Shown here piece after piece: positions 1 to 64,000 of a DNA stretch of 64,000 nt. The first letter of the stretch is position 1; each line of letters starts with the position of its first letter. Below the pieces are notes generated by a model. The model was not told where the DNA came from and searched no databases. It was given only the letters and a program-made list of their open reading frames with translations. The translations under genes and the position numbers were made by a program. Source of the stretch: Candidatus Hydrogenedens sp. (GTDB lineage Bacteria; Hydrogenedentota; Hydrogenedentia; Hydrogenedentales; CAITNO01); assembly GCA_012522755.1 (NCBI GenBank), contig JAAYJV010000130.1, forward strand, positions 1 to 64,000, in the 5' to 3' direction.

Positions 1-133
1 AAGATTTTTCGCCCCTACAAGCGTATAGTCTCAGTCCTTCGTTACAGTTTCATTCTGTGCTGCTCAGATATCCGGGCGCAAGATTTTTCGCCCCTACAAG
101 CGTATAGTCTCAGTCCTTCGTTACAGCTTCATT
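1..133. repeat. Tandem pair of GCGCAAGATTTTTCGCCCC-type repeats
   Basis: A unit of about 54 bp starts at position 1 (cut by the window edge) and recurs almost unchanged at 80-133, a period of 79 bp. Each unit begins with AAGATTTTTCGCCCCTAC, followed by a conserved non-palindromic tail. The head matches one arm of the inverted repeat at 12820-12929, so this is a dispersed family. No coding potential is seen. Confidence 0.85.
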
Positions 134-140
134 CCGGCAT

Positions 141-171
141 AAAAAAAGGGGCAGGAAAAGCTCCTGCCCCG
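141..171 (-). terminator. Rho-independent terminator of the gsp cluster
   Basis: Read on the minus strand, this is a GGGGCAGGAG stem, a short loop and CTCCTGCCCC-type closing stem, followed directly by seven T residues. It lies 14 bases after the gspD stop codon and closes the minus-strand secretion cluster. Confidence 0.9.
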
Positions 172-184
172 GTTATGGTTATCT

Positions 185-3052
185 TCAGTTGTTCAGTGCG
201 GGCACAATGGGCGGTATGTCGTTGTCGAACTCGATGCGCAACCCTGCTTCCATGGCTGCTTCCGTCACTTCATTCACGACATCAATGGGTGCGCTCGGAT
301 GCTTTCTGATGACCACTGTGACAGGCATGTTTCCTGGCGCATCAAAGAATTTGTCGCGCAGATCATCAGGCGTAACGATTTCTCCTGCACAATGGATCTG
401 ACCGTTCTGGCCTATGGCGACTCCGATCTCATTTTTACCGTCGGTGAGATGGTCTTTAAAGCGTCCGAAGGCATCTTTTTTCATGGTCCTTGCCGTCTTC
501 GCAATTTCCTCATCAGCCTTCACAATGGAGAGTGCCTCGGGCATGGTATCTTCGCCCACAATGGTTGTGGTCATGAAAATAAGCAGCGCTGAGTTGCTTG
601 AAGCCCTTTTGGGGTTGCGGAAGAGTTTGCCCACCAGAGGCAGATCACCCAGCAGGGGGGTACGTGTGGAGGAGTTGCTCGCTCTGTCCCGACGCAAGCC
701 TCCCAGAACGATGGTATCTCCTGAATTCACGCGCACCTGCGTATCGGCACGGCGCACGGTTTTTTCCGGAACGGTACGGGACAGGTCATCGACGACAATT
801 TTCTTGTCTGTGAAGGTACTGTCTTCAGCGCTGATATCCAAAAGGATGTTTGCATCCTCCGTTACACGGGGCAGCACGGTGAGAATGGTACCCACATCAA
901 TGAATTCCACGCGGCTGTTCGCAGAAGACATGCGCCGGTAATAATCCAGATTATCACTGCTTGAGCCGCTTGAATATCCGTAACCATAGCCGCCGTAGCC
1001 ATATCCACCCGATGAGGAGACATAGGGGACTTTGGTGGCATTTTCAAAGAGAGCTTCTTCGCCGTCCTGTACGGTCACCTTGGGTGAAGAAAGGATGGTG
1101 GCTTTCTGCTGGCTGTCGAGATAGTCCAGTGTTGCAGCCAGATTTCCGCCTCTATAGGAGTCCAGGATCGGTTGCCCTGAGATATCGCGCAGGATGGGCC
1201 GCGTTATCCTTCCGGAACTGTCGAGTTCCAGAGCGCCATAGCGTGGAATGGCAAAAGGCTGCCGTCCTCCGCTGGCGATCTGGCCTTCACCGGTAGCACT
1301 TGCGCCCGTCTCGCCGCCTGTGCCACTGTGCAGAGAGAAAGGTGCACCGCCCACATTGGCGAAATAAGACCAGTTCACACTGAAAGCACGTTCGATCTCG
1401 GAGCTTACTTCCACGATATAGGCTTCAATCATGACCTGCTTGCGTCTGATATCCCATACCTGGATGAGCGAATCGATTTCTTCCAAGCGACTGGGCAGGC
1501 CTGTCGCGGTGATCTGATGCACTTCGTCCTGCAATACAATCTGCCCCATCTCGCCGGGGATATAGGTTTCGATCTGGTCGGCTATGAAGTCCGGATCCGC
1601 ATATTTGAGAATCCAGGTCCGTGTTTCGAGTTTCTGGTCCAGGGTTTCAACCAGAGACGCGATTTTCTCCATGCGCGGCGGCAGATCCGTAACGACCAGC
1701 GTATTGAAACGGGGATCCATCTGAATGGTACCGCGCTCTGACAGGAGGGATTCCACACTGTCCAGAACGTCCTCGGCGTTGACATGGGTTATATAGAAGG
1801 TCTGGGATTCCACGGGCGTATCGAGGCGCGATATGGTTTCCTTGATCTGTGCCAGTACGGTTACATTGTCCCAGATGAACAATTGATTGGTTCTGACATC
1901 GGTAAGAAGTGACCCGCTCTGTGAGAGAAGCGTTCCCACAGCGGCTTCAATATCAGCCAGGTCAGCATGCTGGATGGTGTAGTCCGCCTTTTGCAGGGGC
2001 ACATCCATTTCTTTTACGAGCCGTTCCATTTCAACGATATTATCCTGCGTATCCCAGACATAGATATTGTTCGTGCGCTGGTCGGTAATGATCCGGCCAT
2101 TGGGTGAAAGCAGCGAATGGACGAGGGACTCCATATAGGCAATATCCGCATGGACCACTCTGAATTCATGAGGTTTGGATTTGCCGAATTCCCGTTCCAG
2201 ATATTCTTCTTTGGTCATGACACGCAGAAACTCGGTTTCTTCGTCAAATTCAAAATAGACTTTGTTGAATTTCAGCACTTCGAGGGCCTGCTTGGGTGAG
2301 ACTTCATAAAGCCAGAAGCGCAACTGTGTTTCTTTGAGTTCCGGTGAGATGACCATGTTCCAGTTCGTGGCCAGATTGATGGCACTCAGGAATTCATCCA
2401 GAGGCATGGGCCCTTCCAGTGTGATTTGTTCGCCATCTTCGGGGATGGGACCATATTCCACTTCCCGCTCCATAACCGGTTGAAAGGCGCCGCTGCCTGA
2501 AGAAGAGATGGAACTGACACCGCCTTTCCCGAAAGATGCGCCGCCGCCATCCCCTCCACCAGAGCCACCGGACGCCCCGCCGCTGCTTCCGCCCCCTACA
2601 GACCGTACCTGAGCACCGCCGGCACCGCGCGCAGCAGGCGCTTCACGACCGGCTCCTGAATCACCTGAGGCCCGTTCCGCGGCCCCTGTGGAGGGTGTGT
2701 CGCCGGCTGTACCGCTGGCTGTACCGCTGGCTGCTGTGCCGGTGGAAGCGCTGGTTGCGGCTGATCCTCTCGCTCTGGATGCGGGTCTGACAGGGCCGGA
2801 TGTCCCCTCAATGCTGGTGGTTGTTCCCGTAGTTGATCCCCGGCCTCTGTCCAGACGGGTGGACGTACCCGCACCGGACTCATCGCCTCCTGTGGAGACG
2901 GTGCCCCAGTTTCTTCCTGCTGTAGAAGAGGGGGAGGGGCGCCGGGTAGGTGCTGTCGGCGTCTGGCCTTGCGCTGCAGCAGAAAAGGCTGTGGCATAAA
3001 TTACGCCGATAGCGGCCACCAGGGCCAGAGATCGTGTCATTAAAGAAGTCAT
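185..3052 (-). CDS. gspD: GspD/PilQ-family secretin with C-terminal ExbD/TolR-like domain
   Basis: Outer-membrane secretin, the channel of a type II secretion or type IV pilus-like machine; 955 aa. A signal peptide (residues 1-27) is followed by about 165 residues of Gly/Ser/Thr/Arg-rich low complexity, then an N0/STN-like domain (about 200-290). Four successive N-type modules follow (about 295-545; module starts HADIAYMESL, HADLADIEAA, HVNAEDVLDS, YADPDFIADQ). The secretin core has VPYVSSSGG, GTILTVLPRV and the signature PLLGDLPLVGKLFR. A Tyr/Gly-rich insertion (GYGYGGYGYGY) sits in the gate region. The last about 85 residues (188-436 in DNA) resemble the periplasmic domain of ExbD/TolR: a NGQI turn, PVTVVIR strand and DVVNEVTEAAMEAG helix. 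The start is ATG after AAGGGA. A 233-bp gap separates it from the preceding gsp gene. The secretin call is firm; the ExbD-like call rests on pattern recognition only. Confidence 0.93.
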   Translation of the reverse strand: MTSLMTRSLALVAAIGVIYATAFSAAAQGQTPTAPTRRPSPSSTAGRNWGTVSTGGDESGAGTSTRLDRGRGSTTGTTTSIEGTSGPVRPASRARGSAATSASTGTAASGTASGTAGDTPSTGAAERASGDSGAGREAPAARGAGGAQVRSVGGGSSGGASGGSGGGDGGGASFGKGGVSSISSSGSGAFQPVMEREVEYGPIPEDGEQITLEGPMPLDEFLSAINLATNWNMVISPELKETQLRFWLYEVSPKQALEVLKFNKVYFEFDEETEFLRVMTKEEYLEREFGKSKPHEFRVVHADIAYMESLVHSLLSPNGRIITDQRTNNIYVWDTQDNIVEMERLVKEMDVPLQKADYTIQHADLADIEAAVGTLLSQSGSLLTDVRTNQLFIWDNVTVLAQIKETISRLDTPVESQTFYITHVNAEDVLDSVESLLSERGTIQMDPRFNTLVVTDLPPRMEKIASLVETLDQKLETRTWILKYADPDFIADQIETYIPGEMGQIVLQDEVHQITATGLPSRLEEIDSLIQVWDIRRKQVMIEAYIVEVSSEIERAFSVNWSYFANVGGAPFSLHSGTGGETGASATGEGQIASGGRQPFAIPRYGALELDSSGRITRPILRDISGQPILDSYRGGNLAATLDYLDSQQKATILSSPKVTVQDGEEALFENATKVPYVSSSGGYGYGGYGYGYSSGSSSDNLDYYRRMSSANSRVEFIDVGTILTVLPRVTEDANILLDISAEDSTFTDKKIVVDDLSRTVPEKTVRRADTQVRVNSGDTIVLGGLRRDRASNSSTRTPLLGDLPLVGKLFRNPKRASSNSALLIFMTTTIVGEDTMPEALSIVKADEEIAKTARTMKKDAFGRFKDHLTDGKNEIGVAIGQNGQIHCAGEIVTPDDLRDKFFDAPGNMPVTVVIRKHPSAPIDVVNEVTEAAMEAGLRIEFDNDIPPIVPALNN

Positions 3053-3285
3053 GACATCCCTTTCAGATAAGAGAGGTACTTACCGGGCACTGCGCGGAGT
3101 GCCAGCCGTTTACGAATGCGTTTTTAATGTGTAATATATTTTTCCGAAAATGCGGATATATGCATACCGCCAGTGTACCGCCTGTCTTTCCACCCACAGG
3201 GAGAAAACAAGACCGCCTGTGCCTCAGCAGTATGATTGCATAGTATACAGGAAATAAGGGTCGGGACGCATGATTGCGTTTCAGT

Positions 3286-3780
3286 TTATTCTCTGGCCTT
3301 GCTCAGCTTAAGGGTTTTATTCCCTTCCTTCCAGTGCAGCGAGAAGACCACTTCGGTGCGCGATATGGAATCAATGGTCACACCGTTGATGGTTTCACCT
3401 TCGCCGAGGAAAACACCCTTCGCATTTCCCGGTACTATAAATTTGGCTTTTCCGCCCACCTGCTGGCGGGTGGGTTTGACTTCCGCAAGCATCTGTGCCA
3501 GATCAGGAGCCTGAGGTGGCGGTGGCGGTGGCGGCGGCGGCGGCGGCGGCGGCGGAACCAGTTCACGCCATACCTCCGGTTTTTCGGCAATGATCCTGTT
3601 CCAGGTTTCAAATTGCCATTCAAATTCGTCGTCTGCATCGTCCCGGGGACCTGTCTCCCGGAGTCGTCGTTCCAAGTCCTCTTTTCGTGGAGCGGTGGGA
3701 TCATTCAAATAATTCAGGCTGATCATCCCCAGAATACAAGCGAGGATACCTGTAGCAGTTATGGCAAGAAGACGGTCCAT
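3286..3780 (-). CDS. GspC/PilP-like inner-membrane secretion protein
   Basis: A 164-aa bitopic protein. One N-terminal membrane segment (about residues 5-25) is followed by a charged stretch, then a run of 14 prolines (about 92-105). The C-terminal part is a small beta domain resembling the HR domain of GspC or PilP (VPGNAKGVFLGEG, NGVTIDSI). Such proteins link the inner-membrane platform to the secretin, which fits its place directly before gspD. Its ATG overlaps the stop of the gspM-like gene (TAATG), so the two are translationally coupled. The proline run is encoded by an almost pure GGC/GGT triplet repeat at about 3510-3556. GspC versus PilP cannot be decided here. Confidence 0.7.
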   Translation of the reverse strand: MDRLLAITATGILACILGMISLNYLNDPTAPRKEDLERRLRETGPRDDADDEFEWQFETWNRIIAEKPEVWRELVPPPPPPPPPPPPPPQAPDLAQMLAEVKPTRQQVGGKAKFIVPGNAKGVFLGEGETINGVTIDSISRTEVVFSLHWKEGNKTLKLSKARE

Positions 3781-4889
3781 TATACCTCCGCTATTTTTCT
3801 CAGGACGATATTGGAAATTTCGGCCTGTGTATCTTTGTCGTTAAAAAGGATCCAGGGACATTTGACCGGACCGGGCACTCCGGTTTTTCCGGGCAGTGTA
3901 AACTGAAACTGCACTCTCAATGCCTGACCATCTCCGGCGATGATCTGGCTTTCAGGAAAAGGGGCCGCATCCTGTTCCAGGCCGACCCCTACAGTAAAGT
4001 CATGGGGCTCAGCGAAAAGATCCAGACTCATGTGATAGACAGCACCGCCCTCCAATTGCTGAAGCATATAGGCTTCTGAATGCTCTTGAAGGCTCGATAT
4101 GACTACCGTATCTCCTCTGGAAGACGGCTCAGCTCTTTCCCGGGAAGCGACGGCGATTCCTTCACCGAGCCAGGTGCCACTTTCGGCGGCCTGCGCTGCG
4201 GGGAATTCATCTTCTTCCATTTCTTCAATGTAGTCATCTGTTTCCGAACTGCTGTCCAGATGGGGGGAACCATCGGCGACAATACGTGAAATGTCAATGG
4301 TGGCACTGACCTGTTCGCCGCTGGGAGCCCGGTTGAGTTCCAGCCCATCCAGTCGCAGTGACTGCGGGCTCTGTTGCAGCCTTTCGAGGAAATAGATCAC
4401 ATTTTCCAGGCTGCTTGAGGGGATGCGCAGGTTGAGCATGTATTCGCGATAACCCTGCCCGCCTTCGGCCATGTTCCCTTTTCCCAGAGAAGGAATCTCC
4501 ACCAGATTACCCTCTGTATTGGGCGTGTTCACGGGAATACCGTTGCTGTCCAGTTCCTGCGGTACTTTTCGCGCCAGCCGATAGATTTCCTGACGGAGCC
4601 GGTCATGAATTTCCGCTTCCGTCCAGGCGCTGGAATGCTGGGCGGCAACAATGGCGTATTGGGCTTCCACCTGTTCCCGGTGCGCAATCTGATAGGTATA
4701 GGAAACCAGGTCATCTTCCAGACGGGAAAGGGTGTTGTCCAGGTCACGAAGCGTTCCTGTGACCCGTTGGTATCCGCCAACGGTAATCATGAGTACTACG
4801 GCTGCGCCTGTCATGAGTGCCAGTCGTTTTTCACGGAGGGACAGTTTTGTCCAGAGACTCAAGAGTTTAATGATGGTTTTATTCAACAT
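3780..4889 (-). CDS. GspM/PilO-like secretion assembly protein
   Basis: 369 aa. One N-terminal membrane segment (about residues 22-42, LALMTGAAVVLMITVGGY) is followed by a coiled-coil stretch (LDNTLSRLEDDL). Two alpha/beta regions of the ferredoxin-like kind seen in GspM and PilO come next, then an acidic linker around residues 215-235 (EMEEDEFPAAQ). It lies between the gspL-like and gspC-like genes, the standard position for this assembly-platform subunit. Its start overlaps the previous gene by 11 bases. It is longer than typical GspM (about 160 aa), so it may hold two copies of the periplasmic fold. Assignment is mainly by membrane topology and gene order. Confidence 0.72.
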   Translation of the reverse strand: MLNKTIIKLLSLWTKLSLREKRLALMTGAAVVLMITVGGYQRVTGTLRDLDNTLSRLEDDLVSYTYQIAHREQVEAQYAIVAAQHSSAWTEAEIHDRLRQEIYRLARKVPQELDSNGIPVNTPNTEGNLVEIPSLGKGNMAEGGQGYREYMLNLRIPSSSLENVIYFLERLQQSPQSLRLDGLELNRAPSGEQVSATIDISRIVADGSPHLDSSSETDDYIEEMEEDEFPAAQAAESGTWLGEGIAVASRERAEPSSRGDTVVISSLQEHSEAYMLQQLEGGAVYHMSLDLFAEPHDFTVGVGLEQDAAPFPESQIIAGDGQALRVQFQFTLPGKTGVPGPVKCPWILFNDKDTQAEISNIVLRKIAEV

Positions 4890-6369
4890 TGTCTTCCTCC
4901 TGAATCCGTACTTCTATCTGATAGGAAAAAACGATCTTATCCCGTTCCTGGGTCTGTTGTTCGTAGAGGCTGCGCGCCTGAGAAAAGAATTGCAGGTGTC
5001 CTTCCGCCTTGTTGCGTATGTTCTGGGCGAAGTCCGACACATCGTTCACTTCTCTGGCCCGGCCCCACAATTCGATGCCTTCGTCTTTTCGCAGAGAGAG
5101 GCGGGCGAAATTCAATCGATCCTGGGGAGCCGCCTCCACAAGCGTGGCCAGTTGCTCCAGAATAGAACCTTTGCGGTCCACCTGCCGGTTGAGAATATTG
5201 AGAGCTTCCCGTTTCTCCGTGATGCCCCTGGCATTGGGTTCTATACGGGCGATGCGTTGTTGCAGTTCCCGGATCAGAGTCAGCCGCTGCGACTTTGCCT
5301 GATAATACCATCCTCCCAGCGCGAGAAGAATGAGGAGGCCGAAGACGCAGCCCTGAAGCAGTCGTTTTTTAATGGCTTCAATACGGCGTGCTTCCGATTC
5401 TGATTCGGGCAGCAGATTGATATTGAACTGTTCCCGACCTGTCAGATTCAGGAGGGCACCTGCAGCCGAGATGGACAGGCCACTCTCAGGGAGACTGAGC
5501 TCATCCAGAATGGGAGAAGAGAAATGCAAGGGCTTGCATTCCCTGTTCATGCTCTCAGAGAGCGATTGGCACAGCAGGGTCAGATCGGCATAAGAACAGG
5601 CGAGATGCACTTCGTCAACACCCATTCCATCAGTCGATTCCCGGCGATAGGCCGCCAGAGAGTTGCGCATTTCGCCGGCCAGCTCCTCAGCTGCGGAATC
5701 CACAATGAGCCCGCCACCTGTTCCCGCATCAGGGTCGAGAGCCGCTGCTTCCCAGTCCTGGCTGGAGATAATCCCGCGACTGAAGACGGGGATGCCTTCC
5801 TGAAGCACCAGAATCTCCATGCCGCCGTCGATAAGGGAGACGATTGCATGGCGCCCTGTGGAGAGGACGGGATCCGTCATGGCGGCCGTGGCAATGCAGG
5901 CTGTGCTCAGCAGGATTTTTTCCGGAGTGATCCCGCATTCCTGAAGCAGTCTCAAGGGTTTGTGTACGGCATCCTGATGGGCCAGAGCAGCCAGGACTTC
6001 CGATTCTCCTGAACCCAGCTTCTGTACGATACACTGGTCGACAATCAGTTCATCCAGTGCATAGGGCACATATTCTTCAGCACTGAAACGCACCATACCG
6101 GCCACTTCTTCCGCATTTTGTGAAGGGAAGGTGAGGAGCCGTGTGGTCACGTCCTGCCGGGGGAGTACCAGTATTATCCGGTCCTCTTTTATCTGCATTT
6201 CTTGGATCAGATCGCATAAGGCCTCTTCGGCGGCACCTTCTTCCCAGGGACCGGCAATACGCCGGGATACCATATCCGAGGGCTTTTTAGCGCCCATGGT
6301 AAAGCGGGTGACAGTCATGCCACTGGCGGCAACCTGAATCACACTGATTTGTGGAATTTTACGAGCCAA
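4879..6369 (-). CDS. GspL-like protein (PilM-type actin fold plus PilN-type region)
   Basis: 496 aa in the chosen frame. The N-terminal about 330 residues form a PilM/GspL-like actin-fold cytoplasmic domain (ISVIQVAASG, FSAEEYVPYALDEL, VSLIDGGMEILVL). A membrane segment follows (GCVFGLLILLALGGWYY), then a PilN-like periplasmic part with coiled coil (LIRELQQRIARIEPNARGI). GspL is this arrangement in one chain; in type IV pili it is two proteins. I chose a TTG start at 6369: AGGAG lies 7 bases upstream, it overlaps the gspK stop by 11 bases like the other junctions here, and the protein then begins directly at the first beta strand. A longer frame opens at 6417 but has no better start. Its role is to connect the platform to the motor ATPase, which is not encoded in this cluster. 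Confidence 0.78.
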   Translation of the reverse strand: MARKIPQISVIQVAASGMTVTRFTMGAKKPSDMVSRRIAGPWEEGAAEEALCDLIQEMQIKEDRIILVLPRQDVTTRLLTFPSQNAEEVAGMVRFSAEEYVPYALDELIVDQCIVQKLGSGESEVLAALAHQDAVHKPLRLLQECGITPEKILLSTACIATAAMTDPVLSTGRHAIVSLIDGGMEILVLQEGIPVFSRGIISSQDWEAAALDPDAGTGGGLIVDSAAEELAGEMRNSLAAYRRESTDGMGVDEVHLACSYADLTLLCQSLSESMNRECKPLHFSSPILDELSLPESGLSISAAGALLNLTGREQFNINLLPESESEARRIEAIKKRLLQGCVFGLLILLALGGWYYQAKSQRLTLIRELQQRIARIEPNARGITEKREALNILNRQVDRKGSILEQLATLVEAAPQDRLNFARLSLRKDEGIELWGRAREVNDVSDFAQNIRNKAEGHLQFFSQARSLYEQQTQERDKIVFSYQIEVRIQEEDNVE

Positions 6370-7309
6370 GGGTTTTCTCCTGCCAATCCAGAACCTGTAT
6401 ATAACTTCCCGCTGCAAATACAGCGGAGCAAATGGCGCGCACTTTGCCCTGACGGCGTGTGGCTACCCCCGTTATCCTAAAGTGTGAGGCATGGAATTTG
6501 CAATACACGCCCCATTCTCCAGAGCCCGATTCTGAAAGACCCGTCTTCTCCAGCAGGTCGCTCATATCTTCAAAGCCCTGATCATCATCTGTATATAATA
6601 TACCATCACCGCCGGCCCGGTATCCTACAATAGCGCTTATTTCGGATTTTTTCAGTCCGGGAATGCAGGAAAGCACTTCTTCTGAGGCCGTATTGATGTT
6701 GATCTGATTGCTTCCCCAGACGGTGAGCAGCTTTTTGAGGCCCGGACCTTTTCTCGATCCGAACCAGTCATCTTCCGACACACCGCGCAGATAGCGTATC
6801 TCTTCAATGGAGTTGAAGGGCTGGTATTCTTCACCGCTCCTGCCGCCGGCACGGTTGAGACGGGCATTGATGGCACGGATGACAGGGCGTTTCAAGGATT
6901 TGATTTCGACGAGGATTTTTTCGTCCGCTCCGTTGATATTGATAAAACGGTCCTCATCAATAATCAGATAGGCCACCTCATCATTGTCGTAATTTTCCCG
7001 TTCTTCAAAATATCCCTCTGTGAAAAGATTTGTTTTCTTCGCCCAGGACTGACCGCAATGATCACCGCCACGCTGGTCTTCTGGAAGCAGCATTTTCATG
7101 TAGCGCTGGTTGTACAGTTCAATGATACCCCGTTCCACGGCGCCCCGCGCCATGAGCATGGCCTCCGCCTGGTCCAGAGCATAGGCTGCTGCACGTCGTT
7201 CCAGCGCGGCCCGTCGACCGAAGCCCAGAGTGATGACTGTGAGCATGGCTGTGATCCAGAGGACGCTGACCAGAACGAAGCCTGTTTTTCGGATTGTTCT
7301 ATTTGCCAC
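6359..7309 (-). CDS. gspK: GspK minor pseudopilin
   Basis: 316 aa. It has a short basic leader and prepilin-like hydrophobic helix (KTGFVLVSVLWITAMLTVI) lacking the usual Glu5, as is typical of GspK. A large globular part follows with a helix-hairpin-helix stretch (NINTASEEVLSCIPGL) characteristic of the family (T2SSK/ComEA-like). GspK caps the pseudopilus tip together with GspI and GspJ, which precede it here. Its start overlaps the end of gspJ by 11 bases. Family length is usually about 300-330 aa, so it is full length. Confidence 0.88.
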   Translation of the reverse strand: MANRTIRKTGFVLVSVLWITAMLTVITLGFGRRAALERRAAAYALDQAEAMLMARGAVERGIIELYNQRYMKMLLPEDQRGGDHCGQSWAKKTNLFTEGYFEERENYDNDEVAYLIIDEDRFININGADEKILVEIKSLKRPVIRAINARLNRAGGRSGEEYQPFNSIEEIRYLRGVSEDDWFGSRKGPGLKKLLTVWGSNQININTASEEVLSCIPGLKKSEISAIVGYRAGGDGILYTDDDQGFEDMSDLLEKTGLSESGSGEWGVYCKFHASHFRITGVATRRQGKVRAICSAVFAAGSYIQVLDWQEKTLGS

Positions 7310-8042
7310 TCAGCATTTCCTCCAACTGTTCCCGTTTCTGGCGAAAACTCTGAGCACGCATGGGCATGATCGTATCGAAGTTGTAATTTTTCCCTTTTAT
7401 ATCGGGATCCTTCATTTCCACCTCCAGCCGGATGCCCTGAGGCAGGCCCCAACGTTCCCGCGATTCTTTCTTGTAAATGGGCGGTTCAGGTTCGGGCGGT
7501 GTATCGCGAGTCATCTCGGCTGGCAGGGGCACCCAGATATAGGTGATTTCAAAGCGACTCACATTCTCGGCGACCGTGGTCTTATAGCGTCGCTTCACTT
7601 TGATTTTGGAACGGTCCAGACTTTCCTTTTCCGGAAGGCGTTTGGGAAGAGCACTGGTGACCAGCGCTTCTTCTCTTTCAATGCTTCTCTTGTTTCGGTT
7701 CCAGGAGTATATGACCCGCATGAGGCGACTTCCTTCACCCTCATCCAGATCCAGGGGTTGGGCAATGACAAACATTGTGATGGATTTGTTGTCTCCTTCA
7801 AAGAGGTGTTCCGCCCGGCCCACGATGCAATTGTATTCATGGCTGAAGAGGGTGAAAAAACTCCTGGCGTCAAAGTGCATTTCCACTCCGCCTTCAACAC
7901 CCCGCCAGGTGCGTAAAGAGGAATGAGTCAGGCTGTAGACGGAACTCATGACCAGACTGAGCAAAACAGTTGCAACGAGCAGCTCCACCAGGGTGAAGCC
8001 TTTTTGATTCTGCGCATAGGGAGGGGCGGAAAGGGATTTCAT
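7299..8042 (-). CDS. gspJ: GspJ-like minor pseudopilin
   Basis: 247 aa. A type III signal/prepilin motif lies about 20 residues in (QKGFTLVELLVATVLLSLV), with cleavage expected after the Gly and Glu at +5. A beta-rich domain of GspJ size follows (FTLFSHEYNCIVGRAEHLF). I chose the ATG at 8042 because GGAGGA lies 6 bases upstream and the ATG overlaps the gspI stop (ATGA). An upstream in-frame ATG at 8063 has no ribosome site. Gene order I-J-K supports the assignment. Confidence 0.83.
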   Translation of the reverse strand: MKSLSAPPYAQNQKGFTLVELLVATVLLSLVMSSVYSLTHSSLRTWRGVEGGVEMHFDARSFFTLFSHEYNCIVGRAEHLFEGDNKSITMFVIAQPLDLDEGEGSRLMRVIYSWNRNKRSIEREEALVTSALPKRLPEKESLDRSKIKVKRRYKTTVAENVSRFEITYIWVPLPAEMTRDTPPEPEPPIYKKESRERWGLPQGIRLEVEMKDPDIKGKNYNFDTIMPMRAQSFRQKREQLEEMLSGK

Positions 8043-8500
8043 GGCATGTCCTCCGGTGTCCATAGAATGCCTTCTCCCACCAGAGATTCACCCAAAGCTT
8101 CAAAATCAGCTCCGCCCCGGCGCCAGGTGATACGAACGGTGAGTTTCCCCATGAAATCAATATAGGCATCTTCCAGGGCGTCCCGCTCTTCCGGTGAGAG
8201 CATGGGCGGCAGAGGCGGCTTGGGGATATCCACCTTTTCCAGACTCCACTCATAGCGGAAGTTTTCAAAGGGGGCGCTGCATTGACCCGACCCTTCTCCC
8301 TCAGGCTGTTTGAAAAGAAGAATGCGCTCGCCACTGATTTTTTCCAGGAGGAAGCGTGCCGTCGTCAGATCCTGAGCCTGAACCCGGGTAATCATGGCCT
8401 GACGCAAGGCTGTCTGGATGACCAGTGCGCTCATGCTCAGCAGACCCATAGCGACAACAGTCTCCACGAATATATAGCCTAAACGGGCGCGTCTCTTCAC
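8039..8500 (-). CDS. gspI: GspI-like minor pseudopilin
   Basis: 153 aa with the prepilin segment RLGYIFVETVVAMGLLSMSA. The usual GFTLxE is GYIFVE here, keeping Gly-1 and Glu+5. The short globular domain is of GspI length. The start overlaps the stop of gspH (ATGA-type junction) and the stop overlaps gspJ. It belongs to the tip complex I-J-K. Assignment depends partly on position between H and J. Confidence 0.8.
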   Translation of the reverse strand: MKRRARLGYIFVETVVAMGLLSMSALVIQTALRQAMITRVQAQDLTTARFLLEKISGERILLFKQPEGEGSGQCSAPFENFRYEWSLEKVDIPKPPLPPMLSPEERDALEDAYIDFMGKLTVRITWRRGGADFEALGESLVGEGILWTPEDMP

Positions 8501-9012
8501 CGGACATCCTTCATCTCTACCCGGCCCAGAGGGCCTTCCACAGTTATTTTAAAACGATTGCCCCGGACGCGGGTGTCGCGGAGCCGGATTTCAGCCACAC
8601 TGCTCGCACCGTTGGGCATACAGGCGATATATCGTTCCTGACTGGCGGGTTCTTTGCGGGCTTTGATACGCTCAATCTCCAGATACAGCGGCAGGAACTG
8701 TTTTTCTCCCAGAAGCGATTCCGCAATTTCGAATTGTTTTTCGTCCTTCTCATTCACCCCTGACAGGCGCACCATGCGGTAACTGTGTTCTTGAGAATTG
8801 AAATAAACACGGTATTCCACCGATTCGCGAACAGCCATTTCCTGAGCGAAACGAATAGCCGCAATAAGATCATTGCGGGCATTACGCAATTGGATGCCAT
8901 GCATGGATGTGATGAAAACAGGCATGACAGACAGGGAAATGGTCGCGATCAGAGCAACAACCACGAGCAGTTCCAAAAGGGTAAAACCGCGCCGCAAGAC
9001 CGCGCTATGCAT
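8497..9012 (-). CDS. gspH: GspH-like minor pseudopilin
   Basis: 171 aa. A prepilin leader with RRGFTLLELLVVVALIATIS is followed by a beta-rich domain with the GspH pattern (NDLIAAIRFAQEMAVRESVE, then KITVEGPLGRV near the end). An in-frame TTG exists at 9027, but the ATG at 9012 gives a leader of normal length; neither has a strong ribosome site. It lies 50 bases after gspG. Confidence 0.83.
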   Translation of the reverse strand: MHSAVLRRGFTLLELLVVVALIATISLSVMPVFITSMHGIQLRNARNDLIAAIRFAQEMAVRESVEYRVYFNSQEHSYRMVRLSGVNEKDEKQFEIAESLLGEKQFLPLYLEIERIKARKEPASQERYIACMPNGASSVAEIRLRDTRVRGNRFKITVEGPLGRVEMKDVR

Positions 9013-9061
9013 CGGGCGATTGATCAATTAAGAGGCTTTCTCGCCCTGAACATCATCCACG

Positions 9062-9448
9062 TCAGGGCATTGGTGAGGTGGAGGTGACATCATCTTCGTT
9101 GCCGGGCACTCCGTCAGGACCGGCTGAATAAATCTTATAATCCGCTTTGAGGATATCGGTCGGCGGCGTGTAGTAATAGGCATTCCCCCAGGGATCGGGC
9201 TGAAGCTCACGGACATAACGGCGCTTACCGGTAATCAGATCTTCCAGGGCCTTCGGATAAGAGTCGTTATGATCCAGGGCATACAGATCCACCTGAGTGC
9301 TCAGGGTGGATATGTCACCTTTGGCCGCACGGATCTGGGCCTCCCGGATACGACCACTGTAGTTTGCCACAACCATTCCGGCAAGAATACCGATGATGAC
9401 CGTAACAAGAATCAGTTCTATCAATGTGAAACCACTGTTTGCTTTCAT
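9062..9448 (-). CDS. gspG: GspG major pseudopilin
   Basis: 128 aa. It has a very short leader, then SGFTLIELILVTVIIGILAG, the classical N-methylation segment. A domain of typical major-pseudopilin size follows (DISTLSTQVDLYALDHNDSYP, DPWGNAYYY). The end SAGPDGVPGNEDD matches the calcium-binding loop of GspG (standard form SxGxDGxxGGxxxxxDI). It is the first gene of the cluster and builds the pseudopilus shaft. A promoter is visible 60-90 bases upstream. Confidence 0.93.
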   Translation of the reverse strand: MKANSGFTLIELILVTVIIGILAGMVVANYSGRIREAQIRAAKGDISTLSTQVDLYALDHNDSYPKALEDLITGKRRYVRELQPDPWGNAYYYTPPTDILKADYKIYSAGPDGVPGNEDDVTSTSPMP

Positions 9449-9505
9449 AAAAACACGTCTCCATTAACGCCGCAAGGTATCAGCCTTATAGTACCATCAG
9501 CTATA

Positions 9506-9534
9506 ACGATACCGCAACTGTATTTGTATGACAA
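9506..9534 (-). promoter_or_regulatory. Probable sigma-70 promoter of the gsp cluster
   Basis: On the minus strand TTGTCA (9534-9529) and TATCGT (9511-9506) are separated by 17 bases. It lies in the 159-bp gap between the glycoside hydrolase stop and the gspG start. Assigned by consensus match only. Confidence 0.4.
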
Positions 9535-9607
9535 GAAAGCGATATATAGTCCAGATCCTGTCATACGAGCGTATAAATATCACGAATTTCAAGAAAAAGA
9601 CCTGAAA

Positions 9608-12600
9608 TCAGAAGCTTTCATGAATCAATTCAAAGGGAGCATGGAGACCATAGCTCATGCTGAAGTACTCGGCACCGCCGGGCTGGGCATCATCAGGAGC
9701 GTTATTCCAGGAGCCCGGATGACAGAAACCCAGTTCTTCATTGCCCAGATGAGGGCCGAAGGGATTGCGCAGTGAACCGTAAACAATCACTTCAATGCTG
9801 TTCTCGCCATTTTGCAGATAGTCCGTGATCTCGCAGACAGGGGGTTGCCCATAGACGGTGCCGCTGTCTTCGCCATTCACCTGGACGGCCGCCACGACGC
9901 CTTCCCAGTCGGGAAGCTGCAGGAGATAACGCCCTGCTTTCCCGTCAATCTCTGCGCTGGCACGGTAGGCCACACGATGGCCATAGAAGGGGAGGCCCTG
10001 CTTATTCCAGGGGCCCGGGGTCAGTGGTGTTGCAGCTGTGATGACAAAGCCTTTATCCGCTGCTTTCACGGAGAAATCGCCTACGAGATGAGCTGCTTCC
10101 AACTCATGGAATACGGTCATGGGTCGTGCGGCGAGATGGAGCCTGTTGTCGCCAGTCTTGGCGGCTTTCGTCAGATCAATCATGTGGAAGGAGCGGTCGT
10201 GCCACCATTTCCCTTCTTCAGGCTTTACTTCAATGTCATTGCAGGAGATGGCGTAGAGGTCAGCCCGTTCCACCACCACATAGAGCCGCTCAGGGACAGA
10301 GCCTTCAATGGTGAAGCGGTAGTTCATCTGGAAACCGCTGTCTTCAGGAAACTCAATCTTCAGCAGTTCATCTTCGAATTGGACACAGTGATCCCAGATA
10401 TTGCCGCGAAGGCCATTTTGTTTGAAGGTGAAGTCGGCGGCTCGTTTCCAGAAGACACTTTGCAGGCTGTTTTCGCCGACCTGCACATCCACATAGTCGA
10501 GGATCAGGTTGTTGTCGTCGAGACGTTCCACCGTAATTTCGGAAAGGGGGAGTGTTTTGCTGGCCAGGGTCGGTGCGGGAGCCGCCTTCGCCTTTTTCGT
10601 TTCTTTATCCAGAAAGAGGAGGAGACTGCCACAAGGAGGCAGTTCAAAGGTGGCCGTGATTTCAGCGTCCCTCTTTACAAAGGGATAGTCAAAGATTTCG
10701 CCGCTTCGGGGGCATGCCCGGCGTATGCTCTTCAGTGCGCTGGTGAAACTTCCTGTTGCTGATATGTCTTTGCTGGTATTGACGATGAAAAGAACTTCTC
10801 CATCCTTCAACTGACGGCGGTGATGATAAACCGTGGCGGCATTGTCTCGGGACAGCGTGACTTTCAACGAAGGGTTGGTGTGGGATTCAACCAGATCGGT
10901 CAGTTCCTTGACCCCGCAGTTTGTCCAGCCGGGGAGTTCTTTCAATCTGTCCAGAGCCGCATTTTTCACGCCGTCCACATATGCGGGAATTTCCGCACCG
11001 CCGGTACACAATACCTTACCTCCTTCATCCAGGAAAGAAGCCAGCAGTTCGAAAGTGGGTCGGTCGAGATTTTGCATTTCAGCAGGAAGAATGACTACTG
11101 AATAGCCGCGCTGGCCAATCTGAAAGAGGGGACCCTTTTCGGTTTTTGTAATGGAGCCCAGTTCAGGGAGCATGGCCTCGCAGCCCAGATCAAATTCCAG
11201 TTGTTCCTTCGCCAGTTGAACGACCAGAGCCTGAAAACCCTCGCCCAGTGCTTCCAGACGTGGTTTATCAATGAACTGATGCATCCAGGCCGAAGTGGTG
11301 GGTTCGAAAAGCAGACAATGGTTGACTGCTTCGCCATGAGTGAGTGCCGCCGTGATTCTGGCGAAGTAATCCACCAGCACATGGTATTGTTCCATCCAGG
11401 GCGAATGATAGGAAAAGCTGGGGGGATAATCTCGTTTCCGGGCGCCCCGATGGGTGATATCGGAAAGGTGCTCATTGAGTGTGTTGATACCCAGCACCTG
11501 CAACCAGTCGCCGATGCGTTTGTAATCCTCGAAGGTCATCTCGGCGCCGCTGCCCCCGTATACTTCGCAGAGAGTTCGGGCGCATCCCTGTTGGTTGGCC
11601 ACACTGGCCACCTCCAGACAGGAACGCACATTGCCGAACTGGGCATGGGTTCCTTCCTCGTAGCGGTTGAAGAGCATGTCGATGCCCGGCCGCTGCTGAA
11701 GGGAAGACATGGCCATGTTATCGGGGATCATGGCGCAATCGGGCCAGCCATGCTCCCAGTAATGACCTGTCATTTCCAGATTGTTTTCAGCGCAATAGTC
11801 ACGGTATTTACGGCCCCAACGTTCCATGAACAGCTCATTGATCGTCCGGAAATAGGCATAACGGACCCGCTGCCCTTCCTCGCTGTTGTCTTTCATGAAA
11901 AGCAGGTCATCACGGAAATCCCGACCCCGGCGCAGTTTGTATTGTTCAGGAAGATCGGGTGTCCAATGAAACTCGCCGGCCGTGCGCAGGTGTGGTTCAT
12001 CAGTGAAGACACCGGGAATAAGCGTTCCGAAATCTTCGCCGAAGCGATCCTTGTAGGCATCCATGGTCACTTCAAGAAATTTTTCCGTGACTCCCGGCCG
12101 CAGCAGATCCACGAAGAATTTGCCGCCATACCAGGGCGAGGCTTCCGCTTCTTCAATACGCGCCACGAGAAAGCGGCCTTTGCGGATGCCCCGGCCTTCA
12201 GGGAGGAGTTTGTAGCCCTCTTCTGTCTTTTCGTAAATGGCGTAGAGAGCGGGGTTGGCCAGATCCACTTCTTTTGCTTTCTCAAGGCGCATCCCCAGAC
12301 TGCGTGACTCCGGCATGAGATGGGGGACAAAGCCTCCTGCGAATCCGGACGGGTAGGAGTTCTCATCATAAATCCAGACGAGCATATCCCGTTCCCGGGC
12401 GACGCGCAAGGTGTCTTCATAACGGGCGAACCAGTCTTCAGACAGATAGGGGGTCATCAGGCCGGGCCGTGGATGAACCCACACCTGGCCAATATGCTGA
12501 TCAGCCAGGAAGTTCAGTGTATGCTCAATCTGTTCTGTTGTCAACAGATCGTTCCAAACCCACAAAGGTCCGGAAGTATGCTCGTTGCGCGGCTCTGTGA

Positions 12601-12688
12601 AGAGCGCTTCGGCCTGAAGCATAGTGTCGTTAACTGCGCCTTGCAGTGAGGATACAAAAATGATAGCCGAGAGAAGTGCCATGATCAT
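9608..12688 (-). CDS. Exported large glycoside hydrolase, GH106/alpha-L-rhamnosidase-like
   Basis: 1026 aa. Signal peptide MIMALLSAIIFVSSLQGA. The N-terminal half has the layout of GH106-like rhamnosidase proteins: GPLWVWNDLLTTEQIEHTL, DENSYPSGFAGG, a predicted TIM barrel with FTDEPH and TGHYWEHGWP (acidic residues likely catalytic). A linker, a beta-sandwich sugar-binding module of GH2 type and the C-terminal AEYFSMSYGLHAPFELI follow. The likely role is release of deoxyhexoses from plant or microbial polysaccharide in the periplasm or outside. I chose ATG 12688: AGGAG lies just upstream and the signal peptide starts there, while the frame continues open to 12808. It is followed by the gsp cluster on the same strand, which has its own promoter; a secretion link is speculative. 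The exact substrate is unproven. Confidence 0.8.
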   Translation of the reverse strand: MIMALLSAIIFVSSLQGAVNDTMLQAEALFTEPRNEHTSGPLWVWNDLLTTEQIEHTLNFLADQHIGQVWVHPRPGLMTPYLSEDWFARYEDTLRVARERDMLVWIYDENSYPSGFAGGFVPHLMPESRSLGMRLEKAKEVDLANPALYAIYEKTEEGYKLLPEGRGIRKGRFLVARIEEAEASPWYGGKFFVDLLRPGVTEKFLEVTMDAYKDRFGEDFGTLIPGVFTDEPHLRTAGEFHWTPDLPEQYKLRRGRDFRDDLLFMKDNSEEGQRVRYAYFRTINELFMERWGRKYRDYCAENNLEMTGHYWEHGWPDCAMIPDNMAMSSLQQRPGIDMLFNRYEEGTHAQFGNVRSCLEVASVANQQGCARTLCEVYGGSGAEMTFEDYKRIGDWLQVLGINTLNEHLSDITHRGARKRDYPPSFSYHSPWMEQYHVLVDYFARITAALTHGEAVNHCLLFEPTTSAWMHQFIDKPRLEALGEGFQALVVQLAKEQLEFDLGCEAMLPELGSITKTEKGPLFQIGQRGYSVVILPAEMQNLDRPTFELLASFLDEGGKVLCTGGAEIPAYVDGVKNAALDRLKELPGWTNCGVKELTDLVESHTNPSLKVTLSRDNAATVYHHRRQLKDGEVLFIVNTSKDISATGSFTSALKSIRRACPRSGEIFDYPFVKRDAEITATFELPPCGSLLLFLDKETKKAKAAPAPTLASKTLPLSEITVERLDDNNLILDYVDVQVGENSLQSVFWKRAADFTFKQNGLRGNIWDHCVQFEDELLKIEFPEDSGFQMNYRFTIEGSVPERLYVVVERADLYAISCNDIEVKPEEGKWWHDRSFHMIDLTKAAKTGDNRLHLAARPMTVFHELEAAHLVGDFSVKAADKGFVITAATPLTPGPWNKQGLPFYGHRVAYRASAEIDGKAGRYLLQLPDWEGVVAAVQVNGEDSGTVYGQPPVCEITDYLQNGENSIEVIVYGSLRNPFGPHLGNEELGFCHPGSWNNAPDDAQPGGAEYFSMSYGLHAPFELIHESF

Positions 12689-13158
12689 AGACTCCTTGAC
12701 CTGGATTGGTACAAAACAACTTTCCTTTATTTTGGCACATTGACAGGGAGAATAAGAAATAGATTTTTGTTTTTTTACTATGGCGAAAGAAGAATGCAGC
12801 AGATACAATGTTTAATCTTCCGGTAGGGGCGAAAAATCTTTCGCCCGGTTTAACTTCGAGTAGATTAAAGTCTATAATTCTTTTATAAATCTTACAGTGT
12901 GCGGGCGAAAGATTTTTCGCCCCTACCGGATTTGTGCAAGGTTAAAGCCTGATCAATGCCATGCTCCTGTCCACGACCTCCACTCTGTCCACGGATCCTG
13001 AATCAATACCCAGAACCAACCCGCATCCCTCGCAGATCCGACTGATCCGACCGACAGCGGCCTGTTTTTCTTTCTTCCTCTTCATCCATAGGGGTATACT
13101 GGTCACAGGCATGGAAGATGACGGGCGGTAACACAAGATTCAATCAGGGTTTTCAACT
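12689..13158. other. 470-bp intergenic region with repeats, no gene
   Basis: Between two divergent genes. It holds the perfect inverted repeat 12820-12929 and, from about 12965 to 13060, fragments of 9-bp degenerate repeats (TCCACGACC, TCCACTCTG, TCCGACTGA, TCCGACCGA). No convincing reading frame is seen. Confidence 0.7.
12820..12929. repeat. Perfect 28-bp inverted repeat (GTAGGGGCGAAA family)
   Basis: Arms at 12820-12847 and 12902-12929 are exact reverse complements with a 54-bp AT-rich centre. Each arm is itself a hairpin (GGGCGAAA - AATC - TTTCGCCC). The right arm shares GATTTTTCGCCCCTAC with the units at 1-133. It may be a non-autonomous mobile element or a transcribed stem between divergent genes. 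Confidence 0.9.
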
Positions 13159-14235
13159 ATGGAACACGTGAAAGTCGGTATTATCGGCTGTGGCAATATT
13201 TCGGATGTGTACATGAAAAATCTTCGTTGTTTCCCGTGGGTGTCACTGGAAGCCTGTGCGGATCTCATTTCGGAGCGTGCCCGTGAAAAGGCGTTGGCTC
13301 ACGGAATTCCCCGGGTGATGACTGTGGAGGAGATGCTGATTGATCCGACCATCGCTCTGATCATCAATCTGACCTGGCCTCAGAGCCATAGCTCACTGGC
13401 CTTGCAGATTCTGGAAGCGGGCAAGCATGTCTATAATGAGAAGCCGCTGGCCCTGAGCCGGGAGGAAGGGCGCCTTCTACTCCGTACGGCTGCTGCCAAA
13501 GGTCTCCGCATCGGCTGTGCCCCCGATACAGTTCTGGGCACGGGTATACAGACAGCCCGTCGGTATATTGAAGAGGGTTATATAGGCAAGCCTCTATCGG
13601 CCAGTGCTTCCATGCAATGCCATGGCCATGAACACTGGCATCCTTCTCCGGCCTTTTATTATGAGCAGGGGGGAGGGCCTTTGTTTGATATGGGCCCCTA
13701 TTATCTCTCCGCACTGATTACGCTGCTGGGGCCTGTGGAGACGGTGACAGCCCGGGCGAAAAAATCTTTTGAAACACGCACCGTCGGCTGCGGCCCTTTG
13801 CAAGGCAATATCATTTCAGTGGATACGCCTACCCATCTCAGCGGTATTCTCGCCTTCCGGAACGGAGTCCTTTGTACCATGACCATGAGTTTTGATGTCT
13901 GGAAAAGTACCCAACCCCATCTGGAGATTCACGGGACGCTGGGCTCGCTGCTTATGGGCGATCCCAATAGCTTTGATGGAACAGTCCATTATTTTTCATC
14001 GGCCGCCTCTGATTGGGAAAAGGTGACCCTTCTTTCCGGTTATGATGAGAACATGCGCGGATTGGGCGTTGCCGATATGGCTCGGGGAATTCTGCACGGA
14101 AAGGCTCATCGTTGCAACGGTGAGATTGCTTTTCATGTGCTGGATGTCATGCATGCTTTTTTGGAGAGCAGTTCAGAAAACAGGGGCATGACTCTGGAAA
14201 GTAATTGTGAACAACCGGAGGCTGGAATGAATTAG
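13159..14235 (+). CDS. Gfo/Idh/MocA-family oxidoreductase
   Basis: 358 aa cytosolic NAD(P)-dependent sugar or cyclitol oxidoreductase. A Rossmann fold at the start (KVGIIGCGNISDVY) is followed by the family signature with catalytic lysine (VYNEKPLALS, about residues 91-100). The C-terminal alpha/beta domain includes GGGPLFDMGPYYLSAL. Length is normal. The substrate cannot be read from the sequence. It diverges from the glycoside hydrolase, so a role in processing released sugars is possible but unproven. It is followed by a repeat region, then an MBL hydrolase on the same strand. Confidence 0.9.
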   Translation: MEHVKVGIIGCGNISDVYMKNLRCFPWVSLEACADLISERAREKALAHGIPRVMTVEEMLIDPTIALIINLTWPQSHSSLALQILEAGKHVYNEKPLALSREEGRLLLRTAAAKGLRIGCAPDTVLGTGIQTARRYIEEGYIGKPLSASASMQCHGHEHWHPSPAFYYEQGGGPLFDMGPYYLSALITLLGPVETVTARAKKSFETRTVGCGPLQGNIISVDTPTHLSGILAFRNGVLCTMTMSFDVWKSTQPHLEIHGTLGSLLMGDPNSFDGTVHYFSSAASDWEKVTLLSGYDENMRGLGVADMARGILHGKAHRCNGEIAFHVLDVMHAFLESSSENRGMTLESNCEQPEAGMN

Positions 14236-14322
14236 GTGATAGGTGATAGGTGATAGGTGAAACCGTGGGGTGTGGTTCAGGTAGGGGCACGGCATGCCGT
14301 GCCCATTTCGTCCCTCGCCCCT
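14235..14322. repeat. Heptamer array plus GTAGGGGC palindrome
   Basis: Four units of AGGTGAT at about 14235-14261 are followed 20 bp later by GTAGGGGCAC and a perfect 20-bp palindrome, GGGCACGGCATGCCGTGCCC, at 14285-14304. A reverse-oriented heptamer remnant (CGTCCCTCGCCCCTC) follows. The same palindrome with a heptamer array occurs at 36147-36264. Confidence 0.9.
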
Positions 14323-14441
14323 CAATATTTCCCTCCCGCAGGAAATGGAATCCCGAAGTACAAAGTTCTTATACTTGACAGTATCCGGATCGATACATCC
14401 AGCGAAAATCAAAAGCATAAAAATAAAAAGAGGTACAGACC

Positions 14442-15155
14442 ATGCAGTTGTTGAAAAATATATATCAGATTGGCGGTGATCTCAATGGGATTACCTGGAT
14501 AGGCGAAGATGCGGGGTTCAGGGATGGGAACAGCTACGCCGTTGATCTCGAAGAGAAGATCATTCTTTTTGATTGTGGTTGCGGCGATACGCTGGATCAG
14601 ATCTTTGCGAATATGGAGTACTGGGGTTTGGACCCGGAAAAAATCAGTGATTGTTTCCTGACCCATCCTCATCTGGATCATGCCGGTGGTGCCCATCTGT
14701 TGAAGAAGCGGGGAGTGCGCCTCATTTCGCATCCTTACACAGCTGGGTCGGTTGCTTCCGGTGATGAACGCTGCTGCGGTTATTTGTATCACAAAACATT
14801 CACCCCTGTTACAGTGAATCAGTTTGTTGACGATGGCGATGTGATGACCATCAGTGGGCTGCATATCCGTGCCCACCATTTTCCCGGTCATACTCTGGGT
14901 TGTACGGCTTTTGATTTTATGATGGACGGCAAACGAATCATCGTCAGCGGTGATGTCATCGGGACGCTCAATGTGGGGTATTTCGGCTGGGATGGCTCCA
15001 TTGACTTTGATAAGAAAAAATATATTGATTCCCTTCTCCGTTTTTCGCGTATTGACTTTGATGTCATGCTCTCCGGTCACGGGATGAGCTATTTCTACAA
15101 ACCCCGGCGTCGTGTGGAAGAATGTCTGAATCAGGCACTGATCCAATGGCGCTGA
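14442..15155 (+). CDS. MBL-fold metallo-hydrolase
   Basis: 237 aa. The metallo-beta-lactamase fold carries the zinc motif THPHLDHAGG (HxHxDH, about residues 75-84), a later His in FPGHTLGC, an Asp in VSGDVIGTL and a final His in LSGHGMSY. All metal ligands of a glyoxalase-II/lactonase-like hydrolase are present. No signal peptide. Start at ATG 14442, about 200 bp after the Gfo/Idh gene, with repeats between, so co-transcription is uncertain. Substrate unknown. Confidence 0.87.
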   Translation: MQLLKNIYQIGGDLNGITWIGEDAGFRDGNSYAVDLEEKIILFDCGCGDTLDQIFANMEYWGLDPEKISDCFLTHPHLDHAGGAHLLKKRGVRLISHPYTAGSVASGDERCCGYLYHKTFTPVTVNQFVDDGDVMTISGLHIRAHHFPGHTLGCTAFDFMMDGKRIIVSGDVIGTLNVGYFGWDGSIDFDKKKYIDSLLRFSRIDFDVMLSGHGMSYFYKPRRRVEECLNQALIQWR

Positions 15156-15230
15156 GTCCCGAGCCGGTTCCTCCATCGTGGCGGATTTTTCTGTCAGGCG
15201 AAGAATCACCAAAAATTTGCAGACAGTAAG

Positions 15231-15259
15231 TTGAAATTCCTTCGCTTCTTTGCTACAAT
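15231..15259 (+). promoter_or_regulatory. Sigma-70 promoter of tRNA-Arg
   Basis: TTGAAA (15231-15236), a 17-base spacer and TACAAT (15254-15259), placed 22 bases before the mature tRNA 5' end. Close to consensus in both boxes. Confidence 0.75.
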
Positions 15260-15281
15260 AGTCGCTGCATCCAAAGTATGC

Positions 15282-15358
15282 GTACCCGTAGCTCAATAGG
15301 ATAGAGCGTCTGGCTACGGACCAGAAGGTTAGGGGTTCGATTCCTCTCGGGTACGCCA
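15282..15358 (+). tRNA. tRNA-Arg (anticodon ACG), CCA encoded
   Basis: A complete cloverleaf can be folded by eye. The acceptor is GTACCCG/CGGGTAC, the D arm GCTC...GAGC, and the anticodon stem TCTGG/CCAGA with loop CTACGGA (anticodon ACG, read as ICG after deamination). The T arm is AGGGG-TTCGATT-CCTCT with one G-T pair. The discriminator is G and CCA is present in the DNA (15356-15358). Confidence 0.97.
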
Positions 15359-15542
15359 TTCTTTATCTATCATCGGATCTTCCGCTTCCGGATGCCTGCT
15401 CGGAGGGCTGCCCACATCATTTTCTTCATGTGGATACTGTTTCTCAGCCTGCTCCCAGTCAACGGCGTTTTCAGAGCCGACAAGCGGATGAGATCGCAAA
15501 AAAAGACGGGAATCGGATCCCGCAAAAGGATTGCTCAAAAAA

Positions 15543-16151
15543 ATGGCGAGATATCACGGTCCAAAACACAGATTAAGCCGACGGGTTGGAGAATGCATCT
15601 GGGGTCGCAACAGCCGCCCTGTTGAAAATCGTCCCTACCCGCCCGGTCAGCATGGCAAGAACCTCCGACGGAAACTCTCCGTTTATGGTATTCAGCTGCT
15701 GGAAAAACAGAAAATGCGCATGTACTACGGCGGCATCATGGAACGCCAGATGCGGCGTATCTTCGATAATGCCCGTCGTCTCGGCGGTAATACAGGTACC
15801 AACCTGATGATGCTGCTGGAATCCAGACTGGACACTGTTGTCTGGCGCATGGGTTTCACCAACACCATTTTTGCAGCCCGACAGCTTGTCAATCACTGTC
15901 ATGTGCAGGTAGACGGCAAAAAAGTCAATATCCCCTCTTTCCTCGTGAAACCGGGTATGACCATTTCCATCCGCCCGCGCAGCCGCAAAATCCCCATGGT
16001 CGTAGACGGCGTGAACCATCCTCCGCAGGATCTCCCTGAATATCTGGAGCGGGAAGCCAAGTCCTTCGAAGGGAAGATGGTCGCCACACCCAACGTGCCC
16101 TTCCCTGTGGAATTTGATACGACCAGCGTTATTGGATTCTACTCGCGGTAA
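15543..16151 (+). CDS. rpsD: 30S ribosomal protein S4
   Basis: 202 aa. Starts MARYHGPKHRLSRRVGE; the S4 N-terminal domain is followed by the RNA-binding S4 domain (ESRLDTVVWRMGF, ARQLVNHCHVQVDGKKVNIP). S4 is a primary 16S rRNA-binding protein of the 30S body. The N-terminal domain has a single Cys, so it is the zinc-free form. I chose the ATG at 15543; a TTG four codons earlier lies on top of the ribosome site. It is alone here, not in the usual rpsM-rpsK-rpsD-rpoA operon, and follows a tRNA gene. Confidence 0.97.
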   Translation: MARYHGPKHRLSRRVGECIWGRNSRPVENRPYPPGQHGKNLRRKLSVYGIQLLEKQKMRMYYGGIMERQMRRIFDNARRLGGNTGTNLMMLLESRLDTVVWRMGFTNTIFAARQLVNHCHVQVDGKKVNIPSFLVKPGMTISIRPRSRKIPMVVDGVNHPPQDLPEYLEREAKSFEGKMVATPNVPFPVEFDTTSVIGFYSR

Positions 16152-16180
16152 TTCCTGTTTTATAAGCATGTTTATCTGGT

Positions 16181-16219
16181 ATGGCGGATCGCTCCCTGCG
16201 ATTCGCCATTTTATTTTGT
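16181..16219 (+). terminator. Rho-independent terminator after rpsD
   Basis: The stem ATGGCGGATCGC / GCGATTCGCCAT (one mismatch) has a 5-base loop and is followed by TTTTATTTTGT. It lies 30 bases after the rpsD stop codon. Confidence 0.85.
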
Positions 16220-16378
16220 ATGGCCGTGGCTGGCCTGTTTCTGCAGATTTTTTGAATCGGGAGATGGCGTGATATGATGGAGCTCCGCAGACAAGTCTGA
16301 AGTGAGCTGTGTCTGCGCCGCATGGAGCGGCTGAATTTTCCTGTATATCTGAACATCTGAACATAAGAAAGAAAGAGC

Positions 16379-17650
16379 ATGAGTATTGATGCAGTTGTCG
16401 GGGCAAATTGGGGCGACGAAGGCAAGGGTCGCATGGTGGACTATCTCGCAAGAGATGCGTCTTTCGTTGTGCGTTATCAGGGCGGAAACAATGCCGGACA
16501 CACCGTTGTCAATGATCTGGGTGAATTCAAGTTGCACCTCTTGCCCTCCGGTGTCTTTTATCCCGGCGTGGTCAATGTGCTCGGGCCGGGCATGGTCATC
16601 GATCTGGAAGGCTTGTGCGAAGAACTGGATGAACTGGCGGAGAGCAATATCCATCCCACAATAAAAATATCCGACCGCGCAACCATTTGTTTCCCCTTCC
16701 ACAGGATTGAAGACGGGCTGGAAGAAGATCGCCTGGGCAAAGATGCTTATGGCTCCACCCTTCGCGGTATCGCCCCGGCTTATGGTGATCGTACTGTCAA
16801 AAAAGCCCTGCAAATGGGCGAACTGCTCCATCCTGAACGCTTTGAAAAGCGGCTGCGCTCCATCAGTGCCTGGAAATTGGAGCGTTTGCAGGCTTTTTAC
16901 GGCAAGAAAGATATCTTCGCCATTGACGACATGCTCGCCTGGGCGGAAAAATTCGGCGGTCGTCTCCGTGAATATATTGCGGATACCTCCATCATCCTCG
17001 AAGAAGGAGCCAAAGCAGGGAAAAATATTCTCTTTGAAGCGCAGCTCGGCACGCTCCGCGATCTGAACTTCGGAATTTATCCTTTCACCACTTCCTCCTG
17101 CACACTGGCCTCCTATGCGCCCATCGGCAGCGGACTCATGGGCTATCCCCTCAATACCGTACTGGCTGTGGTCAAAGCCTTCTCCACCTGTGTGGGCGAA
17201 GGGCCCTTTGTGGCGATCATGGACAAAGAAGAGGGAGACGCCCTCCGTGTGTCCGCAAAAGAATTCGGCGCTTCCACGGGCCGCCCCAGAACGATCGGTC
17301 ATTTTGATGCCGTCGCCACACGCTATGGCGTAAAGATGCAGGGTGCGACAGATGTTGCCCTGACCAAACTCGATTGCCTCAGCGGACGACCCTCCCTGAA
17401 AATCTGCACACACTATGCCTGGCAGGGAAAGAACTATGATACCTTCCCCCTCAATGCCATTCTGGAAGAAGCGACGCCGGTGTATAAAGAAATGCCCGGC
17501 TGGGAAGAGGATGTGACTCAGATCCGCCGTTATGAAGATCTGCCTGCAGCGGCAAGAGATTATGTGGAAGAGATCGAGAGACTTATTGAATGCCGCTTGC
17601 GCTATGTTTCCGTGGGTCCTGAAAGAGAAGCCCTGATCATACGGGACTGA
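16379..17650 (+). CDS. purA: Adenylosuccinate synthetase
   Basis: 423 aa. Catalyses GTP-dependent condensation of IMP and aspartate to adenylosuccinate in AMP synthesis. The N-terminal signature VGANWGDEGKGRMVD contains the GDEGKG loop with catalytic Asp. The second signature QGGNNAGHTVV, with its catalytic His, is intact. Other family blocks are GIAPAYGDR, TSSCTLASYAPIGSGL and STGRPRTIGHFDAVATRYG. Full length (family about 425-430 aa). Start ATG at 16379. It is transcribed separately from rpsD, whose terminator lies between. Confidence 0.97.
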   Translation: MSIDAVVGANWGDEGKGRMVDYLARDASFVVRYQGGNNAGHTVVNDLGEFKLHLLPSGVFYPGVVNVLGPGMVIDLEGLCEELDELAESNIHPTIKISDRATICFPFHRIEDGLEEDRLGKDAYGSTLRGIAPAYGDRTVKKALQMGELLHPERFEKRLRSISAWKLERLQAFYGKKDIFAIDDMLAWAEKFGGRLREYIADTSIILEEGAKAGKNILFEAQLGTLRDLNFGIYPFTTSSCTLASYAPIGSGLMGYPLNTVLAVVKAFSTCVGEGPFVAIMDKEEGDALRVSAKEFGASTGRPRTIGHFDAVATRYGVKMQGATDVALTKLDCLSGRPSLKICTHYAWQGKNYDTFPLNAILEEATPVYKEMPGWEEDVTQIRRYEDLPAAARDYVEEIERLIECRLRYVSVGPEREALIIRD

Positions 17651-17676
17651 GCCCGGATGACATAAAGTGAATTCTT

Positions 17677-17719
17677 CGGGCCGGTGATTGGAATAGCTCC
17701 TTTCGTCGGCCCTTTTTTT
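17677..17719 (+). terminator. Probable terminator after purA
   Basis: A GGGCCG...CGGCCC stem with a long, partly paired loop is followed by TTTTTTT, 27 bases after the purA stop. Confidence 0.65.
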
Positions 17720-17740
17720 GTTGTTGCGGTATGAGAACAG

Positions 17741-18033
17741 CGAGCATCATGATAAGAAGAGCCAACAAAAAAACTGAGAATTTTCTATCCGTATAAACAA
17801 ACAAAAAACGGAGAGTCGTGCACCCTGGGAACTCCAATTTCCACATTGGCAGACGGCGGATGAAGGCTGTGACAGTCTAATTCCCTTGCTGCGGGATGAG
17901 GCCGGCGGGCGTCATGATAAAAGAGTCAACAAAAAAAATCGGGGAACTGTTTGTCCGTATAAACAAACAAAAAACGGAGAGTCGTGCCCCCTGGGAACGC
18001 CAATTTCCACATTGGCACACATCGCGGCAAAGA
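17741..18033. repeat. Tandem 166-bp duplication with CCAATTTCCACATTGG motifs
   Basis: The segment holding CCGTATAAACAAACAAAA, ACGGAGAGTCGTG and CTGGGAAC occurs twice, with the first landmark at 17789 and again at 17955. Each copy ends in a CCAATTTCCACATTGG motif (17825-17854 and 17991-18017). No gene is supported in it. Confidence 0.85.
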
Positions 18034-18376
18034 CAGAGAGTCGATGTAGAACCTTGGTGCGACGTAAAGACTTGGGTGCATAAAGAAAGAGGTAGTCAGA
18101 AAAGAGCTGTCATGCCGCATCCAAGACAATATCTTCCTCGAATCATCATACGCTGTCTGCCAATGTGGAAATTGGCGTTCCCAGGTAAGTACCAGACGGT
18201 TTTATGCCTGTGTCGAGCAGATGGAATAACGCAACAGCGACATAAAACACGGAGGAAGGCAATCATACTCCTTATAGTCTTCCCAATCTGGATCCCGGTC
18301 TTTTTTGCGTTGTTGTGGCTGAATGCTTTGACAGGCGGGCCAGGTCGCAAAAAAAACAGGAATGACGGCGGGGGAT
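17991..18376. repeat. MITE-like dispersed element, copy 1
   Basis: It begins with a 27-bp motif (17991-18017, core CCAATTTCCACATTGG). The exact reverse complement lies at 18158-18184, with 140 bp between, and a 190-bp conserved flank follows. Nearly the whole 386 bp recurs at 45380-45900. A small in-frame reading frame crosses it but changes with the repeat and is not believable as a gene. Its role is unknown. Confidence 0.88.
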
Positions 18377-18455
18377 GGAGTCGGGATCCGTTAAGAGATT
18401 TCAGGGATTTGGCCGTCTTTGGAGATGGAGAGAACAGGGATATTCCATGTTAACC

Positions 18456-20288
18456 TTAATCCAAGGATTTCTTTTTGATCATCAATTCCAGTGTTTCTGC
18501 AATTTTGTCCTTGGGAATATACGGGAGCAACTCGCTGATTTCATTATTGGTTAACGGAGTAGTTCGTCCTTTGGAAATACGCTGAATCTCTTTTTGTATT
18601 GCGTCGATTTCATCAAGATTTGAGGTGTGCAGTGTAAAAAAATCTTTTTCAAAAGTGCCGGTTAATGAAAGAGAAATCTTTTGTAATAGAGCTTTAAGAA
18701 ATTCTTGTGAAGTAACATCTCTTTGCCGCAGCCAGACTTCATGTATTTTATATAACGGGCCGTAATAGATCAGATTAGCACCTCGTAAAAACTCAAGTCC
18801 TATAATATGTTGAAGTAAACTTATGACCTCCTCGTTTATGGAAAATATCTTTTCCTTATGTAAAAGGCCACAAATTTCAATAACAGTTCTCAGATGTTCA
18901 TCTTTTTCAGGTAAGCCAATAATATCTTCTTCAAGAGCGTATTGTCTGAATAAAGTAGTCTCATCGGGCTTGGTTAAATCAAAGCCATTGCTGAACTGCT
19001 GTTCCAGAATTTGCGACAGTTTTTCTTCCAGACCTGAAGGGATTGCCAGCATCAGTGTTCTTGCCAGTCTGGACAGAGTATCTTCTGAAAGTTCCAAGGG
19101 TTTTAGAGAATCACGATCTCTTGTGCGGGGAAGGCAACCGATCTTTACCTTTTCCAAAGCAATGTCACAGTGTTGGAAAAACAGTCCAATCAGTTTGATT
19201 ATGTCATGATCCCTGTAAGCTGTATTCATCCATTTGCCATTTGAAAGTTGATGGGCCTTCCAGTTGTTTTTGCTCTCAGAAAAAAACGCTTCTTTTCCCG
19301 AGAGTGCGGTATGCTCCAGACTCTTTAGCTGAGGAGAGTCCTTCTCTATCATCATTTCAACCAGTGTAATCAATGCCTGAACCCAACTCCGTTTGTGAAA
19401 GAAAATAAATTCATTATCTACAAGAGCAGCGACAGGTAGAGTGCGCGCCCCGTGGAGAGGGTTTTTGAAATCTAACAGTATCATTCTGGATGTTAAAGAA
19501 TCTTCATTGTTTTTGTCCAAGTCAGGAGCTGTGTCCGGAGCAATCGTTTTAGCGGAATCCTTCAGCTTTGCTTTGTTTTTGAAAGTTGCCGAAGCTACTT
19601 CTTTTTTATATTGTTTCTTTTGGTTTGCTTTTTTACGTTTAACAGTCTTTTTGGTGACGGCCTGGGGTGATGCACTTTTTTTCAAGTTAGAGTGGAATCG
19701 TATATCCAGTTCTTCCAAGGAAATAGTGCAGTAACGGCAAATTTCTTTAAGAAGGTTAATAGTTGCGGGAATACTGGGTGGGATATTCACCCACTGTCCG
19801 TTAAAAAGTTGAACATCGGAGGCCTTCTTTTTTTGGGTACTCAAAAAAAACGGTGGACTATCGCCAAGGGGATTGAAAATTGGAATGAGATTTTCTGTCA
19901 GAAGTGTTTCGAGAAATGCCGGAATTACGAGAGTCCAGCTTTGTTCAGGGAGTTTGATCTGTTTATTACGAAAACAAAAAGAAAGAGGGCTTGTGTACAG
20001 AGCAGATTCAGGATCGTTGAAGTTTAATTTTTGCCCTTGTTTTTGTAGTGGCTGAGATCTCCGAGGTAATGTTTCTGTTGGCGAAGAAACCAGTCTGTTC
20101 TCGTTGTAGTTGGTCAATTCTTGTCGTAATTTCTCGCCACTCCTTTGTTTTCTTTCTCCCAAGTCGTTACTGTTGGATGTCTCGCTGATGTCTTCGGGCT
20201 GACTGGTCGGATTTTTCTTGTCTTGGTTGACTAGTGTGAAATTGGCGATAATACTATCTATTTCGGCCGAATAATCATCTTTCTTCAT
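18456..20288 (-). CDS. Orphan protein with duplicated SW...NGxW domain
   Basis: 610 aa of unknown function, visibly AT-richer than its neighbours. After a hydrophilic N-terminus (1-95) two related modules occur at about 98-200 and 278-388. Both share a SW motif (QSWTLVIPAFLETL; RSWVQALITLVEMM), an FF(L)S turn, then NGxW(V/M)N, a helical stretch and a closing I(S/A)LE(E/K)x(D/K)I. A Lys-rich linker (203-245, KKTVKRKKANQKKQYKK) separates them. The C-terminal 215 residues are mostly helical without a motif I know. The module recalls a small domain I associate with restriction/defence-type proteins, but that is memory, not a search. The repeat island 17.7-18.4 kb follows it and heptamer repeats lie at its 5' side, consistent with a transferred or mobile gene. 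Confidence 0.75.
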   Translation of the reverse strand: MKKDDYSAEIDSIIANFTLVNQDKKNPTSQPEDISETSNSNDLGERKQRSGEKLRQELTNYNENRLVSSPTETLPRRSQPLQKQGQKLNFNDPESALYTSPLSFCFRNKQIKLPEQSWTLVIPAFLETLLTENLIPIFNPLGDSPPFFLSTQKKKASDVQLFNGQWVNIPPSIPATINLLKEICRYCTISLEELDIRFHSNLKKSASPQAVTKKTVKRKKANQKKQYKKEVASATFKNKAKLKDSAKTIAPDTAPDLDKNNEDSLTSRMILLDFKNPLHGARTLPVAALVDNEFIFFHKRSWVQALITLVEMMIEKDSPQLKSLEHTALSGKEAFFSESKNNWKAHQLSNGKWMNTAYRDHDIIKLIGLFFQHCDIALEKVKIGCLPRTRDRDSLKPLELSEDTLSRLARTLMLAIPSGLEEKLSQILEQQFSNGFDLTKPDETTLFRQYALEEDIIGLPEKDEHLRTVIEICGLLHKEKIFSINEEVISLLQHIIGLEFLRGANLIYYGPLYKIHEVWLRQRDVTSQEFLKALLQKISLSLTGTFEKDFFTLHTSNLDEIDAIQKEIQRISKGRTTPLTNNEISELLPYIPKDKIAETLELMIKKKSLD

Positions 20289-20299
20289 GTCTCATTCCA

Positions 20300-20400
20300 G
20301 TTTTTCTTCGTCTTTCTTTCGTCCCTCGTTCCTCACCTCTCGACCCTGATACCTGAGCGATCCGACCAACAGCCTTGTGTTCTTCTTGCTCGCTTTTCTT
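20300..20400. repeat. Reverse-oriented degenerate heptamers and 9-bp repeat remnants
   Basis: Read on the minus strand, GGTCGAG, AGGTGAG, GAACGAG and GGACGAA follow one another; this is the same 7-bp family as at 36147-36231. A TCCGACCAA-type 9-mer remnant lies next to it. It lies between the orphan gene and the nucleotide-sugar dehydrogenase. Confidence 0.6.
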
Positions 20401-20421
20401 TCCATTCGCCGTGGTGCCCGT

Positions 20422-21747
20422 TCAGGCCTGAAAAATTTTATGCCGGTCTTTGGTTACTTTTCCGGTGATATTGCGCGTGTCCACCACCAGCGGTGCATGC
20501 TCAACAATGAATTCAGGATCATAGCAGCTGTGTGCCGTTGCAATGAGCACCAGATCACAGCCTTTCAAGGCATCGCTTGTGAGTGCAACACTGTTTCGGG
20601 AGACACTTTTTCCCGGTATGGCTGCAATGTATGGAATGAAAGGGTCATTGTACTGGACAATGGCGCCGTTTTTTTCCAGCAGATTCATGAGCGGAATACT
20701 GGGTGATTCCCGCAGATCATTGATATCTTTTTTGTAGGCCGCTCCCAGAACCAGCACACGGGAGCCTTTCAGCGGGCGGCCTGTCTCGTTGAGTGCCTCC
20801 ATGCACCGGGAAAGGACATAGTGAGGCATGGAGGTATTGATCTCGCCGGAAAGCTCAATGAAACGAGTGGCGAAACCGTATTCCCGCGCTTTCCAGGTCA
20901 GATAAAAAGGATCGATGGGGATACAATGCCCTCCGAGTCCGGGCCCCGGATAAAAGGGCATATACCCGAAAGGTTTTGTAGCCGCCGCCTCGATGATCTC
21001 CCAGATATCCAGATCCATGCGCCCGCAGAGCATCTTCAGTTCGTTGACGAGTGCTATGTTCACGCTGCGGAATATATTCTCCAGTAATTTGCACAGCTCC
21101 GCCGCAGCCGGCTGACTGACGGGAACAGTCTGTGTAAAGATGGCGCTGTACAGCAGTTGTGCAAGCTCCGTACACTGAGGGGTTGTCCCGCCGATGACCT
21201 TGGGAATATTGGATACGGTCCAGGTCTCGTTTCCCGGGTCTTCCCGTTCCGGACTGAATACGAGAAAGAAATCCCGTCCGGCTTTCCGCCCATTTTCAGA
21301 GAGGAGCGGCTGCAATACTTCCGTGGTTGTTCCCGGATAGGTCGTGCTTTCCAGTGATACGAGTGCTCCGGGTTTCAGGAATTTGCCAATCTGCCGTCCT
21401 GCGTGAATGACATACTTCAGATTGGGTTCTCTGTGTTTTCCCAGGGGAGTGGGGACGCAGATGATGATGGCATCGGCTTCCTGAAGCAGGGAATAATTGC
21501 TGCTGAGCACGAGAGTCTCAGATTCAATGGCGGCTGGAATCCATTGGGCGGAGAGATGACTGAGATAACTTTTCCCTTCTTTGAGAGAGGCCAGTTTCTT
21601 CTCATCCACATCGATGCCCAGCACACGATATCCGCTTTCATGAAAGTGTGTTGCCAGGGGCATGCCCACATACCCCAGCCCGACAACAGCGACGAGGGCG
21701 CGTTTATCCGAAAGAGCCTGACGCAATGATTCAAAAGCACTGTTCAT
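20422..21747 (-). CDS. UDP-sugar 6-dehydrogenase (WecC/WbpA type)
   Basis: 441 aa nucleotide-sugar dehydrogenase making UDP-hexuronate by two NAD-dependent oxidations. An N-terminal Rossmann domain (VAVVGLGYVGMPLA) is followed by the substrate-binding block STTYPGTTTEVL. The catalytic Cys sits in GLGGHCIPIDPFYL, and the UDP-binding C-terminal domain contains VLVLGAAYKKDINDLRESPS. GGHCIPIDP and the length place it with the UDP-N-acetylhexosamine dehydrogenases rather than UDP-glucose dehydrogenase. Such enzymes supply surface polysaccharide. The divergent DegT aminotransferase next to it may act in the same pathway. Confidence 0.92.
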   Translation of the reverse strand: MNSAFESLRQALSDKRALVAVVGLGYVGMPLATHFHESGYRVLGIDVDEKKLASLKEGKSYLSHLSAQWIPAAIESETLVLSSNYSLLQEADAIIICVPTPLGKHREPNLKYVIHAGRQIGKFLKPGALVSLESTTYPGTTTEVLQPLLSENGRKAGRDFFLVFSPEREDPGNETWTVSNIPKVIGGTTPQCTELAQLLYSAIFTQTVPVSQPAAAELCKLLENIFRSVNIALVNELKMLCGRMDLDIWEIIEAAATKPFGYMPFYPGPGLGGHCIPIDPFYLTWKAREYGFATRFIELSGEINTSMPHYVLSRCMEALNETGRPLKGSRVLVLGAAYKKDINDLRESPSIPLMNLLEKNGAIVQYNDPFIPYIAAIPGKSVSRNSVALTSDALKGCDLVLIATAHSCYDPEFIVEHAPLVVDTRNITGKVTKDRHKIFQA

Positions 21748-22042
21748 GGTGATTTCCAGTCCGTATCCGGCGACGGGTAGTTTGAAAAATTGCTCTTATT
21801 ATTCGTGAGCAATCGCCACAAGTATAAAGAAACCTGTATCAAAGCAGCAACTGAATCAAGTGATGCCATGATTCTGTGAGCTCCTGTGGTATAGAAGACA
21901 CTGGTTACGGCTTGGGGCTCTGGTGAAAAACAGCTGAGTTTGTGAAAGACGGGTGTCATGGCTCATAATAGTTATTATTGTAAATATGGTGCCCGACACC
22001 TTCGTGAAAGATTTGGCTTGAACTTTGAAAATGGAGAGTCCC

Positions 22043-23236
22043 ATGTCCACCTCTACCCTCGCATTACATGGCGGTACCGCTGTGCGGTCTTCTGATAAAC
22101 CCTGGCCCGTCTGGCCGCGCTATGACGATCGTGAAGAAAAGGCGCTGCTGGAAGTGTTGCATCGGGACAGCTGGCTTTTCGGCACCAAGACGACGGAATT
22201 CGAAGAGGCTTATGCCGCTTTTCAAGGGGCGAAATATTGTATCAGCTGCAACAGCGGCACGGCGGCGGGAGAAATCATCCTGCAGGCCCTGGGTATCGGT
22301 GCGGGAGATGAGGTGCTCGTTCCGCCCTATACCTTTATCGCCACGGCGAGCGCCGTTCTTCGGGTGGGTGCCACGCCCATCTTCGTGGATCTTGATGACA
22401 GCTGGTGCATGGATGCGGAACTGGTGGAAGCGGCCATTACTCCGCGGACGAAAGCGATCATGCCTGTCCACTTCGGCGGGCGTGTGTGCGATATGGACAA
22501 AATGAATGAAGTGGCGATGCGTCATGGCATTCCGGTTATTGAAGATGCCTGCCACAGCTGGGGAGGACGCTGGAAAGACCAGGGAACAGGCACACTGGGC
22601 GCCTGTGGATTTTTCAGCTTCCAGGCTTCGAAAAATATTACAGCCGGTGAAGGCGGCGGTATCGTGACCAATGATGAGGCCCTGGCTGAGCAGATCCGTT
22701 CCGTGAGCAACTGCGGCCGGAAGACAGGCGAGCCCTGGTACTATCATGTGAATGTGGGAAGCAATGCGCGTCTCTCGGAATTTCAGGCGGCCATTCTCCT
22801 GTGTCAGCTGGAGAGAGCGGAAGAACATATGCAGATCCGTATCGACAATGCAGCCATTCTGAACCGTGGTCTGGCCGGAATCGAAGGCTTGCATCTGCAA
22901 CGGGACAGCAGCAATATCACACGGCGCGCCTGGCATCTGTACTGTCTGCGTCTTGATGAGGCTGCTTTCGGCTGTTCCCGTGAAGCTTTCGTCAATGCAG
23001 CCGTGGCGGAAGGACTGCCCATCGCCTCGGGTTATCCCATGCCCATTTACAAACAGCCTGTTTTTCAGGAACTCAGCTGTTACGACTATAAAAATGTTTC
23101 CTGTCCCTTTACGGAAGATCTTTGTGAGAAGAGCGGCATGTGGCTTCTTCACCAGTACCTTTTGGGCGACGCATCGGACATGGAAGATATCATTGCCATC
23201 ATCGGTAAAATCAAGGCGAATGCGTCGAAACTCTGA
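22043..23236 (+). CDS. DegT/DnrJ/EryC1/StrS-family PLP aminotransferase
   Basis: 397 aa. Fold-type I aminotransferase acting on nucleotide-linked keto-sugars or similar. Family blocks are SGTAAGEIILQALGIGAGDEV, PPYTFIATASAVL, VIEDACHSWGG and the PLP lysine in FFSFQASKNITAGEGG. The sequence DSWLFGTKTTEFEEAYAAF and length are normal. I chose ATG 22043, since GGAGAG precedes it by about 5 bases; an in-frame ATG at 22031 overlaps that ribosome site. It is divergently arranged with the UDP-sugar dehydrogenase. Confidence 0.92.
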   Translation: MSTSTLALHGGTAVRSSDKPWPVWPRYDDREEKALLEVLHRDSWLFGTKTTEFEEAYAAFQGAKYCISCNSGTAAGEIILQALGIGAGDEVLVPPYTFIATASAVLRVGATPIFVDLDDSWCMDAELVEAAITPRTKAIMPVHFGGRVCDMDKMNEVAMRHGIPVIEDACHSWGGRWKDQGTGTLGACGFFSFQASKNITAGEGGGIVTNDEALAEQIRSVSNCGRKTGEPWYYHVNVGSNARLSEFQAAILLCQLERAEEHMQIRIDNAAILNRGLAGIEGLHLQRDSSNITRRAWHLYCLRLDEAAFGCSREAFVNAAVAEGLPIASGYPMPIYKQPVFQELSCYDYKNVSCPFTEDLCEKSGMWLLHQYLLGDASDMEDIIAIIGKIKANASKL

Positions 23237-23283
23237 TCTTCGTTGTTTGCAGAAAGTCTGGAGAATTTTTGCAGAATAAATTG

Positions 23284-23312
23284 TTGACAAAACAACTGAA
23301 ATTTGATAGACT
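23284..23312 (+). promoter_or_regulatory. Sigma-70 promoter
   Basis: TTGACA (23284-23289), 17 bases, TAGACT (23307-23312). The -35 is a perfect consensus. It lies 50 bases before the start of the TIGR04073-like gene. Confidence 0.8.
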
Positions 23313-23362
23313 TATGAATACAAGTTTTGAAACATACGGTTTTGTACCGGAGGGTTGTACTC

Positions 23363-23737
23363 ATGCGTAAGCATATAATCGTTTCTGCTGTCTTTGTTGG
23401 TCTTGCGGTGTCGCTCTTTTTTGCTGCTTCCGTACAGGCGCAGCTGTATAATCCCGATGTGGATTTACCCAAGCCCACCGGTATGGAGAAATCGCTGACC
23501 AAGATGGGTCGCGGCATCTCCAACATCGTTTTCGGATGGGCTGAAGTTCCCGTGACCTTCGACCGCAATCTGAAAAAAGGCAAGCCCCTCGGTTATCTCG
23601 TGGGAGTGGCACCTGTTCTGGGCAGTGCCCGCGCTGTAATGCGTACGGGAACCGGTGTTTTCGAAACCCTTACCTTCCCCTTCAGTGACAAGGATGTGAA
23701 TTTCAATCCTGTGCTGGAACCCGAATTCCTCTTCTGA
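23363..23737 (+). CDS. Exosortase-system-associated protein, TIGR04073-like
   Basis: 124 aa exported protein. Signal peptide of about 24 residues (IVSAVFVGLAVSLFFAASVQA), then a small domain. Its conserved pattern, RGISNIVFGWAEVPVTF, a Gly-rich GYLVGVAPVLGSARAVMRTG and ETLTFPF with final PEFLF, matches what I recall of family TIGR04073. That family is common in Verrucomicrobia/Lentisphaerae genomes with exosortase and PEP-CTERM proteins. Its biochemical role is unknown. ATG 23363 is preceded by CGGAGGG at 8 bases. It is transcribed alone from a strong promoter. No exosortase gene is in this window. Confidence 0.78.
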   Translation: MRKHIIVSAVFVGLAVSLFFAASVQAQLYNPDVDLPKPTGMEKSLTKMGRGISNIVFGWAEVPVTFDRNLKKGKPLGYLVGVAPVLGSARAVMRTGTGVFETLTFPFSDKDVNFNPVLEPEFLF

Positions 23738-23759
23738 TTCCCGGGATCAGCCAGTCAGA

Positions 23760-24185
23760 TCAGTCTCTCGCATCTCTTTCAGCAAGCACCGCTTCGAGGG
23801 TGTTCTGTGTCCTGAATACCTGCCCCTGGAAGGTGGCGATGCGCTTCTGTGTCTCGTCGGTAATCTCCACCATATAAGAAGCGATGGTTGACCCGCAATG
23901 CAGTTCCCTGGCCGTGGCTGTCAATACGCCTGAGCGTACAGCACGGTGATAAGCGATGGTACAGCTGATGGCAACAGCGGCCCGTCCATGGGAATTGGAT
24001 GCCACAGCCAGACAGAAATCGGCCAGTGAGAAGAGGGCACCCCCATGAGCGCCTCCCAGGCCGTTTTTATGCTGTTCTTCCAAAGGCATGCTGATCACCG
24101 CCTGGCCGGGGCTGACGTTTTCGATGACCATGCCCATGGCGATGGCGAGTTTGTCGCCTTTAAAATATTCTCGTACAATATCCAT
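23760..24185 (-). CDS. PaaI-type hotdog-fold thioesterase
   Basis: 141 aa. Hotdog fold with the PaaI/4HBT pattern: VSPGQAVISMPLEEQHKNGLGGAHGGALFSLAD, where N/G/H at the helix start and the Asp are typical active-site residues, then CTIAYHRAVRSGVL. Such enzymes hydrolyse acyl- or aryl-CoA thioesters in the cytosol. Two phenylacetate-CoA-ligase-like genes lie 22 kb away, so a shared aryl-CoA theme is possible but not shown. It is 56 bases downstream of the monophosphatase gene on the same strand. Confidence 0.85.
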   Translation of the reverse strand: MDIVREYFKGDKLAIAMGMVIENVSPGQAVISMPLEEQHKNGLGGAHGGALFSLADFCLAVASNSHGRAAVAISCTIAYHRAVRSGVLTATARELHCGSTIASYMVEITDETQKRIATFQGQVFRTQNTLEAVLAERDARD

Positions 24186-24241
24186 GGGGAAATCCTTGAG
24201 TGAGCCTCATGTGATGGCCGGTTTCGGGGAGTGAGTGGTTG

Positions 24242-25030
24242 TTATGGGATGAGTGTGTCCAGGAGAGTCTGATGAAGAGCACCATTGGAAATAAGCACTC
24301 CCTTCTTTTTGTCAAAGACACGCAAGGGCTCTCCGTTCAGTCGCGTGGCGAGAGCGCCGGCCTCCTCAGCGATGAGCTGTGCGGCTGCAAAATCCCAGGG
24401 ATGGAGACCGGGATGAATATAAGCGTCTGAATCACCTGTGGCCACCTGACATATGGCGACAACAGCGGAACCATGACTGCGCAGCTTTGCGACTTCCCGC
24501 ATGATCTTTCGGCCCCGGCGCAGGATGGATCGTCGATTTTTTGCAGAGCTGAAATCAATCTCCAGACTGGCATGATCCAACTGCTGCACACTGGATACAG
24601 CGAGGCGCCGCTCATTGCACCAGGCTCCTTGACCGGATTCGGCGAAGAAATAGTAGCCATTCAAAGGCATGGACACCCCGGCAACGCGGGCCAGTCCTTT
24701 GTCCATGAAAGCAATGCTGATTGCGAAGGCGGGAGTCAGTCCCCGTACAAAGTTGAAAGTGCCGTCAATGGGATCAATGACCCAGACGCGGCCATCGGGA
24801 TCTTTGGGGAAACTGTCATGTCCGCTTTCTTCCGCTACGAGCTGATCGTCCGGGTAGCTTTGCTGCAAGGCTTCTATAAAGCGTTTTTGTATGGTGAGAT
24901 CCACGTCTGTCAACAGATTTGTGGGACTGTCTTTACTTGTAACGGTGAGATTCTGTTTTTCACCATACTTCTGAACCACATAATTCGTATTATCCTTCAA
25001 AAAGCGTTCAATAAAGGTTTTTTCATTCAT
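24242..25030 (-). CDS. Inositol-monophosphatase-family phosphatase (SuhB-like)
   Basis: 262 aa. Mg-dependent, Li-sensitive phosphatase family. Motifs are EESG (about residue 69), the metal-binding WVIDPIDGTFNFVRGL and the C-terminal HPWDFAAAQLIAEEAGA. All metal ligands are present and the length is standard. Substrate may be myo-inositol-1-phosphate, another sugar phosphate or PAP. It is probably co-transcribed with the thioesterase gene. Confidence 0.9.
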   Translation of the reverse strand: MNEKTFIERFLKDNTNYVVQKYGEKQNLTVTSKDSPTNLLTDVDLTIQKRFIEALQQSYPDDQLVAEESGHDSFPKDPDGRVWVIDPIDGTFNFVRGLTPAFAISIAFMDKGLARVAGVSMPLNGYYFFAESGQGAWCNERRLAVSSVQQLDHASLEIDFSSAKNRRSILRRGRKIMREVAKLRSHGSAVVAICQVATGDSDAYIHPGLHPWDFAAAQLIAEEAGALATRLNGEPLRVFDKKKGVLISNGALHQTLLDTLIP

Positions 25031-25377
25031 AGTATCAATCCTTCTTGGAGTTTTGTATTATTCTATTTTACAGGAAAAGCAGAAACAATGCATCTTTTCC
25101 CGGTGTTATTTGAGGCTGGTGGAGAGTCACATCCGGGGAATACGATTTGTCTATCCTTTCTTTTTTTTGTCTTTTGCCCACTCTTTATTTGACGGCCTCA
25201 TGGGTATTTTATAAAGACTTTTGAATGATTGTTTTGCTTTTCAACGTGGAATCATGGTATAAATTCCATTGGAGAGTCATGATTCATCCCTGACTCCGGG
25301 CAGAACTTCTTCTTCAATTCATATCATTTCTTTTGTGCTCTGCCTTTGTATAAACTTTTTTTTTCAGGAATGTGCCC
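25031..25377. promoter_or_regulatory. Divergent promoter region suhB-like / pilT-like
   Basis: A 347-bp AT-rich gap between divergent genes. On the plus strand TTGCTT (25234-25239) and TATAAA (25258-25263) with an 18-base spacer could serve the ATPase gene. No reading frame or repeat was recognised. Confidence 0.4.
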
Positions 25378-26871
25378 ATGCTTATCGGCAGCCAGACAAC
25401 CAGTACCCTCTTGGATGTGTTCCGCATTGGTATGGAAGAAATTATTCGTGCCACCGGATTGCCCACAGAAGCGGAATTCAAAACCCACAACTGTACCATT
25501 GAAGTACATGGCAAAGACCTCAATACGCGTATTGATGAGATGCATATTCATTTCACTCCGCGAGAAGATGTCAGTGTCCCTGAGGTGGAAGAAGCACTCA
25601 ATGCGACCCGACTGGGTGTTCGCATGCGCAAGACAAATGGGACTATTTCCATACAGGTGCCGTCTTTCACCTGGCAACAACTTCCTCTGCTTGCACCCTT
25701 GGATGAAGTCATTGACAAGTATGTGATACGCAGTCTTCGTTCGGAAACCTGGGAACTTGAGGTTTCCGACTATGTGGACAATGATTTCAATATCAACAGA
25801 CTCATTGAGTACATGAGAGAAAAAAAGGCATCGGACCTTCACCTGCGCGCCGGAAACCGTCCTTTCATCCGTGTGGATAATGATCTCCAGCCCATTGAGA
25901 ATCTGGCTGTGATTTCCAAGGCTGACATGGAAAGAATCGTGCTTCAGCTGGGCGGCGAGGCGGAACTTCAGCTTCTGGAGCGTGAACGCGAGTCCAGTTT
26001 CCAGTACCACGCTGCGGGTGTGGGGTATCTGCGTTGCAGCGGCTACATCAAAGGCGGTGCCATGGCCATTGCTCTGCGTCTGATTCCCGAGCAGCCTCTG
26101 CCCTTTCAAGCCTTGAATATTCCTGATGTGGTTCGAGAGGTGTGTGACAGACCGCGTGGCCTGTTCCTGGTTTGCGGTATTACCGGTAGTGGTAAATCCA
26201 CGACCCTGGCGGCCATGGTTGACTATATCAATGAACAACGCCGGGCCCATATCATCACCATTGAAGACCCTGTGGAATATGTGTATGTGGACAAGAAGAG
26301 CATTGTTTCCCAGCGACAGGTCGGGCGTGATACCCACTCTTTCGGCAATGCTCTCCGTGGTTCTCTGCGTGAAGATCCGGACGTGATCCTCGTTGGTGAA
26401 ATGAGAGATATGGAAACGATTCGTGCCGGTCTGAGTGCTGCTGAAACGGGTCACCTGGTTTTCAGTACGCTGCATACGACGACGGCTGTAGACACGATCA
26501 ACCGAATGATCAGTTATTTTCCACAAAATGAACGTGACCTGATCCGTCAGGAGATCGCCTATTCGCTGCAGGGTGTTGTCTGTCAGCGTCTGCTGAAAAA
26601 AATCGGCGGCGGTCGTATTCCTGCAGTTGAAATTCTGCTTGGCGGCCGGCCCATTGTCCGCGATGCCATTCTGGATGGTGATCTGGACAAGCTTCATGGT
26701 ATAATAGAAAATGACAGTGACATGCGCAGCTTTGACCAATATGCGGTCGAACTTTACCAGAAGGGACTGGTTACCAAGGAGGAAGCTATCAGCGCATGTG
26801 CGAATGAAGAGGGATTCCAGCGCGTTATTTCCGGTATCAAGTCCTCTGAAGGCCGGCGCCTGCTGAAATAG
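25378..26871 (+). CDS. PilT-like secretion/retraction ATPase with N-terminal extension (paralogue 1)
   Basis: 497 aa hexameric traffic ATPase of the PilT/GspE superfamily. It has an N2-like start IEYMREKKASDLHLRAG (about 140-160), Walker A GITGSGKSTT (about residue 268), an Asp box TIEDPVEYVY, Walker B EDPDVILVGEMRD and His box TGHLVFSTLHTTTAV. VCQRLLKKIGGGRIPAVEIL is PilT-like. Typical PilT is about 350 aa with Walker A near residue 130, so about 130-150 residues are added in front, with no similarity I recognise. ATG 25378 is used, with AGGA 8 bases upstream; a GTG two codons earlier is less likely. A second such ATPase is encoded at 33147-34649. Confidence 0.88.
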   Translation: MLIGSQTTSTLLDVFRIGMEEIIRATGLPTEAEFKTHNCTIEVHGKDLNTRIDEMHIHFTPREDVSVPEVEEALNATRLGVRMRKTNGTISIQVPSFTWQQLPLLAPLDEVIDKYVIRSLRSETWELEVSDYVDNDFNINRLIEYMREKKASDLHLRAGNRPFIRVDNDLQPIENLAVISKADMERIVLQLGGEAELQLLERERESSFQYHAAGVGYLRCSGYIKGGAMAIALRLIPEQPLPFQALNIPDVVREVCDRPRGLFLVCGITGSGKSTTLAAMVDYINEQRRAHIITIEDPVEYVYVDKKSIVSQRQVGRDTHSFGNALRGSLREDPDVILVGEMRDMETIRAGLSAAETGHLVFSTLHTTTAVDTINRMISYFPQNERDLIRQEIAYSLQGVVCQRLLKKIGGGRIPAVEILLGGRPIVRDAILDGDLDKLHGIIENDSDMRSFDQYAVELYQKGLVTKEEAISACANEEGFQRVISGIKSSEGRRLLK

Positions 26872-27027
26872 CTCTTATGCCGATATCGTCACCTTTTCCC
26901 GGAGAGATCCTTTGGCTTTGCCTGTAATGATTTATTTTTTACGGCGGCCCGGGCTCTGACAGGACGGGGTTCTCAAGCGGTTCTTTCCGAATCCTATTTC
27001 CAGAAACGCTTACACGGCTGATTTTTT

Positions 27028-29739
27028 ATGAAAAAAACCTTTTATCTCATTGATGCCATGGCATTTATTTTTCGTGCCTTCCATGCCATCAATGCCAATC
27101 TCACTGATGCCAGTCACCGACCCACCAATGCGGTCTATGGCTTTACCCGGATTCTGCTTAAAATTCTCCGGGAACAGCAACCCGACTATGTGGCCGTCGT
27201 CTTCGATTCCCGGGAAAAGAATTTCCGTAAAGAGATGTATCCGGCTTATAAAGCCAATCGTAAAGCCACTCCGGAAGAGTTGATCGAGCAGTTTCCCAGG
27301 GTCTATGAGGTGGTCAAAGCTTTGAATCTTCCGGCATTGACCGTGCCGGGAGTGGAAGCCGATGATGTCATGGGTACCCTGGCGGTTGAAGCTGAAAAAG
27401 CCGGTATGGACGTGGTGCTCGTGAGTGGCGACAAAGACTTGTTGCAACTGGTGAGTGATCAGGTGAAAATGTTTGATCCGGGCAAAGAAGACAGTAAAGC
27501 CTGGACAGGCCCGGCTGAAGTGGAAGCCCGCTTCGGTGTGGGTCCCGAGCATGTTCCCGAGGCGCTGGCGCTCATCGGTGACTCGGCGGACAATATTCCC
27601 GGTGTGCGAAATATCGGCGAAAAGACAGCTGCCAAAATTCTCTCCCGTTACCAGACCCTTGAAAATGTCTATGCGAATCTGGAGGAATTCAAAGGGAAGC
27701 AGCGAGAATATCTTGAAGCGGATAAAGAACAGGCTTTCTTTGCGCGGACTCTGGTCACCATCAAAAAGGATGTTGAGGTTGATGGCGATCTGGAAAGTTA
27801 TAAACGGCGGGAATGGAAAGAGACGGAAGTGGAAGCCTGTTTCCGTGATCTTGCCTTCCACAGCATTCTGGAAGAACTTGTTCCGACGGAGGCTGAAACA
27901 GAAACAGTCACCCAGTCTTATGCATTGGTGCTGACCCGTGAGGGCCTTGAGCAGGTTGTGGCTGAATTGAACAGGCATGATGCCTTCGCACTGGATACGG
28001 AAACGACATCGCTCCAGCCCATGCTTGCCCGGCTGGCGGGTATTTCCCTGAGCGCTGAAGCGGGCCGGGCCTGGTACATCCCTCTGGGTCATGAGGCCGC
28101 TGATCTGGATGCGCTCATGAGCGAAGACGCCTTCCCTGATCCGGAGTTCAGTGCAGAAGAAGCGTTGGAACTGTTGAAGCCTTTGCTGGAAGATCCCGCC
28201 ATTGAGAAATACGGACACAATATCAAATACGATTTCATTGTTCTGGCCAGAGCGGGAATCCATTTGCAAGGTATCGGCATGGATACCATGCTGGCCTCTT
28301 ATTTGACTGATGCCTCCCGTCTGAGGCACAATCTGGATGAACTCAGTCTGCTCTATTTGAACCATAAGACTATTCCCATAACAGATCTTATCGGCAAGGG
28401 CGCACAATCCATTCCTTTCAGCCAGGTTCCTCTTGCGAAAGCGTCGGACTATGCCTGCGAAGATGCGGATATCACCTGGAGACTTGCTCAGCGCCTGAGG
28501 CCTGAGCTTGCCAAAGAGGATCTGATACCCCTTCTGGATGAGATTGAGCTTCCTCTGGTGGAAGTTCTTGCAGCCATGGAGATGGCCGGGATCGCCATAG
28601 ACACAGCACAATTTGCCGCACTCCAACAGGAGCTCGCAACAAAGCTGACGACACTTGAATCCACGATTTATGATCTTGCCGGCGAAGAGTTCAATATCAA
28701 CTCACCCAAACAATTGCAAAGAATTCTGTTTGACAAGTTGCAGTTGAAACCGGGCCGGAAAATCAAAAGCGGTTATTCCACCGATCTGGAAACGCTGGAA
28801 TCGCTGGCGAAAGATCACCCGCTGCCTGAAAGTATTGTTGAATACAGAGGCCTGGAAAAACTTCGCAGTACCTATGTGGATGTTCTGCCGAATCTGGTGA
28901 ACCCGGAGACAGGGCGCATTCATACCTCATTCAACCAGGCTGTGGCCGCCACAGGCCGTCTGTCGAGCAGCAATCCCAATCTGCAGAATATTCCAACACG
29001 AACGGAATTGGGACGGCGCATTCGAAGAGGTTTCGTCGCCGATGGCCCTGACAAGAAACTGATTGCAGCCGACTATTCTCAAATTGAATTACGGATTCTC
29101 GCCCATCTTGCGCAGGACGATGCTTTGTGCGAGGCCTTTCGGGAGGACAAGGACATTCACCGGGATACGGCGTCCCGGATTTTCCGTGTCGCTCCTGATG
29201 AGGTCACTTCTGAAATGCGCAGGCAAGCCAAAGCCATCAACTTCGGCGTGATTTACGGCATGGGCGAGGTCAGTCTGGCCAAAAGCCAGGGGCTGACACG
29301 CCAGGAAGCGAAACAATTCATTGAAAGTTATTTCAATACTTATCCGGGCGTGACAGCCTGGTTGGAAGATACAAGAAAGACAGCCCATGAGACCGGCTAT
29401 GTGCTTACGCTGATGAACAGAAAACGCCTGCTTCCTGATATTCGAAGCAGCAGTCCCATGTTCAGAAGCGCTGCGGAACGCATGGCTGTCAATACGCCCG
29501 TGCAGGGATCGGCTGCGGATATCATCAAAATAGCCATGACCCGTGTTCATGAGGCCCTGAAGAAATATCCGGCCAGGCTTCTGTTGCAGGTTCATGACGA
29601 ACTTGTCATCGAAGCGGACGCGACCATTGCCGACGAAGTGGCGCAGCTGACCCGGGATATCATGGAAAATGCCATCAGCCTGCTTGTGCCCCTCAAGGTT
29701 GATGTGGGCGTGGGCGATCACTGGGCTGAAATACATTAA
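27028..29739 (+). CDS. polA: DNA polymerase I
   Basis: 903 aa; gap-filling repair and Okazaki-fragment maturation. The 5'-3' exonuclease domain (1-290) has YLIDAMAFIFRAFHA, SGDKDLLQL and GDSADNIPG. The 3'-5' proofreading domain looks active: FALDTETTS, HNIKYDFIVLARAG and YACEDADIT retain the metal-binding acids. The polymerase domain has motif A ADYSQIELRILAH, motif B RRQAKAINFGVIYGMG and motif C LQVHDELV. Full length. It is 156 bases after the ATPase gene and followed by rho after 88 bases. Confidence 0.97.
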   Translation: MKKTFYLIDAMAFIFRAFHAINANLTDASHRPTNAVYGFTRILLKILREQQPDYVAVVFDSREKNFRKEMYPAYKANRKATPEELIEQFPRVYEVVKALNLPALTVPGVEADDVMGTLAVEAEKAGMDVVLVSGDKDLLQLVSDQVKMFDPGKEDSKAWTGPAEVEARFGVGPEHVPEALALIGDSADNIPGVRNIGEKTAAKILSRYQTLENVYANLEEFKGKQREYLEADKEQAFFARTLVTIKKDVEVDGDLESYKRREWKETEVEACFRDLAFHSILEELVPTEAETETVTQSYALVLTREGLEQVVAELNRHDAFALDTETTSLQPMLARLAGISLSAEAGRAWYIPLGHEAADLDALMSEDAFPDPEFSAEEALELLKPLLEDPAIEKYGHNIKYDFIVLARAGIHLQGIGMDTMLASYLTDASRLRHNLDELSLLYLNHKTIPITDLIGKGAQSIPFSQVPLAKASDYACEDADITWRLAQRLRPELAKEDLIPLLDEIELPLVEVLAAMEMAGIAIDTAQFAALQQELATKLTTLESTIYDLAGEEFNINSPKQLQRILFDKLQLKPGRKIKSGYSTDLETLESLAKDHPLPESIVEYRGLEKLRSTYVDVLPNLVNPETGRIHTSFNQAVAATGRLSSSNPNLQNIPTRTELGRRIRRGFVADGPDKKLIAADYSQIELRILAHLAQDDALCEAFREDKDIHRDTASRIFRVAPDEVTSEMRRQAKAINFGVIYGMGEVSLAKSQGLTRQEAKQFIESYFNTYPGVTAWLEDTRKTAHETGYVLTLMNRKRLLPDIRSSSPMFRSAAERMAVNTPVQGSAADIIKIAMTRVHEALKKYPARLLLQVHDELVIEADATIADEVAQLTRDIMENAISLLVPLKVDVGVGDHWAEIH

Positions 29740-29827
29740 AGACATTTAAAAGCCACCTTGTTATTCTCAAAAAATAAAGCTGTGTGCTTTACCCTGTTAT
29801 TGATTACTACTTAAGGAAAGACTTCAA

Positions 29828-31348
29828 TTGGCAGAAAAATCCCCTCCCTCCTCGTCACCTTCCCGAAGCCGGGAACGTCGCTATTCAGACTCAAAGTCTA
29901 CGAAAGGATCGTCAATGGCGGAACATTCCTCCCAGGACAAACCACGTGGCCACCGCTCCGGCCCTTCACGTTCGGGCGGCCCCAACCCTCGCGGCCAGGC
30001 CAAATCCAACAAACCGCGGCGCAGTCAGTCTCCCAGAAAACCGGCAATACTTGATGTTGCCAATGAACCCATGCCCGATCTGAGTGACGGGCCCGGTATC
30101 GCGATCAAGGACATGAAGTCCATGACCATGCAACAGCTCACCGATCTGGCTGAAGAGCTGGGCCTGGTTGAATATGGCGGGCTGAAACGGCAGGATCTTA
30201 TTTTCCGTCTGTTGCAGGCCAGCATAGAAAAAGCGGGCAGCGCTTACGGAGAAGGAACGTTGGAGATTCTCGTGGATGGTTTCGGTTTTCTGCGCTCTCC
30301 CGACTATTCCTATCTGCCTGGTCCGGATGATATTTATGTGTCCCCCTCCCAAATCCGGAAATTCGGTTTGCGCACCGGGGACAGTGTGAGCGGTCATGTC
30401 CGGCCTCCCAAAAGTGGTGAACGTTATTTTGCCCTTTTGAAAGTCGAATCAGTCAATCATGAAAGCCCGGAAGATGCCTACAAGCGCATCAATTTCGACA
30501 ACCTGACTCCGCTGCATCCCAACAACCGGATGCGTCTGGAAACAACACAGGATGAGACAGCCATGAGAATCATGGATCTCATTTCGCCTATAGGAAAAGG
30601 GCAGCGCGGTCTCATTGTGGCGGCACCCTTCACGGGGAAAACCGTTCTGCTCCAGAAGATCGCCAACAGTCTTGTGGTGAATCATCCGGAAACGACCGTG
30701 ATTGTGCTGCTCATTGACGAACGCCCCGAAGAGGTGACCGATATGCAGCGCTCTGTTCAGGGCGAAGTGATCGCGTCCACCTTTGATGAGCCGCCGGAAC
30801 GGCATATTCAGGTCGCTGAAATGGTTCTGAACAAAGCGAAGCGCCTGGTGGAACACAAACGTGATGTGATCATCCTGCTTGACTCCATCACCAGGCTTGC
30901 CAGGGCCTACAACATCATTGTGCCTGCAAGCGGCAAAGTGCTTTCCGGTGGTGTGGACTCCAACGCCCTTCAGCGGCCCAAGCGTTTCTTCGGTGCGGCC
31001 CGCAATATTGAAGAGGGCGGCAGTCTGACCATTCTGGCTACAGCACTCATTGAAACAGGAAGCCGCATGGACGACGTAATCTTTGAAGAGTTCAAAGGCA
31101 CCGGTAACATGGAACTGCATCTGGATCGGCGTCTCATGGAAAAACGCATCTTCCCCGCCATTGATGTGAACAGATCGCGTACACGAAAAGAAGAGCTGCT
31201 CATTTCTCCTGAAGAGCTGGAACGCATCTGGCTGCTCTTCCGTGTACTCAGTCCTCTTGAACCTACCGAAGCGGCGGACCTGCTTATCGGCAAACTCAAA
31301 AAGACAAAATCGAACGAAGAATTCCTCTCCCTCATGCAGAAAATGTAA
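29828..31348 (+). CDS. rho: Transcription termination factor Rho
   Basis: 506 aa; RNA-dependent ATPase that ends transcription. A basic, Ser/Pro/Arg-rich disordered head (1-90) is followed by the Rho N-terminal helical domain ([20 protein letters not shown]), RNA-binding cold-shock-like domain ([20 protein letters not shown]) and RecA-type motor. In the motor, P-loop is AAPFTGKT, Walker [18 protein letters not shown] and the Q-loop region SGGVDSNAL. The common ALPPKAGKT-like P-loop reads APFTGKT here. The start is TTG at 29828, with AAGGAAAG 8 bases upstream; the next ATG (29915) would remove 29 residues of the disordered head. Confidence 0.96.
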
Positions 31349-31378
31349 GAGTCCGGAGAGTCTTGCACGAATGTAAGC

Positions 31379-31420
31379 AATGGGAGTGGTGCCCGATTAC
31401 AGGTTCCACTCCCATTTTTA
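31379..31420 (+). terminator. Rho-independent terminator after rho
   Basis: The stem AATGGGAGTGG / CCACTCCCATT closes a 14-base loop and is followed by TTTTTA, 30 bases after the rho stop codon. Confidence 0.85.
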
Positions 31421-31457
31421 TAATGAGGGGATCAGATCCCGAAGGCCGTGAAGAGTT

Positions 31458-31997
31458 ATGGAAATCTGGCAAGAAAGTGAATGTGTATTTTCAGGCAAGG
31501 TGGTTTCTCTGCGAAGAGGTACTGTCCGTCTGGATGATGGCATGGAGGCTTACCGCGAAGTGGTGGAACATCCGGGAGGTGTCTGCGTGCTGCCTTTTAC
31601 CGGGAAAGAATTCATTTTCGTCAGACAATTCCGCATCGCCCTGGGCAAAGATCTCGTTGAGGCGCCTGCAGGAAAACTGGAGCCTCATGAAACACCGCTG
31701 CAGTGTGCCGTCAAGGAATTGCATGAGGAAACAGGCTGCCAGGCGGGCCGCTATATTGATCTGGGCGTCATCCACCCTTCTGTAGGTTTCTGCAGTGAAG
31801 CCATCCATCTTTTTCTGGCGCTCGATCTGGTTGAGATCGGTCAGCAACTGGAAGAAGATGAACGTATAGAACTCTTGCGCTTTTCTCTGGAAGAAGCGAA
31901 AGCACTGCTTCAGGGGAAAGATTTGCAGGATGCCAAAAGCATCGTTATCCTGCAGCGTGCCCTTCATTGGCTTTCCACAGCAGCTGAAGAGGCATGA
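31458..31997 (+). CDS. NUDIX hydrolase, ADP-ribose pyrophosphatase-like
   Basis: 179 aa. The Nudix box GKLEPHETPLQCAVKELHEE followed by TG fits Gx5Ex7REUxEExGU with Lys for Arg. The preceding EHPGGVCVLPF and FVRQFR, and the later HPSVGFCSE, are as in NudF-type ADP-sugar pyrophosphatases. Cytosolic housecleaning of nucleoside-diphosphate sugars is likely. It ends 10 bases before the convergent HD gene. Confidence 0.88.
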   Translation: MEIWQESECVFSGKVVSLRRGTVRLDDGMEAYREVVEHPGGVCVLPFTGKEFIFVRQFRIALGKDLVEAPAGKLEPHETPLQCAVKELHEETGCQAGRYIDLGVIHPSVGFCSEAIHLFLALDLVEIGQQLEEDERIELLRFSLEEAKALLQGKDLQDAKSIVILQRALHWLSTAAEEA

Positions 31998-32007
31998 TAT
32001 CCGGAGC

Positions 32008-32949
32008 TCAGCCGGCCCAGATGGCCCGCTCGATAATGGGGATATAATCGGACCACTCCTGAGACTTGCTCCGACTTTCCCGGATAATACGCGCGAAGGC
32101 CGCCGCCTGGGCATTGAGATTGTCAATATGATGCAGTACCAGTGCTTCGAGACTGCGGGGAGTGACTGGTGATCCATTTTCCAGAGAGCCATGATGGGCC
32201 AGCATGCAATGGAGCACTTCCATCTTCAGCCGCTCTGGGAAGGCCGGCTGTGCACTGATCTTCAGTTGCACCATTTCACAGCCCAGATAAATATGGCCGA
32301 GCAATTTCCCTTCTGTAGTGTAATCGACGGCCATGCCATGATCCATCTCTTTGAGCTTGCCGATATCATGGAGAAAAACGGCTGTAAGGAGCAGATCGCG
32401 GTTCAACTCCGGAAGGATGCCGCACATGGTTTCGGCCAGACAGCTCATCTCATGACAATGATGAAGGAGCCCGCCTGTAAATTCGTGATGCCATTTTTTT
32501 CCTGCAGCGGCCTGGCAAAAGCGTTCTTGAAAAGCATCGTCTTTCCAAAAACTGTCTACCAGTGCTTTACAGTGCGGGTTTGTAATGGACTCCAGTGTTT
32601 TACTGTAAGCTTCACGAATGGCTTCCGTATTTTCAGGTGCATACAAGAGATCCTCGATGGCATAATCTTCGGGCCGGAGAGGCATGATCTGTTCCATACG
32701 GATCTGCAGGCGGCCCTGATGAGAACCGACCACGCCCCGGACGTGGATGGCATCGCCCACATTGAATGTGGCGGCCGCTTCCACGGCATTGGACCACATG
32801 ACAGCACCGATTTCTCCCGTTTTATCTTTCAGCGAACTGCCCAGAAATTTTCCACCACTGGTTTTGGTTCTCAGATCCTTGCGAGTCGCAAGAAAATAGT
32901 CATTGATCCGGTCGCCCTCTTGAAGCATACTTATATATTGATTTTTCAT
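32008..32949 (-). CDS. OB-fold/HD-domain 3'-5' exoribonuclease, YhaM-like
   Basis: 313 aa. An N-terminal OB nucleic-acid-binding domain (RTKTSGGKFLGSSLKDKTGEIGAVMW, about 20-110) is followed by an HD phosphohydrolase domain with GGLLHHCHEMS, the HD pair in VFLHDIGKLKEM and MLAHHGSLENGS. This is the layout of Bacillus YhaM. I chose the ATG at 32949 because the open frame upstream (to 33015) runs into the terminator of the preceding gene; no strong ribosome site is seen. Family length is about 310-320 aa, in agreement. Confidence 0.85.
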   Translation of the reverse strand: MKNQYISMLQEGDRINDYFLATRKDLRTKTSGGKFLGSSLKDKTGEIGAVMWSNAVEAAATFNVGDAIHVRGVVGSHQGRLQIRMEQIMPLRPEDYAIEDLLYAPENTEAIREAYSKTLESITNPHCKALVDSFWKDDAFQERFCQAAAGKKWHHEFTGGLLHHCHEMSCLAETMCGILPELNRDLLLTAVFLHDIGKLKEMDHGMAVDYTTEGKLLGHIYLGCEMVQLKISAQPAFPERLKMEVLHCMLAHHGSLENGSPVTPRSLEALVLHHIDNLNAQAAAFARIIRESRSKSQEWSDYIPIIERAIWAG

Positions 32950-33007
32950 GATGAAGTGCTTGTTCTCTCTTTTCTGTTTTTTCCGTGACAAGCCCATATT
33001 CTTGGAC

Positions 33008-33040
33008 AAAAACAAAAAGCGCCGTCATCAGCAACGGCGC
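33008..33040 (-). terminator. Rho-independent terminator of pilT-like paralogue 2
   Basis: On the minus strand GCGCCGT - TGCTGATG - ACGGCGC is followed by TTTTTGTTTTT, about 105 bases after the ATPase stop codon. Confidence 0.85.
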
Positions 33041-33146
33041 CGGCTGTCTCGTATAGCTTGTCCCATTACTTGTTTTGATCCCCGCTGAAATTCCATCTAC
33101 AGTGTCATGTCAGCTCTATGATTTTAACACATGATTCTTTTAAGAA

Positions 33147-34649
33147 TCATCCTCCCTTGATACTGTCCAGTCTGGGAACGGAATAAGTGCCCATGCGCAT
33201 CTGGTCAAAGACGCTCACATCCGTGGCCTGTTGACGGGCATCTTCCAGAGCGATCACTCCTTCCTTGAACATTTTCAAGAGATATTGTTCAAAGAGCATG
33301 GAGTGCGAAATGGTCTGTTGCATACCCACCCGGATGGCGTCCGTGTCGCCTTTGAGGATGGCGTCATTGATGGGCTTGATATCATTGAAGAGGAATTCCA
33401 GTGCGGGAATACGTCCTCCGCCTGTTTTCGGGACCAGCCGCTGGCAGATTACTCCTTGCAGGCAATCGCGCAGCTGGAGCCGGACGAGATCACGCTCAAT
33501 GGGATCAAAAAAGCTGACAATTCGGTTGATCACTTCATAAGAGGTATTGGAGTGAAGGGTACTGATCACCAGATGCCCTGTTGCGGCCGCATTGATCGCC
33601 GCACGGATGGTGTCGGGATCACGCATTTCCCCGATAAGCACCACATCGGGGTCATGACGCAAAGCACCTGTCACCGCCTCGCTGAAGCTGCGCACGTCTG
33701 TACCGATATTTCTCTGCGACACGATGGACTTTTTATTGGAATGAACAAATTCAACGGGGTTCTCAATCGTCAGGATATGAAGAGCCTTGTGCGTATTGAT
33801 CCAGTCGAGGAGTGCCGCCATGGTTGTGGTTTTACCACTGCCTGTCATTCCCGTGATCAGGATGAGTCCCCGGGGCGTATCGGCGATAGTCTGCATCTGC
33901 TGTGCAGGCACATTCAGCTCTTCAAAAGAAGGAATGGCCTCGGGAAGATAGCGGAAGGTGCAATGGGGCGCTCCATTTTTCATAAAGGCGGAAACACGGG
34001 AATAGCCCATGCCGGCCTGGTGGTAAGAATAACTGGTTTGCAGGAATTCCTCAAATTCGTCATAAAAGCCCGGCGGGGCTGTACGCCTGATGAGTGTGCG
34101 GATCTGAGTGCCTGAAAAAGCCTGCATGATATCAGAAAAACGCGCATCATTATCAATACGGAAAATAGGCTTGAGCCCTGCTGTAAGGTGAACGTCGCTG
34201 GCCCGGTATTTGATCATGGCCTGGAAAAGCTTTTCAACATTGATGATCTGATCCTGGAAATCGAATCCTTCGGCGCGCCAGACCTCGGGAAGTCGAATTA
34301 TTTTCGTCAGTTCATCCACGAGTTCCAGTTGCTCTTCACGAAAGGCTTTGCCGGGAGGCGGGATGGCGACACGCCAGGAACCGTCCTCTTGCTTGACAAA
34401 AACATCCTCGGGATGGGCCTGTGCAAAACTTTGCAAGGCGCTTTCATCTGTGCGGGCCCGGGTTACACGGACATCATAAGAATCAAAATCCCCTTCAAGA
34501 TCGCTGCGACGCGCTTCAATATTGCTCGAATTGGTCCAGGTACAGACGCGGCCGGGAACACCCTCCTTTTTGGTAATCTGTTCGTCCACGAGCTCAACAA
34601 TGGTGCGTACCGTTTTTTTATATCCGACACCTAAAACAATTTCAGCCAT
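33147..34649 (-). CDS. PilT-like secretion/retraction ATPase with N-terminal extension (paralogue 2)
   Basis: 500 aa. Same core as the ATPase at 25378: ASDVHLTAGLKPIFRIDND, Walker A GMTGSGKTTT (about residue 267), TIENPVEFVHSNKKSIVSQR, Walker B DPDVVLIGEMRD and the His box TGHLVISTLHSNTSYE. The first about 150 residues (AEIVLGVGYKKTVRTIVELV onward) differ from paralogue 1 and match nothing I know. The glutamate in the Asp box of paralogue 1 (EDP) is EN here (ENPVEF). It stands alone with its own terminator. Two such paralogues often act with type IV pili or pseudopili; the gsp cluster here has no ATPase of its own. Confidence 0.88.
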   Translation of the reverse strand: MAEIVLGVGYKKTVRTIVELVDEQITKKEGVPGRVCTWTNSSNIEARRSDLEGDFDSYDVRVTRARTDESALQSFAQAHPEDVFVKQEDGSWRVAIPPPGKAFREEQLELVDELTKIIRLPEVWRAEGFDFQDQIINVEKLFQAMIKYRASDVHLTAGLKPIFRIDNDARFSDIMQAFSGTQIRTLIRRTAPPGFYDEFEEFLQTSYSYHQAGMGYSRVSAFMKNGAPHCTFRYLPEAIPSFEELNVPAQQMQTIADTPRGLILITGMTGSGKTTTMAALLDWINTHKALHILTIENPVEFVHSNKKSIVSQRNIGTDVRSFSEAVTGALRHDPDVVLIGEMRDPDTIRAAINAAATGHLVISTLHSNTSYEVINRIVSFFDPIERDLVRLQLRDCLQGVICQRLVPKTGGGRIPALEFLFNDIKPINDAILKGDTDAIRVGMQQTISHSMLFEQYLLKMFKEGVIALEDARQQATDVSVFDQMRMGTYSVPRLDSIKGG

Positions 34650-34841
34650 CTTACACCTCCCATTCTATGTGTTGACAGTTGGTGATGATGTTATACATCT
34701 TGAAGACCGCTATCATCATACAATGAACGGGCTGAAACGTCAAGTGTTTTCTTTATAAAAAAAGAAAGTTCATTGGATTGATGTTCACCTTTATGCCTCG
34801 AATCTGTGAATAGGGTCCGGTTCAGATCGGAATGGAGAGAC

Positions 34842-34874
34842 AAAAAAACGCACCGCTGAGGGATCAGCGGTGCG
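34842..34874 (-). terminator. Rho-independent terminator of rplJL
   Basis: Minus-strand stem GCACCGCTGA / TCAGCGGTGC with TCCC loop, followed by TTTTTTT, 26 bases after the rplL stop. Confidence 0.95.
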
Positions 34875-34899
34875 TCGATATACAAACCGGAGAGAGGGA

Positions 34900-35289
34900 T
34901 CAGGCACCCTGAATTTCGAGGGTGGCGCCGGCTTCTTCGAGAGCTTCACGAATTTTGTCGGCTTCTTCTTTCGTCGCTTTTTCCTTGATGGTTGTCGGAG
35001 CTTTGTCGACGAGGTCTTTGGCTTCTTTCAGGCCCAGGGCGAGCAGGTCTTTGACGATCTTGATGACGCCGATTTTCTGGGAGCCGAAGTCCTTCAGAAT
35101 CACGTTGAATTCTGTGGGCTCTTCATCAGCCGGAGCGGCATCGCCGCCCATGGCGGGCATGGCACCCATCATCATGGGAGCAGCGGCGGTTACGCCAAAT
35201 TTTTCTTCGAGAGCGGTGACAAGTTCGCTGAGTTCGAGAACGGTCAATTCAGCAATGCTGTTGATAATGGACTCAAGTTTTTCAGACAT
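34900..35289 (-). CDS. rplL: 50S ribosomal protein L7/L12
   Basis: 129 aa. The N-terminal dimerisation part ([21 protein letters not shown]), Ala/Gly/Met-rich hinge ([19 protein letters not shown]) and globular C-terminal domain binding translation factors (KTxVIK-type region [30 protein letters not shown]) are all present. Forms the ribosomal stalk with L10, encoded just upstream (73-base gap). A strong terminator follows directly, so rpoBC is not in the operon. Confidence 0.97.
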
Positions 35290-35362
35290 TGTTTTTTCCT
35301 TATGAGTGATCCGGGTTCATACCGGAATCGGTTGTTGTATATGGAGACTTCTTTGCCGGGCA

Positions 35363-35890
35363 TCAGGCGGCCGGCGTTTCTTCTTTCTGTTGGCGAATCT
35401 GATCGAGAGCGTTGACCAGATTGCGGGGAAGGGCACTGAGGACACCGACGGTATCGCGCAAGGGGGCGGCAATGGTACCGACCACCTGAGCGAGAAGCAC
35501 CTCGCGAGAGGGCAGAGCGGCCAGTGCTTCCATCTGCTGTGCGTTGACAACGGCTCCGGAGAGCACGCCACCACGCATAACGATGAACTGCACTTCTTTG
35601 GAGAAGTCTTTCAACACTTTGGCCGGTGCCACGGGATCATCACAAAATGCCCAGGCTGTAGGGCCTTCCATGAACTCGGCTGCGGAAGACAGTCCCAGGT
35701 CGTCCAAAGCGATTTTAGCAAGATTGTTTTTGTAAACTTTCAACTGAGCGCCCGCTTCGCGCAATTGTTTGCGCAGCGTTGTCGCCTGCTCCACATTCAT
35801 TCCCACAAACTGGGTGATGATGGAGATGCTGCTACCGCTGACCCGTTCCTTGATTTCAGCAACGGTTTTAATCTTTTGTTCTGTTGGCAA
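35363..35890 (-). CDS. rplJ: 50S ribosomal protein L10
   Basis: 175 aa. Starts MPTEQKIKTVAEIKERVSGS; typical L10 blocks are TTLRKQLREAGAQLKVYKNNLAK and GPTAWAFCDDPVAPAKVLKDFSK. The C-terminal helix for L12 dimers follows. L10 anchors the L12 stalk to 23S rRNA. GGAGG (minus-strand AAAGGAGGTGAAAAC) precedes the start. rplK and rplA, which usually lie upstream, are absent; a long leader with a terminator-like hairpin is found instead. Confidence 0.96.
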   Translation of the reverse strand: MPTEQKIKTVAEIKERVSGSSISIITQFVGMNVEQATTLRKQLREAGAQLKVYKNNLAKIALDDLGLSSAAEFMEGPTAWAFCDDPVAPAKVLKDFSKEVQFIVMRGGVLSGAVVNAQQMEALAALPSREVLLAQVVGTIAAPLRDTVGVLSALPRNLVNALDQIRQQKEETPAA

Positions 35891-35938
35891 GAGTTTTCAC
35901 CTCCTTTCTCAAGTTCGCATCTGTCTGGCAGTAGCGCA

Positions 35939-35979
35939 GAAAAAAAAATACCTGCATTGTCTGCAGAGACAACACAGGT
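35939..35979 (-). promoter_or_regulatory. Terminator-like hairpin in the rplJ leader
   Basis: On the minus strand ACCTGTGTTGTC - TCTGCA - GACAATGCAGGT (one mismatch) is followed by ten T/A-rich bases (TATTTTTTTT). It ends about 50 bases before the rplJ start and no minus-strand gene lies directly upstream, so it is best read as an attenuator or L10-responsive leader. Which of the two cannot be told here. Confidence 0.6.
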
Positions 35980-36101
35980 GAAAACATCCGAGATACAATT
36001 ATGTTACGGTTGCGTTCTTCCACGGTCTCGGCAGGATATTAAGGCTATGAAAGCCACCGGCTGTCTCTGACCAGCAGTGCGATTGCACATGGTTTGGGAT
36101 A

Positions 36102-36131
36102 ATTGTAGCAAAAGGCGGAGGATAAGCGCAA
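36102..36131 (-). promoter_or_regulatory. Possible rplJL promoter
   Basis: Minus-strand TACAAT (36107-36102), the same -10 as the tRNA promoter, with a weak TTGCGC -35 at 18 bases. It would give a leader of about 200 nt before rplJ that includes the hairpin at 35939-35979. Confidence 0.4.
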
Positions 36132-36146
36132 ATTGGATAGGGGCGA

Positions 36147-36264
36147 GGGCTGGGGGCGAGGTGCGAGGGGCGAGGGACGAAGGGCGAGGAACGAGGGGCG
36201 AAGAGCGAGGAGCGAGGAGCGAGGGGCTGGGTTTCGGCTGGTAGGGGCACGGCATGCCGTGCCC
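36147..36264. repeat. Heptamer array plus GTAGGGGC palindrome, copy 2
   Basis: About ten degenerate 7-bp units (GGGCGAG, GTGCGAG, GGGCGAG, GGACGAA, GGGCGAG, GAACGAG, GGGCGAA, GAGCGAG x3) are followed by GTAGGGGCAC and the perfect palindrome GGGCACGGCATGCCGTGCCC at 36245-36264. The rest of the gap to 36436 holds no gene I can support. Confidence 0.92.
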
Positions 36265-36436
36265 ACTTGGTCCACTGATACCTTGACCCCCACCTACAGC
36301 CCCCCCAAATTTCTTGCATGCCTTTACTCCCCTTATTTCTTCTCTTTTTCTTTGTGCTCCGGCCTTCCCAATGCTTTATACTATCCCCTGCAATTGTTTT
36401 GTGTCTTGAAATCCAAAAACAACGGGGATATGGACC

Positions 36437-37084
36437 ATGAAAAAAGCATTGATTTTCTGGGGCGGGTGGGAAGGTCATGAGCCCCGGGCCTGTGTGAAAC
36501 GTTTTGAGCCCGCATTGCAAGATCTTGGTTTTGATCTTACCATTGTCAATGAAACCCGGCTTCTCGCCTGTGCCGAAGAAATGAAAGCCTATGATCTTAT
36601 CGTTCCATGCTGGACCATGGGAAGCCTGAGTGCGGAGGAGGAGCAGGGCCTGTTGCAGGCTGTGCGTGAGGGGGCGGGGATCGCCGGATGGCATGGCGGC
36701 ATGGGCGATGCTTTCCGGAGCAACACGGATTATCAGTTTATGACAGGCGGTCAGTTCGTTGCCCATCCCGGAGATATTGTTGAACATCGGGTGCACCTGC
36801 TCCGCTCAGAGGATCCGATTCTGGAAGGACTTCAAGATTTCACCATGCTCTCCGAACGCTATTATATGCATGTGGATCCTTCCAATGAGGTGCTGGCGGA
36901 GATTCGCTTTCCGGCGGGCGATGTTTTTCCCGGAAGTGTTCCTGTCGCCATGCCAGCCGTGTGGAAACGGTCTTATGGAAAAGGCCGTGTCTTCTATTCT
37001 TCGCTTGGGCATGTGGCCGCTGACTTCGATGTATTCGAATGTTTTGAAATCATGAAGCGCGGCCTGGTCTGGGCCAGTCGCTGA
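36437..37084 (+). CDS. ThuA-domain protein
   Basis: 215 aa. Class I glutamine-amidotransferase-like fold of the ThuA (trehalose utilisation) family: KALIFWGGWEGHEPRACVK, YDLIVPCWTMGSLS, GAGIAGWHGGMGDAFRSN and GRVFYSSLGHVAADFD. No signal peptide. Members occur with sugar oxidoreductases in PVC-type bacteria, and the enzymatic role is poorly defined. Start ATG 36437 after GGGGATATGGACC. It is convergent with the EEP gene. Confidence 0.88.
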   Translation: MKKALIFWGGWEGHEPRACVKRFEPALQDLGFDLTIVNETRLLACAEEMKAYDLIVPCWTMGSLSAEEEQGLLQAVREGAGIAGWHGGMGDAFRSNTDYQFMTGGQFVAHPGDIVEHRVHLLRSEDPILEGLQDFTMLSERYYMHVDPSNEVLAEIRFPAGDVFPGSVPVAMPAVWKRSYGKGRVFYSSLGHVAADFDVFECFEIMKRGLVWASR

Positions 37085-37091
37085 GGCTGCT

Positions 37092-38030
37092 TCAGGAAGT
37101 CTGGAGACTGAAGGAAGCGAAGAGGGGAGAGTGATCGCTCAGAGGTGTTGTTCCGTCAGCATGATAGAAATCAGGATCATCCTGTTGCCAGTGCAGCACT
37201 TCCATGGTACAAGCCTTCCCGGGTCGGAAAAGGATGCGGTCAATTTCCCGGCCTACGGGTCCGTTGAACTCGTCAGAAGCATCCCGGAGATCGAGGGTTT
37301 CCTTGAGCCAGTCAAAGACATATACCCGGGCATTGTCTTTGTTGGCTTCTTTATCTTCCGGGCCCCGGCTGGGACGCATGTTGAAATCGCCGAGAATGAT
37401 GAGATTGTTTTCGGGTGCGGTGTGTTTGTTCACAAAGGCGACGATTTCTTCAGCCTGACCTTTGCGGGCACTCATGGAAGCCGGTTTTTTGCCCGCCTCA
37501 ATGTGGGTTGTATATACATCCAGAATCATGGCACCGGCCTCATAGCGAGCCAGAAGCACTCCCTTGGAGGCTGGCTTGTTCTGAAATTCTCCACGGCTGT
37601 CAAAGTTGATGTTTTCCGTGGAGATCAGGGGCAGCTTCGAGAGGAGTGACAGACCGCTTCCTGTGATTTTCAAAGGATGTTTCAAAGTGCCATGAAAGAT
37701 TTTGTTCAGGTGCTCCGCCCGGGCCCATACACAGGCATGATCTTTGAAACACTCCTGCAGAGCGCAAATGTCGAAACGGTTGAGGAGGGGAGACATGCGC
37801 GAGAATTTTGTTTCGGTCTCATCAAAAAAAGGGCGGGCCTGTACGTTATAGGTACAGATGGTGAACTCCACCTCCTGTGCGTTCTCTTCAAAAAGGGGAG
37901 AGCTCCCTTCTTTTTCTTCGATGACCAGACGACCGGTACGCATGAAAAGCAGCAGGCACAGTCCAGCCACGATGGCCAGTATGAGGACAGGAACTTTTTT
38001 AAAAGGGAGACTCCGGGGAAAGGGCTTCAT
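37092..38030 (-). CDS. Membrane-anchored endonuclease/exonuclease/phosphatase-family enzyme
   Basis: 312 aa. An N-terminal membrane anchor (VPVLILAIVAGLCLLLFM) is followed by an EEP catalytic domain: TICTYNVQ, the metal ligand Glu in CALQECFKD, VYTTHIEAG, IILGDFNMRPS and the final LSDHSPLFA. All DNase I-like catalytic residues are present (E, D-x-N, D-H). Resembles neutral sphingomyelinase/phosphodiesterase types, so it may act on lipids or nucleic acids outside the inner membrane. Substrate unknown. Confidence 0.87.
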   Translation of the reverse strand: MKPFPRSLPFKKVPVLILAIVAGLCLLLFMRTGRLVIEEKEGSSPLFEENAQEVEFTICTYNVQARPFFDETETKFSRMSPLLNRFDICALQECFKDHACVWARAEHLNKIFHGTLKHPLKITGSGLSLLSKLPLISTENINFDSRGEFQNKPASKGVLLARYEAGAMILDVYTTHIEAGKKPASMSARKGQAEEIVAFVNKHTAPENNLIILGDFNMRPSRGPEDKEANKDNARVYVFDWLKETLDLRDASDEFNGPVGREIDRILFRPGKACTMEVLHWQQDDPDFYHADGTTPLSDHSPLFASFSLQTS

Positions 38031-38134
38031 GACTGCATTTCTCTCTTTTCATTGGCGGATGCCTCAGTGATACAGATGCATCCTTTAGAAAAGAGACTTT
38101 CCCGGCGTCTGTCTGGTTTCAGTCTGGATCGGGT

Positions 38135-38632
38135 TTAGAATTTTTCCCAGTGAATCACCTCTTCAAGAGACCGCTTGTCAGGATTTGTATCGTCTGTTGA
38201 ATAGCCCAGCGCAATCACGCTTACGAGGTGCAGATCAATGGGTGCGCCGATCAGTTGTTTCAATTCCGTGCCATAGTCCTTTTTGTCGCCAGCCACCCAG
38301 GCGCTGCCCAGTCCGAGAGCTGTGGCGGCTACGAGGATGTTTTGCGTGGCGGCACAGCCATCCTCCAGATAATAGGGTCCGTCTTTGCAGAGGACGGCGA
38401 TGCAGGCCGAGCCTTTGGCCACATGTTTGCCGTACTCCGCCAGATCGGCGATTTTCACCAGCATTTCGGGGTCGGTGATGACGACAAATTCCCAAGGCTG
38501 AATATTGATGGCCGTTGCGGCCAGTCGACCGCTGTCCACCAGTGTTTCCAACTGTTTTTTGGGGATACTTTTCCCGGCTTGAAATTCACGAACGGTGCGT
38601 CGTTTGCGCATGGCTGTCAAGGCATCCATCAT
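38135..38632 (-). CDS. Nitroreductase-family FMN enzyme
   Basis: 165 aa. RRTVREFQAGKSIPKKQLETL (FMN phosphate-binding Arg pair), AATAINIQPWEFVVITD and the C-terminal AATALGLGSAWVAG and ALGYS blocks are typical of small NAD(P)H nitroreductases. Length is at the short end of the family (about 165-220 aa). Cytosolic; physiological substrate unknown. Confidence 0.9.
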   Translation of the reverse strand: MMDALTAMRKRRTVREFQAGKSIPKKQLETLVDSGRLAATAINIQPWEFVVITDPEMLVKIADLAEYGKHVAKGSACIAVLCKDGPYYLEDGCAATQNILVAATALGLGSAWVAGDKKDYGTELKQLIGAPIDLHLVSVIALGYSTDDTNPDKRSLEEVIHWEKF

Positions 38633-38704
38633 GATCAGAATCCTTTCTTCAATGGGTTGTCAGACTGATTACTTGTCCTTTGGAAATAAGGGGTTTTATG
38701 GGAA

Positions 38705-39592
38705 TCAGGGAGTCACTTCTTTCGCTTCTCCTTTGTTCAGATACAGAATGACATCCCGCCCGGAAGCACTGTGGCGGGATATGCTCAATACACGGTGATC
38801 GGGATTTCCCACTTGCGTGGCTATATAGGCCTCCGCCGATTCTTCATCGTCGAAGATTTCGATATTGATATTTTCATAGTCATCATAGCGGCTGCGCAGT
38901 TCACGACCCAGCTGTTCCAGATCAATACGGCGACATCCTTCGGGCACGATGCCCACGATGCCTTTCAGTGTGGACACGGCATGATCCAGTTCCTCCACCA
39001 TCTCCGGTGTACGCCCCCATTCATGCATCAGGGTGAATGGAGGGCTCTGCGGGGGCTCAGAGCTGTATTCTTCTTCGGGCTCAGCATCATCAGTCTCATT
39101 GTCCGGGAGCAGATCAGTGAGGCCTTCATTTTCAATGTGCGGTTCAGGAACAGCTTGCAGCAGATCACGAATAATGCCGATACCCGGTCTCGGGATATGG
39201 GTTGTATCGGGCAGGCCGAATTCTTTTTGTATGAGATAAAGACGCTGCACCTCTTCGCGCAAGACCTGATTTTCTTCCTGAATATCGGCCATGATGCGGT
39301 TGATCATGAGATCCAGGGTGGCCTGTAACATACGGAGTTCATCACGGATCACCTGCAACTCCATTTGCAGCATTTCCAGGGGATCTCCTTTTTCCTCTTC
39401 GGAGTCTTCTCCCTCATCAGGAAGCAGCTGCGGTTTCGCCACCTGATCAGGCGAAAAAACACGCACTTCCACATGGGAAGGCGGGAAGTTTTCCTGATTC
39501 TTCCGCTTTTCCTCACCATAGCTCTGTGATGCCAGCATGAGCAGGCCCAGGAGCAGGGGAAAAGCCAGGGAATAGAGTCCGGTCTTGGTCAT
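38705..39592 (-). CDS. Exported hypothetical protein with coiled coil
   Basis: 295 aa. Signal peptide (LYSLAFPLLLGLLMLASQSYG), then an acidic linker (EGEDSEEEKGD) and a coiled coil at about 65-120 (MELQVIRDELRMLQATLDLM). A Pro/Glu-rich stretch and a small alpha/beta C-terminal region (about 215-295) follow. I do not recognise the family. The ATG at 39592 is chosen because GAGAGA lies 8 bases upstream; an in-frame ATG at 39607 has none. Probably periplasmic, possibly structural. Confidence 0.7.
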   Translation of the reverse strand: MTKTGLYSLAFPLLLGLLMLASQSYGEEKRKNQENFPPSHVEVRVFSPDQVAKPQLLPDEGEDSEEEKGDPLEMLQMELQVIRDELRMLQATLDLMINRIMADIQEENQVLREEVQRLYLIQKEFGLPDTTHIPRPGIGIIRDLLQAVPEPHIENEGLTDLLPDNETDDAEPEEEYSSEPPQSPPFTLMHEWGRTPEMVEELDHAVSTLKGIVGIVPEGCRRIDLEQLGRELRSRYDDYENINIEIFDDEESAEAYIATQVGNPDHRVLSISRHSASGRDVILYLNKGEAKEVTP

Positions 39593-39706
39593 TGGTGTAT
39601 CTCTCATAAACAGAACATATCTGACAGGGTGAATTAATCCATTCTATTTGTTTTTCATCTTCGAAGAGAACAAAAGCCTGGCCGGGGCGCACGGCAAATT
39701 GTGTGA

Positions 39707-40417
39707 TCAGATCAGTTCCGGGAGCAGCTCTATGAAGCGTTTCCAGGAGGGCAGTAGATAATCCGCCCGGGTCACCTCTTCATAACGTCTGTTGACGGCT
39801 GTAATGAGAGCAGCCTTGGCGTGAATCTGATGAGCTCCTGTAATATCCGTCGGCTCCAGATCACCGATATGCAGCATCTCATGGGGAGCAATGCCCAGTT
39901 GGTCTGCAATGGAAGCATACATGCGCCGTTGCGGTTTTGCCGCCCGGGTTTCGTCCGAAAAATTCAACGCACTGAAGAAAGGAAGAAAACCCGCTCTTTC
40001 CAGAAGGATACGGAGATTTTTCCCGGGACTCATTCCTGTATCGGAGATGATCGCCACGGGTACCCGGTCCGCTGCGGCTTTCACCGCTTCCAGAGCATCC
40101 TCGATGGGCACAGGCGGGTACTCCAGAATGGCGTCGGCGAAACAGGTGGCCATCCGCGCGATTCCGTCATCGTCAACAGTCTTGTCCAGAGCCTGACAAC
40201 AAAGGAGAGCCGCATCAACAGGGGTGAGTGTGTGTTGCGTATCGAGATGGTTGCGCATGAAAAAAGCCATGGTTTCTTTCAATACCCGATCCGCTTGCGC
40301 CTCTTCCACAGCGGTTTCTTTTATCAGTCCCTCCATACGCAGTGCATGGCGTTCTTTTCCCTGGGCATCCTGAAAGAGAGTGCCCCAGAAATCAAATGTG
40401 ACGGCTTGAATATGCAT
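39707..40417 (-). CDS. HAD-superfamily hydrolase
   Basis: 236 aa. HAD motif I is AVTFDFWGTLF (nucleophile Asp, with Trp in place of the more usual Asp+2/Tyr region, as in several HAD-IA proteins). Motif II is VAIISDTGMS, the Lys is in AAKPQRRMYASI and motif IV is LHIGDLEPTDITGA. A helical cap (about 20-110) sits between I and II. Cytosolic phosphatase or dehalogenase-like; substrate unknown. Divergent from the sialidase gene. Confidence 0.88.
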   Translation of the reverse strand: MHIQAVTFDFWGTLFQDAQGKERHALRMEGLIKETAVEEAQADRVLKETMAFFMRNHLDTQHTLTPVDAALLCCQALDKTVDDDGIARMATCFADAILEYPPVPIEDALEAVKAAADRVPVAIISDTGMSPGKNLRILLERAGFLPFFSALNFSDETRAAKPQRRMYASIADQLGIAPHEMLHIGDLEPTDITGAHQIHAKAALITAVNRRYEEVTRADYLLPSWKRFIELLPELI

Positions 40418-40540
40418 GTTTACCTGAAATCTGTTATGGTGTATCCTTATGCGGTCTCCCTGCGACGCTCCGGATGCGTTCCGGATGCGGGGAAGTCTAT
40501 AATAGCATCATCGCTGTCACTTGTGAAAAGGAGAACCCTC

Positions 40541-42676
40541 ATGTGCCGTCTTCTGTCTTTACTTTGCTTCTTCTCTATGATCGCTCTGCTTCCCGGTCTT
40601 CCGGTTTCGGCTGCGGAGCCTGCTGTCGCCTATGACATTTCTCTGGACACGGTCGTTGAACACGATGATGGGGAATGGTTGTGGTTTCATCCGCGGGCTG
40701 CAGCTGTGCCCGGCCATGGAAAAGACGGGGGCCCGGCTGTTGTCATGACCTTGCAGAAGCATTTGCAGATAAGCGATTTTTATTCCGGTTTGTATGCCCT
40801 CTACAGTGATGATATGGGGGAAAGCTGGACAGGGCCCGTGGAGATTCCTGAACTGGCCTGGCGTGACGGCCCTCAAGGCACCATCCGTGCCGTATGTGAT
40901 GTGACCCCCGGTTACCATGCTCCCACGGGCAAAGTGCTGGCTCTGGGCGCGCAGCTGTATTATAAAGCCGATGGCCAGCTAGTGGATGCGGAAGAACGTT
41001 TTGACCAGACATCCTATTCTGTTTATGATCCGAATGCAAAGAGTTGGTCCCCCTGGGAAATACTGGAAATGCCTGATGATCCGAAATTTTATTTTTCCAG
41101 AAACGCCTGTGCCCAGTGGATTGTGGAGGAAGACGGCCGCCTGCTGGTTCCCCTGTATTTCGGCACTGATGGGAAGGTGGATTATTCGGTCACTGTGGCC
41201 CGCTGCAGTTTTGACGGGAAAACAGTGCGCTATATCAGCCACGGTACCGAGATGACCATTTCCGGCGGACGGGGACTCTGTGAACCTTCCATTGTTCCCT
41301 TTCAGGGACGCTATTATCTGACCCTGCGAAACGATGCCCGGGGCTATGTGACGGTCAGTGACGACGGATTACATTATGAGCCTGTGCAAATGTGGAAGTT
41401 TGATGATGGCGAAGAACTGGGCTCCTACAATACACAGCAACACTGGCTCGCTCATGAGGACGGGCTCTTTCTGGTCTATACACGCCGAGGCGCTGACAAT
41501 GATCATATCATCCGCCACCGGGCGCCTCTTTTCATTGCTCAGGTCGATCCGGAAGCCTGTTGCGTCATCCGTGCCACGGAGCGTGTGTTGATTCCTGAAC
41601 GTGGAGCGGCCATGGGCAATTTCGGAGCTTCAGCCATGACAGCATCGGAGTCCTGGGTGACTGTGGGAGAAGGCGTCTGGAATGATGACATGCGATCCCG
41701 GGGAGCTACGGGCGCCCTTTTTGTCGCCCGGGTACACTGGCACGATACAGCCGAAAGAAAACAGATGAACGCCGCTGAAGATCTGGCCACTTCCCTGAAA
41801 GCTGAAGGCAAGAAGACCTTTGTGACCCGTCTTTTCGGCGAAGTGCCCCTGGTCTGTACAAGCAACGCCTGGTATATCGCCCAGTCGTCAACCTTGCCCG
41901 AAAGCCTGGTGGTGGGTCCCATGCTGAAACCGGAAAAAGTCTTTCGTCTCGATACCGGCGCAGAGGTCGCTTATGACTTTGAGGAAGTGGAAACAAAAGG
42001 CACCTTCGTAACGATCCCGCTGAATGGCGAGGACTGTCAGGGACTGGAAGAGGGCTTGTGCATTCAATGGCCCGACTCCCGCTGGGAAAACAATATGAAA
42101 GAATTTGCAGAGGAGAATCTGGAAATAGAGTCTCTTCGGAGCGGTACAATCATCACCGGCAGTTCCACAGCGCGCATGTGGAATGTGGATGCGTCTTTCC
42201 CCGACAGGCTTGTGTTGAATCGCGGTTTCGGCGGTTCCCGTTACAGTGATCTTGTCCGCTTTGCCGATGAGGTGATTGCTGACCACAAGCCGCAGACGGT
42301 CGTCATTTATGATGGAGACAATGATATTGCCGCCGGATTGGCTCCGGCCCAGGTGGCCGTGGATTGTCGCGCTTCCGTGGAACGGATACGCGCCCTTCTG
42401 CCTGAATGCAGGATTATAGTAATCTCCACGAAACCCAGCGGTTCCCGGTGGGCCCTTCATGAAGCCATACTGGAATCGAATATGCTTTGCGCCGAACAGC
42501 TCAGTTCTCTCGAAAATGTGCAGTTTCTGGATCTGGTTGATCTGCTCATGACTGAGGAAGGCCAGCCTGATCCTGAATGTTTTCTGAAAGATGAACTGCA
42601 TCTGAGCGAAGAAGGCTATGCCCGCTGGAGTGCCGCCCTGGAAAAACACCTTCCTCCGGATGTGACGGCTCAATAA
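40541..42676 (+). CDS. Exported sialidase-like beta-propeller fused to SGNH/GDSL hydrolase
   Basis: 711 aa. Signal peptide (LLSLLCFFSMIALLPGLPVSA), then a six-blade propeller of the exo-sialidase/BNR type with Asp-box-like turns (YSDDMGESWTGPVEI, VSDDGLHYEPVQMW) over about 35-420. After a linker, an SGNH hydrolase fills about 520-705: block I ITGSSTARMW (GSS where the family usually has GDS), block III YDGDNDIA and block V DELHLSEEGY (Asp-His). The frame is open 240 codons upstream, but ATG 40541 with AAAAGGAGA before it and the signal peptide fix the start. Likely removes acyl groups and sugars from host or environmental glycans. Followed 23 bases later by another SGNH gene. Confidence 0.85.
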   Translation: MCRLLSLLCFFSMIALLPGLPVSAAEPAVAYDISLDTVVEHDDGEWLWFHPRAAAVPGHGKDGGPAVVMTLQKHLQISDFYSGLYALYSDDMGESWTGPVEIPELAWRDGPQGTIRAVCDVTPGYHAPTGKVLALGAQLYYKADGQLVDAEERFDQTSYSVYDPNAKSWSPWEILEMPDDPKFYFSRNACAQWIVEEDGRLLVPLYFGTDGKVDYSVTVARCSFDGKTVRYISHGTEMTISGGRGLCEPSIVPFQGRYYLTLRNDARGYVTVSDDGLHYEPVQMWKFDDGEELGSYNTQQHWLAHEDGLFLVYTRRGADNDHIIRHRAPLFIAQVDPEACCVIRATERVLIPERGAAMGNFGASAMTASESWVTVGEGVWNDDMRSRGATGALFVARVHWHDTAERKQMNAAEDLATSLKAEGKKTFVTRLFGEVPLVCTSNAWYIAQSSTLPESLVVGPMLKPEKVFRLDTGAEVAYDFEEVETKGTFVTIPLNGEDCQGLEEGLCIQWPDSRWENNMKEFAEENLEIESLRSGTIITGSSTARMWNVDASFPDRLVLNRGFGGSRYSDLVRFADEVIADHKPQTVVIYDGDNDIAAGLAPAQVAVDCRASVERIRALLPECRIIVISTKPSGSRWALHEAILESNMLCAEQLSSLENVQFLDLVDLLMTEEGQPDPECFLKDELHLSEEGYARWSAALEKHLPPDVTAQ

Positions 42677-42699
42677 CTTGCGGATAAGACAATAGTCAT

Positions 42700-43938
42700 A
42701 TGAAAACAGTGCATCGACTGCTTGTAAACGGCCTTCTTGTTTTTCTGTCCATAGCCCTGAGCTTTCTGCTGGTTCTCGGAGCCGACAGGCTTCTGGGAAG
42801 TATGAGAAGGCCGCCCGATCTGCCTGAAGCCATTGAGCTCATCTTTCCGCCTGGAGCGGAGCAGCATTATGCCACTTCGGAATTCTCCTATGCCGTCCAC
42901 ATCAACAGCATAGGGATCCGCGACCGAGAACTGCCCCGGGAGCGGGGGACAGCCTTCCGTGTTCTGGCCATAGGCGATTCCTATACCTATGGCTGGGGAG
43001 TCAATATTGAAGACTGCTGGACCCGGCTGCTGGATGAATATTTCAAAGCTTCCGGCCGGAATGTGGAGGTGATCAATCTGGGCAAGCCGGGCCAGGGTCC
43101 CCGTTATTATGCGGAGATTGCGGAAAAAGCCATTCCCCTGCTTCGTCCCGATCTCGTTCTGGTGTGCATGCTTCAGGGAAATGACATCCGCGATGTGGGG
43201 CCTGGAGAGGAGGCCCTGCCCGGTGTGGATCTCTGGGGATATATTCGCCGCTGTTTTCCCAATATGACTTTGTATATGCGCGATCTTCGCCGGGAACGGG
43301 AGCATGCCCATCACAGCCATCTGGATATGCCGCCCCAATACAGCAGTGCGGAAGACAATCGGAACTGGATGGCTGTAACGGCTCGGGAGATATATGAAGC
43401 CTATCCACCGGAGGAGAAGGCCCGTTTTGACAGTTTTGATGAAGAGGTGCGCAGCGCTTTCATGAGCGGTGATCTGAACGCCTATATGGTGGATCTTTCC
43501 GTCCATAATCCGGATTTCTACATCATGACCATGGATCTGGAAGACGGGTGGACACAGACCAGTATTGAAAGGGCGGCGCGCTCCCTGTCGCATATCAGAA
43601 GAGTCGCTGAACAATACACATCTGAGGCCGTGGTGGTCAGTATGCCCGAAGGGCCCTATGTGAACCGCCCCGCTTTAAAAGGCATGGAGCGGGTGGGCCA
43701 CAATATGCCGGAGTGGCTTCTGGAAACTACAGCCATGGACGACAGCATAGAGGCGGCTGCAAAAAAAGCCGGGATGCCGTTTTATAAAATCACGGAGCTT
43801 TTCCGTGAAGAGATGGAAAATCCGGATCTTTATTTTCCGCTCGATGGACATCCCACAGCGCAGGGACACGCACTCTTTGCCCGGGCATTCCAGCCCATCC
43901 TGGACAAACTCTTGCCTGCTGCTTCCTCAGACAAATGA
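42700..43938 (+). CDS. Membrane-anchored SGNH/GDSL hydrolase
   Basis: 412 aa. An N-terminal signal anchor (LLVFLSIALSFLLVLGADRLL) is followed by an SGNH domain: block I AIGDSYTYGWGV, Gly block NLGKPGQGPRYYAEIA, block III CMLQGNDIRDV and block V PLDGHPTAQGHALFA. Length and topology resemble AlgX/acyl-transfer or esterase proteins acting on exopolysaccharide. The preceding sialidase-SGNH gene is in the same operon by spacing. Confidence 0.85.
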   Translation: MKTVHRLLVNGLLVFLSIALSFLLVLGADRLLGSMRRPPDLPEAIELIFPPGAEQHYATSEFSYAVHINSIGIRDRELPRERGTAFRVLAIGDSYTYGWGVNIEDCWTRLLDEYFKASGRNVEVINLGKPGQGPRYYAEIAEKAIPLLRPDLVLVCMLQGNDIRDVGPGEEALPGVDLWGYIRRCFPNMTLYMRDLRREREHAHHSHLDMPPQYSSAEDNRNWMAVTAREIYEAYPPEEKARFDSFDEEVRSAFMSGDLNAYMVDLSVHNPDFYIMTMDLEDGWTQTSIERAARSLSHIRRVAEQYTSEAVVVSMPEGPYVNRPALKGMERVGHNMPEWLLETTAMDDSIEAAAKKAGMPFYKITELFREEMENPDLYFPLDGHPTAQGHALFARAFQPILDKLLPAASSDK

Positions 43939-44128
43939 GCGGAAAGAATGCGCTTCCGTCATTGCGATTTCGAAAAAGAACGGTCATCCGTTATTGCGAC
44001 TCCGAAGAACAAGAGGGAGAGGAGCGAGAAAAAGAGCATGAAAACAAAAACGACGTCATTCATGTGAGAATTCCTTTAATTTTTCTGTGGGTTAAAAAAA
44101 TCATTCAAAGGAAGCGCAGCCTGAAGAA
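43939..44128. repeat. Short intergenic region with two CCGTNATTGCGA units
   Basis: CCGTCATTGCGATTTCGAA and CCGTTATTGCGACTCCGAA repeat with a period of about 35 bp near 43957-44010. Nothing else was recognised between the convergent genes. Confidence 0.55.
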
Positions 44129-45106
44129 TCATGCGGACACTTCCTCAAAAATACTGATGCTTTGTTCACGGGCATTCAAAAGCGCAATGCGATCATGAGA
44201 GTCAATGGCGAGCCCTGTCAGGGGCGGCGTCTCCCGGGGCGACAGGTTCACAGGGAGCCCGGCTACCTGTGCGGGGCCGGCGACGAGTCCGCGAACACTG
44301 AAATCAGGGGCATAAACTTTGACACGGTTCAGTCCTTTTTCCACTGTTACCAGAGAATGGTCGCTGCGCCAGGCGATGTGAATGGGATTGCAGCAGCCGC
44401 AGAATCCTTCCAGAGCGGAGCCCGATTTATACCAGGAACTGACAGGACGGCCGTCAAAGTAAAAACTTTCCAGACCGTGGCGACCCGGATTGATGACCCA
44501 TAACATGCCCAGGGGATCAATGGCTGACGCAAAATAAGGACTGGGGACGATGAAGCCGGGGCCACTGCTTTCAGCGCCGCCTTTGCCGATGCCATTGAGA
44601 AAGCGCCCTTCGCGGTCATAACGCAGCACAACACGATTGCCCGCATCGGATACGAAAACATGGTCTTCGTCACAGGTCAGGGCTGTGACACAGCTGCGGT
44701 CATTGAATCCTTCCCAGGCTTCTGTTTTTCCTGTTGCCGGATCAAAGAGGGATACGCCTCTGCGGAATCCCAGAAGAATTCCTGAGTCCAGAGCCAGAAG
44801 GGAATGAACCCGTCCGTCAACGGAATGGCGTGATTCTTCCTTGCCCTGAGGATCCAGAAGCAGGATTTCATTCCGGCCACCCACCAGAAAATGGTCATCC
44901 CCGGTGAGTGCCAGGGCATCAGGATGCGTCAGAGGAAGGGCGATTTCAGCCACCTTCGGAAAAGTGGAGGGTGGAACGGCTGCTTGCGCTTCAGCACTGC
45001 CCGACAGGCCCGCCTGGCTTCCGACGGCAGCCGTGCCGAGCATGCGCATGAAATCACGCCGCTTGACTTTGTTGTCCTCCGGGGGATTGTTTTGTTGTTG
45101 GTTCAT
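44129..45106 (-). CDS. Tat-exported NHL/beta-propeller protein
   Basis: 325 aa. A twin-arginine signal (KVKRRDFMRMLGTAAVG, about 13-30) is followed by a propeller built of NHL-like repeats: PDALALTGDDHFLVGG, VTALTCDEDHVFVSDAGNRV, DPLGMLWVINPGRHG and GLAIDSHDRIALL. Function unknown; such proteins bind partners or sugars in the periplasm. The frame is open to 45277, but those codons lie in an intergenic repeat; ATG 45106 after GGAAAGAA starts the Tat signal. Confidence 0.83.
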   Translation of the reverse strand: MNQQQNNPPEDNKVKRRDFMRMLGTAAVGSQAGLSGSAEAQAAVPPSTFPKVAEIALPLTHPDALALTGDDHFLVGGRNEILLLDPQGKEESRHSVDGRVHSLLALDSGILLGFRRGVSLFDPATGKTEAWEGFNDRSCVTALTCDEDHVFVSDAGNRVVLRYDREGRFLNGIGKGGAESSGPGFIVPSPYFASAIDPLGMLWVINPGRHGLESFYFDGRPVSSWYKSGSALEGFCGCCNPIHIAWRSDHSLVTVEKGLNRVKVYAPDFSVRGLVAGPAQVAGLPVNLSPRETPPLTGLAIDSHDRIALLNAREQSISIFEEVSA

Positions 45107-45180
45107 GAGAATTCTTTCCGTGGATACGCTTTGTACACAGTGTACCATATTGGTGGAATGCGGATTTAAACAGTACAAAG

Positions 45181-45406
45181 AATCAGTGGACGGAGTGGAG
45201 GTGTCAAGCCTGCAGGTTTTTTTCATGCCGCCTGAATATCTTTCGAAGAAGTTTATATTGCTGACTCTGCAAGCCATATACTTTCAAGACATTATAAGAT
45301 TCTCGATTCGGCAAGGGGTCTTCAGATACTCACGAACAAATCATGCTTGGAGAACCCTGAAAGACCTTGAGAGTCACTCCTGGGAACGCCAATTTCCACA
45401 TTGGCA
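45181..45406. repeat. Composite intergenic repeat, copy 1
   Basis: Order of parts: short 9-bp repeat (GTGGACGGAGTGGAGG), GTCAAGCCTGCAGG plus T-run, then TGACTCTGCAAGCCATATAC, TTCTCGATTCGGCAAG, CACGAACAAATCATG and the CCAATTTCCACATTGG motif at 45380-45406. The same parts in the same order occur at 57060-57389. On the reverse strand both copies encode MACRV at a spurious ORF start. Confidence 0.85.
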
Positions 45407-45900
45407 GACAGCGCGGCAAAGACAAAGAGTTCATGTAGAACCTTGGCGCGACGTAAAGACTTGGGTGCATGAAGAAAGAGGTAGTCAGAAAAGAGCTGTC
45501 ATGCCGCATCCAAGACAATATCTTCCTCGAGTCATCATCCGCTGTGTGCCAATGGGGACATTGGCGCTCCCACGATATACGCATTCTCTTCCGGAAAGTT
45601 TTCTGAGGAAAGGATTTGTTCTAGACAAGAGAGATGTCATGCCGCATCCAAGACAATATCTTCTCCGGGTCATCATCCGCTGTCGGCCAATGTGGAAATT
45701 GGCGTTCCCAGGTCAGTACCAGACGGCTTTATACCTGTGTCGAGCAGATAGAATAACGCAACAGCAACACTGAATACTGAGGAAGGCGGGTCATTCTCCT
45801 TAAAGTCTTCCCAATCTGGATCCCGGTCTTTTTCGCGTTGTTGTGGCTGAATACTTTGACAGGCGGGCCGGGTCGCAAAAAAACCGGGATGACGGCGGGG
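45380..45900. repeat. MITE-like dispersed element, copy 2 (with internal duplication)
   Basis: Matches 17991-18376 over almost its whole length but carries an extra segment. The block starting GTCATGCCGCATCCAAG occurs at 45498 and again at 45636 (period 138). The inverted motif appears at 45547-45572 (diverged) and 45685-45711 (good). The tail to GACGGCGGGG is shared with copy 1. Confidence 0.88.
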
Positions 45901-46075
45901 GAATATAGGGGATAGGGGATAGGTGATAGGAAAGCGGACGGATGGGAGGGAAGTTGGAGGGGCTCCAGTGGAGGGCGGGGCATTTTCCGTTAATCAGTGG
46001 ACAGAGTGGACAGAATGGGCGTGTTAAGACTGTAGATATTTTTCTGTCGTCTGAATATCCTCCCTGGTGTTCCCT
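45900..46075. repeat. Heptamer array and 9-bp array remnants
   Basis: Heptamers ATATAGG, GGATAGG, GGATAGG, TGATAGG lie at about 45904-45931. Then GTGGACAGA x2 and GTGTTAAGACTGTAG (about 45995-46035) match the head of the composite repeats at 45181 and 57060. The rest, to the paaK start at 46237, has no gene. Confidence 0.75.
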
Positions 46076-46236
46076 GGTGTGTCTTCCTGGGAAAAATCTT
46101 ATCTCCAAAGGCTTTGGATTTGTACCAATCCCGATGGTCATACTATACTTGTTGTCAGGTGCTTTGTTGCCTGTTGGGGGGAGATGTTTTTCAGAGCGTG
46201 TATTTCATCAGATTCCATTATATAAGGAAGCAAAAA

Positions 46237-47568
46237 ATGAATGAGTTCTGGCATGATGCAGGGTGTGCTTTTCATCCAGTTAGCGCCCCGGATTACCTTC
46301 CTCCGTCTCAGCTGAGACAGTTGCAGCTTCATCGCCTGCGCGCAGTGGTTCAATCCAGCTATGACAAGGTTGAACTCTTTCGCGGCCGCATGAAAGAGCG
46401 GGGGATGACGCCTGAGGATATACGCCAGGTGACTGATATCCGGCATCTTCCCTTTACAGTTAAAACAGACTTGCGTGAGACCTATCCTTTCGGGCTTTTT
46501 GCGACTCCCATGAACGAAATTGTGCGTATGCACGCCTCCAGCGGCACCACGGGCAAGCCCATTGTCGTGGCTTATACGCAGGAAGATCTGCGTGTATGGT
46601 CCAGTGTGATGGTACGCTGTTTTGCCGCAGCCGGGTTGGATCGTGGTGACATCATCCAGAATGCCTACGGCTACGGGCTTTTCACTGGTGGTCTGGGCGC
46701 ACATTACGGAGCTGAAGCGCTTGGTGCCACGGTCATTCCCATTTCCGGCGGCAATACAGACCGTCAGATCATGCTGCTCAAGGATTTCGGTGCCACAGCC
46801 ATCTGCTGTACGCCCAGTTATTTTCTGCGCATTCTGGAGCGTGCTCCGGAGATGGGCATTGATCTGCGGGATTTGCCTTTGAAAGCGGGTATTTTCGGTG
46901 CTGAACCCTGGACGGATGAGATGCGCAAACGCATAGAGCCTGAAGCCAATATCAAAGCTTATGACATTTACGGGCTGTCTGAAATCATCGGACCCGGCGT
47001 TGCCAATGAGTGTGTTGTTCAGGACGGCTTGCATATTTTCGAAGATCATTTTTATCCTGAAATTATTGATCCTGAAACTTTGGAACCTGTGCCCGATGGG
47101 GAAGAAGGGGAACTGGTTCTCACGACGCTGAGCAAGCAGGCCATGCCCATGATCCGTTATCGCACACGGGACATCACCACACTGTACAAAGAACAGTGTC
47201 CCTGTGGACGTACGGTTCGGCGCATGCGCCGTATTGCCCGCCGCAGCGACGATATGTTCATTATCCGCGGCGTCAATGTCTATCCTTCCCAGATTGAAGA
47301 GGCACTGCTTTCCGTGGAAGGCACATCGCCCCATTATCAGATTGTGCTCACCAATGACGGGTCCATGGATGATGTGGAGGTGCAGGTGGAGGTGTCGCCC
47401 GAGGCCTTCAGCGATAAAGTGAGTGTCATGGAAGGATTGCGTAAAAAACTGAGTGCTTCCATAGAACGTACAGTCAATATCCGGGTGAATGTGCGTCTGG
47501 TTGAGCCGAACAAGATAGCCCGGAGTGAAGGCAAGGCGCAACGCCTTATTGATAATCGCAAAAAATAA
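46237..47568 (+). CDS. paaK: Phenylacetate-CoA ligase-like AMP-forming enzyme (1)
   Basis: 443 aa ANL-family acyl/aryl-CoA ligase: ATP-dependent activation of an aryl acid to its CoA thioester. The nucleotide motif is [16 protein letters not shown], with [33 protein letters not shown], the adenine-binding YRTRDIT and hinge [20 protein letters not shown] typical of PaaK. ATG 46237 with AAGGAAG upstream; the frame runs open to 46114 but without a better start. First of three genes paaK-ACT-paaK. Confidence 0.92.
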
Positions 47569-47663
47569 CAGCACTCCGGGTCCATCGGAAAAGCAAGCCT
47601 CTGTCAGGTGCTGACAGTCCCTTTTCCGGTGACCAGCCCGGAGAATGATACAGGAGTCTTCCC

Positions 47664-48104
47664 ATGAAAATGCATCAATTGTCCATGTTCCTGGAAAACA
47701 AACCCGGGCGTCTGAGCGAGCCCTGCCGGCTTCTGGCGGATGCGGGTATCAACATCCTCACCCTCTCTGTGGCGGATACACAGCAGTTCGGGATTCTGCG
47801 CCTCATCGTGGCGGGCTGGGAACAAGCCAAGGCTGTGCTTGAGGAATCCGGATTTGTCGTGAATGTGACTGAAGTGGTGGCCACGGAGGTGGTGGATCAG
47901 CCGGGTGGACTGGCCGGTATTCTGGAGATTATCGAATCAGCCGGGCTGAACATCGAATACATGTATGCCTTCACTTTCCGTTGTGAAGACAAGGCTGTCA
48001 TTGTTTTCCGTTTCGATAACAACGATGACGCCGTGTCGGCTCTTCAGGAAAAAGGGGTCAATGTTGTGAGTGGTGTTGAACTCTATGAGCGTGCCCGTCA
48101 ATAG
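47664..48104 (+). CDS. Tandem ACT-domain protein
   Basis: 146 aa made of two ACT domains: the first begins QLSMFLENKPGRLSEPCRLLADAGINI, the second VVDQPGGLAGILEIIESAGLNIEYMYAF. ACT domains bind small ligands, usually amino acids, and regulate enzymes. Stand-alone tandem ACT genes commonly lie beside paaK-like ligases and indolepyruvate oxidoreductases, so an allosteric role for the ligases is a reasonable guess. Start ATG at 47664, 95 bases after the first ligase. Confidence 0.9.
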   Translation: MKMHQLSMFLENKPGRLSEPCRLLADAGINILTLSVADTQQFGILRLIVAGWEQAKAVLEESGFVVNVTEVVATEVVDQPGGLAGILEIIESAGLNIEYMYAFTFRCEDKAVIVFRFDNNDDAVSALQEKGVNVVSGVELYERARQ

Positions 48105-48188
48105 TCTTTTGTTTTTTTTGTTTTCAGAACGCTCACCGGCGTCCTTTCTTTTTCGTGATGTGGAAAGCCCCACTATTAAGGCGGTTGT

Positions 48189-49508
48189 ATGAAGAGTTTC
48201 GCTATTGATAATCCTATTCTGGACGCAGAAGAGCGTCTGCCCCGTACTGAATTGAAGGCATTGCAAGTGCACCGTCTCCGGGAAACCGTTACCCGGGCAC
48301 TGAAGGTTCCTTTTTACCGGAAATTGTTCAAAGAGCGGGGGATTACGCCGGATTCCATTCAATCTCTGGACGATGTGCGGCGTCTTCCTTTCACGACCAA
48401 ACAAGATATGCGCGACAATTATCCTCTGGGTCTTTGTGCTGTTCCCCGCAGTGATCTCGCCCGTATCCACGGATCCTCAGGAACGACGGGGAAGCCGACC
48501 TTTGTGGGCTATACCCGGCAGGATCTGAAGACCTGGTCGCGAATGTGCGCCCGTTTTCTCGTGGCTGGTGGACTCCGTCCGGGGCATACGGTGCAGATAG
48601 CCTTCGGTTACGGCCTTTTTACGGGAGGTTTCGGGCTTCATTATGGCGTGGAAGAAGTGGGGGCGGCCATTCTGCCCGTCTCTTCAGGCAATACAGCCCG
48701 TCAGGTGAATCTCATACAGGATCTTCAGCCCGATGCCATTGTCTGCACACCCAGCTATGCGTTGAATATTGCGGAAGTTGCCCGGGGAATGGGTATTGAT
48801 CCGCGAACGCTCAGTCTGCGCTATGCTCATTTCGGCGGGGAGATGTGGACGGAAGACATGCGGCGCCAGATTGAAGCGGAAATGGATCTTTCCGCATTCA
48901 ACAACTATGGCCTTTCAGAAATTATCGGGCCCGGCGTGAGTGGCGAATGTATGGCCCGGGGAGGCATGCATATTCAGGAAGACCATTTCCTGGTGGAGTG
49001 TCTGGATCCGGAGACTCTGGAGCCCGTGGATGATTACAGCTATGGTGAACTGGTCATCACGGCACTGACGCGGGAAGCCATGCCCATGATCCGTTACAGA
49101 ACCCGTGATATTGCGGCCCTGGACCCCTGTATCTGTGAATGCGGCCGTACCACAACACGCATGACCCGGGTCATGGGACGTTCTGATGATATGCTGATTA
49201 TCCGGGGTGTCAATGTTTTTCCCTCACAGATTGAAGAAGCTCTGTTTCAGGTGGAGGCTACAGCACCCCATTATCTGGTGGAGGTGGACCGGCCCGGCAG
49301 TATGGACGAAATCACCGTGAAAGTGGAGATCCGCCCTGAATTTCTCAGTGACAGAATGAGTGTCATGCAGAAGCTGCGCGAACAGATAGGACGGCGCATA
49401 CAAACGGTGGCCGGCGTTCATGCCAAAGTGGAACTTCTGCCCCCTCAGACCTTGGAGCGTTCTGTTGGAAAGGCTGTGCGGGTTGTTGATCACCGGCCAC
49501 TCCGATAG
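48189..49508 (+). CDS. paaK: Phenylacetate-CoA ligase-like AMP-forming enzyme (2)
   Basis: 439 aa, close paralogue of the ligase at 46237. It carries [60 protein letters not shown] and GRSDDMLIIRGVNVFPSQIEE. Tandem placement around an ACT gene suggests two aryl-CoA ligases of different specificity. The stop abuts the convergent permease gene (1 base apart). Confidence 0.92.
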   Translation: MKSFAIDNPILDAEERLPRTELKALQVHRLRETVTRALKVPFYRKLFKERGITPDSIQSLDDVRRLPFTTKQDMRDNYPLGLCAVPRSDLARIHGSSGTTGKPTFVGYTRQDLKTWSRMCARFLVAGGLRPGHTVQIAFGYGLFTGGFGLHYGVEEVGAAILPVSSGNTARQVNLIQDLQPDAIVCTPSYALNIAEVARGMGIDPRTLSLRYAHFGGEMWTEDMRRQIEAEMDLSAFNNYGLSEIIGPGVSGECMARGGMHIQEDHFLVECLDPETLEPVDDYSYGELVITALTREAMPMIRYRTRDIAALDPCICECGRTTTRMTRVMGRSDDMLIIRGVNVFPSQIEEALFQVEATAPHYLVEVDRPGSMDEITVKVEIRPEFLSDRMSVMQKLREQIGRRIQTVAGVHAKVELLPPQTLERSVGKAVRVVDHRPLR

Positions 49509-49509
49509 C

Positions 49510-50841
49510 CTATTCGTGTCGGAGAGCCTCGACAGGATCCATGTTGGCTGCCCGTGTGGCCGGGTAGATGCCGAAGACAACACCGATAAAGGCTGAAATG
49601 GAAAAGGCCAGAGCAGGAGCCCAGGGGGTGACTATGGTGACCATCTCGGCCACATGGCTGATGAGCACCGGAATGATCACGCCGAAGATGACTCCGATGA
49701 CCCCGCCTGTTCCGGCGAGAATGACGGTTTCGATGAGGAACTGTATGACGATATCGCGTTTCTTCGCTCCCAGAGCACGACGGATCCCGATTTCCCGGGT
49801 ACGTTCCGTCACACTGGCCAGCATGATATTCATGATGCCGATACCGCCCACAAGCAGTGAAATGGCTGCAATGGCGCCCAGCACCGTATTGAAAATCTGC
49901 TTGGTCCGTTCCGCCTGTCTCAGGAGCTCCAGAGGGACAACCATGTCATAATCTTTTTGTTTGTGCTCTGTGGCCAGGATGCTGTTGATGATCTGTGCCG
50001 TTTCCTCCACATCCTCCAGACGCGCCACCTGGATCACAGCCTCATGAAGTTCCACCCGTTCCGCTTCAAAAGTGCCCGAACTGCGGCGCATGAGCGTTTC
50101 GCCAAATCGGCTTTTCGCGGCACTCAAGGGGATATAGATACGGGGTGCGTAGCCGCCATTGGTACCCTGTGTCGCGGAATTATTTCCGGATTGGCTTGTT
50201 CCAACGGAAGATTCCGCCTCCATGACACCGATGACTTTATAGTAATCAGCGCCCACACGTACATTTCTTCCCAGAGAGGGGGAGAGGGGGAAGAGCCGTT
50301 TCTCCACCGGTGCCGTAATCACACAGACATTGGAATGCCCTTCCATCTCCACAGGCGAAAAGAAGCGTCCAGATACCACATTCATGGTGCGCACGTCCGT
50401 GTACCAGGGGGTGACCCCCACAATCTCCGCATCAACGCGCTGTGTCGCATTCCATACATGGTTTCTGATGATCCTGCCCGGAGCCAGTACCGTCACGCTG
50501 GGGATGGTGTCCTGGATACGGGTCATGTCAGCGTAGGTCAGGCCATAACTGGAGACCCGGCTTTGCGTGGTCGTGATGCGCTCCGTGTCCGAAGGCTTCA
50601 CGCTGCGCAAAATGATATTCTGACTTCCCAGCTGACGGATCTGTTCCTGGGCCTCATAGCCGGCCCCTTCACCCACAGCGAGCATGGCGATGACGGAGCA
50701 GACGCCGAAGACGATGCCCAGCATGGTGAGAAAAGAGCGGAGCCTGTGTTGCCAGAGTGTTTTAAAGCCCAGAGATACGGCCCGTCGGATTTTAGCGAAA
50801 CTGAAAAGACCGGCCAGAGCGCGGGGATCAGGCATGGACAT
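49510..50841 (-). CDS. MacB/LolC-type ABC transporter permease
   Basis: 443 aa. It has an N-terminal membrane helix (RSFLTMLGIVFGVCSVIAML), the MacB periplasmic domain (about 50-290) and three more helices near the end (AISLLVGGIGIMNIMLASV, TVILAGTGGVIGVIFG, LAFSISAFIGVVFGIYPATRAA). TERTREIGIRRALGAKKRDI is the family signature. I chose the ATG at 50841: GGAGGAGG lies 9 bases upstream, whereas the more distal ATGs (50850, 50868) sit on or before it. It overlaps the ATPase gene by 14 bases. Confidence 0.9.
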   Translation of the reverse strand: MSMPDPRALAGLFSFAKIRRAVSLGFKTLWQHRLRSFLTMLGIVFGVCSVIAMLAVGEGAGYEAQEQIRQLGSQNIILRSVKPSDTERITTTQSRVSSYGLTYADMTRIQDTIPSVTVLAPGRIIRNHVWNATQRVDAEIVGVTPWYTDVRTMNVVSGRFFSPVEMEGHSNVCVITAPVEKRLFPLSPSLGRNVRVGADYYKVIGVMEAESSVGTSQSGNNSATQGTNGGYAPRIYIPLSAAKSRFGETLMRRSSGTFEAERVELHEAVIQVARLEDVEETAQIINSILATEHKQKDYDMVVPLELLRQAERTKQIFNTVLGAIAAISLLVGGIGIMNIMLASVTERTREIGIRRALGAKKRDIVIQFLIETVILAGTGGVIGVIFGVIIPVLISHVAEMVTIVTPWAPALAFSISAFIGVVFGIYPATRAANMDPVEALRHE

Positions 50842-51526
50842 TGCGAACATCCTCCTCCATGCGACCATCGCGCAGACGGATAATCCGATCGGAACGTTGA
50901 CCGATGTCCGGATCGTGGGTCACCATGATGATTGTTTTTTTCTGACTGCGCAATTCATCGAAGAGAGTCAGAATTTCCGCTCCGGAAGAAGAGTCCAGGT
51001 TTCCTGTGGGCTCATCGGCAAGGAGCACCAGCGGGTTGTTCACGAGCGCCCGGGCGATACCCACGCGCTGTTGCTGTCCGCCGGAAAGCTCGGTGGGTTT
51101 GTGATGGAGCCTCTCGCCAAGTCCCACACGGGCTGCTATCTCTTTTGCCATGCGCCGACTCTCTCCGGCATTGAAACCCTGATAGTAAAGAGGGACTTCA
51201 ATATTCTCCAGAACGTCCAGCTGCTGGATCAGATTATAGGATTGAAAAATAAAGCCCAGTTGGGAGCCCCGCATTTCCGACAGGGCGTTGTCATCAAAGT
51301 GAGAGACATCCCGCCCACCCAGCAGGTACTTGCCTTCTGTAGGCCTGTCGAGGCATCCGAGAATATTGAGAAGCGTGGATTTTCCACAGCCCGAGGGCCC
51401 CATGATAGCCACGTACTCTCCCTCGTGGACATCAAAGGAAACTTCATCCAGAGCGTTGAGCGTCACCTCACCCATGAAATAGGTTTTGGTCACAGATTGC
51501 AGCGATACAATGGGTTGATTGCTCAT
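50828..51526 (-). CDS. MacB/LolD-type ABC transporter ATPase
   Basis: 232 aa. Walker [16 protein letters not shown]-loop FIFQSYNLI, signature [16 protein letters not shown] and Walker [16 protein letters not shown] are all intact. [14 protein letters not shown] and [19 protein letters not shown] are typical of the LolD/MacB group. Works with the permease and the adaptor in the same operon, overlapping both. Substrate may be a macrolide, a siderophore, a lipoprotein or a peptide; not decidable here. Confidence 0.95.
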
Positions 51527-53463
51527 GAGTGGCCTGGTCCTCCCGGGCCTCGGCCTGACCGGGATTCCTGACCACCGGGACCACGTCCTCCACCGCCTGA
51601 GGGAGCTCCAGTCGAAAGACCATCGCCGCCTGGGCGTCCACCTCGTTCCGCACCATCTGGAGCGCCATCTGGAGCACCAGCTGGAGTGCCATCGGGCATT
51701 CCTGTCTCTGTGGGTCTTCCGCCGCCTCCACGTCCGCCTTCTCCATCAGGCCCCTGGCCCTCGGATGGAAGGGGTATATCCGATCTTTGTCCGCTCTCCA
51801 TTCCTTCAGAAATACCTTCTTCTTTTTCTTCTTCTTTTTTGCCGTCTGTGCGGGCTCCCCGGGGTGCCTGCAGGAGAATTGATTCGCCGGCTTGCAATCC
51901 GTCCTGAATTTCAATGAAAGAGATGTTGTACTCACCGGTTTTGACAGGACGGGTCTCTATTCCGAAAAGTGATGCCACATAGCACACGGTCTGTTCGTTC
52001 TGAAGGTGGACAGCATGCATGGGTACCTGCAGAGCATTGTCCAGAACGTTTGTAATGATTTCGGCCTCGGCACTCATGCCCGGCTTGAGCCAATCGTATT
52101 CGCCGTCAATATTGACCAGGGTGCGATATACTTTCTGATCGGGATTGAGCCAGCGGTTTTGTGAGTCCGGCACCACGGCAATACGCTGCACTTCTCCTGT
52201 AAGCAATTCACCGGGGAAGGCATCCACACGAATGCGCGCTTTCTGGCCAGGTTTCACTTTTTTGACAAAAGACTCATGAACCTGAAGACGCACGGCCATG
52301 ACGGAAGTGTCGGGAATGGTGATCATCACCTGCCGTTCCCGTACAGTGGCACCTTCTTCAATGGTCTCCGCACGGAAGTTCTGTTCGCCCGTACCATAGA
52401 CGATGAGTCCGGTTTTAGGTGCGCGGATGGTACACTTTTCAATCTGCGTTGCCAGATCTTCCCGCTTGCGCGTCTGCAGCTGGTGACGTGCTTCGGCTGA
52501 GTTCTTTTTGGCTTCACTTTGCGCTTCTTTGGAATGGGCCAGTTTGATCGTCCGTTCCAGCTTGCGAAGAGATTCTTCATAATCGGACATGTATTTCTGG
52601 GCAAGTTTCAGAAACTCATATTTGATGAAGAGATCACGGTGCGTTTCAGCGGATTGCAAGGCGATGACTTTACGGTTATAGGTGTTCTGATCCGTATCCA
52701 ATTGGGTCTTTGTGATGAATTCCTTGTCAAAAAGACGTCTGCTGCCTTCGAGCTTTGTTTCGGCCAGGCCCACGTCTTCCTGGGCGAGTTCCAGTTCGTT
52801 TTCCAGTTGTCGTAAAGTCTGGCGGGCTTCGCCGTCTCCCAACTTGTCCGGATGGGCATATTGAGCGAAGTCGATGGAAGAGGAGTCCAGTTTCTTGTTG
52901 TGGATGGACTCAGTGACCTGATCAAGTCCCAATTCTTTCAGGAGACTGTCCGTGAGACTGGCTCCCAGATATTTCTCCAGATCCATTCTGGCGAAATGCA
53001 CTTCCAGCTCTCCGGCTTTGATATCGCTTTCGTTCTGGTTCAGCTGAATATCATATTGTTCTATGGCTTCTGTAAGGGAGGCGGAAGAGCTCTGATATTC
53101 AAGTTCCTGTGCCAGTTGTTTGTCCAGCAGATCCTTGGAGTCCAGTTCGATGAGAATCAGTCCCTCATCCACATCTTTCTGGGTAATCTGATAACCTTCT
53201 TCAATCAACTTCAGGATACGCGTCTGCCCTTGTACTTCGCTTTGGATCTGGAGAGAGTCTTTGGCCTCGATGCTTCCTCCTTCAAGAACCACGATTTCCA
53301 TGGGTCCGCGAAAGGCTTTGAAGGTGGCTCCGGTGGGAACAGCATTTTTGTTTCCCGGACGGAAGTAAAAGCCGAGCCCGCCCAGAGCAGCGACAAGAAC
53401 AATAAACAGCCCGAAGCGGGTAAGGGTTTTACGATGGATAAAGCCGTATGCAGCCTGTGTCAT
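51523..53463 (-). CDS. HlyD/MacA-type periplasmic adaptor with low-complexity tail
   Basis: 646 aa. N-terminal anchor (FGLFIVLVAALGGLGFYF), then lipoyl-type half motifs, a long coiled-coil hairpin (about 140-360, with RQLRENELELAQEDVGLAETKL-like heptads), a beta-barrel part (VRLQVHESFVKKVKPGQKARI, EVQRIAVVPDS) and a membrane-proximal domain (ALQVPMHAVH). The last about 110 residues are Gly/Pro/Arg/Ser-rich (EEEKEEGISEG, GAPDGAPDGAE, GGGGRGPGG), unusual for the family. First gene of the adaptor-ATPase-permease operon; its stop overlaps the ATPase start. Typical MacA is about 370 aa, so the hairpin and tail make it long. Confidence 0.87.
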   Translation of the reverse strand: MTQAAYGFIHRKTLTRFGLFIVLVAALGGLGFYFRPGNKNAVPTGATFKAFRGPMEIVVLEGGSIEAKDSLQIQSEVQGQTRILKLIEEGYQITQKDVDEGLILIELDSKDLLDKQLAQELEYQSSSASLTEAIEQYDIQLNQNESDIKAGELEVHFARMDLEKYLGASLTDSLLKELGLDQVTESIHNKKLDSSSIDFAQYAHPDKLGDGEARQTLRQLENELELAQEDVGLAETKLEGSRRLFDKEFITKTQLDTDQNTYNRKVIALQSAETHRDLFIKYEFLKLAQKYMSDYEESLRKLERTIKLAHSKEAQSEAKKNSAEARHQLQTRKREDLATQIEKCTIRAPKTGLIVYGTGEQNFRAETIEEGATVRERQVMITIPDTSVMAVRLQVHESFVKKVKPGQKARIRVDAFPGELLTGEVQRIAVVPDSQNRWLNPDQKVYRTLVNIDGEYDWLKPGMSAEAEIITNVLDNALQVPMHAVHLQNEQTVCYVASLFGIETRPVKTGEYNISFIEIQDGLQAGESILLQAPRGARTDGKKEEEKEEGISEGMESGQRSDIPLPSEGQGPDGEGGRGGGGRPTETGMPDGTPAGAPDGAPDGAERGGRPGGDGLSTGAPSGGGGRGPGGQESRSGRGPGGPGHS

Positions 53464-53648
53464 GATGGTGTATCCTTTGTCTGATTCGGAACAGCGACAC
53501 AGCGATCAGGGTAAAGCGCTGATTCCGGGAGGTGAACCCTTTCCCTTAACAGACGTGGAATATACGTCTGTCCGGCAATGATTGGAGTAACCCTGAGCCG
53601 GAGGTGATCAGCAGACAGGCAATGACCGGAGAGGGATAGCGGATGTGT

Positions 53649-54131
53649 TTAAAAATCTTCATTGAAATGAACCGGCTCTTCCACCTCCAGACTCCCGGCC
53701 TGTACGGGGCTTTTCAGCGAACTGGCCAGGGGGTGTATGACTGTGGTGAAGGTGAACCAGCCGAGAATGATTACGAGAACAACAGCAGCCCAGGTAAGGG
53801 CTTCCTGAATCCAACGCGGATAAGCGCCATCCAGAATGCTGTCAGGTTGTTTGCCTTTTATAAAGTCCAGAGGGCCATTGTTTTTCAACGGCTGAGTGCA
53901 TAGCAGATAGTGGTCCAGAAAAGGTTCGGCTTCCATCTCCAGAAAAGCACAGTAACTCCGGAGAAATCCCAGGGCATAAGCGCGCCCGGGCATGTTTTCG
54001 AAACAGCCCGCTTCAAAGGCTTGCAAGTATTCCAGAGGAACATGGGTTTGCTCACATGCTGTCTGAATCGAATGCCCAAGTGATTCACGACGTTCGAGCA
54101 GGGTGTTCCCAGGAAAGACTCTATCCTTCAT
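53649..54131 (-). CDS. RodZ-like helix-turn-helix membrane protein
   Basis: 160 aa. An N-terminal HTH_25/RodZ-type domain (GNTLLERRESLGHSIQTACE, then VPLEYLQAFEAG and YALGFLRSYCAFLE) is followed by one membrane segment (ALTWAAVVLVIILGWFTF). RodZ links MreB to the cell wall; the periplasmic part here is very short. ATG 54131 overlaps the ftsK stop (11 bases). The open frame continues upstream through the ftsK repeat region, but there it is only the shadow of that repeat. Confidence 0.8.
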   Translation of the reverse strand: MKDRVFPGNTLLERRESLGHSIQTACEQTHVPLEYLQAFEAGCFENMPGRAYALGFLRSYCAFLEMEAEPFLDHYLLCTQPLKNNGPLDFIKGKQPDSILDGAYPRWIQEALTWAAVVLVIILGWFTFTTVIHPLASSLKSPVQAGSLEVEEPVHFNEDF

Positions 54132-56934
54132 GGTTCTCATCCTTATCCGAGTTGTCCGGTTCGTCCGGTTTATCCGCTTCATCCGGTGTGTCCGGTGTAT
54201 CCGCTTCGTCCGGCTCATCCGCTTCGTCCGGCTCATCCGCTTCGTCCGGCTCATCCGGTTCGTCAGGTATGTCGGGCAGGTCCATGAGTATATCTCTGGC
54301 TTTGCTGCCCAGATGCGGCCCGACTATACCTCTACGCTCCATCATATCAATCAACCGTGCAGCCCTAGTATACCCTACACGGAGCCTTCTTTGCACCATT
54401 GATATCGATGCCTGTTTCGTTTCGCATACCACACGGATGGCTTCGTCCAGAAGGGGATCCTCTTTTTCATCCAGATCCTGCAGTATACTCTTTGATTTCC
54501 CGTAATTTTCGATCTCATCACGGTATTGAGGGGGGGCCTGCCGTTTCAGATAGGCGATGAGTGCAGCCATTTCCTCGTCGCTTACGAAAGCACCTTGCAG
54601 GCGCATCTGCTGGAAGTGTCCTCCCTGAAAGAGCATGTCGCCTTTGCCGATAAGCCGCTCTGCGCCTATTTCGTCGAGAATACAGCGTGAATCCACCCGG
54701 GAGGAAACGCGGAAAGAGATGCGGGCCGGGAAATTGGCCTTGATGACACCGGTCAGCACGTCTACAGAAGGGCGTTGCGTGGCGATGATCAGGTGAATCC
54801 CTACAGCCCGGGCCAGCTGTGCCAGCCGGGCGATGGCATCCTCCACTTCCGCCCTGGCGAGCATCATCAGGTCAGCCAGCTCGTCAATGATACAGACGAT
54901 ATAGGGAAGTTTTCGAACCACCTGAAGCGAAGCGTTTTGTTCGTTGCCTTCGCCGCCGCTCATCTCAATTTCACCGTTTTCGACACTCTCATTGTAAACT
55001 TCAATGTTGCGAACCCGCAGGTCGGTGAAAAGACGATACCGTTCTTCCATCTCGGCAATAAGCCAGCCGAGTGCTCCGGCCGCCTTGTCACAAGCCGTCA
55101 CAACAGGCGTGATGAGATGGGGGATATCGTTGAAGATGGAAAGCTCCACCATTTTCGGGTCAATCAGTATCAATTGCAGGTCATCGGGAGTATGGCGATA
55201 GAGCATTCCGGCCAGTAATGATTTGATGCACACGGTTTTTCCGGCCCCTGTCGCACCGGCCACGAGAAGGTGGGGCATGGGTGCCAGATCAGCGATGACC
55301 ACCTCTCCGGCAACATCCTTGCCCAGAGCCATGGTCAGCGCATGACGGCCTTTTGCGAAAGAAGGATGTTCCAGCAGTTCACGGATAGCGACAGGATCCT
55401 GCTCTTCATTGGAAATTTCCACGCCTACCCGCTTTTTTCCCGGAATGGGCGCTTCCACACGAACCCCTCGTGCTTTCAGTGCCAGAGCGATATCGTCCAC
55501 GAGTGTTACGAAACGATTCACTTTGATGCCCGGCGCCGGTTCCAGTTCAAAGCGGGTGATTGTCGGTCCCCGGGTGATATCGGTAACGGTTGTTTCCAGG
55601 CCGAAGGTACGCAGAGTTTCTTCCAGCTGTCGTCCCATTTCACCCAGTTTCGTGCGAAGATTGGGAATCAGGCGGGTGCTGGCTTTGTTGAAAATATCCA
55701 GAGGCGGGGGCGTATATTTTGCAGGGTATTTGTAGTCTTCCGGAACTTCGTCATCCCCCACGTAACGGCGGCGCAAGACCGGGGCCGCTGGTTCCGGTGT
55801 TTGCTCTTTTTCGGGAGCGGGGGAGGCTGGCCTCGCAGGAACCGCAGGAGTCGAGGGTTTCTGCACCGCTTTCGCAGCAGCTTTGTCATCTGCGGAATCA
55901 GGCTCTTTTTCCATTCCGGGAATATCACTGAAAGGAGCCGGACTCTCCGCAGGCTTTTTCACGGAGTCTTCTTCAGAAGGTAATTCAGGCCGGGAAATGG
56001 GAAGAGGCTGGAGAGGAGGAGCTTCCGCTTCGGGTTGCCGCATCTCTTCCTTTGTTTCTCCTTCCTGAGGGAGATGGATTTCAGGGCCGGGAAAGACGTC
56101 GGCTCCTTCATTGCCCGTGTCAGGTTCTCCTTCCCTACGTGTGACTTGGGGGAGACAGGCTCTTTTCACACGGCTGAAAAAAGACTCTTTCTTTTTTTCA
56201 TCGGCCGGATTGAAGGCGGCTTCGGGCAGTTCAGAAGAAAGGGTATCAATGGGTTGCAAATCTTCTTCTGTAGGGGTTCCGGCTTTGGTGATACGGGTTT
56301 TGGAAGGATTCTGAAAAAACCAGATGAGCATGTGCCACAGTCGCAGAAGCAACCATAAAAATACTTTGCCTATGCCGACGATTCCCGCAAAAAAATAACC
56401 GAGCAAACTGGACATGGTCAAATCCACGCTGAGAAGCAGGCCCAGCAAGGCGGTAGCGAAACAGCCCAGAGATATCCACAGGACAGATATTTCATGCTGC
56501 CTGAGTGTTTCGGCGAGAAAGTTGCCCAGTGCGCCGCCTGCATGAGGGTTGGAAAAGCCCTTTTCAAACATTGTCTGACAGGCCAGTGAGGCCGAGGCCA
56601 GAAAAAGAATCACGCCCACGATACGGGTGACGATCCCTCCACGAAAACCACCGATGATTATTTTCAAGGCCCAGATAAAAAAGAGTCCGAAGAGAAGATA
56701 AGCCGCATCACCCAGAGAGATGGCAAGAATACCCGCAACCACGGCTCCCGGAGCTTTGCAGAAATTGGGTACTTCCATCATCCCCGCGAAATCCAGAGGA
56801 CGGCCGCCACTGTTCTCCACTTCATAACCATCGCTGACGACACTGAGAAATAAAAATGTGCCGACACTGAGAGATAGAAAAAACAAGATCCAACGGAACT
56901 GTGTTCCTGATCCTTTGTCTGCTTGCGTGCTCAC
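54121..56934 (-). CDS. ftsK: DNA translocase FtsK/SpoIIIE
   Basis: 937 aa. Four N-terminal membrane helices (about 12-210), a Pro/Glu-rich linker (about 230-400), the alpha/beta motor and gamma domains. Motor: GATGAGKTVCIKSLLAG (Walker A), LILIDPKMVELSIF, VCIIDELADLMM (Walker B) and ATQRPSVDVLTG. The gamma winged helix (SISMVQRRLRVGYTRAARLIDMME) is followed by a repeat tail of DEP/DEA triplets (about 890-930) absent from usual FtsK, encoded by a 9-bp tandem repeat at about 54135-54275. FtsK segregates chromosome ends at the septum and activates XerCD. Start ATG at 56934. Confidence 0.95.
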   Translation of the reverse strand: MSTQADKGSGTQFRWILFFLSLSVGTFLFLSVVSDGYEVENSGGRPLDFAGMMEVPNFCKAPGAVVAGILAISLGDAAYLLFGLFFIWALKIIIGGFRGGIVTRIVGVILFLASASLACQTMFEKGFSNPHAGGALGNFLAETLRQHEISVLWISLGCFATALLGLLLSVDLTMSSLLGYFFAGIVGIGKVFLWLLLRLWHMLIWFFQNPSKTRITKAGTPTEEDLQPIDTLSSELPEAAFNPADEKKKESFFSRVKRACLPQVTRREGEPDTGNEGADVFPGPEIHLPQEGETKEEMRQPEAEAPPLQPLPISRPELPSEEDSVKKPAESPAPFSDIPGMEKEPDSADDKAAAKAVQKPSTPAVPARPASPAPEKEQTPEPAAPVLRRRYVGDDEVPEDYKYPAKYTPPPLDIFNKASTRLIPNLRTKLGEMGRQLEETLRTFGLETTVTDITRGPTITRFELEPAPGIKVNRFVTLVDDIALALKARGVRVEAPIPGKKRVGVEISNEEQDPVAIRELLEHPSFAKGRHALTMALGKDVAGEVVIADLAPMPHLLVAGATGAGKTVCIKSLLAGMLYRHTPDDLQLILIDPKMVELSIFNDIPHLITPVVTACDKAAGALGWLIAEMEERYRLFTDLRVRNIEVYNESVENGEIEMSGGEGNEQNASLQVVRKLPYIVCIIDELADLMMLARAEVEDAIARLAQLARAVGIHLIIATQRPSVDVLTGVIKANFPARISFRVSSRVDSRCILDEIGAERLIGKGDMLFQGGHFQQMRLQGAFVSDEEMAALIAYLKRQAPPQYRDEIENYGKSKSILQDLDEKEDPLLDEAIRVVCETKQASISMVQRRLRVGYTRAARLIDMMERRGIVGPHLGSKARDILMDLPDIPDEPDEPDEADEPDEADEPDEADTPDTPDEADKPDEPDNSDKDENHEG
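54135..54275. repeat. 9-bp tandem repeats inside the ftsK 3' end
   Basis: The units TCCGGCTCA and TCCGCTTCG alternate, with variants TCCGGTTCG, TCCGGTTTA and TCCGGTGTA, for about 13-15 units. In frame on the minus strand they give DEP/DEA triplets. Intergenic arrays of the same period and a GGA/TCC core lie at 57061-57110, 57610-57660 and 57704-57741. Confidence 0.9.
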
Positions 56935-58094
56935 GAAAATCCAAGCTCCCTTTTGTTAGCGACCCTGAATTCATTTTAACAGAAGCTTTTTGAAATTTCA
57001 ACCAAATGTTGTGCTTTTTTGGGAGATCATCACTATATATAGGTGATGGAGCGATTTCTTTTCTTGGATCAAGTGGATCAAGTGAACCAAGTGGACAGAG
57101 CGGGCGTGTTAAGCCTGCAGATCCTTTTTGTGTCCATTTACTTTTTCCGTGTGTGACCTGATTCGCCTGGTTAAACAGGTATTCCATTTCTCCGAGATAC
57201 TGCCCGTCAACTGTCATCATGTTTTCGAGGAAGATTGTGTTGTTGACTCTGCAAGCCATATACTTTCAAAATATTGTGAGATTCTCGATTCGGCAAGCTG
57301 TCTTCTGACAATCACGAACAAATAATGACTTGGGAAAGCTTAAAAGCCGTTGAGATTCACTCCTGGGAACGCCAATTTCCACATTGGCAGACAGCGTATT
57401 ATGACCTGGAGAAATTATAAATCTGATCGCGGCATGATATCTCTTTTTTCTCAAAACAAATCCATTGCCGGAAAGTACTTGAGGTCAAAGCATCATCCAC
57501 AGAATTACACAACATACAATTCTATCTCTTGGGAGAACAAAAAGGCTGAAAACCGGGACGGCGGTAGGGTATGTCTTGGGGTAAATAAGAGACTTGAAGG
57601 GATCAGACGTCTCTGGGGAGTCGGACGGATCGGTCGGATCAGTCGGATCGGACGGATGTGGGAGGGGCGGGGGTCTGTTTTGGGGCATTGCTGCGGGGTC
57701 AGTGGACCAAGCGGACAGAGTAGACAAAGTGGACGTGTTAAGACTACAGGTCTTTTTATGCCCATTAAACTTTTTCCGTATCTTTCCGTGCCTCTGTGGT
57801 GAAAAAAGAAATGATACTTTGGTTGCGGCTGTGCAGCTCTGCGTCTTTATGGTGAAAAGCAAAGGCAAGAGAACTCCGGGAGCTGCAGCGGCTGCTATGA
57901 TCAGCCCATCGAGCAGTCTTTGAGAATCCTTTGAATCGCTGGAAAATACCTGAGCTCTTCTTTGAATCATAAATTGCTGTTTGAGCGCAAATTCGTCGGA
58001 GTGGCATTTTCTTGAAAAAAGTATGCGGGAAGGGTAGACTTTACAGAGTGTTATGATTTGCAACGAAGCATAAATTCAATGGGAGAAAGTTCAC
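56935..58094. repeat. 1160-bp repeat-rich intergenic region
   Basis: Holds, in order: a 9-bp array (TGGATCAAG x2, TGAACCAAG, TGGACAGAG; 57061-57105), the second composite repeat (57060-57389, including the CCAATTTCCACATTGG motif at 57363-57389), another 9-bp array (TCGGACGGA, TCGGTCGGA, TCAGTCGGA, TCGGACGGA; 57615-57655) and a third (GTGGACCAA, GCGGACAGA, GTAGACAAA; 57706-57740), which is followed by GTGTTAAGACTACAG. No gene is supported. Confidence 0.85.
58012..58040 (+). promoter_or_regulatory. Sigma-70 promoter of the MFS gene
   Basis: TTGAAA (58012-58017), 17 bases, TAGACT (58035-58040); same -10 as the promoter at 23284. It lies 55 bases before the start codon. Confidence 0.75.
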
Positions 58095-59408
58095 ATGAAT
58101 ACAGCTACAAAAGTCAAACTGAGTGTCATGATGTTCCTGGAGTTCTTTATCTGGGGCGCCTGGTGCGTAACCCTGGGAACCTATCTGGGTCAGACACTCG
58201 AATTTACGGGCGGTCAGATCGGCAATGCTTTCCTGACCATGGCCATTGCCTCCGTCATTTCACCCATTTTTGTGGGTATGGTGGCGGACAAGTTCTTCCC
58301 TGCTGAAAAGCTCATGGCCGTACTTCATCTGGTCGGTGCCGTGCTGATGTATTCAGCCAGTATTGTCACCACACCGGGTGTCTTTTTCTGGGTTCTTCTC
58401 GGCTACACCCTTTGTTATATGCCCACTCTGGCGCTGTGCAATACCATTGCCTTCAATCAGATGAAAGATTCCGAAAAGGAATTCCCACTCATCCGTGCCA
58501 TTGGTACCAGTGGCTGGATCGTGGTGGGTCTGCTTATCGGTTATGGTTTGAAATCGACCTTTAAAGACATTGAAGCTTCCAAGATTCCGCTGTTGATTGC
58601 TGCGGGCTCCTCACTGGTCATGGGTATTTATTCCTTTTTCCTGCCCAATACGCCTCCTCAAGGCAAAGGCAAAAAAGTCACTCTGGGCGATATCTTCGGC
58701 ATCGAAGCCTGGGGCCTGTTGAAAGACGGTTATTTCCTCGTCTTTGTCATCGCTTCTCTCTTTGTAAGCGCCACCACTTCTTTCTATATCAACTTTGCCA
58801 ATCCTTTCTTCAATGATATGGCCCTTCCTTATCCGGCAGCGCTCATGACGAGTGGTCAAATTTCTGAGTTCCTGTTCACCGCTCTTCTGGGCTTTTTCTT
58901 TGCCACCATCGGCGTCAAGTGGATGCTCAGCCTGGGCATGCTTTCCTGGGGTCTGCGCTATATCCTGATGATGAGCGGTGGCGGTCCCGCGTATTCCGTT
59001 TGGATTCTCGCCATTATCATTCATGGTATCTGTTACGGCTTCTTCTTCACAGCTGGTCAGGTCTATGTGGGTAAAGTGGCACCCAAATCCATTCAGGCCA
59101 GTGCCCAGGGCTTGATAGCGCTCATTACTTTCGGGCTGGGTCAGGGGCTGGGTTCCATCCTCTCCGGTCGTATTGTGCAGCACTACACAAAAGAGTTGAC
59201 ACTTTTTGTAGATGGAGAAAATATAGGAGAATCAATCATTCAGAACATAACTTCGTGGCCTGAAGTCTGGATGGTTCCCGCCGTCGTCTCCATTGTTGCA
59301 GGTGTCCTCTTCGCCATTTTCTTCAAGGAAAAACCTATGATGGAAGAAGAGGATGCAGAGCCCGTGGAGGAAGCGCAAGAAGCGGTTCCTGAAGCATTGG
59401 AAGCCTGA
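58095..59408 (+). CDS. MFS transporter, nucleoside:H+ symporter (NupG)-like
   Basis: 437 aa with 12 predicted membrane helices, beginning LSVMMFLEFFIWGAWCVTLGTYL, which is close to the NupG/XapB pattern. IAFNQMKDSEKEFPLIRAIGTSGWIV is also typical. It ends in an acidic cytosolic tail (EEDAEPVEEAQEAVPEALEA). Probable uptake of nucleosides or a related sugar compound. Start ATG 58095 with GGGAGAAAG upstream. Confidence 0.87.
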   Translation: MNTATKVKLSVMMFLEFFIWGAWCVTLGTYLGQTLEFTGGQIGNAFLTMAIASVISPIFVGMVADKFFPAEKLMAVLHLVGAVLMYSASIVTTPGVFFWVLLGYTLCYMPTLALCNTIAFNQMKDSEKEFPLIRAIGTSGWIVVGLLIGYGLKSTFKDIEASKIPLLIAAGSSLVMGIYSFFLPNTPPQGKGKKVTLGDIFGIEAWGLLKDGYFLVFVIASLFVSATTSFYINFANPFFNDMALPYPAALMTSGQISEFLFTALLGFFFATIGVKWMLSLGMLSWGLRYILMMSGGGPAYSVWILAIIIHGICYGFFFTAGQVYVGKVAPKSIQASAQGLIALITFGLGQGLGSILSGRIVQHYTKELTLFVDGENIGESIIQNITSWPEVWMVPAVVSIVAGVLFAIFFKEKPMMEEEDAEPVEEAQEAVPEALEA

Positions 59409-59469
59409 TTGTTTCTTTGTATATTTCCTCACGGGAAGTGATGCGCTTTTATAGTTGTTAAGTATACAG

Positions 59470-59514
59470 AGCCTGGCTGTCCGAGGGAGGGCGGTCCTTG
59501 TCGGCAGCCAGGCT
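59470..59514 (+). terminator. Possible terminator after the MFS gene
   Basis: The stem AGCCTGGCTG / CAGCCAGGCT encloses a 25-base loop; only a weak T-run (TTTCCTGT) follows, so it may depend on Rho. Confidence 0.5.
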
Positions 59515-59601
59515 TTCCTGTGTGTGCTGAAGAATCCGGGATAGCCTGCGTTTCGCTTTTTTGACAGGATGTCACCACCGGTAAAAAGTAAGGAGAAAAT
59601 T

Positions 59602-60585
59602 ATGCAGTTGCCGGGTTTTTGCCAAAAGGGATGTTTTTTTGTGCTCCTTTGTCTGTTGACTGTTTTTTTCAGCAGTCAATTGATGGGAGCTGAAAGCAAA
59701 GAAGCGCCTGATCCGGTCAAAAAGGCCACAGCGAAAAATCCGAGCTATCTCCCAATACGTCTGATAGGAGGGGTTCCCGAGGTGCTCCCCATTCCCGGTG
59801 ACGCTCGCCCTTATGCAGAAAGCAGATTTGCTGAAGAGATCGATAGGGCACTGGCTTTCATGATTTTCAAATACCGTGATCCGGGACGGTGGTTCTGGCT
59901 TGTTCTTCTTGATTACATGCAGCGGCAATATGATCTGCCTGAACGGTACAAACTGAAATACAATGAGTCAGCCAAAGTGATTGCAGAGGATCAAGAAATG
60001 CGGGATCTTCTTTTGAGAATTGCAGATCCTGAGTATCTCATTCCATTGGAACAGATTGAAGAAGCGCCCAAAGACATGTACTTTCTGGCACGTTGCGTGT
60101 ACTGTTGCGAGTATCCCATAGATGACGACTTTGTGGGCGATATGGTGACTTGTCTCGAAAAAGAAGAAGAAGTGATTCTGAGCCCCTTTGCATTGAGTGC
60201 CTTGATGCTCCGGCAGAACCAATGCATCGCCAATACACACAATCAAATGATATTACGGAGTACTGTGGGGGTTCGTTATCGCAATATAATTCAGGAAAGA
60301 GGAGTTTTTGACAGCTTTTTCGCTGAGGCACTGGCCATGCTGCCGCTTCTCGGCTATAGCGATATGATTGATGAAAACACACTTTCTGAAGCAGTGTCCT
60401 GTCAGAATGAAGATGGTGGCTGGCCTGCTCTGTTCAAGGAGGGGACAGCTCGTGCAAGTGCACCGGCACCCACTATTTACATGCTCTGGGCCATGCTCCA
60501 GGACGCTTTGCCCGATGTGGAAGAAGTGAAGCTTGTTCCTGTCCGGCCTGAGCCTGCGAGTAAACAAACAAAAATGCGACCCTGA
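59602..60585 (+). CDS. Exported protein with QxDGGW-like motif (terpenoid-cyclase/prenyltransferase-type fold)
   Basis: 327 aa. Signal peptide (GCFFVLLCLLTVFFSSQLMGA), then an all-helical region ending in SEAVSCQNEDGGWPALF, a single copy of the QxxDGGW motif typical of alpha/alpha-barrel repeats in squalene cyclases and related lyases. The catalytic DDxTA-type acid motif was not found, so enzymatic activity is unlikely. Good ribosome site (AAGGAG, 6 bases) before ATG 59602. 13 bases separate it from the next gene. Confidence 0.7.
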   Translation: MQLPGFCQKGCFFVLLCLLTVFFSSQLMGAESKEAPDPVKKATAKNPSYLPIRLIGGVPEVLPIPGDARPYAESRFAEEIDRALAFMIFKYRDPGRWFWLVLLDYMQRQYDLPERYKLKYNESAKVIAEDQEMRDLLLRIADPEYLIPLEQIEEAPKDMYFLARCVYCCEYPIDDDFVGDMVTCLEKEEEVILSPFALSALMLRQNQCIANTHNQMILRSTVGVRYRNIIQERGVFDSFFAEALAMLPLLGYSDMIDENTLSEAVSCQNEDGGWPALFKEGTARASAPAPTIYMLWAMLQDALPDVEEVKLVPVRPEPASKQTKMRP

Positions 60586-60598
60586 TTGGAAGGCCGGG

Positions 60599-60943
60599 AT
60601 GGCGGATTATTTTTGCCGGAAATGTGGCTCTCCCTGGGAGAGCGATCGATCACAGCCGAGCTTCAAGGAATACTGTCTCAAATGCAGTGCCTGGTTGCAC
60701 AGCTGTCTGCATTGCCGCTTTCATCGAAAAACAGCACCGAACCAGTGTGAAATTCCGGGTACGGAGGCTGTACGCGACAGAGAAGGCTTGAATTATTGTG
60801 AAGACTTTGAGTTTCTTGCCGGTCATGCGGAAATAAAAGACCTGGAGAAACAGGAGGAAGCCCGTAAAAAGCTCGCGGCCCTTTTTCAGGAAGAGGACGA
60901 GGAGCCTCCGGCTGTTTCCTTTGACGACCTCTTTCCTCAGTAA
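60599..60943 (+). CDS. Small zinc-ribbon protein
   Basis: 114 aa. Four Cys pairs or singles set in a known pattern: YFCRKCG, EYCLKCSAWLHSCLHC and later CEIPGTE, YCEDFEF. Metal binding is likely. The C-terminal half is charged and helical (KDLEKQEEARKKLAALFQEE). I recall similar orphan proteins in delta-proteobacteria and PVC bacteria, with no known function. Start ATG at 60599, close behind the QxDGGW gene. Confidence 0.75.
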   Translation: MADYFCRKCGSPWESDRSQPSFKEYCLKCSAWLHSCLHCRFHRKTAPNQCEIPGTEAVRDREGLNYCEDFEFLAGHAEIKDLEKQEEARKKLAALFQEEDEEPPAVSFDDLFPQ

Positions 60944-60997
60944 ATTTTTTGCTGGCCTGAAGAAAGGAAGCGAAAAAGGTACTGACTTTTATTTTTG

Positions 60998-61006
60998 TGG
61001 TATAAT
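60998..61006 (+). promoter_or_regulatory. Extended -10 promoter of the orphan pseudopilin
   Basis: TGGTATAAT matches the extended -10 consensus TGnTATAAT, with no good -35; 41 bases before the start codon. Confidence 0.5.
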
Positions 61007-61046
61007 TTCCGTAGTGATCGGGAAGACCCCCTCAGAGGAGAAAATA

Positions 61047-61997
61047 ATGAATTTTGTCAATAAAAAAGGTTTTACTCTCATTGAACTGCTGACCGTGATC
61101 GCTATTATTGCGATCCTGGCCGGGCTGACCATGACCGTGGGACCGCGCATGATTGAGCGGGCCAAATTGCGCCGCCTCGACAGTGCCTTGAGAGAAGTGG
61201 CTACGGCACTTACGGCCTACTATGTGGATCATGCAAGCTACCCGCCGGCCTATGGATATGTGAATTTTGAGAAGCGTGACAGTGAGCCTCCGGCTGATCC
61301 CTCCCTGGATCCCGGCTTTTACAATTTGCAACCCTATATGTTTCGCATGAAATACCATGGCAATACGTATCTGTATGACGAGTTTTCCGCTTCCTATGAC
61401 ACGGATAATGATGGCCGCCTGAGCCTGCTGGAATACTCGCCCATTGGTGTGCGTCAGCCTACAGGGGCCTTTCAGATGGATTTTTCGATGCCCCGCTATG
61501 AAGGCAATGTCACACCGGAATTCAATCCTGAAGTGACGCGCCAGCTTGAAGCGGATCGTCGCCCCTTCATTTATATTCCAGTAAACTTGCAACAGTTCAG
61601 CCGGGCGCAGCGTTATTGGCTGAACCATGGCGATGCCTTCGCCAGTCGCTGGGATCCCAGTGATGCGGATTTCCCCAAGATCACCTTCCCGCCGAAAAAC
61701 TATGATGCCTTTGTTCTCATCAGTGTCGGGCCCGCTGCGAACTCTTTCGGATTGCTCCCCGACCCCATCGGCGTGGAACCGTCCCGCGATGTTTATCATA
61801 TTACAGCGCTGCGCGCTTATTACATGGCGACCCGTGATCTGAACGCCAACGGTCAGCTGGACTTTGACTTCCGTGCGCGAACACAGCAGCAGGAAGCGGG
61901 ATTGACCTACAATCTGGGCAGCCATGGAATGAACAATGAATTGCCCTCGGCCACCATGCCCAACGGTCATGGTCCCTATATCTATGTAAGCAAATAA
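61047..61997 (+). CDS. Orphan prepilin-type N-terminal methylation protein
   Basis: 316 aa. A short leader and a textbook class III signal, KKGFTLIELLTVIAIIAILAG, then a long beta-rich domain (about 60-316) much larger than GspG. SYPPAYGYV, SPIGVRQPTGAFQMDF and an EF-hand-like DTDNDGRLSLLEY (about 130-142) are visible. The end GLTYNLGSHGMNNELP recalls PVC-type pseudopilins. The signal would be processed by the same prepilin peptidase as the gsp pseudopilins. ATG 61047 with GAGGAG upstream; a frame open to 60921 has no support. Confidence 0.85.
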   Translation: MNFVNKKGFTLIELLTVIAIIAILAGLTMTVGPRMIERAKLRRLDSALREVATALTAYYVDHASYPPAYGYVNFEKRDSEPPADPSLDPGFYNLQPYMFRMKYHGNTYLYDEFSASYDTDNDGRLSLLEYSPIGVRQPTGAFQMDFSMPRYEGNVTPEFNPEVTRQLEADRRPFIYIPVNLQQFSRAQRYWLNHGDAFASRWDPSDADFPKITFPPKNYDAFVLISVGPAANSFGLLPDPIGVEPSRDVYHITALRAYYMATRDLNANGQLDFDFRARTQQQEAGLTYNLGSHGMNNELPSATMPNGHGPYIYVSK

Positions 61998-62063
61998 GTG
62001 GGCGACCTGCTCCCGCATCCTGATGCGGAGCCGGTCGAGGCACACGAAGGAATGACGTGAACG

Positions 62064-62105
62064 AATGCCCGTGAGTGCGAGTCACTCATGGGCATTCACT
62101 TTTCT
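62064..62105. terminator. Bidirectional terminator
   Basis: The stem AATGCCCGTGAGTG / CACTCATGGGCATT (one mismatch) with a short loop lies between the convergent pseudopilin and nucleotidyltransferase genes; TTTTC follows on the plus strand. Confidence 0.75.
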
Positions 62106-62115
62106 GAAGACCGCA

Positions 62116-63312
62116 CTATTCCGTCAGGTCTTTCCGGATCACGCAGCCCGGAAGAGTATGAAGTCCCGGCCAGATTTTGCGTCCGGGATAGAAGGAACTG
62201 TGGATTCCCGTCTGAACACCGTCGCCCATCATAGCGCCCAGGCGTACCCGCCCTGTATCCAGCAGCACACCGCCCACAAGCGTCTTGATCGTTCCTTTGT
62301 CATGACGTGTATTGGCCGTGGTGGTGCCCGCACCCAGATTGCAGCCCTCACCGATCACACTGTCGCCGATATAATTTCTGTGTGCCGCAAAAACACCGTC
62401 CATGACTACAGAGGCTTTTATTTCCGTACCCTGACCGATGAGACAATCGCGTCCGATGGTGGTATAGGGGCGAATCCAGCAGTTGGGTCCCAGCACACTG
62501 TTATCACCGATATAAGCCGGGCCATCAATGACAACACCCGGTCGGATGACACAGCCTGCGCCGATATGCACCTTTCCGTTGATCACGGCGAGAGGGCTGA
62601 TTTCGCCTTCCTGTTTTTCTTCCAGAAAGTGTTCCAGCCAATAGCTGTTCGCTTCCAGCAAATGCCAGGGATAGCCGATGGACAGATAGTAGCCCCGGGT
62701 ATGGATCACATGAAAATCAGCTTCCACGGCTGTTGCATGAACCGCATCGGTCAGCTCTATTTCGCCTCGGGGGGAAGGAGCCACTTTTTCCAGAAGGGCA
62801 AATATATCCGGTGTAAAGGAGTAGGCGCCGATATTGGCAAGATTCGAACGGGGCTTTTCCGGTTTTTCAATGAGGCTCAATACCCGGTTATCTGCATCAA
62901 TATCAAAAATACCGAAACGCTCCGGATCATCCACTTCCCGGGCCAGAGCCGCATTGGGTCGCGCAGCCAGCAGTTGCAGGTCAGCCGGGTCATAGAGGTC
63001 ATCGCCATTAAGTACCAGAAAATCTCCCGTGACTGCTTCAGCGGTCTGCAATACCGCGTGGCCCGTGCCCCGCTGTTCTTTCTGCTCCACATAGCGCAGG
63101 CCCATGGAGCCGAATTGCGTGCCGAAGTGCTCCCGGATCATGTCTCCCAAAAAACCCACGATGATAATCACTTCATCGACGGAAGCTTCCAGCGAGTTCA
63201 GCTGATGCTCCAGAAGGGCTTTGCCCATGACAGGCAGCAAGGGTTTCGGACGGGTGAGAGTCAGGGGCCAGGTACGGGTCGATTTTCCCGCGGCCATGAT
63301 AACAGCCTGCAT
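62116..63312 (-). CDS. Sugar-1-phosphate nucleotidyltransferase with left-handed beta-helix
   Basis: 398 aa. The N-terminal nucleotidyltransferase begins VIMAAGKSTRTWPLTLTRPK (GKSTR instead of GxGTR) and has LVLNGDDLYD. The C-terminal hexapeptide repeats (VIDGPAYIGDNSVLGPNCWI, IGRDCLIGQGTEIKASVVMD) form a left-handed beta-helix, as in GlmU-like and other two-domain sugar nucleotidyltransferases. Makes an NDP-sugar for surface polysaccharide or cell wall. Which sugar is not clear. Confidence 0.87.
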   Translation of the reverse strand: MQAVIMAAGKSTRTWPLTLTRPKPLLPVMGKALLEHQLNSLEASVDEVIIIVGFLGDMIREHFGTQFGSMGLRYVEQKEQRGTGHAVLQTAEAVTGDFLVLNGDDLYDPADLQLLAARPNAALAREVDDPERFGIFDIDADNRVLSLIEKPEKPRSNLANIGAYSFTPDIFALLEKVAPSPRGEIELTDAVHATAVEADFHVIHTRGYYLSIGYPWHLLEANSYWLEHFLEEKQEGEISPLAVINGKVHIGAGCVIRPGVVIDGPAYIGDNSVLGPNCWIRPYTTIGRDCLIGQGTEIKASVVMDGVFAAHRNYIGDSVIGEGCNLGAGTTTANTRHDKGTIKTLVGGVLLDTGRVRLGAMMGDGVQTGIHSSFYPGRKIWPGLHTLPGCVIRKDLTE

Positions 63313-63370
63313 GATAAGCTCTTTCCTCCCTATGGGGTCAGTGTGTATTCAGTTGTATTTTCAGGGAAAC

Positions 63371-63997
63371 TTACAGTGCCCAGTCGCAGTCTTCAGCGAG
63401 CACATGCTTTTCCTGTTCCCGGATGAAGACCCGGGGATCTTCTGTCACAGGTACATCCGTGACAGGTCTGGCCTCGTCCATGCCGAAGAATTCCGCATAG
63501 TCACCGTGGAAGCCGTCACAGATATACCGAAGGTGACAAGCTGCACAGGCCGGACCCCGGGTATAGTTGCAATCGATTACAGCCCGGTCTTTCGCTTCTT
63601 CCCGGTATACTTTTTCTTTGTTCACAGCCTGTTGAATCCTGGCAACAGTCCGTTGCGCCGCATATTTGATCCCTGTTTTAAAAGGGTGCGCCTCGGCATT
63701 GTCACGCAGATACAGATGATCCGCCCGGTAGAGTGTACGTGCTCCCGTACCCAGTCGGAAAAGAGGATTCAGACCGCCTTCCTTCATCATCTGAGGTGTC
63801 ATCATGGACCACATCCAGCTTTGATAATCCCATTCATGGAGATCAAAAGGCAGTTGCTGATAGTTATAGAAGTTTTTGCGATGCCGTTCTTCAGCAAGAC
63901 ACAAGGGGAGATAGCGGACATTCACTTCCACGCCAGCCTCTTCAAGCATATCAATGGATTCTGTGAGTTGAGGCACGATTTCCGAATAGCGCGCCAC
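63371..63997 (-). CDS. C-terminal part of a radical SAM/SPASM-type protein (runs off the window)
   Basis: 208 aa seen, open to the window end, so the N-terminus and CxxxCxxC cluster lie outside. The visible region has DCNYTRGPACAACHLRYICDG, a Cys-rich SPASM-like auxiliary-cluster site (CxxCxxxxxC), and a helical part before it (IVPQLTESIDMLEEAGVEVNVRY). SPASM proteins modify peptides or activate enzymes. The partner cannot be seen here. Confidence 0.6.
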   Translation of the reverse strand: MARYSEIVPQLTESIDMLEEAGVEVNVRYLPLCLAEERHRKNFYNYQQLPFDLHEWDYQSWMWSMMTPQMMKEGGLNPLFRLGTGARTLYRADHLYLRDNAEAHPFKTGIKYAAQRTVARIQQAVNKEKVYREEAKDRAVIDCNYTRGPACAACHLRYICDGFHGDYAEFFGMDEARPVTDVPVTEDPRVFIREQEKHVLAEDCDWAL

Positions 63998-64000
63998 CGT

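Follow-up and report, generated by a model that had tools for sequence, protein, structure and literature searches.

Secretins belong to the most thoroughly studied machines of the outer membrane. Their attachment to the cell wall varies by lineage, and little is known of it outside Proteobacteria. The secretins of type II secretion systems (T2SS) use different wall attachments in different lineages, and a wall-binding (SPOR) domain of the secretin's own was stated for Legionella LspD only (PMC9239104). In GspD secretins with an S-domain and a pilotin (PulD/PulS, EpsD/EpsS), the S-domain packs on the barrel and binds the pilotin, and its loss in Aeromonas impairs secretin assembly (PMC6532946). 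The periplasmic domains of ExbD and TolR are known from motor proteins. It was reported that the isolated ExbD domain binds the glycan chains of peptidoglycan transiently, and that E. coli TolR binds peptidoglycan only with its swapped strands removed (PMC10771500, PMC4646322). A dimer of ExbD captures a proline-flanked strand of TonB by beta-augmentation (PMC10907165). In the literature searched, which is part of the whole literature, no description of a secretin fused to an ExbD/TolR domain was found; the author of the earlier note on this DNA knew of none but could not rule one out.

The window analysed here covers the first 64,000 bases of the 73,050-base contig C101, which belongs to a Hydrogenedentota MAG of 4.0 Mb. 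Inspection of its minus strand revealed an open, in-frame ORF of 955 aa encoding a secretin (Table 1), with a signal peptide (hydrophobic stretch at residues 9-27), a Gly/Ser/Thr-rich stretch, several Secretin_N domains, the Secretin domain and a C-terminal ExbD-like domain. Pfam reported only Secretin_N (8e-39, in 4 stretches) and Secretin (4e-38) in this protein, and no AMIN, SPOR or LysM domain. PilQ, in contrast, has built-in wall-binding AMIN domains at its N-terminus. The NCBIfam models of PilQ and GspD both matched the secretin, each below its own cut-off. Among named relatives, the closest one with this gene was Candidatus Hydrogenedentes bacterium ADurb.Bin170, at 84% over the C-terminal 371 residues. 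The contig end lies just downstream of the secretin gene, where aagatttttcgcccctacaagcgtatagtctcagtccttcgttacag was present twice, ∼80 bases apart, within window positions 1-130.

Table 1. Features of the secretin gene and of the genes upstream of it (window coordinates)
Feature	Position	Strand	Basis
Secretin, GspD/PilQ superfamily	185..3052	-	ORF, Pfam, NCBIfam
Secretin barrel domain, residues 645-832	557..1120	-	Pfam PF00263
Charged linker with predicted helix, residues 833-873, at the S-domain position	434..556	-	AF2 helix, dN, conserved R
ExbD/TolR-type periplasmic domain, residues 874-943	224..433	-	Pfam homologues, hhalign, AF2 and Foldseek
Conserved end motif xxxPxVP, residues 944-951	200..223	-	Alignment A1
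GspC-like inner-membrane protein with one TM helix, a polyproline rod and a small beta domain	3286..3780	-	Sequence, neighbourhood
GspM-like protein	3780..4889	-	Pfam T2SSM E 6e-4, below cut-off
GspL/PilM-PilN-like protein	4879..6417	-	Pfam PilM_2 8e-11, T2SSL 1.6e-4, PilN 8e-4
GspK	6359..7309	-	Pfam T2SSK 5e-6, HHH_3
Pseudopilins GspJ, I, H, G	7299..9448	-	Pfam N_methyl (7299-8063, 8497-9027), GspH 0.005, T2SSG 2e-14 (9062-9448)

The secretin gene was the last one of a GspG-H-I-J-K-L-M-(C-like)-D operon. It was assigned to type II secretion by Pfam and neighbourhood, with pseudopilin, GspK, GspL and GspM genes accompanying it; GspI (8039-8500) was assigned by gene order only. The name GspC is putative, because no Pfam match was obtained for the protein at 3286-3780. 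A triplet repeat (3518-3555) codes for 14 consecutive prolines in this protein. Of the relatives in which the DNA before the secretin gene was read, most have a GspC-like gene directly upstream of it. At one related locus (L088, genome G024), gspE/F-like genes adjoin, as judged by inspection. Two T2SSE/PilT-type ATPase matches were observed on the contig of the window, at 26125-26604 (+) and 33426-33905 (-), in open frames of 505 aa.

The earlier note had claimed that the secretin continues past its canonical end with a segment of ExbD/TolR layout. The quoted end, PLLGDLPLVGKLFR, stops at residue 812, and the Pfam Secretin domain extends 20 residues further, to 832. The boundary was therefore placed too early, but the extension itself is real: 123 residues follow the Pfam domain, consisting of the linker, a domain of ∼70 residues and a short conserved end. 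The three quoted motifs were found at the claimed places within residues 878-942, namely VAIGQNGQIHCAGE (residues 878-891, window 380-421), the PVTVVIR strand (residues 910-916, window 305-325) and DVVNEVTEAAMEAGLRIEF (residues 924-942, window 227-283). In an alignment of 57 distinct tails (A1), the arginine of an RxxxK motif in the linker was conserved in >90% of the tails, as was the proline of the end motif (>90%), which is located outside the ExbD-matching part.

When the tail of the window was searched alone, Pfam ExbD was the sole match (E 0.15-0.19, 12.5 bits against a cut-off of 25.4), and NCBIfam gave nothing useful. Among the 57 homologous tails, 45 matched Pfam ExbD at E<=1 (best 7.4e-7), compared with 3 of 57 for the next family. 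A profile built from the tails retrieved genuine ExbD ORFs of the phylum from 3,912 ORFs with E-values down to 7.5e-8; this set included loci picked for ExbD, which alters the number of matches and not the E-values. Comparison of the tails with 34 ExbDs of the phylum by hhalign yielded a probability of 97.1% (P 5.6e-11) over 68 columns, whereas reversed tails gave 1.2% and the best of 100 column-permuted alignments gave 12.6%. In a PDB sequence search with the tails, ExbD chains (8PEK, 8P9R, 8VGC, 2PFU, 7AJQ and 6TYI) were 6 of the top 7 matches. Because their E-values were 0.2-1 and rank 1 (E 0.047) was an unrelated kinase, this search is weak evidence when taken alone; a search with a single tail gave chance matches to antibody light chains only.

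AlphaFold2 (AF2) was run with three sequences, those of the window and of the related loci L062 and L063. The core of the 127-residue model had a pLDDT of ∼80, and the linker helix was seen at low confidence. The model trimmed to 85 residues (mean pLDDT 80.6, pTM 0.64) showed a predicted order of beta-beta-beta-alpha-beta-alpha-beta. In Foldseek searches of both models against the PDB, ExbD periplasmic domains (8PEK, 8P9R, 8VGC) occupied ranks 1-5 with E-values of 3e-5 to 3e-4 and TM-scores by target of 0.62-0.81, and TolR (5BY4) was found at rank 6 with the trimmed model and rank 16 with the longer one. Only ExbD and TolR stood clearly above the background. It was considered that the tail could have arisen by duplication of a secretin N-domain, or could resemble the ExbD fold by chance, without being a relative of ExbD, since weak echoes of the tail profile were seen in secretin N-domains (E ∼0.1 or worse). 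The hhalign probability to each of five secretin N-domain profiles was, however, <=5.3%, against 97% to ExbD, by which duplication of an N-domain was rejected. As the fold search also put ExbD and TolR first, both variants of this explanation appear very improbable.

The tail is thus almost certainly an ExbD/TolR-type periplasmic domain, as the earlier note had proposed. The assignment is strongly supported, with a basis that is strong from profile and fold comparison and weak from the PDB sequence search. The check set by the note, namely a missing match to PF02472 or a fold of the region as an S-domain helix, did not refute it. The tail resembles the ExbD/TolR periplasmic domain (PF02472) in fold, in the order of strands and helices and in the profile, and differs from it by signatures of its own, RxHPxAP and the PxVP of the end motif. 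The Hydrogenedentota secretin shares the secretin core, the N-domains, the T2SS neighbourhood and the C-terminal position of the appendage with PulD/PulS and EpsD/EpsS, but its appendage is a folded domain of ExbD type, apparently in place of an S-domain with a pilotin-binding helix.

With the last 111 residues as query, secretins with the same tail were found in 58 of 68 Hydrogenedentota genomes, in ORFs that were either secretin-sized or truncated where a contig ends. The remaining 10 yielded no orthologue without the tail. Nine of these contained only distant secretins, or none, at the threshold applied; the clearest candidate orthologue in the 10 genomes (G037, contig C88) gave only separate partial matches in one 571-aa frame and no clear C-terminus. 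In another genome (G014), just the last 44 residues were present, at a contig edge. The mean column identity of A1 was 44%, with near-invariant R10, E30, G36, G39, G45, L53, R71, H73, A76, P77, A88 and P103. Between the window and L062, dN was 0.093 for the tail and 0.080 for the secretin domain, compared with 0.28 for the linker and 0.44 for the Gly/Ser-rich stretch, from which it follows that the tail is constrained as tightly as the barrel. These results demonstrated that the tail is under purifying selection and fixed across the phylum in one secretin orthologue. In the genome from which the window comes (G000), a single match to the A1 profile was obtained, and the other secretins of this genome lack the tail. 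One genome carried two tandem tail-bearing secretin genes (L212, G064:C27:8381-15000).

Outside the phylum, the A1 profile was searched in 318 genomes and in a second, overlapping sample of 387, with the best <=12 candidates scored per genome, so that a divergent tail-bearing secretin could be missed. The matches were mostly free ORFs of ExbD size, and no tail-bearing secretin was found among the long ORFs read one by one in the two samples. The long profile-matched ORFs were rejected as such, being IF-2-like, nucleotide-sugar enzyme-like, peptidase-like or a combination of Secretin_N and ExbD. The last of these (L228, G392:C87:1500-5211, 460 aa) has a signal peptide, a lone Secretin_N (6e-8) and two ExbD-like domains (ExbD 4.7e-6), and no secretin barrel. 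In one genus outside the phylum, long proteins labelled M56/BlaR1-peptidase-like by inspection (L224-L227) carry a C-terminal ExbD domain (1.1e-8 in L225). A further fusion, L151, combines a signal-peptide-like start with a C-terminal ExbD. Within the phylum, a 1080-aa ORF of one genome only (L154, G051:C83:15500-20500) joins a GH3 glycosidase, an ExbD-type domain and LysM repeats behind an N-terminal hydrophobic segment. As in the tail, the domain occurs in L154, L228 and L224-L227 without a motor helix and in proteins of envelope type, but these are not secretins. It follows from such soluble fusions that the ExbD-type periplasmic domain is a mobile module; in the samples searched, it is the fusion to the secretin that has become fixed throughout a phylum, and the others are scattered.

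All 34 ExbDs examined had an N-terminal hydrophobic helix with the proton-relay Asp in or beside it. In contrast, none of the 57 tails had a TM helix or this Asp, and none attained a hydropathy of 1.6 over 19 residues. No exbB was found on the contig of the window, and the two exbB genes of the genome lie elsewhere, on contigs C61 and C190, adjoining the two exbD genes of ordinary type. The tail, which is carried by an outer-membrane channel, is therefore regarded as a homologous domain outside the motor and not as an ExbD/TolR protein, and its sequence indicates that it cannot itself form a proton channel. The earlier note had raised coupling of channel opening to a proton-driven or peptidoglycan-binding partner, of which the proton-driven one is not supported. 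A secretin that acts as an energised ExbD-like subunit, together with ExbB/TolQ and at the expense of the proton-motive force, would be in line with the domain homology only; in view of the missing TM segment and Asp and of exbB lying only beside its own exbD on other contigs, this proposal was rejected and is considered extremely unlikely. At another locus (L064, G020:C22:29500-31500), a TolQ-like gene and two exbD/tolR-like genes were observed directly beside a PilT-like ATPase gene. That a whole phylum has put the periplasmic domain of a motor protein to a second use on its secretin offers a clear, testable case of this domain at work without the proton channel, which would help to separate the domain's own roles (wall binding, strand capture and dimerisation) from those of the motor.

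Anchoring or docking of the channel, and not its powering, is the probable role of the tail. By analogy with other T2SS secretins, it would lie in the periplasm alongside the barrel, where those secretins have the S-domain and pilotin; at one copy per subunit, some twelve or more tails may form a ring. The reading that we favour, with about an even chance, is that the tail is a passive peptidoglycan anchor. The ring would then hold the channel to the glycan strands as free ExbD/TolR periplasmic domains can, without conducting protons, and might stabilise it during assembly and the push of the pseudopilus. This reading is suggested by the peptidoglycan binding of isolated ExbD and truncated TolR domains, by the lack of an AMIN, SPOR or LysM domain in the secretin and by L154, in which the same domain type is joined to wall-associated GH3 and LysM; the support from L154 is limited, as this fusion occurs in a single genome. 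Doubt arises because TolR binding needs the swapped strands removed and ExbD binding is only transient, and peptidoglycan binding may have been lost, since the signature RxHPxAP is the tail's own. Legionella LspD is likewise a secretin with its own candidate wall-binding domain, but its SPOR domain is N-terminal and unrelated, whereas the domain in Hydrogenedentota is C-terminal and of ExbD type.

The position of the tail could also reflect a role in assembly, in which the tails form pairs across subunits or attach to a lipoprotein and so stand in for S-domain and pilotin in targeting to the outer membrane and in keeping the ring stable. The dimerisation of ExbD and TolR periplasmic domains (PMC10771500, PMC4646322) and the assembly defect after S-domain loss in Aeromonas (PMC6532946) are consistent with such a role, which we consider possible though rather unlikely. 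In a wider formulation, a motor-derived C-terminal ring of ExbD-type domains would replace pilotin and S-domain throughout the phylum, and either grip the wall or recruit a strand of a trans-periplasmic partner and so catch it. We hold this formulation to be evenly balanced between true and false; if true, it would be a C-terminal, motor-derived system of secretin anchoring new to description.

For the catching of a partner, two tails may recruit a proline-flanked strand of the GspC-like polyproline protein or of a TonB/TolA-like protein, much as an ExbD dimer catches the D-box strand of TonB, by which the secretin would be coupled to the inner membrane. The best structural matches of the tail include ExbD:peptide complexes, in keeping with the strand capture of ExbD (PMC10907165), and the TM-polyproline protein adjoins the secretin in most relatives read. 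We consider docking possible though rather unlikely. In T2SS, the HR domain of GspC is already engaged at the opposite (N0) end of the secretin, and two related loci (L200 and L213) keep the tail despite a reduced polyproline stretch.
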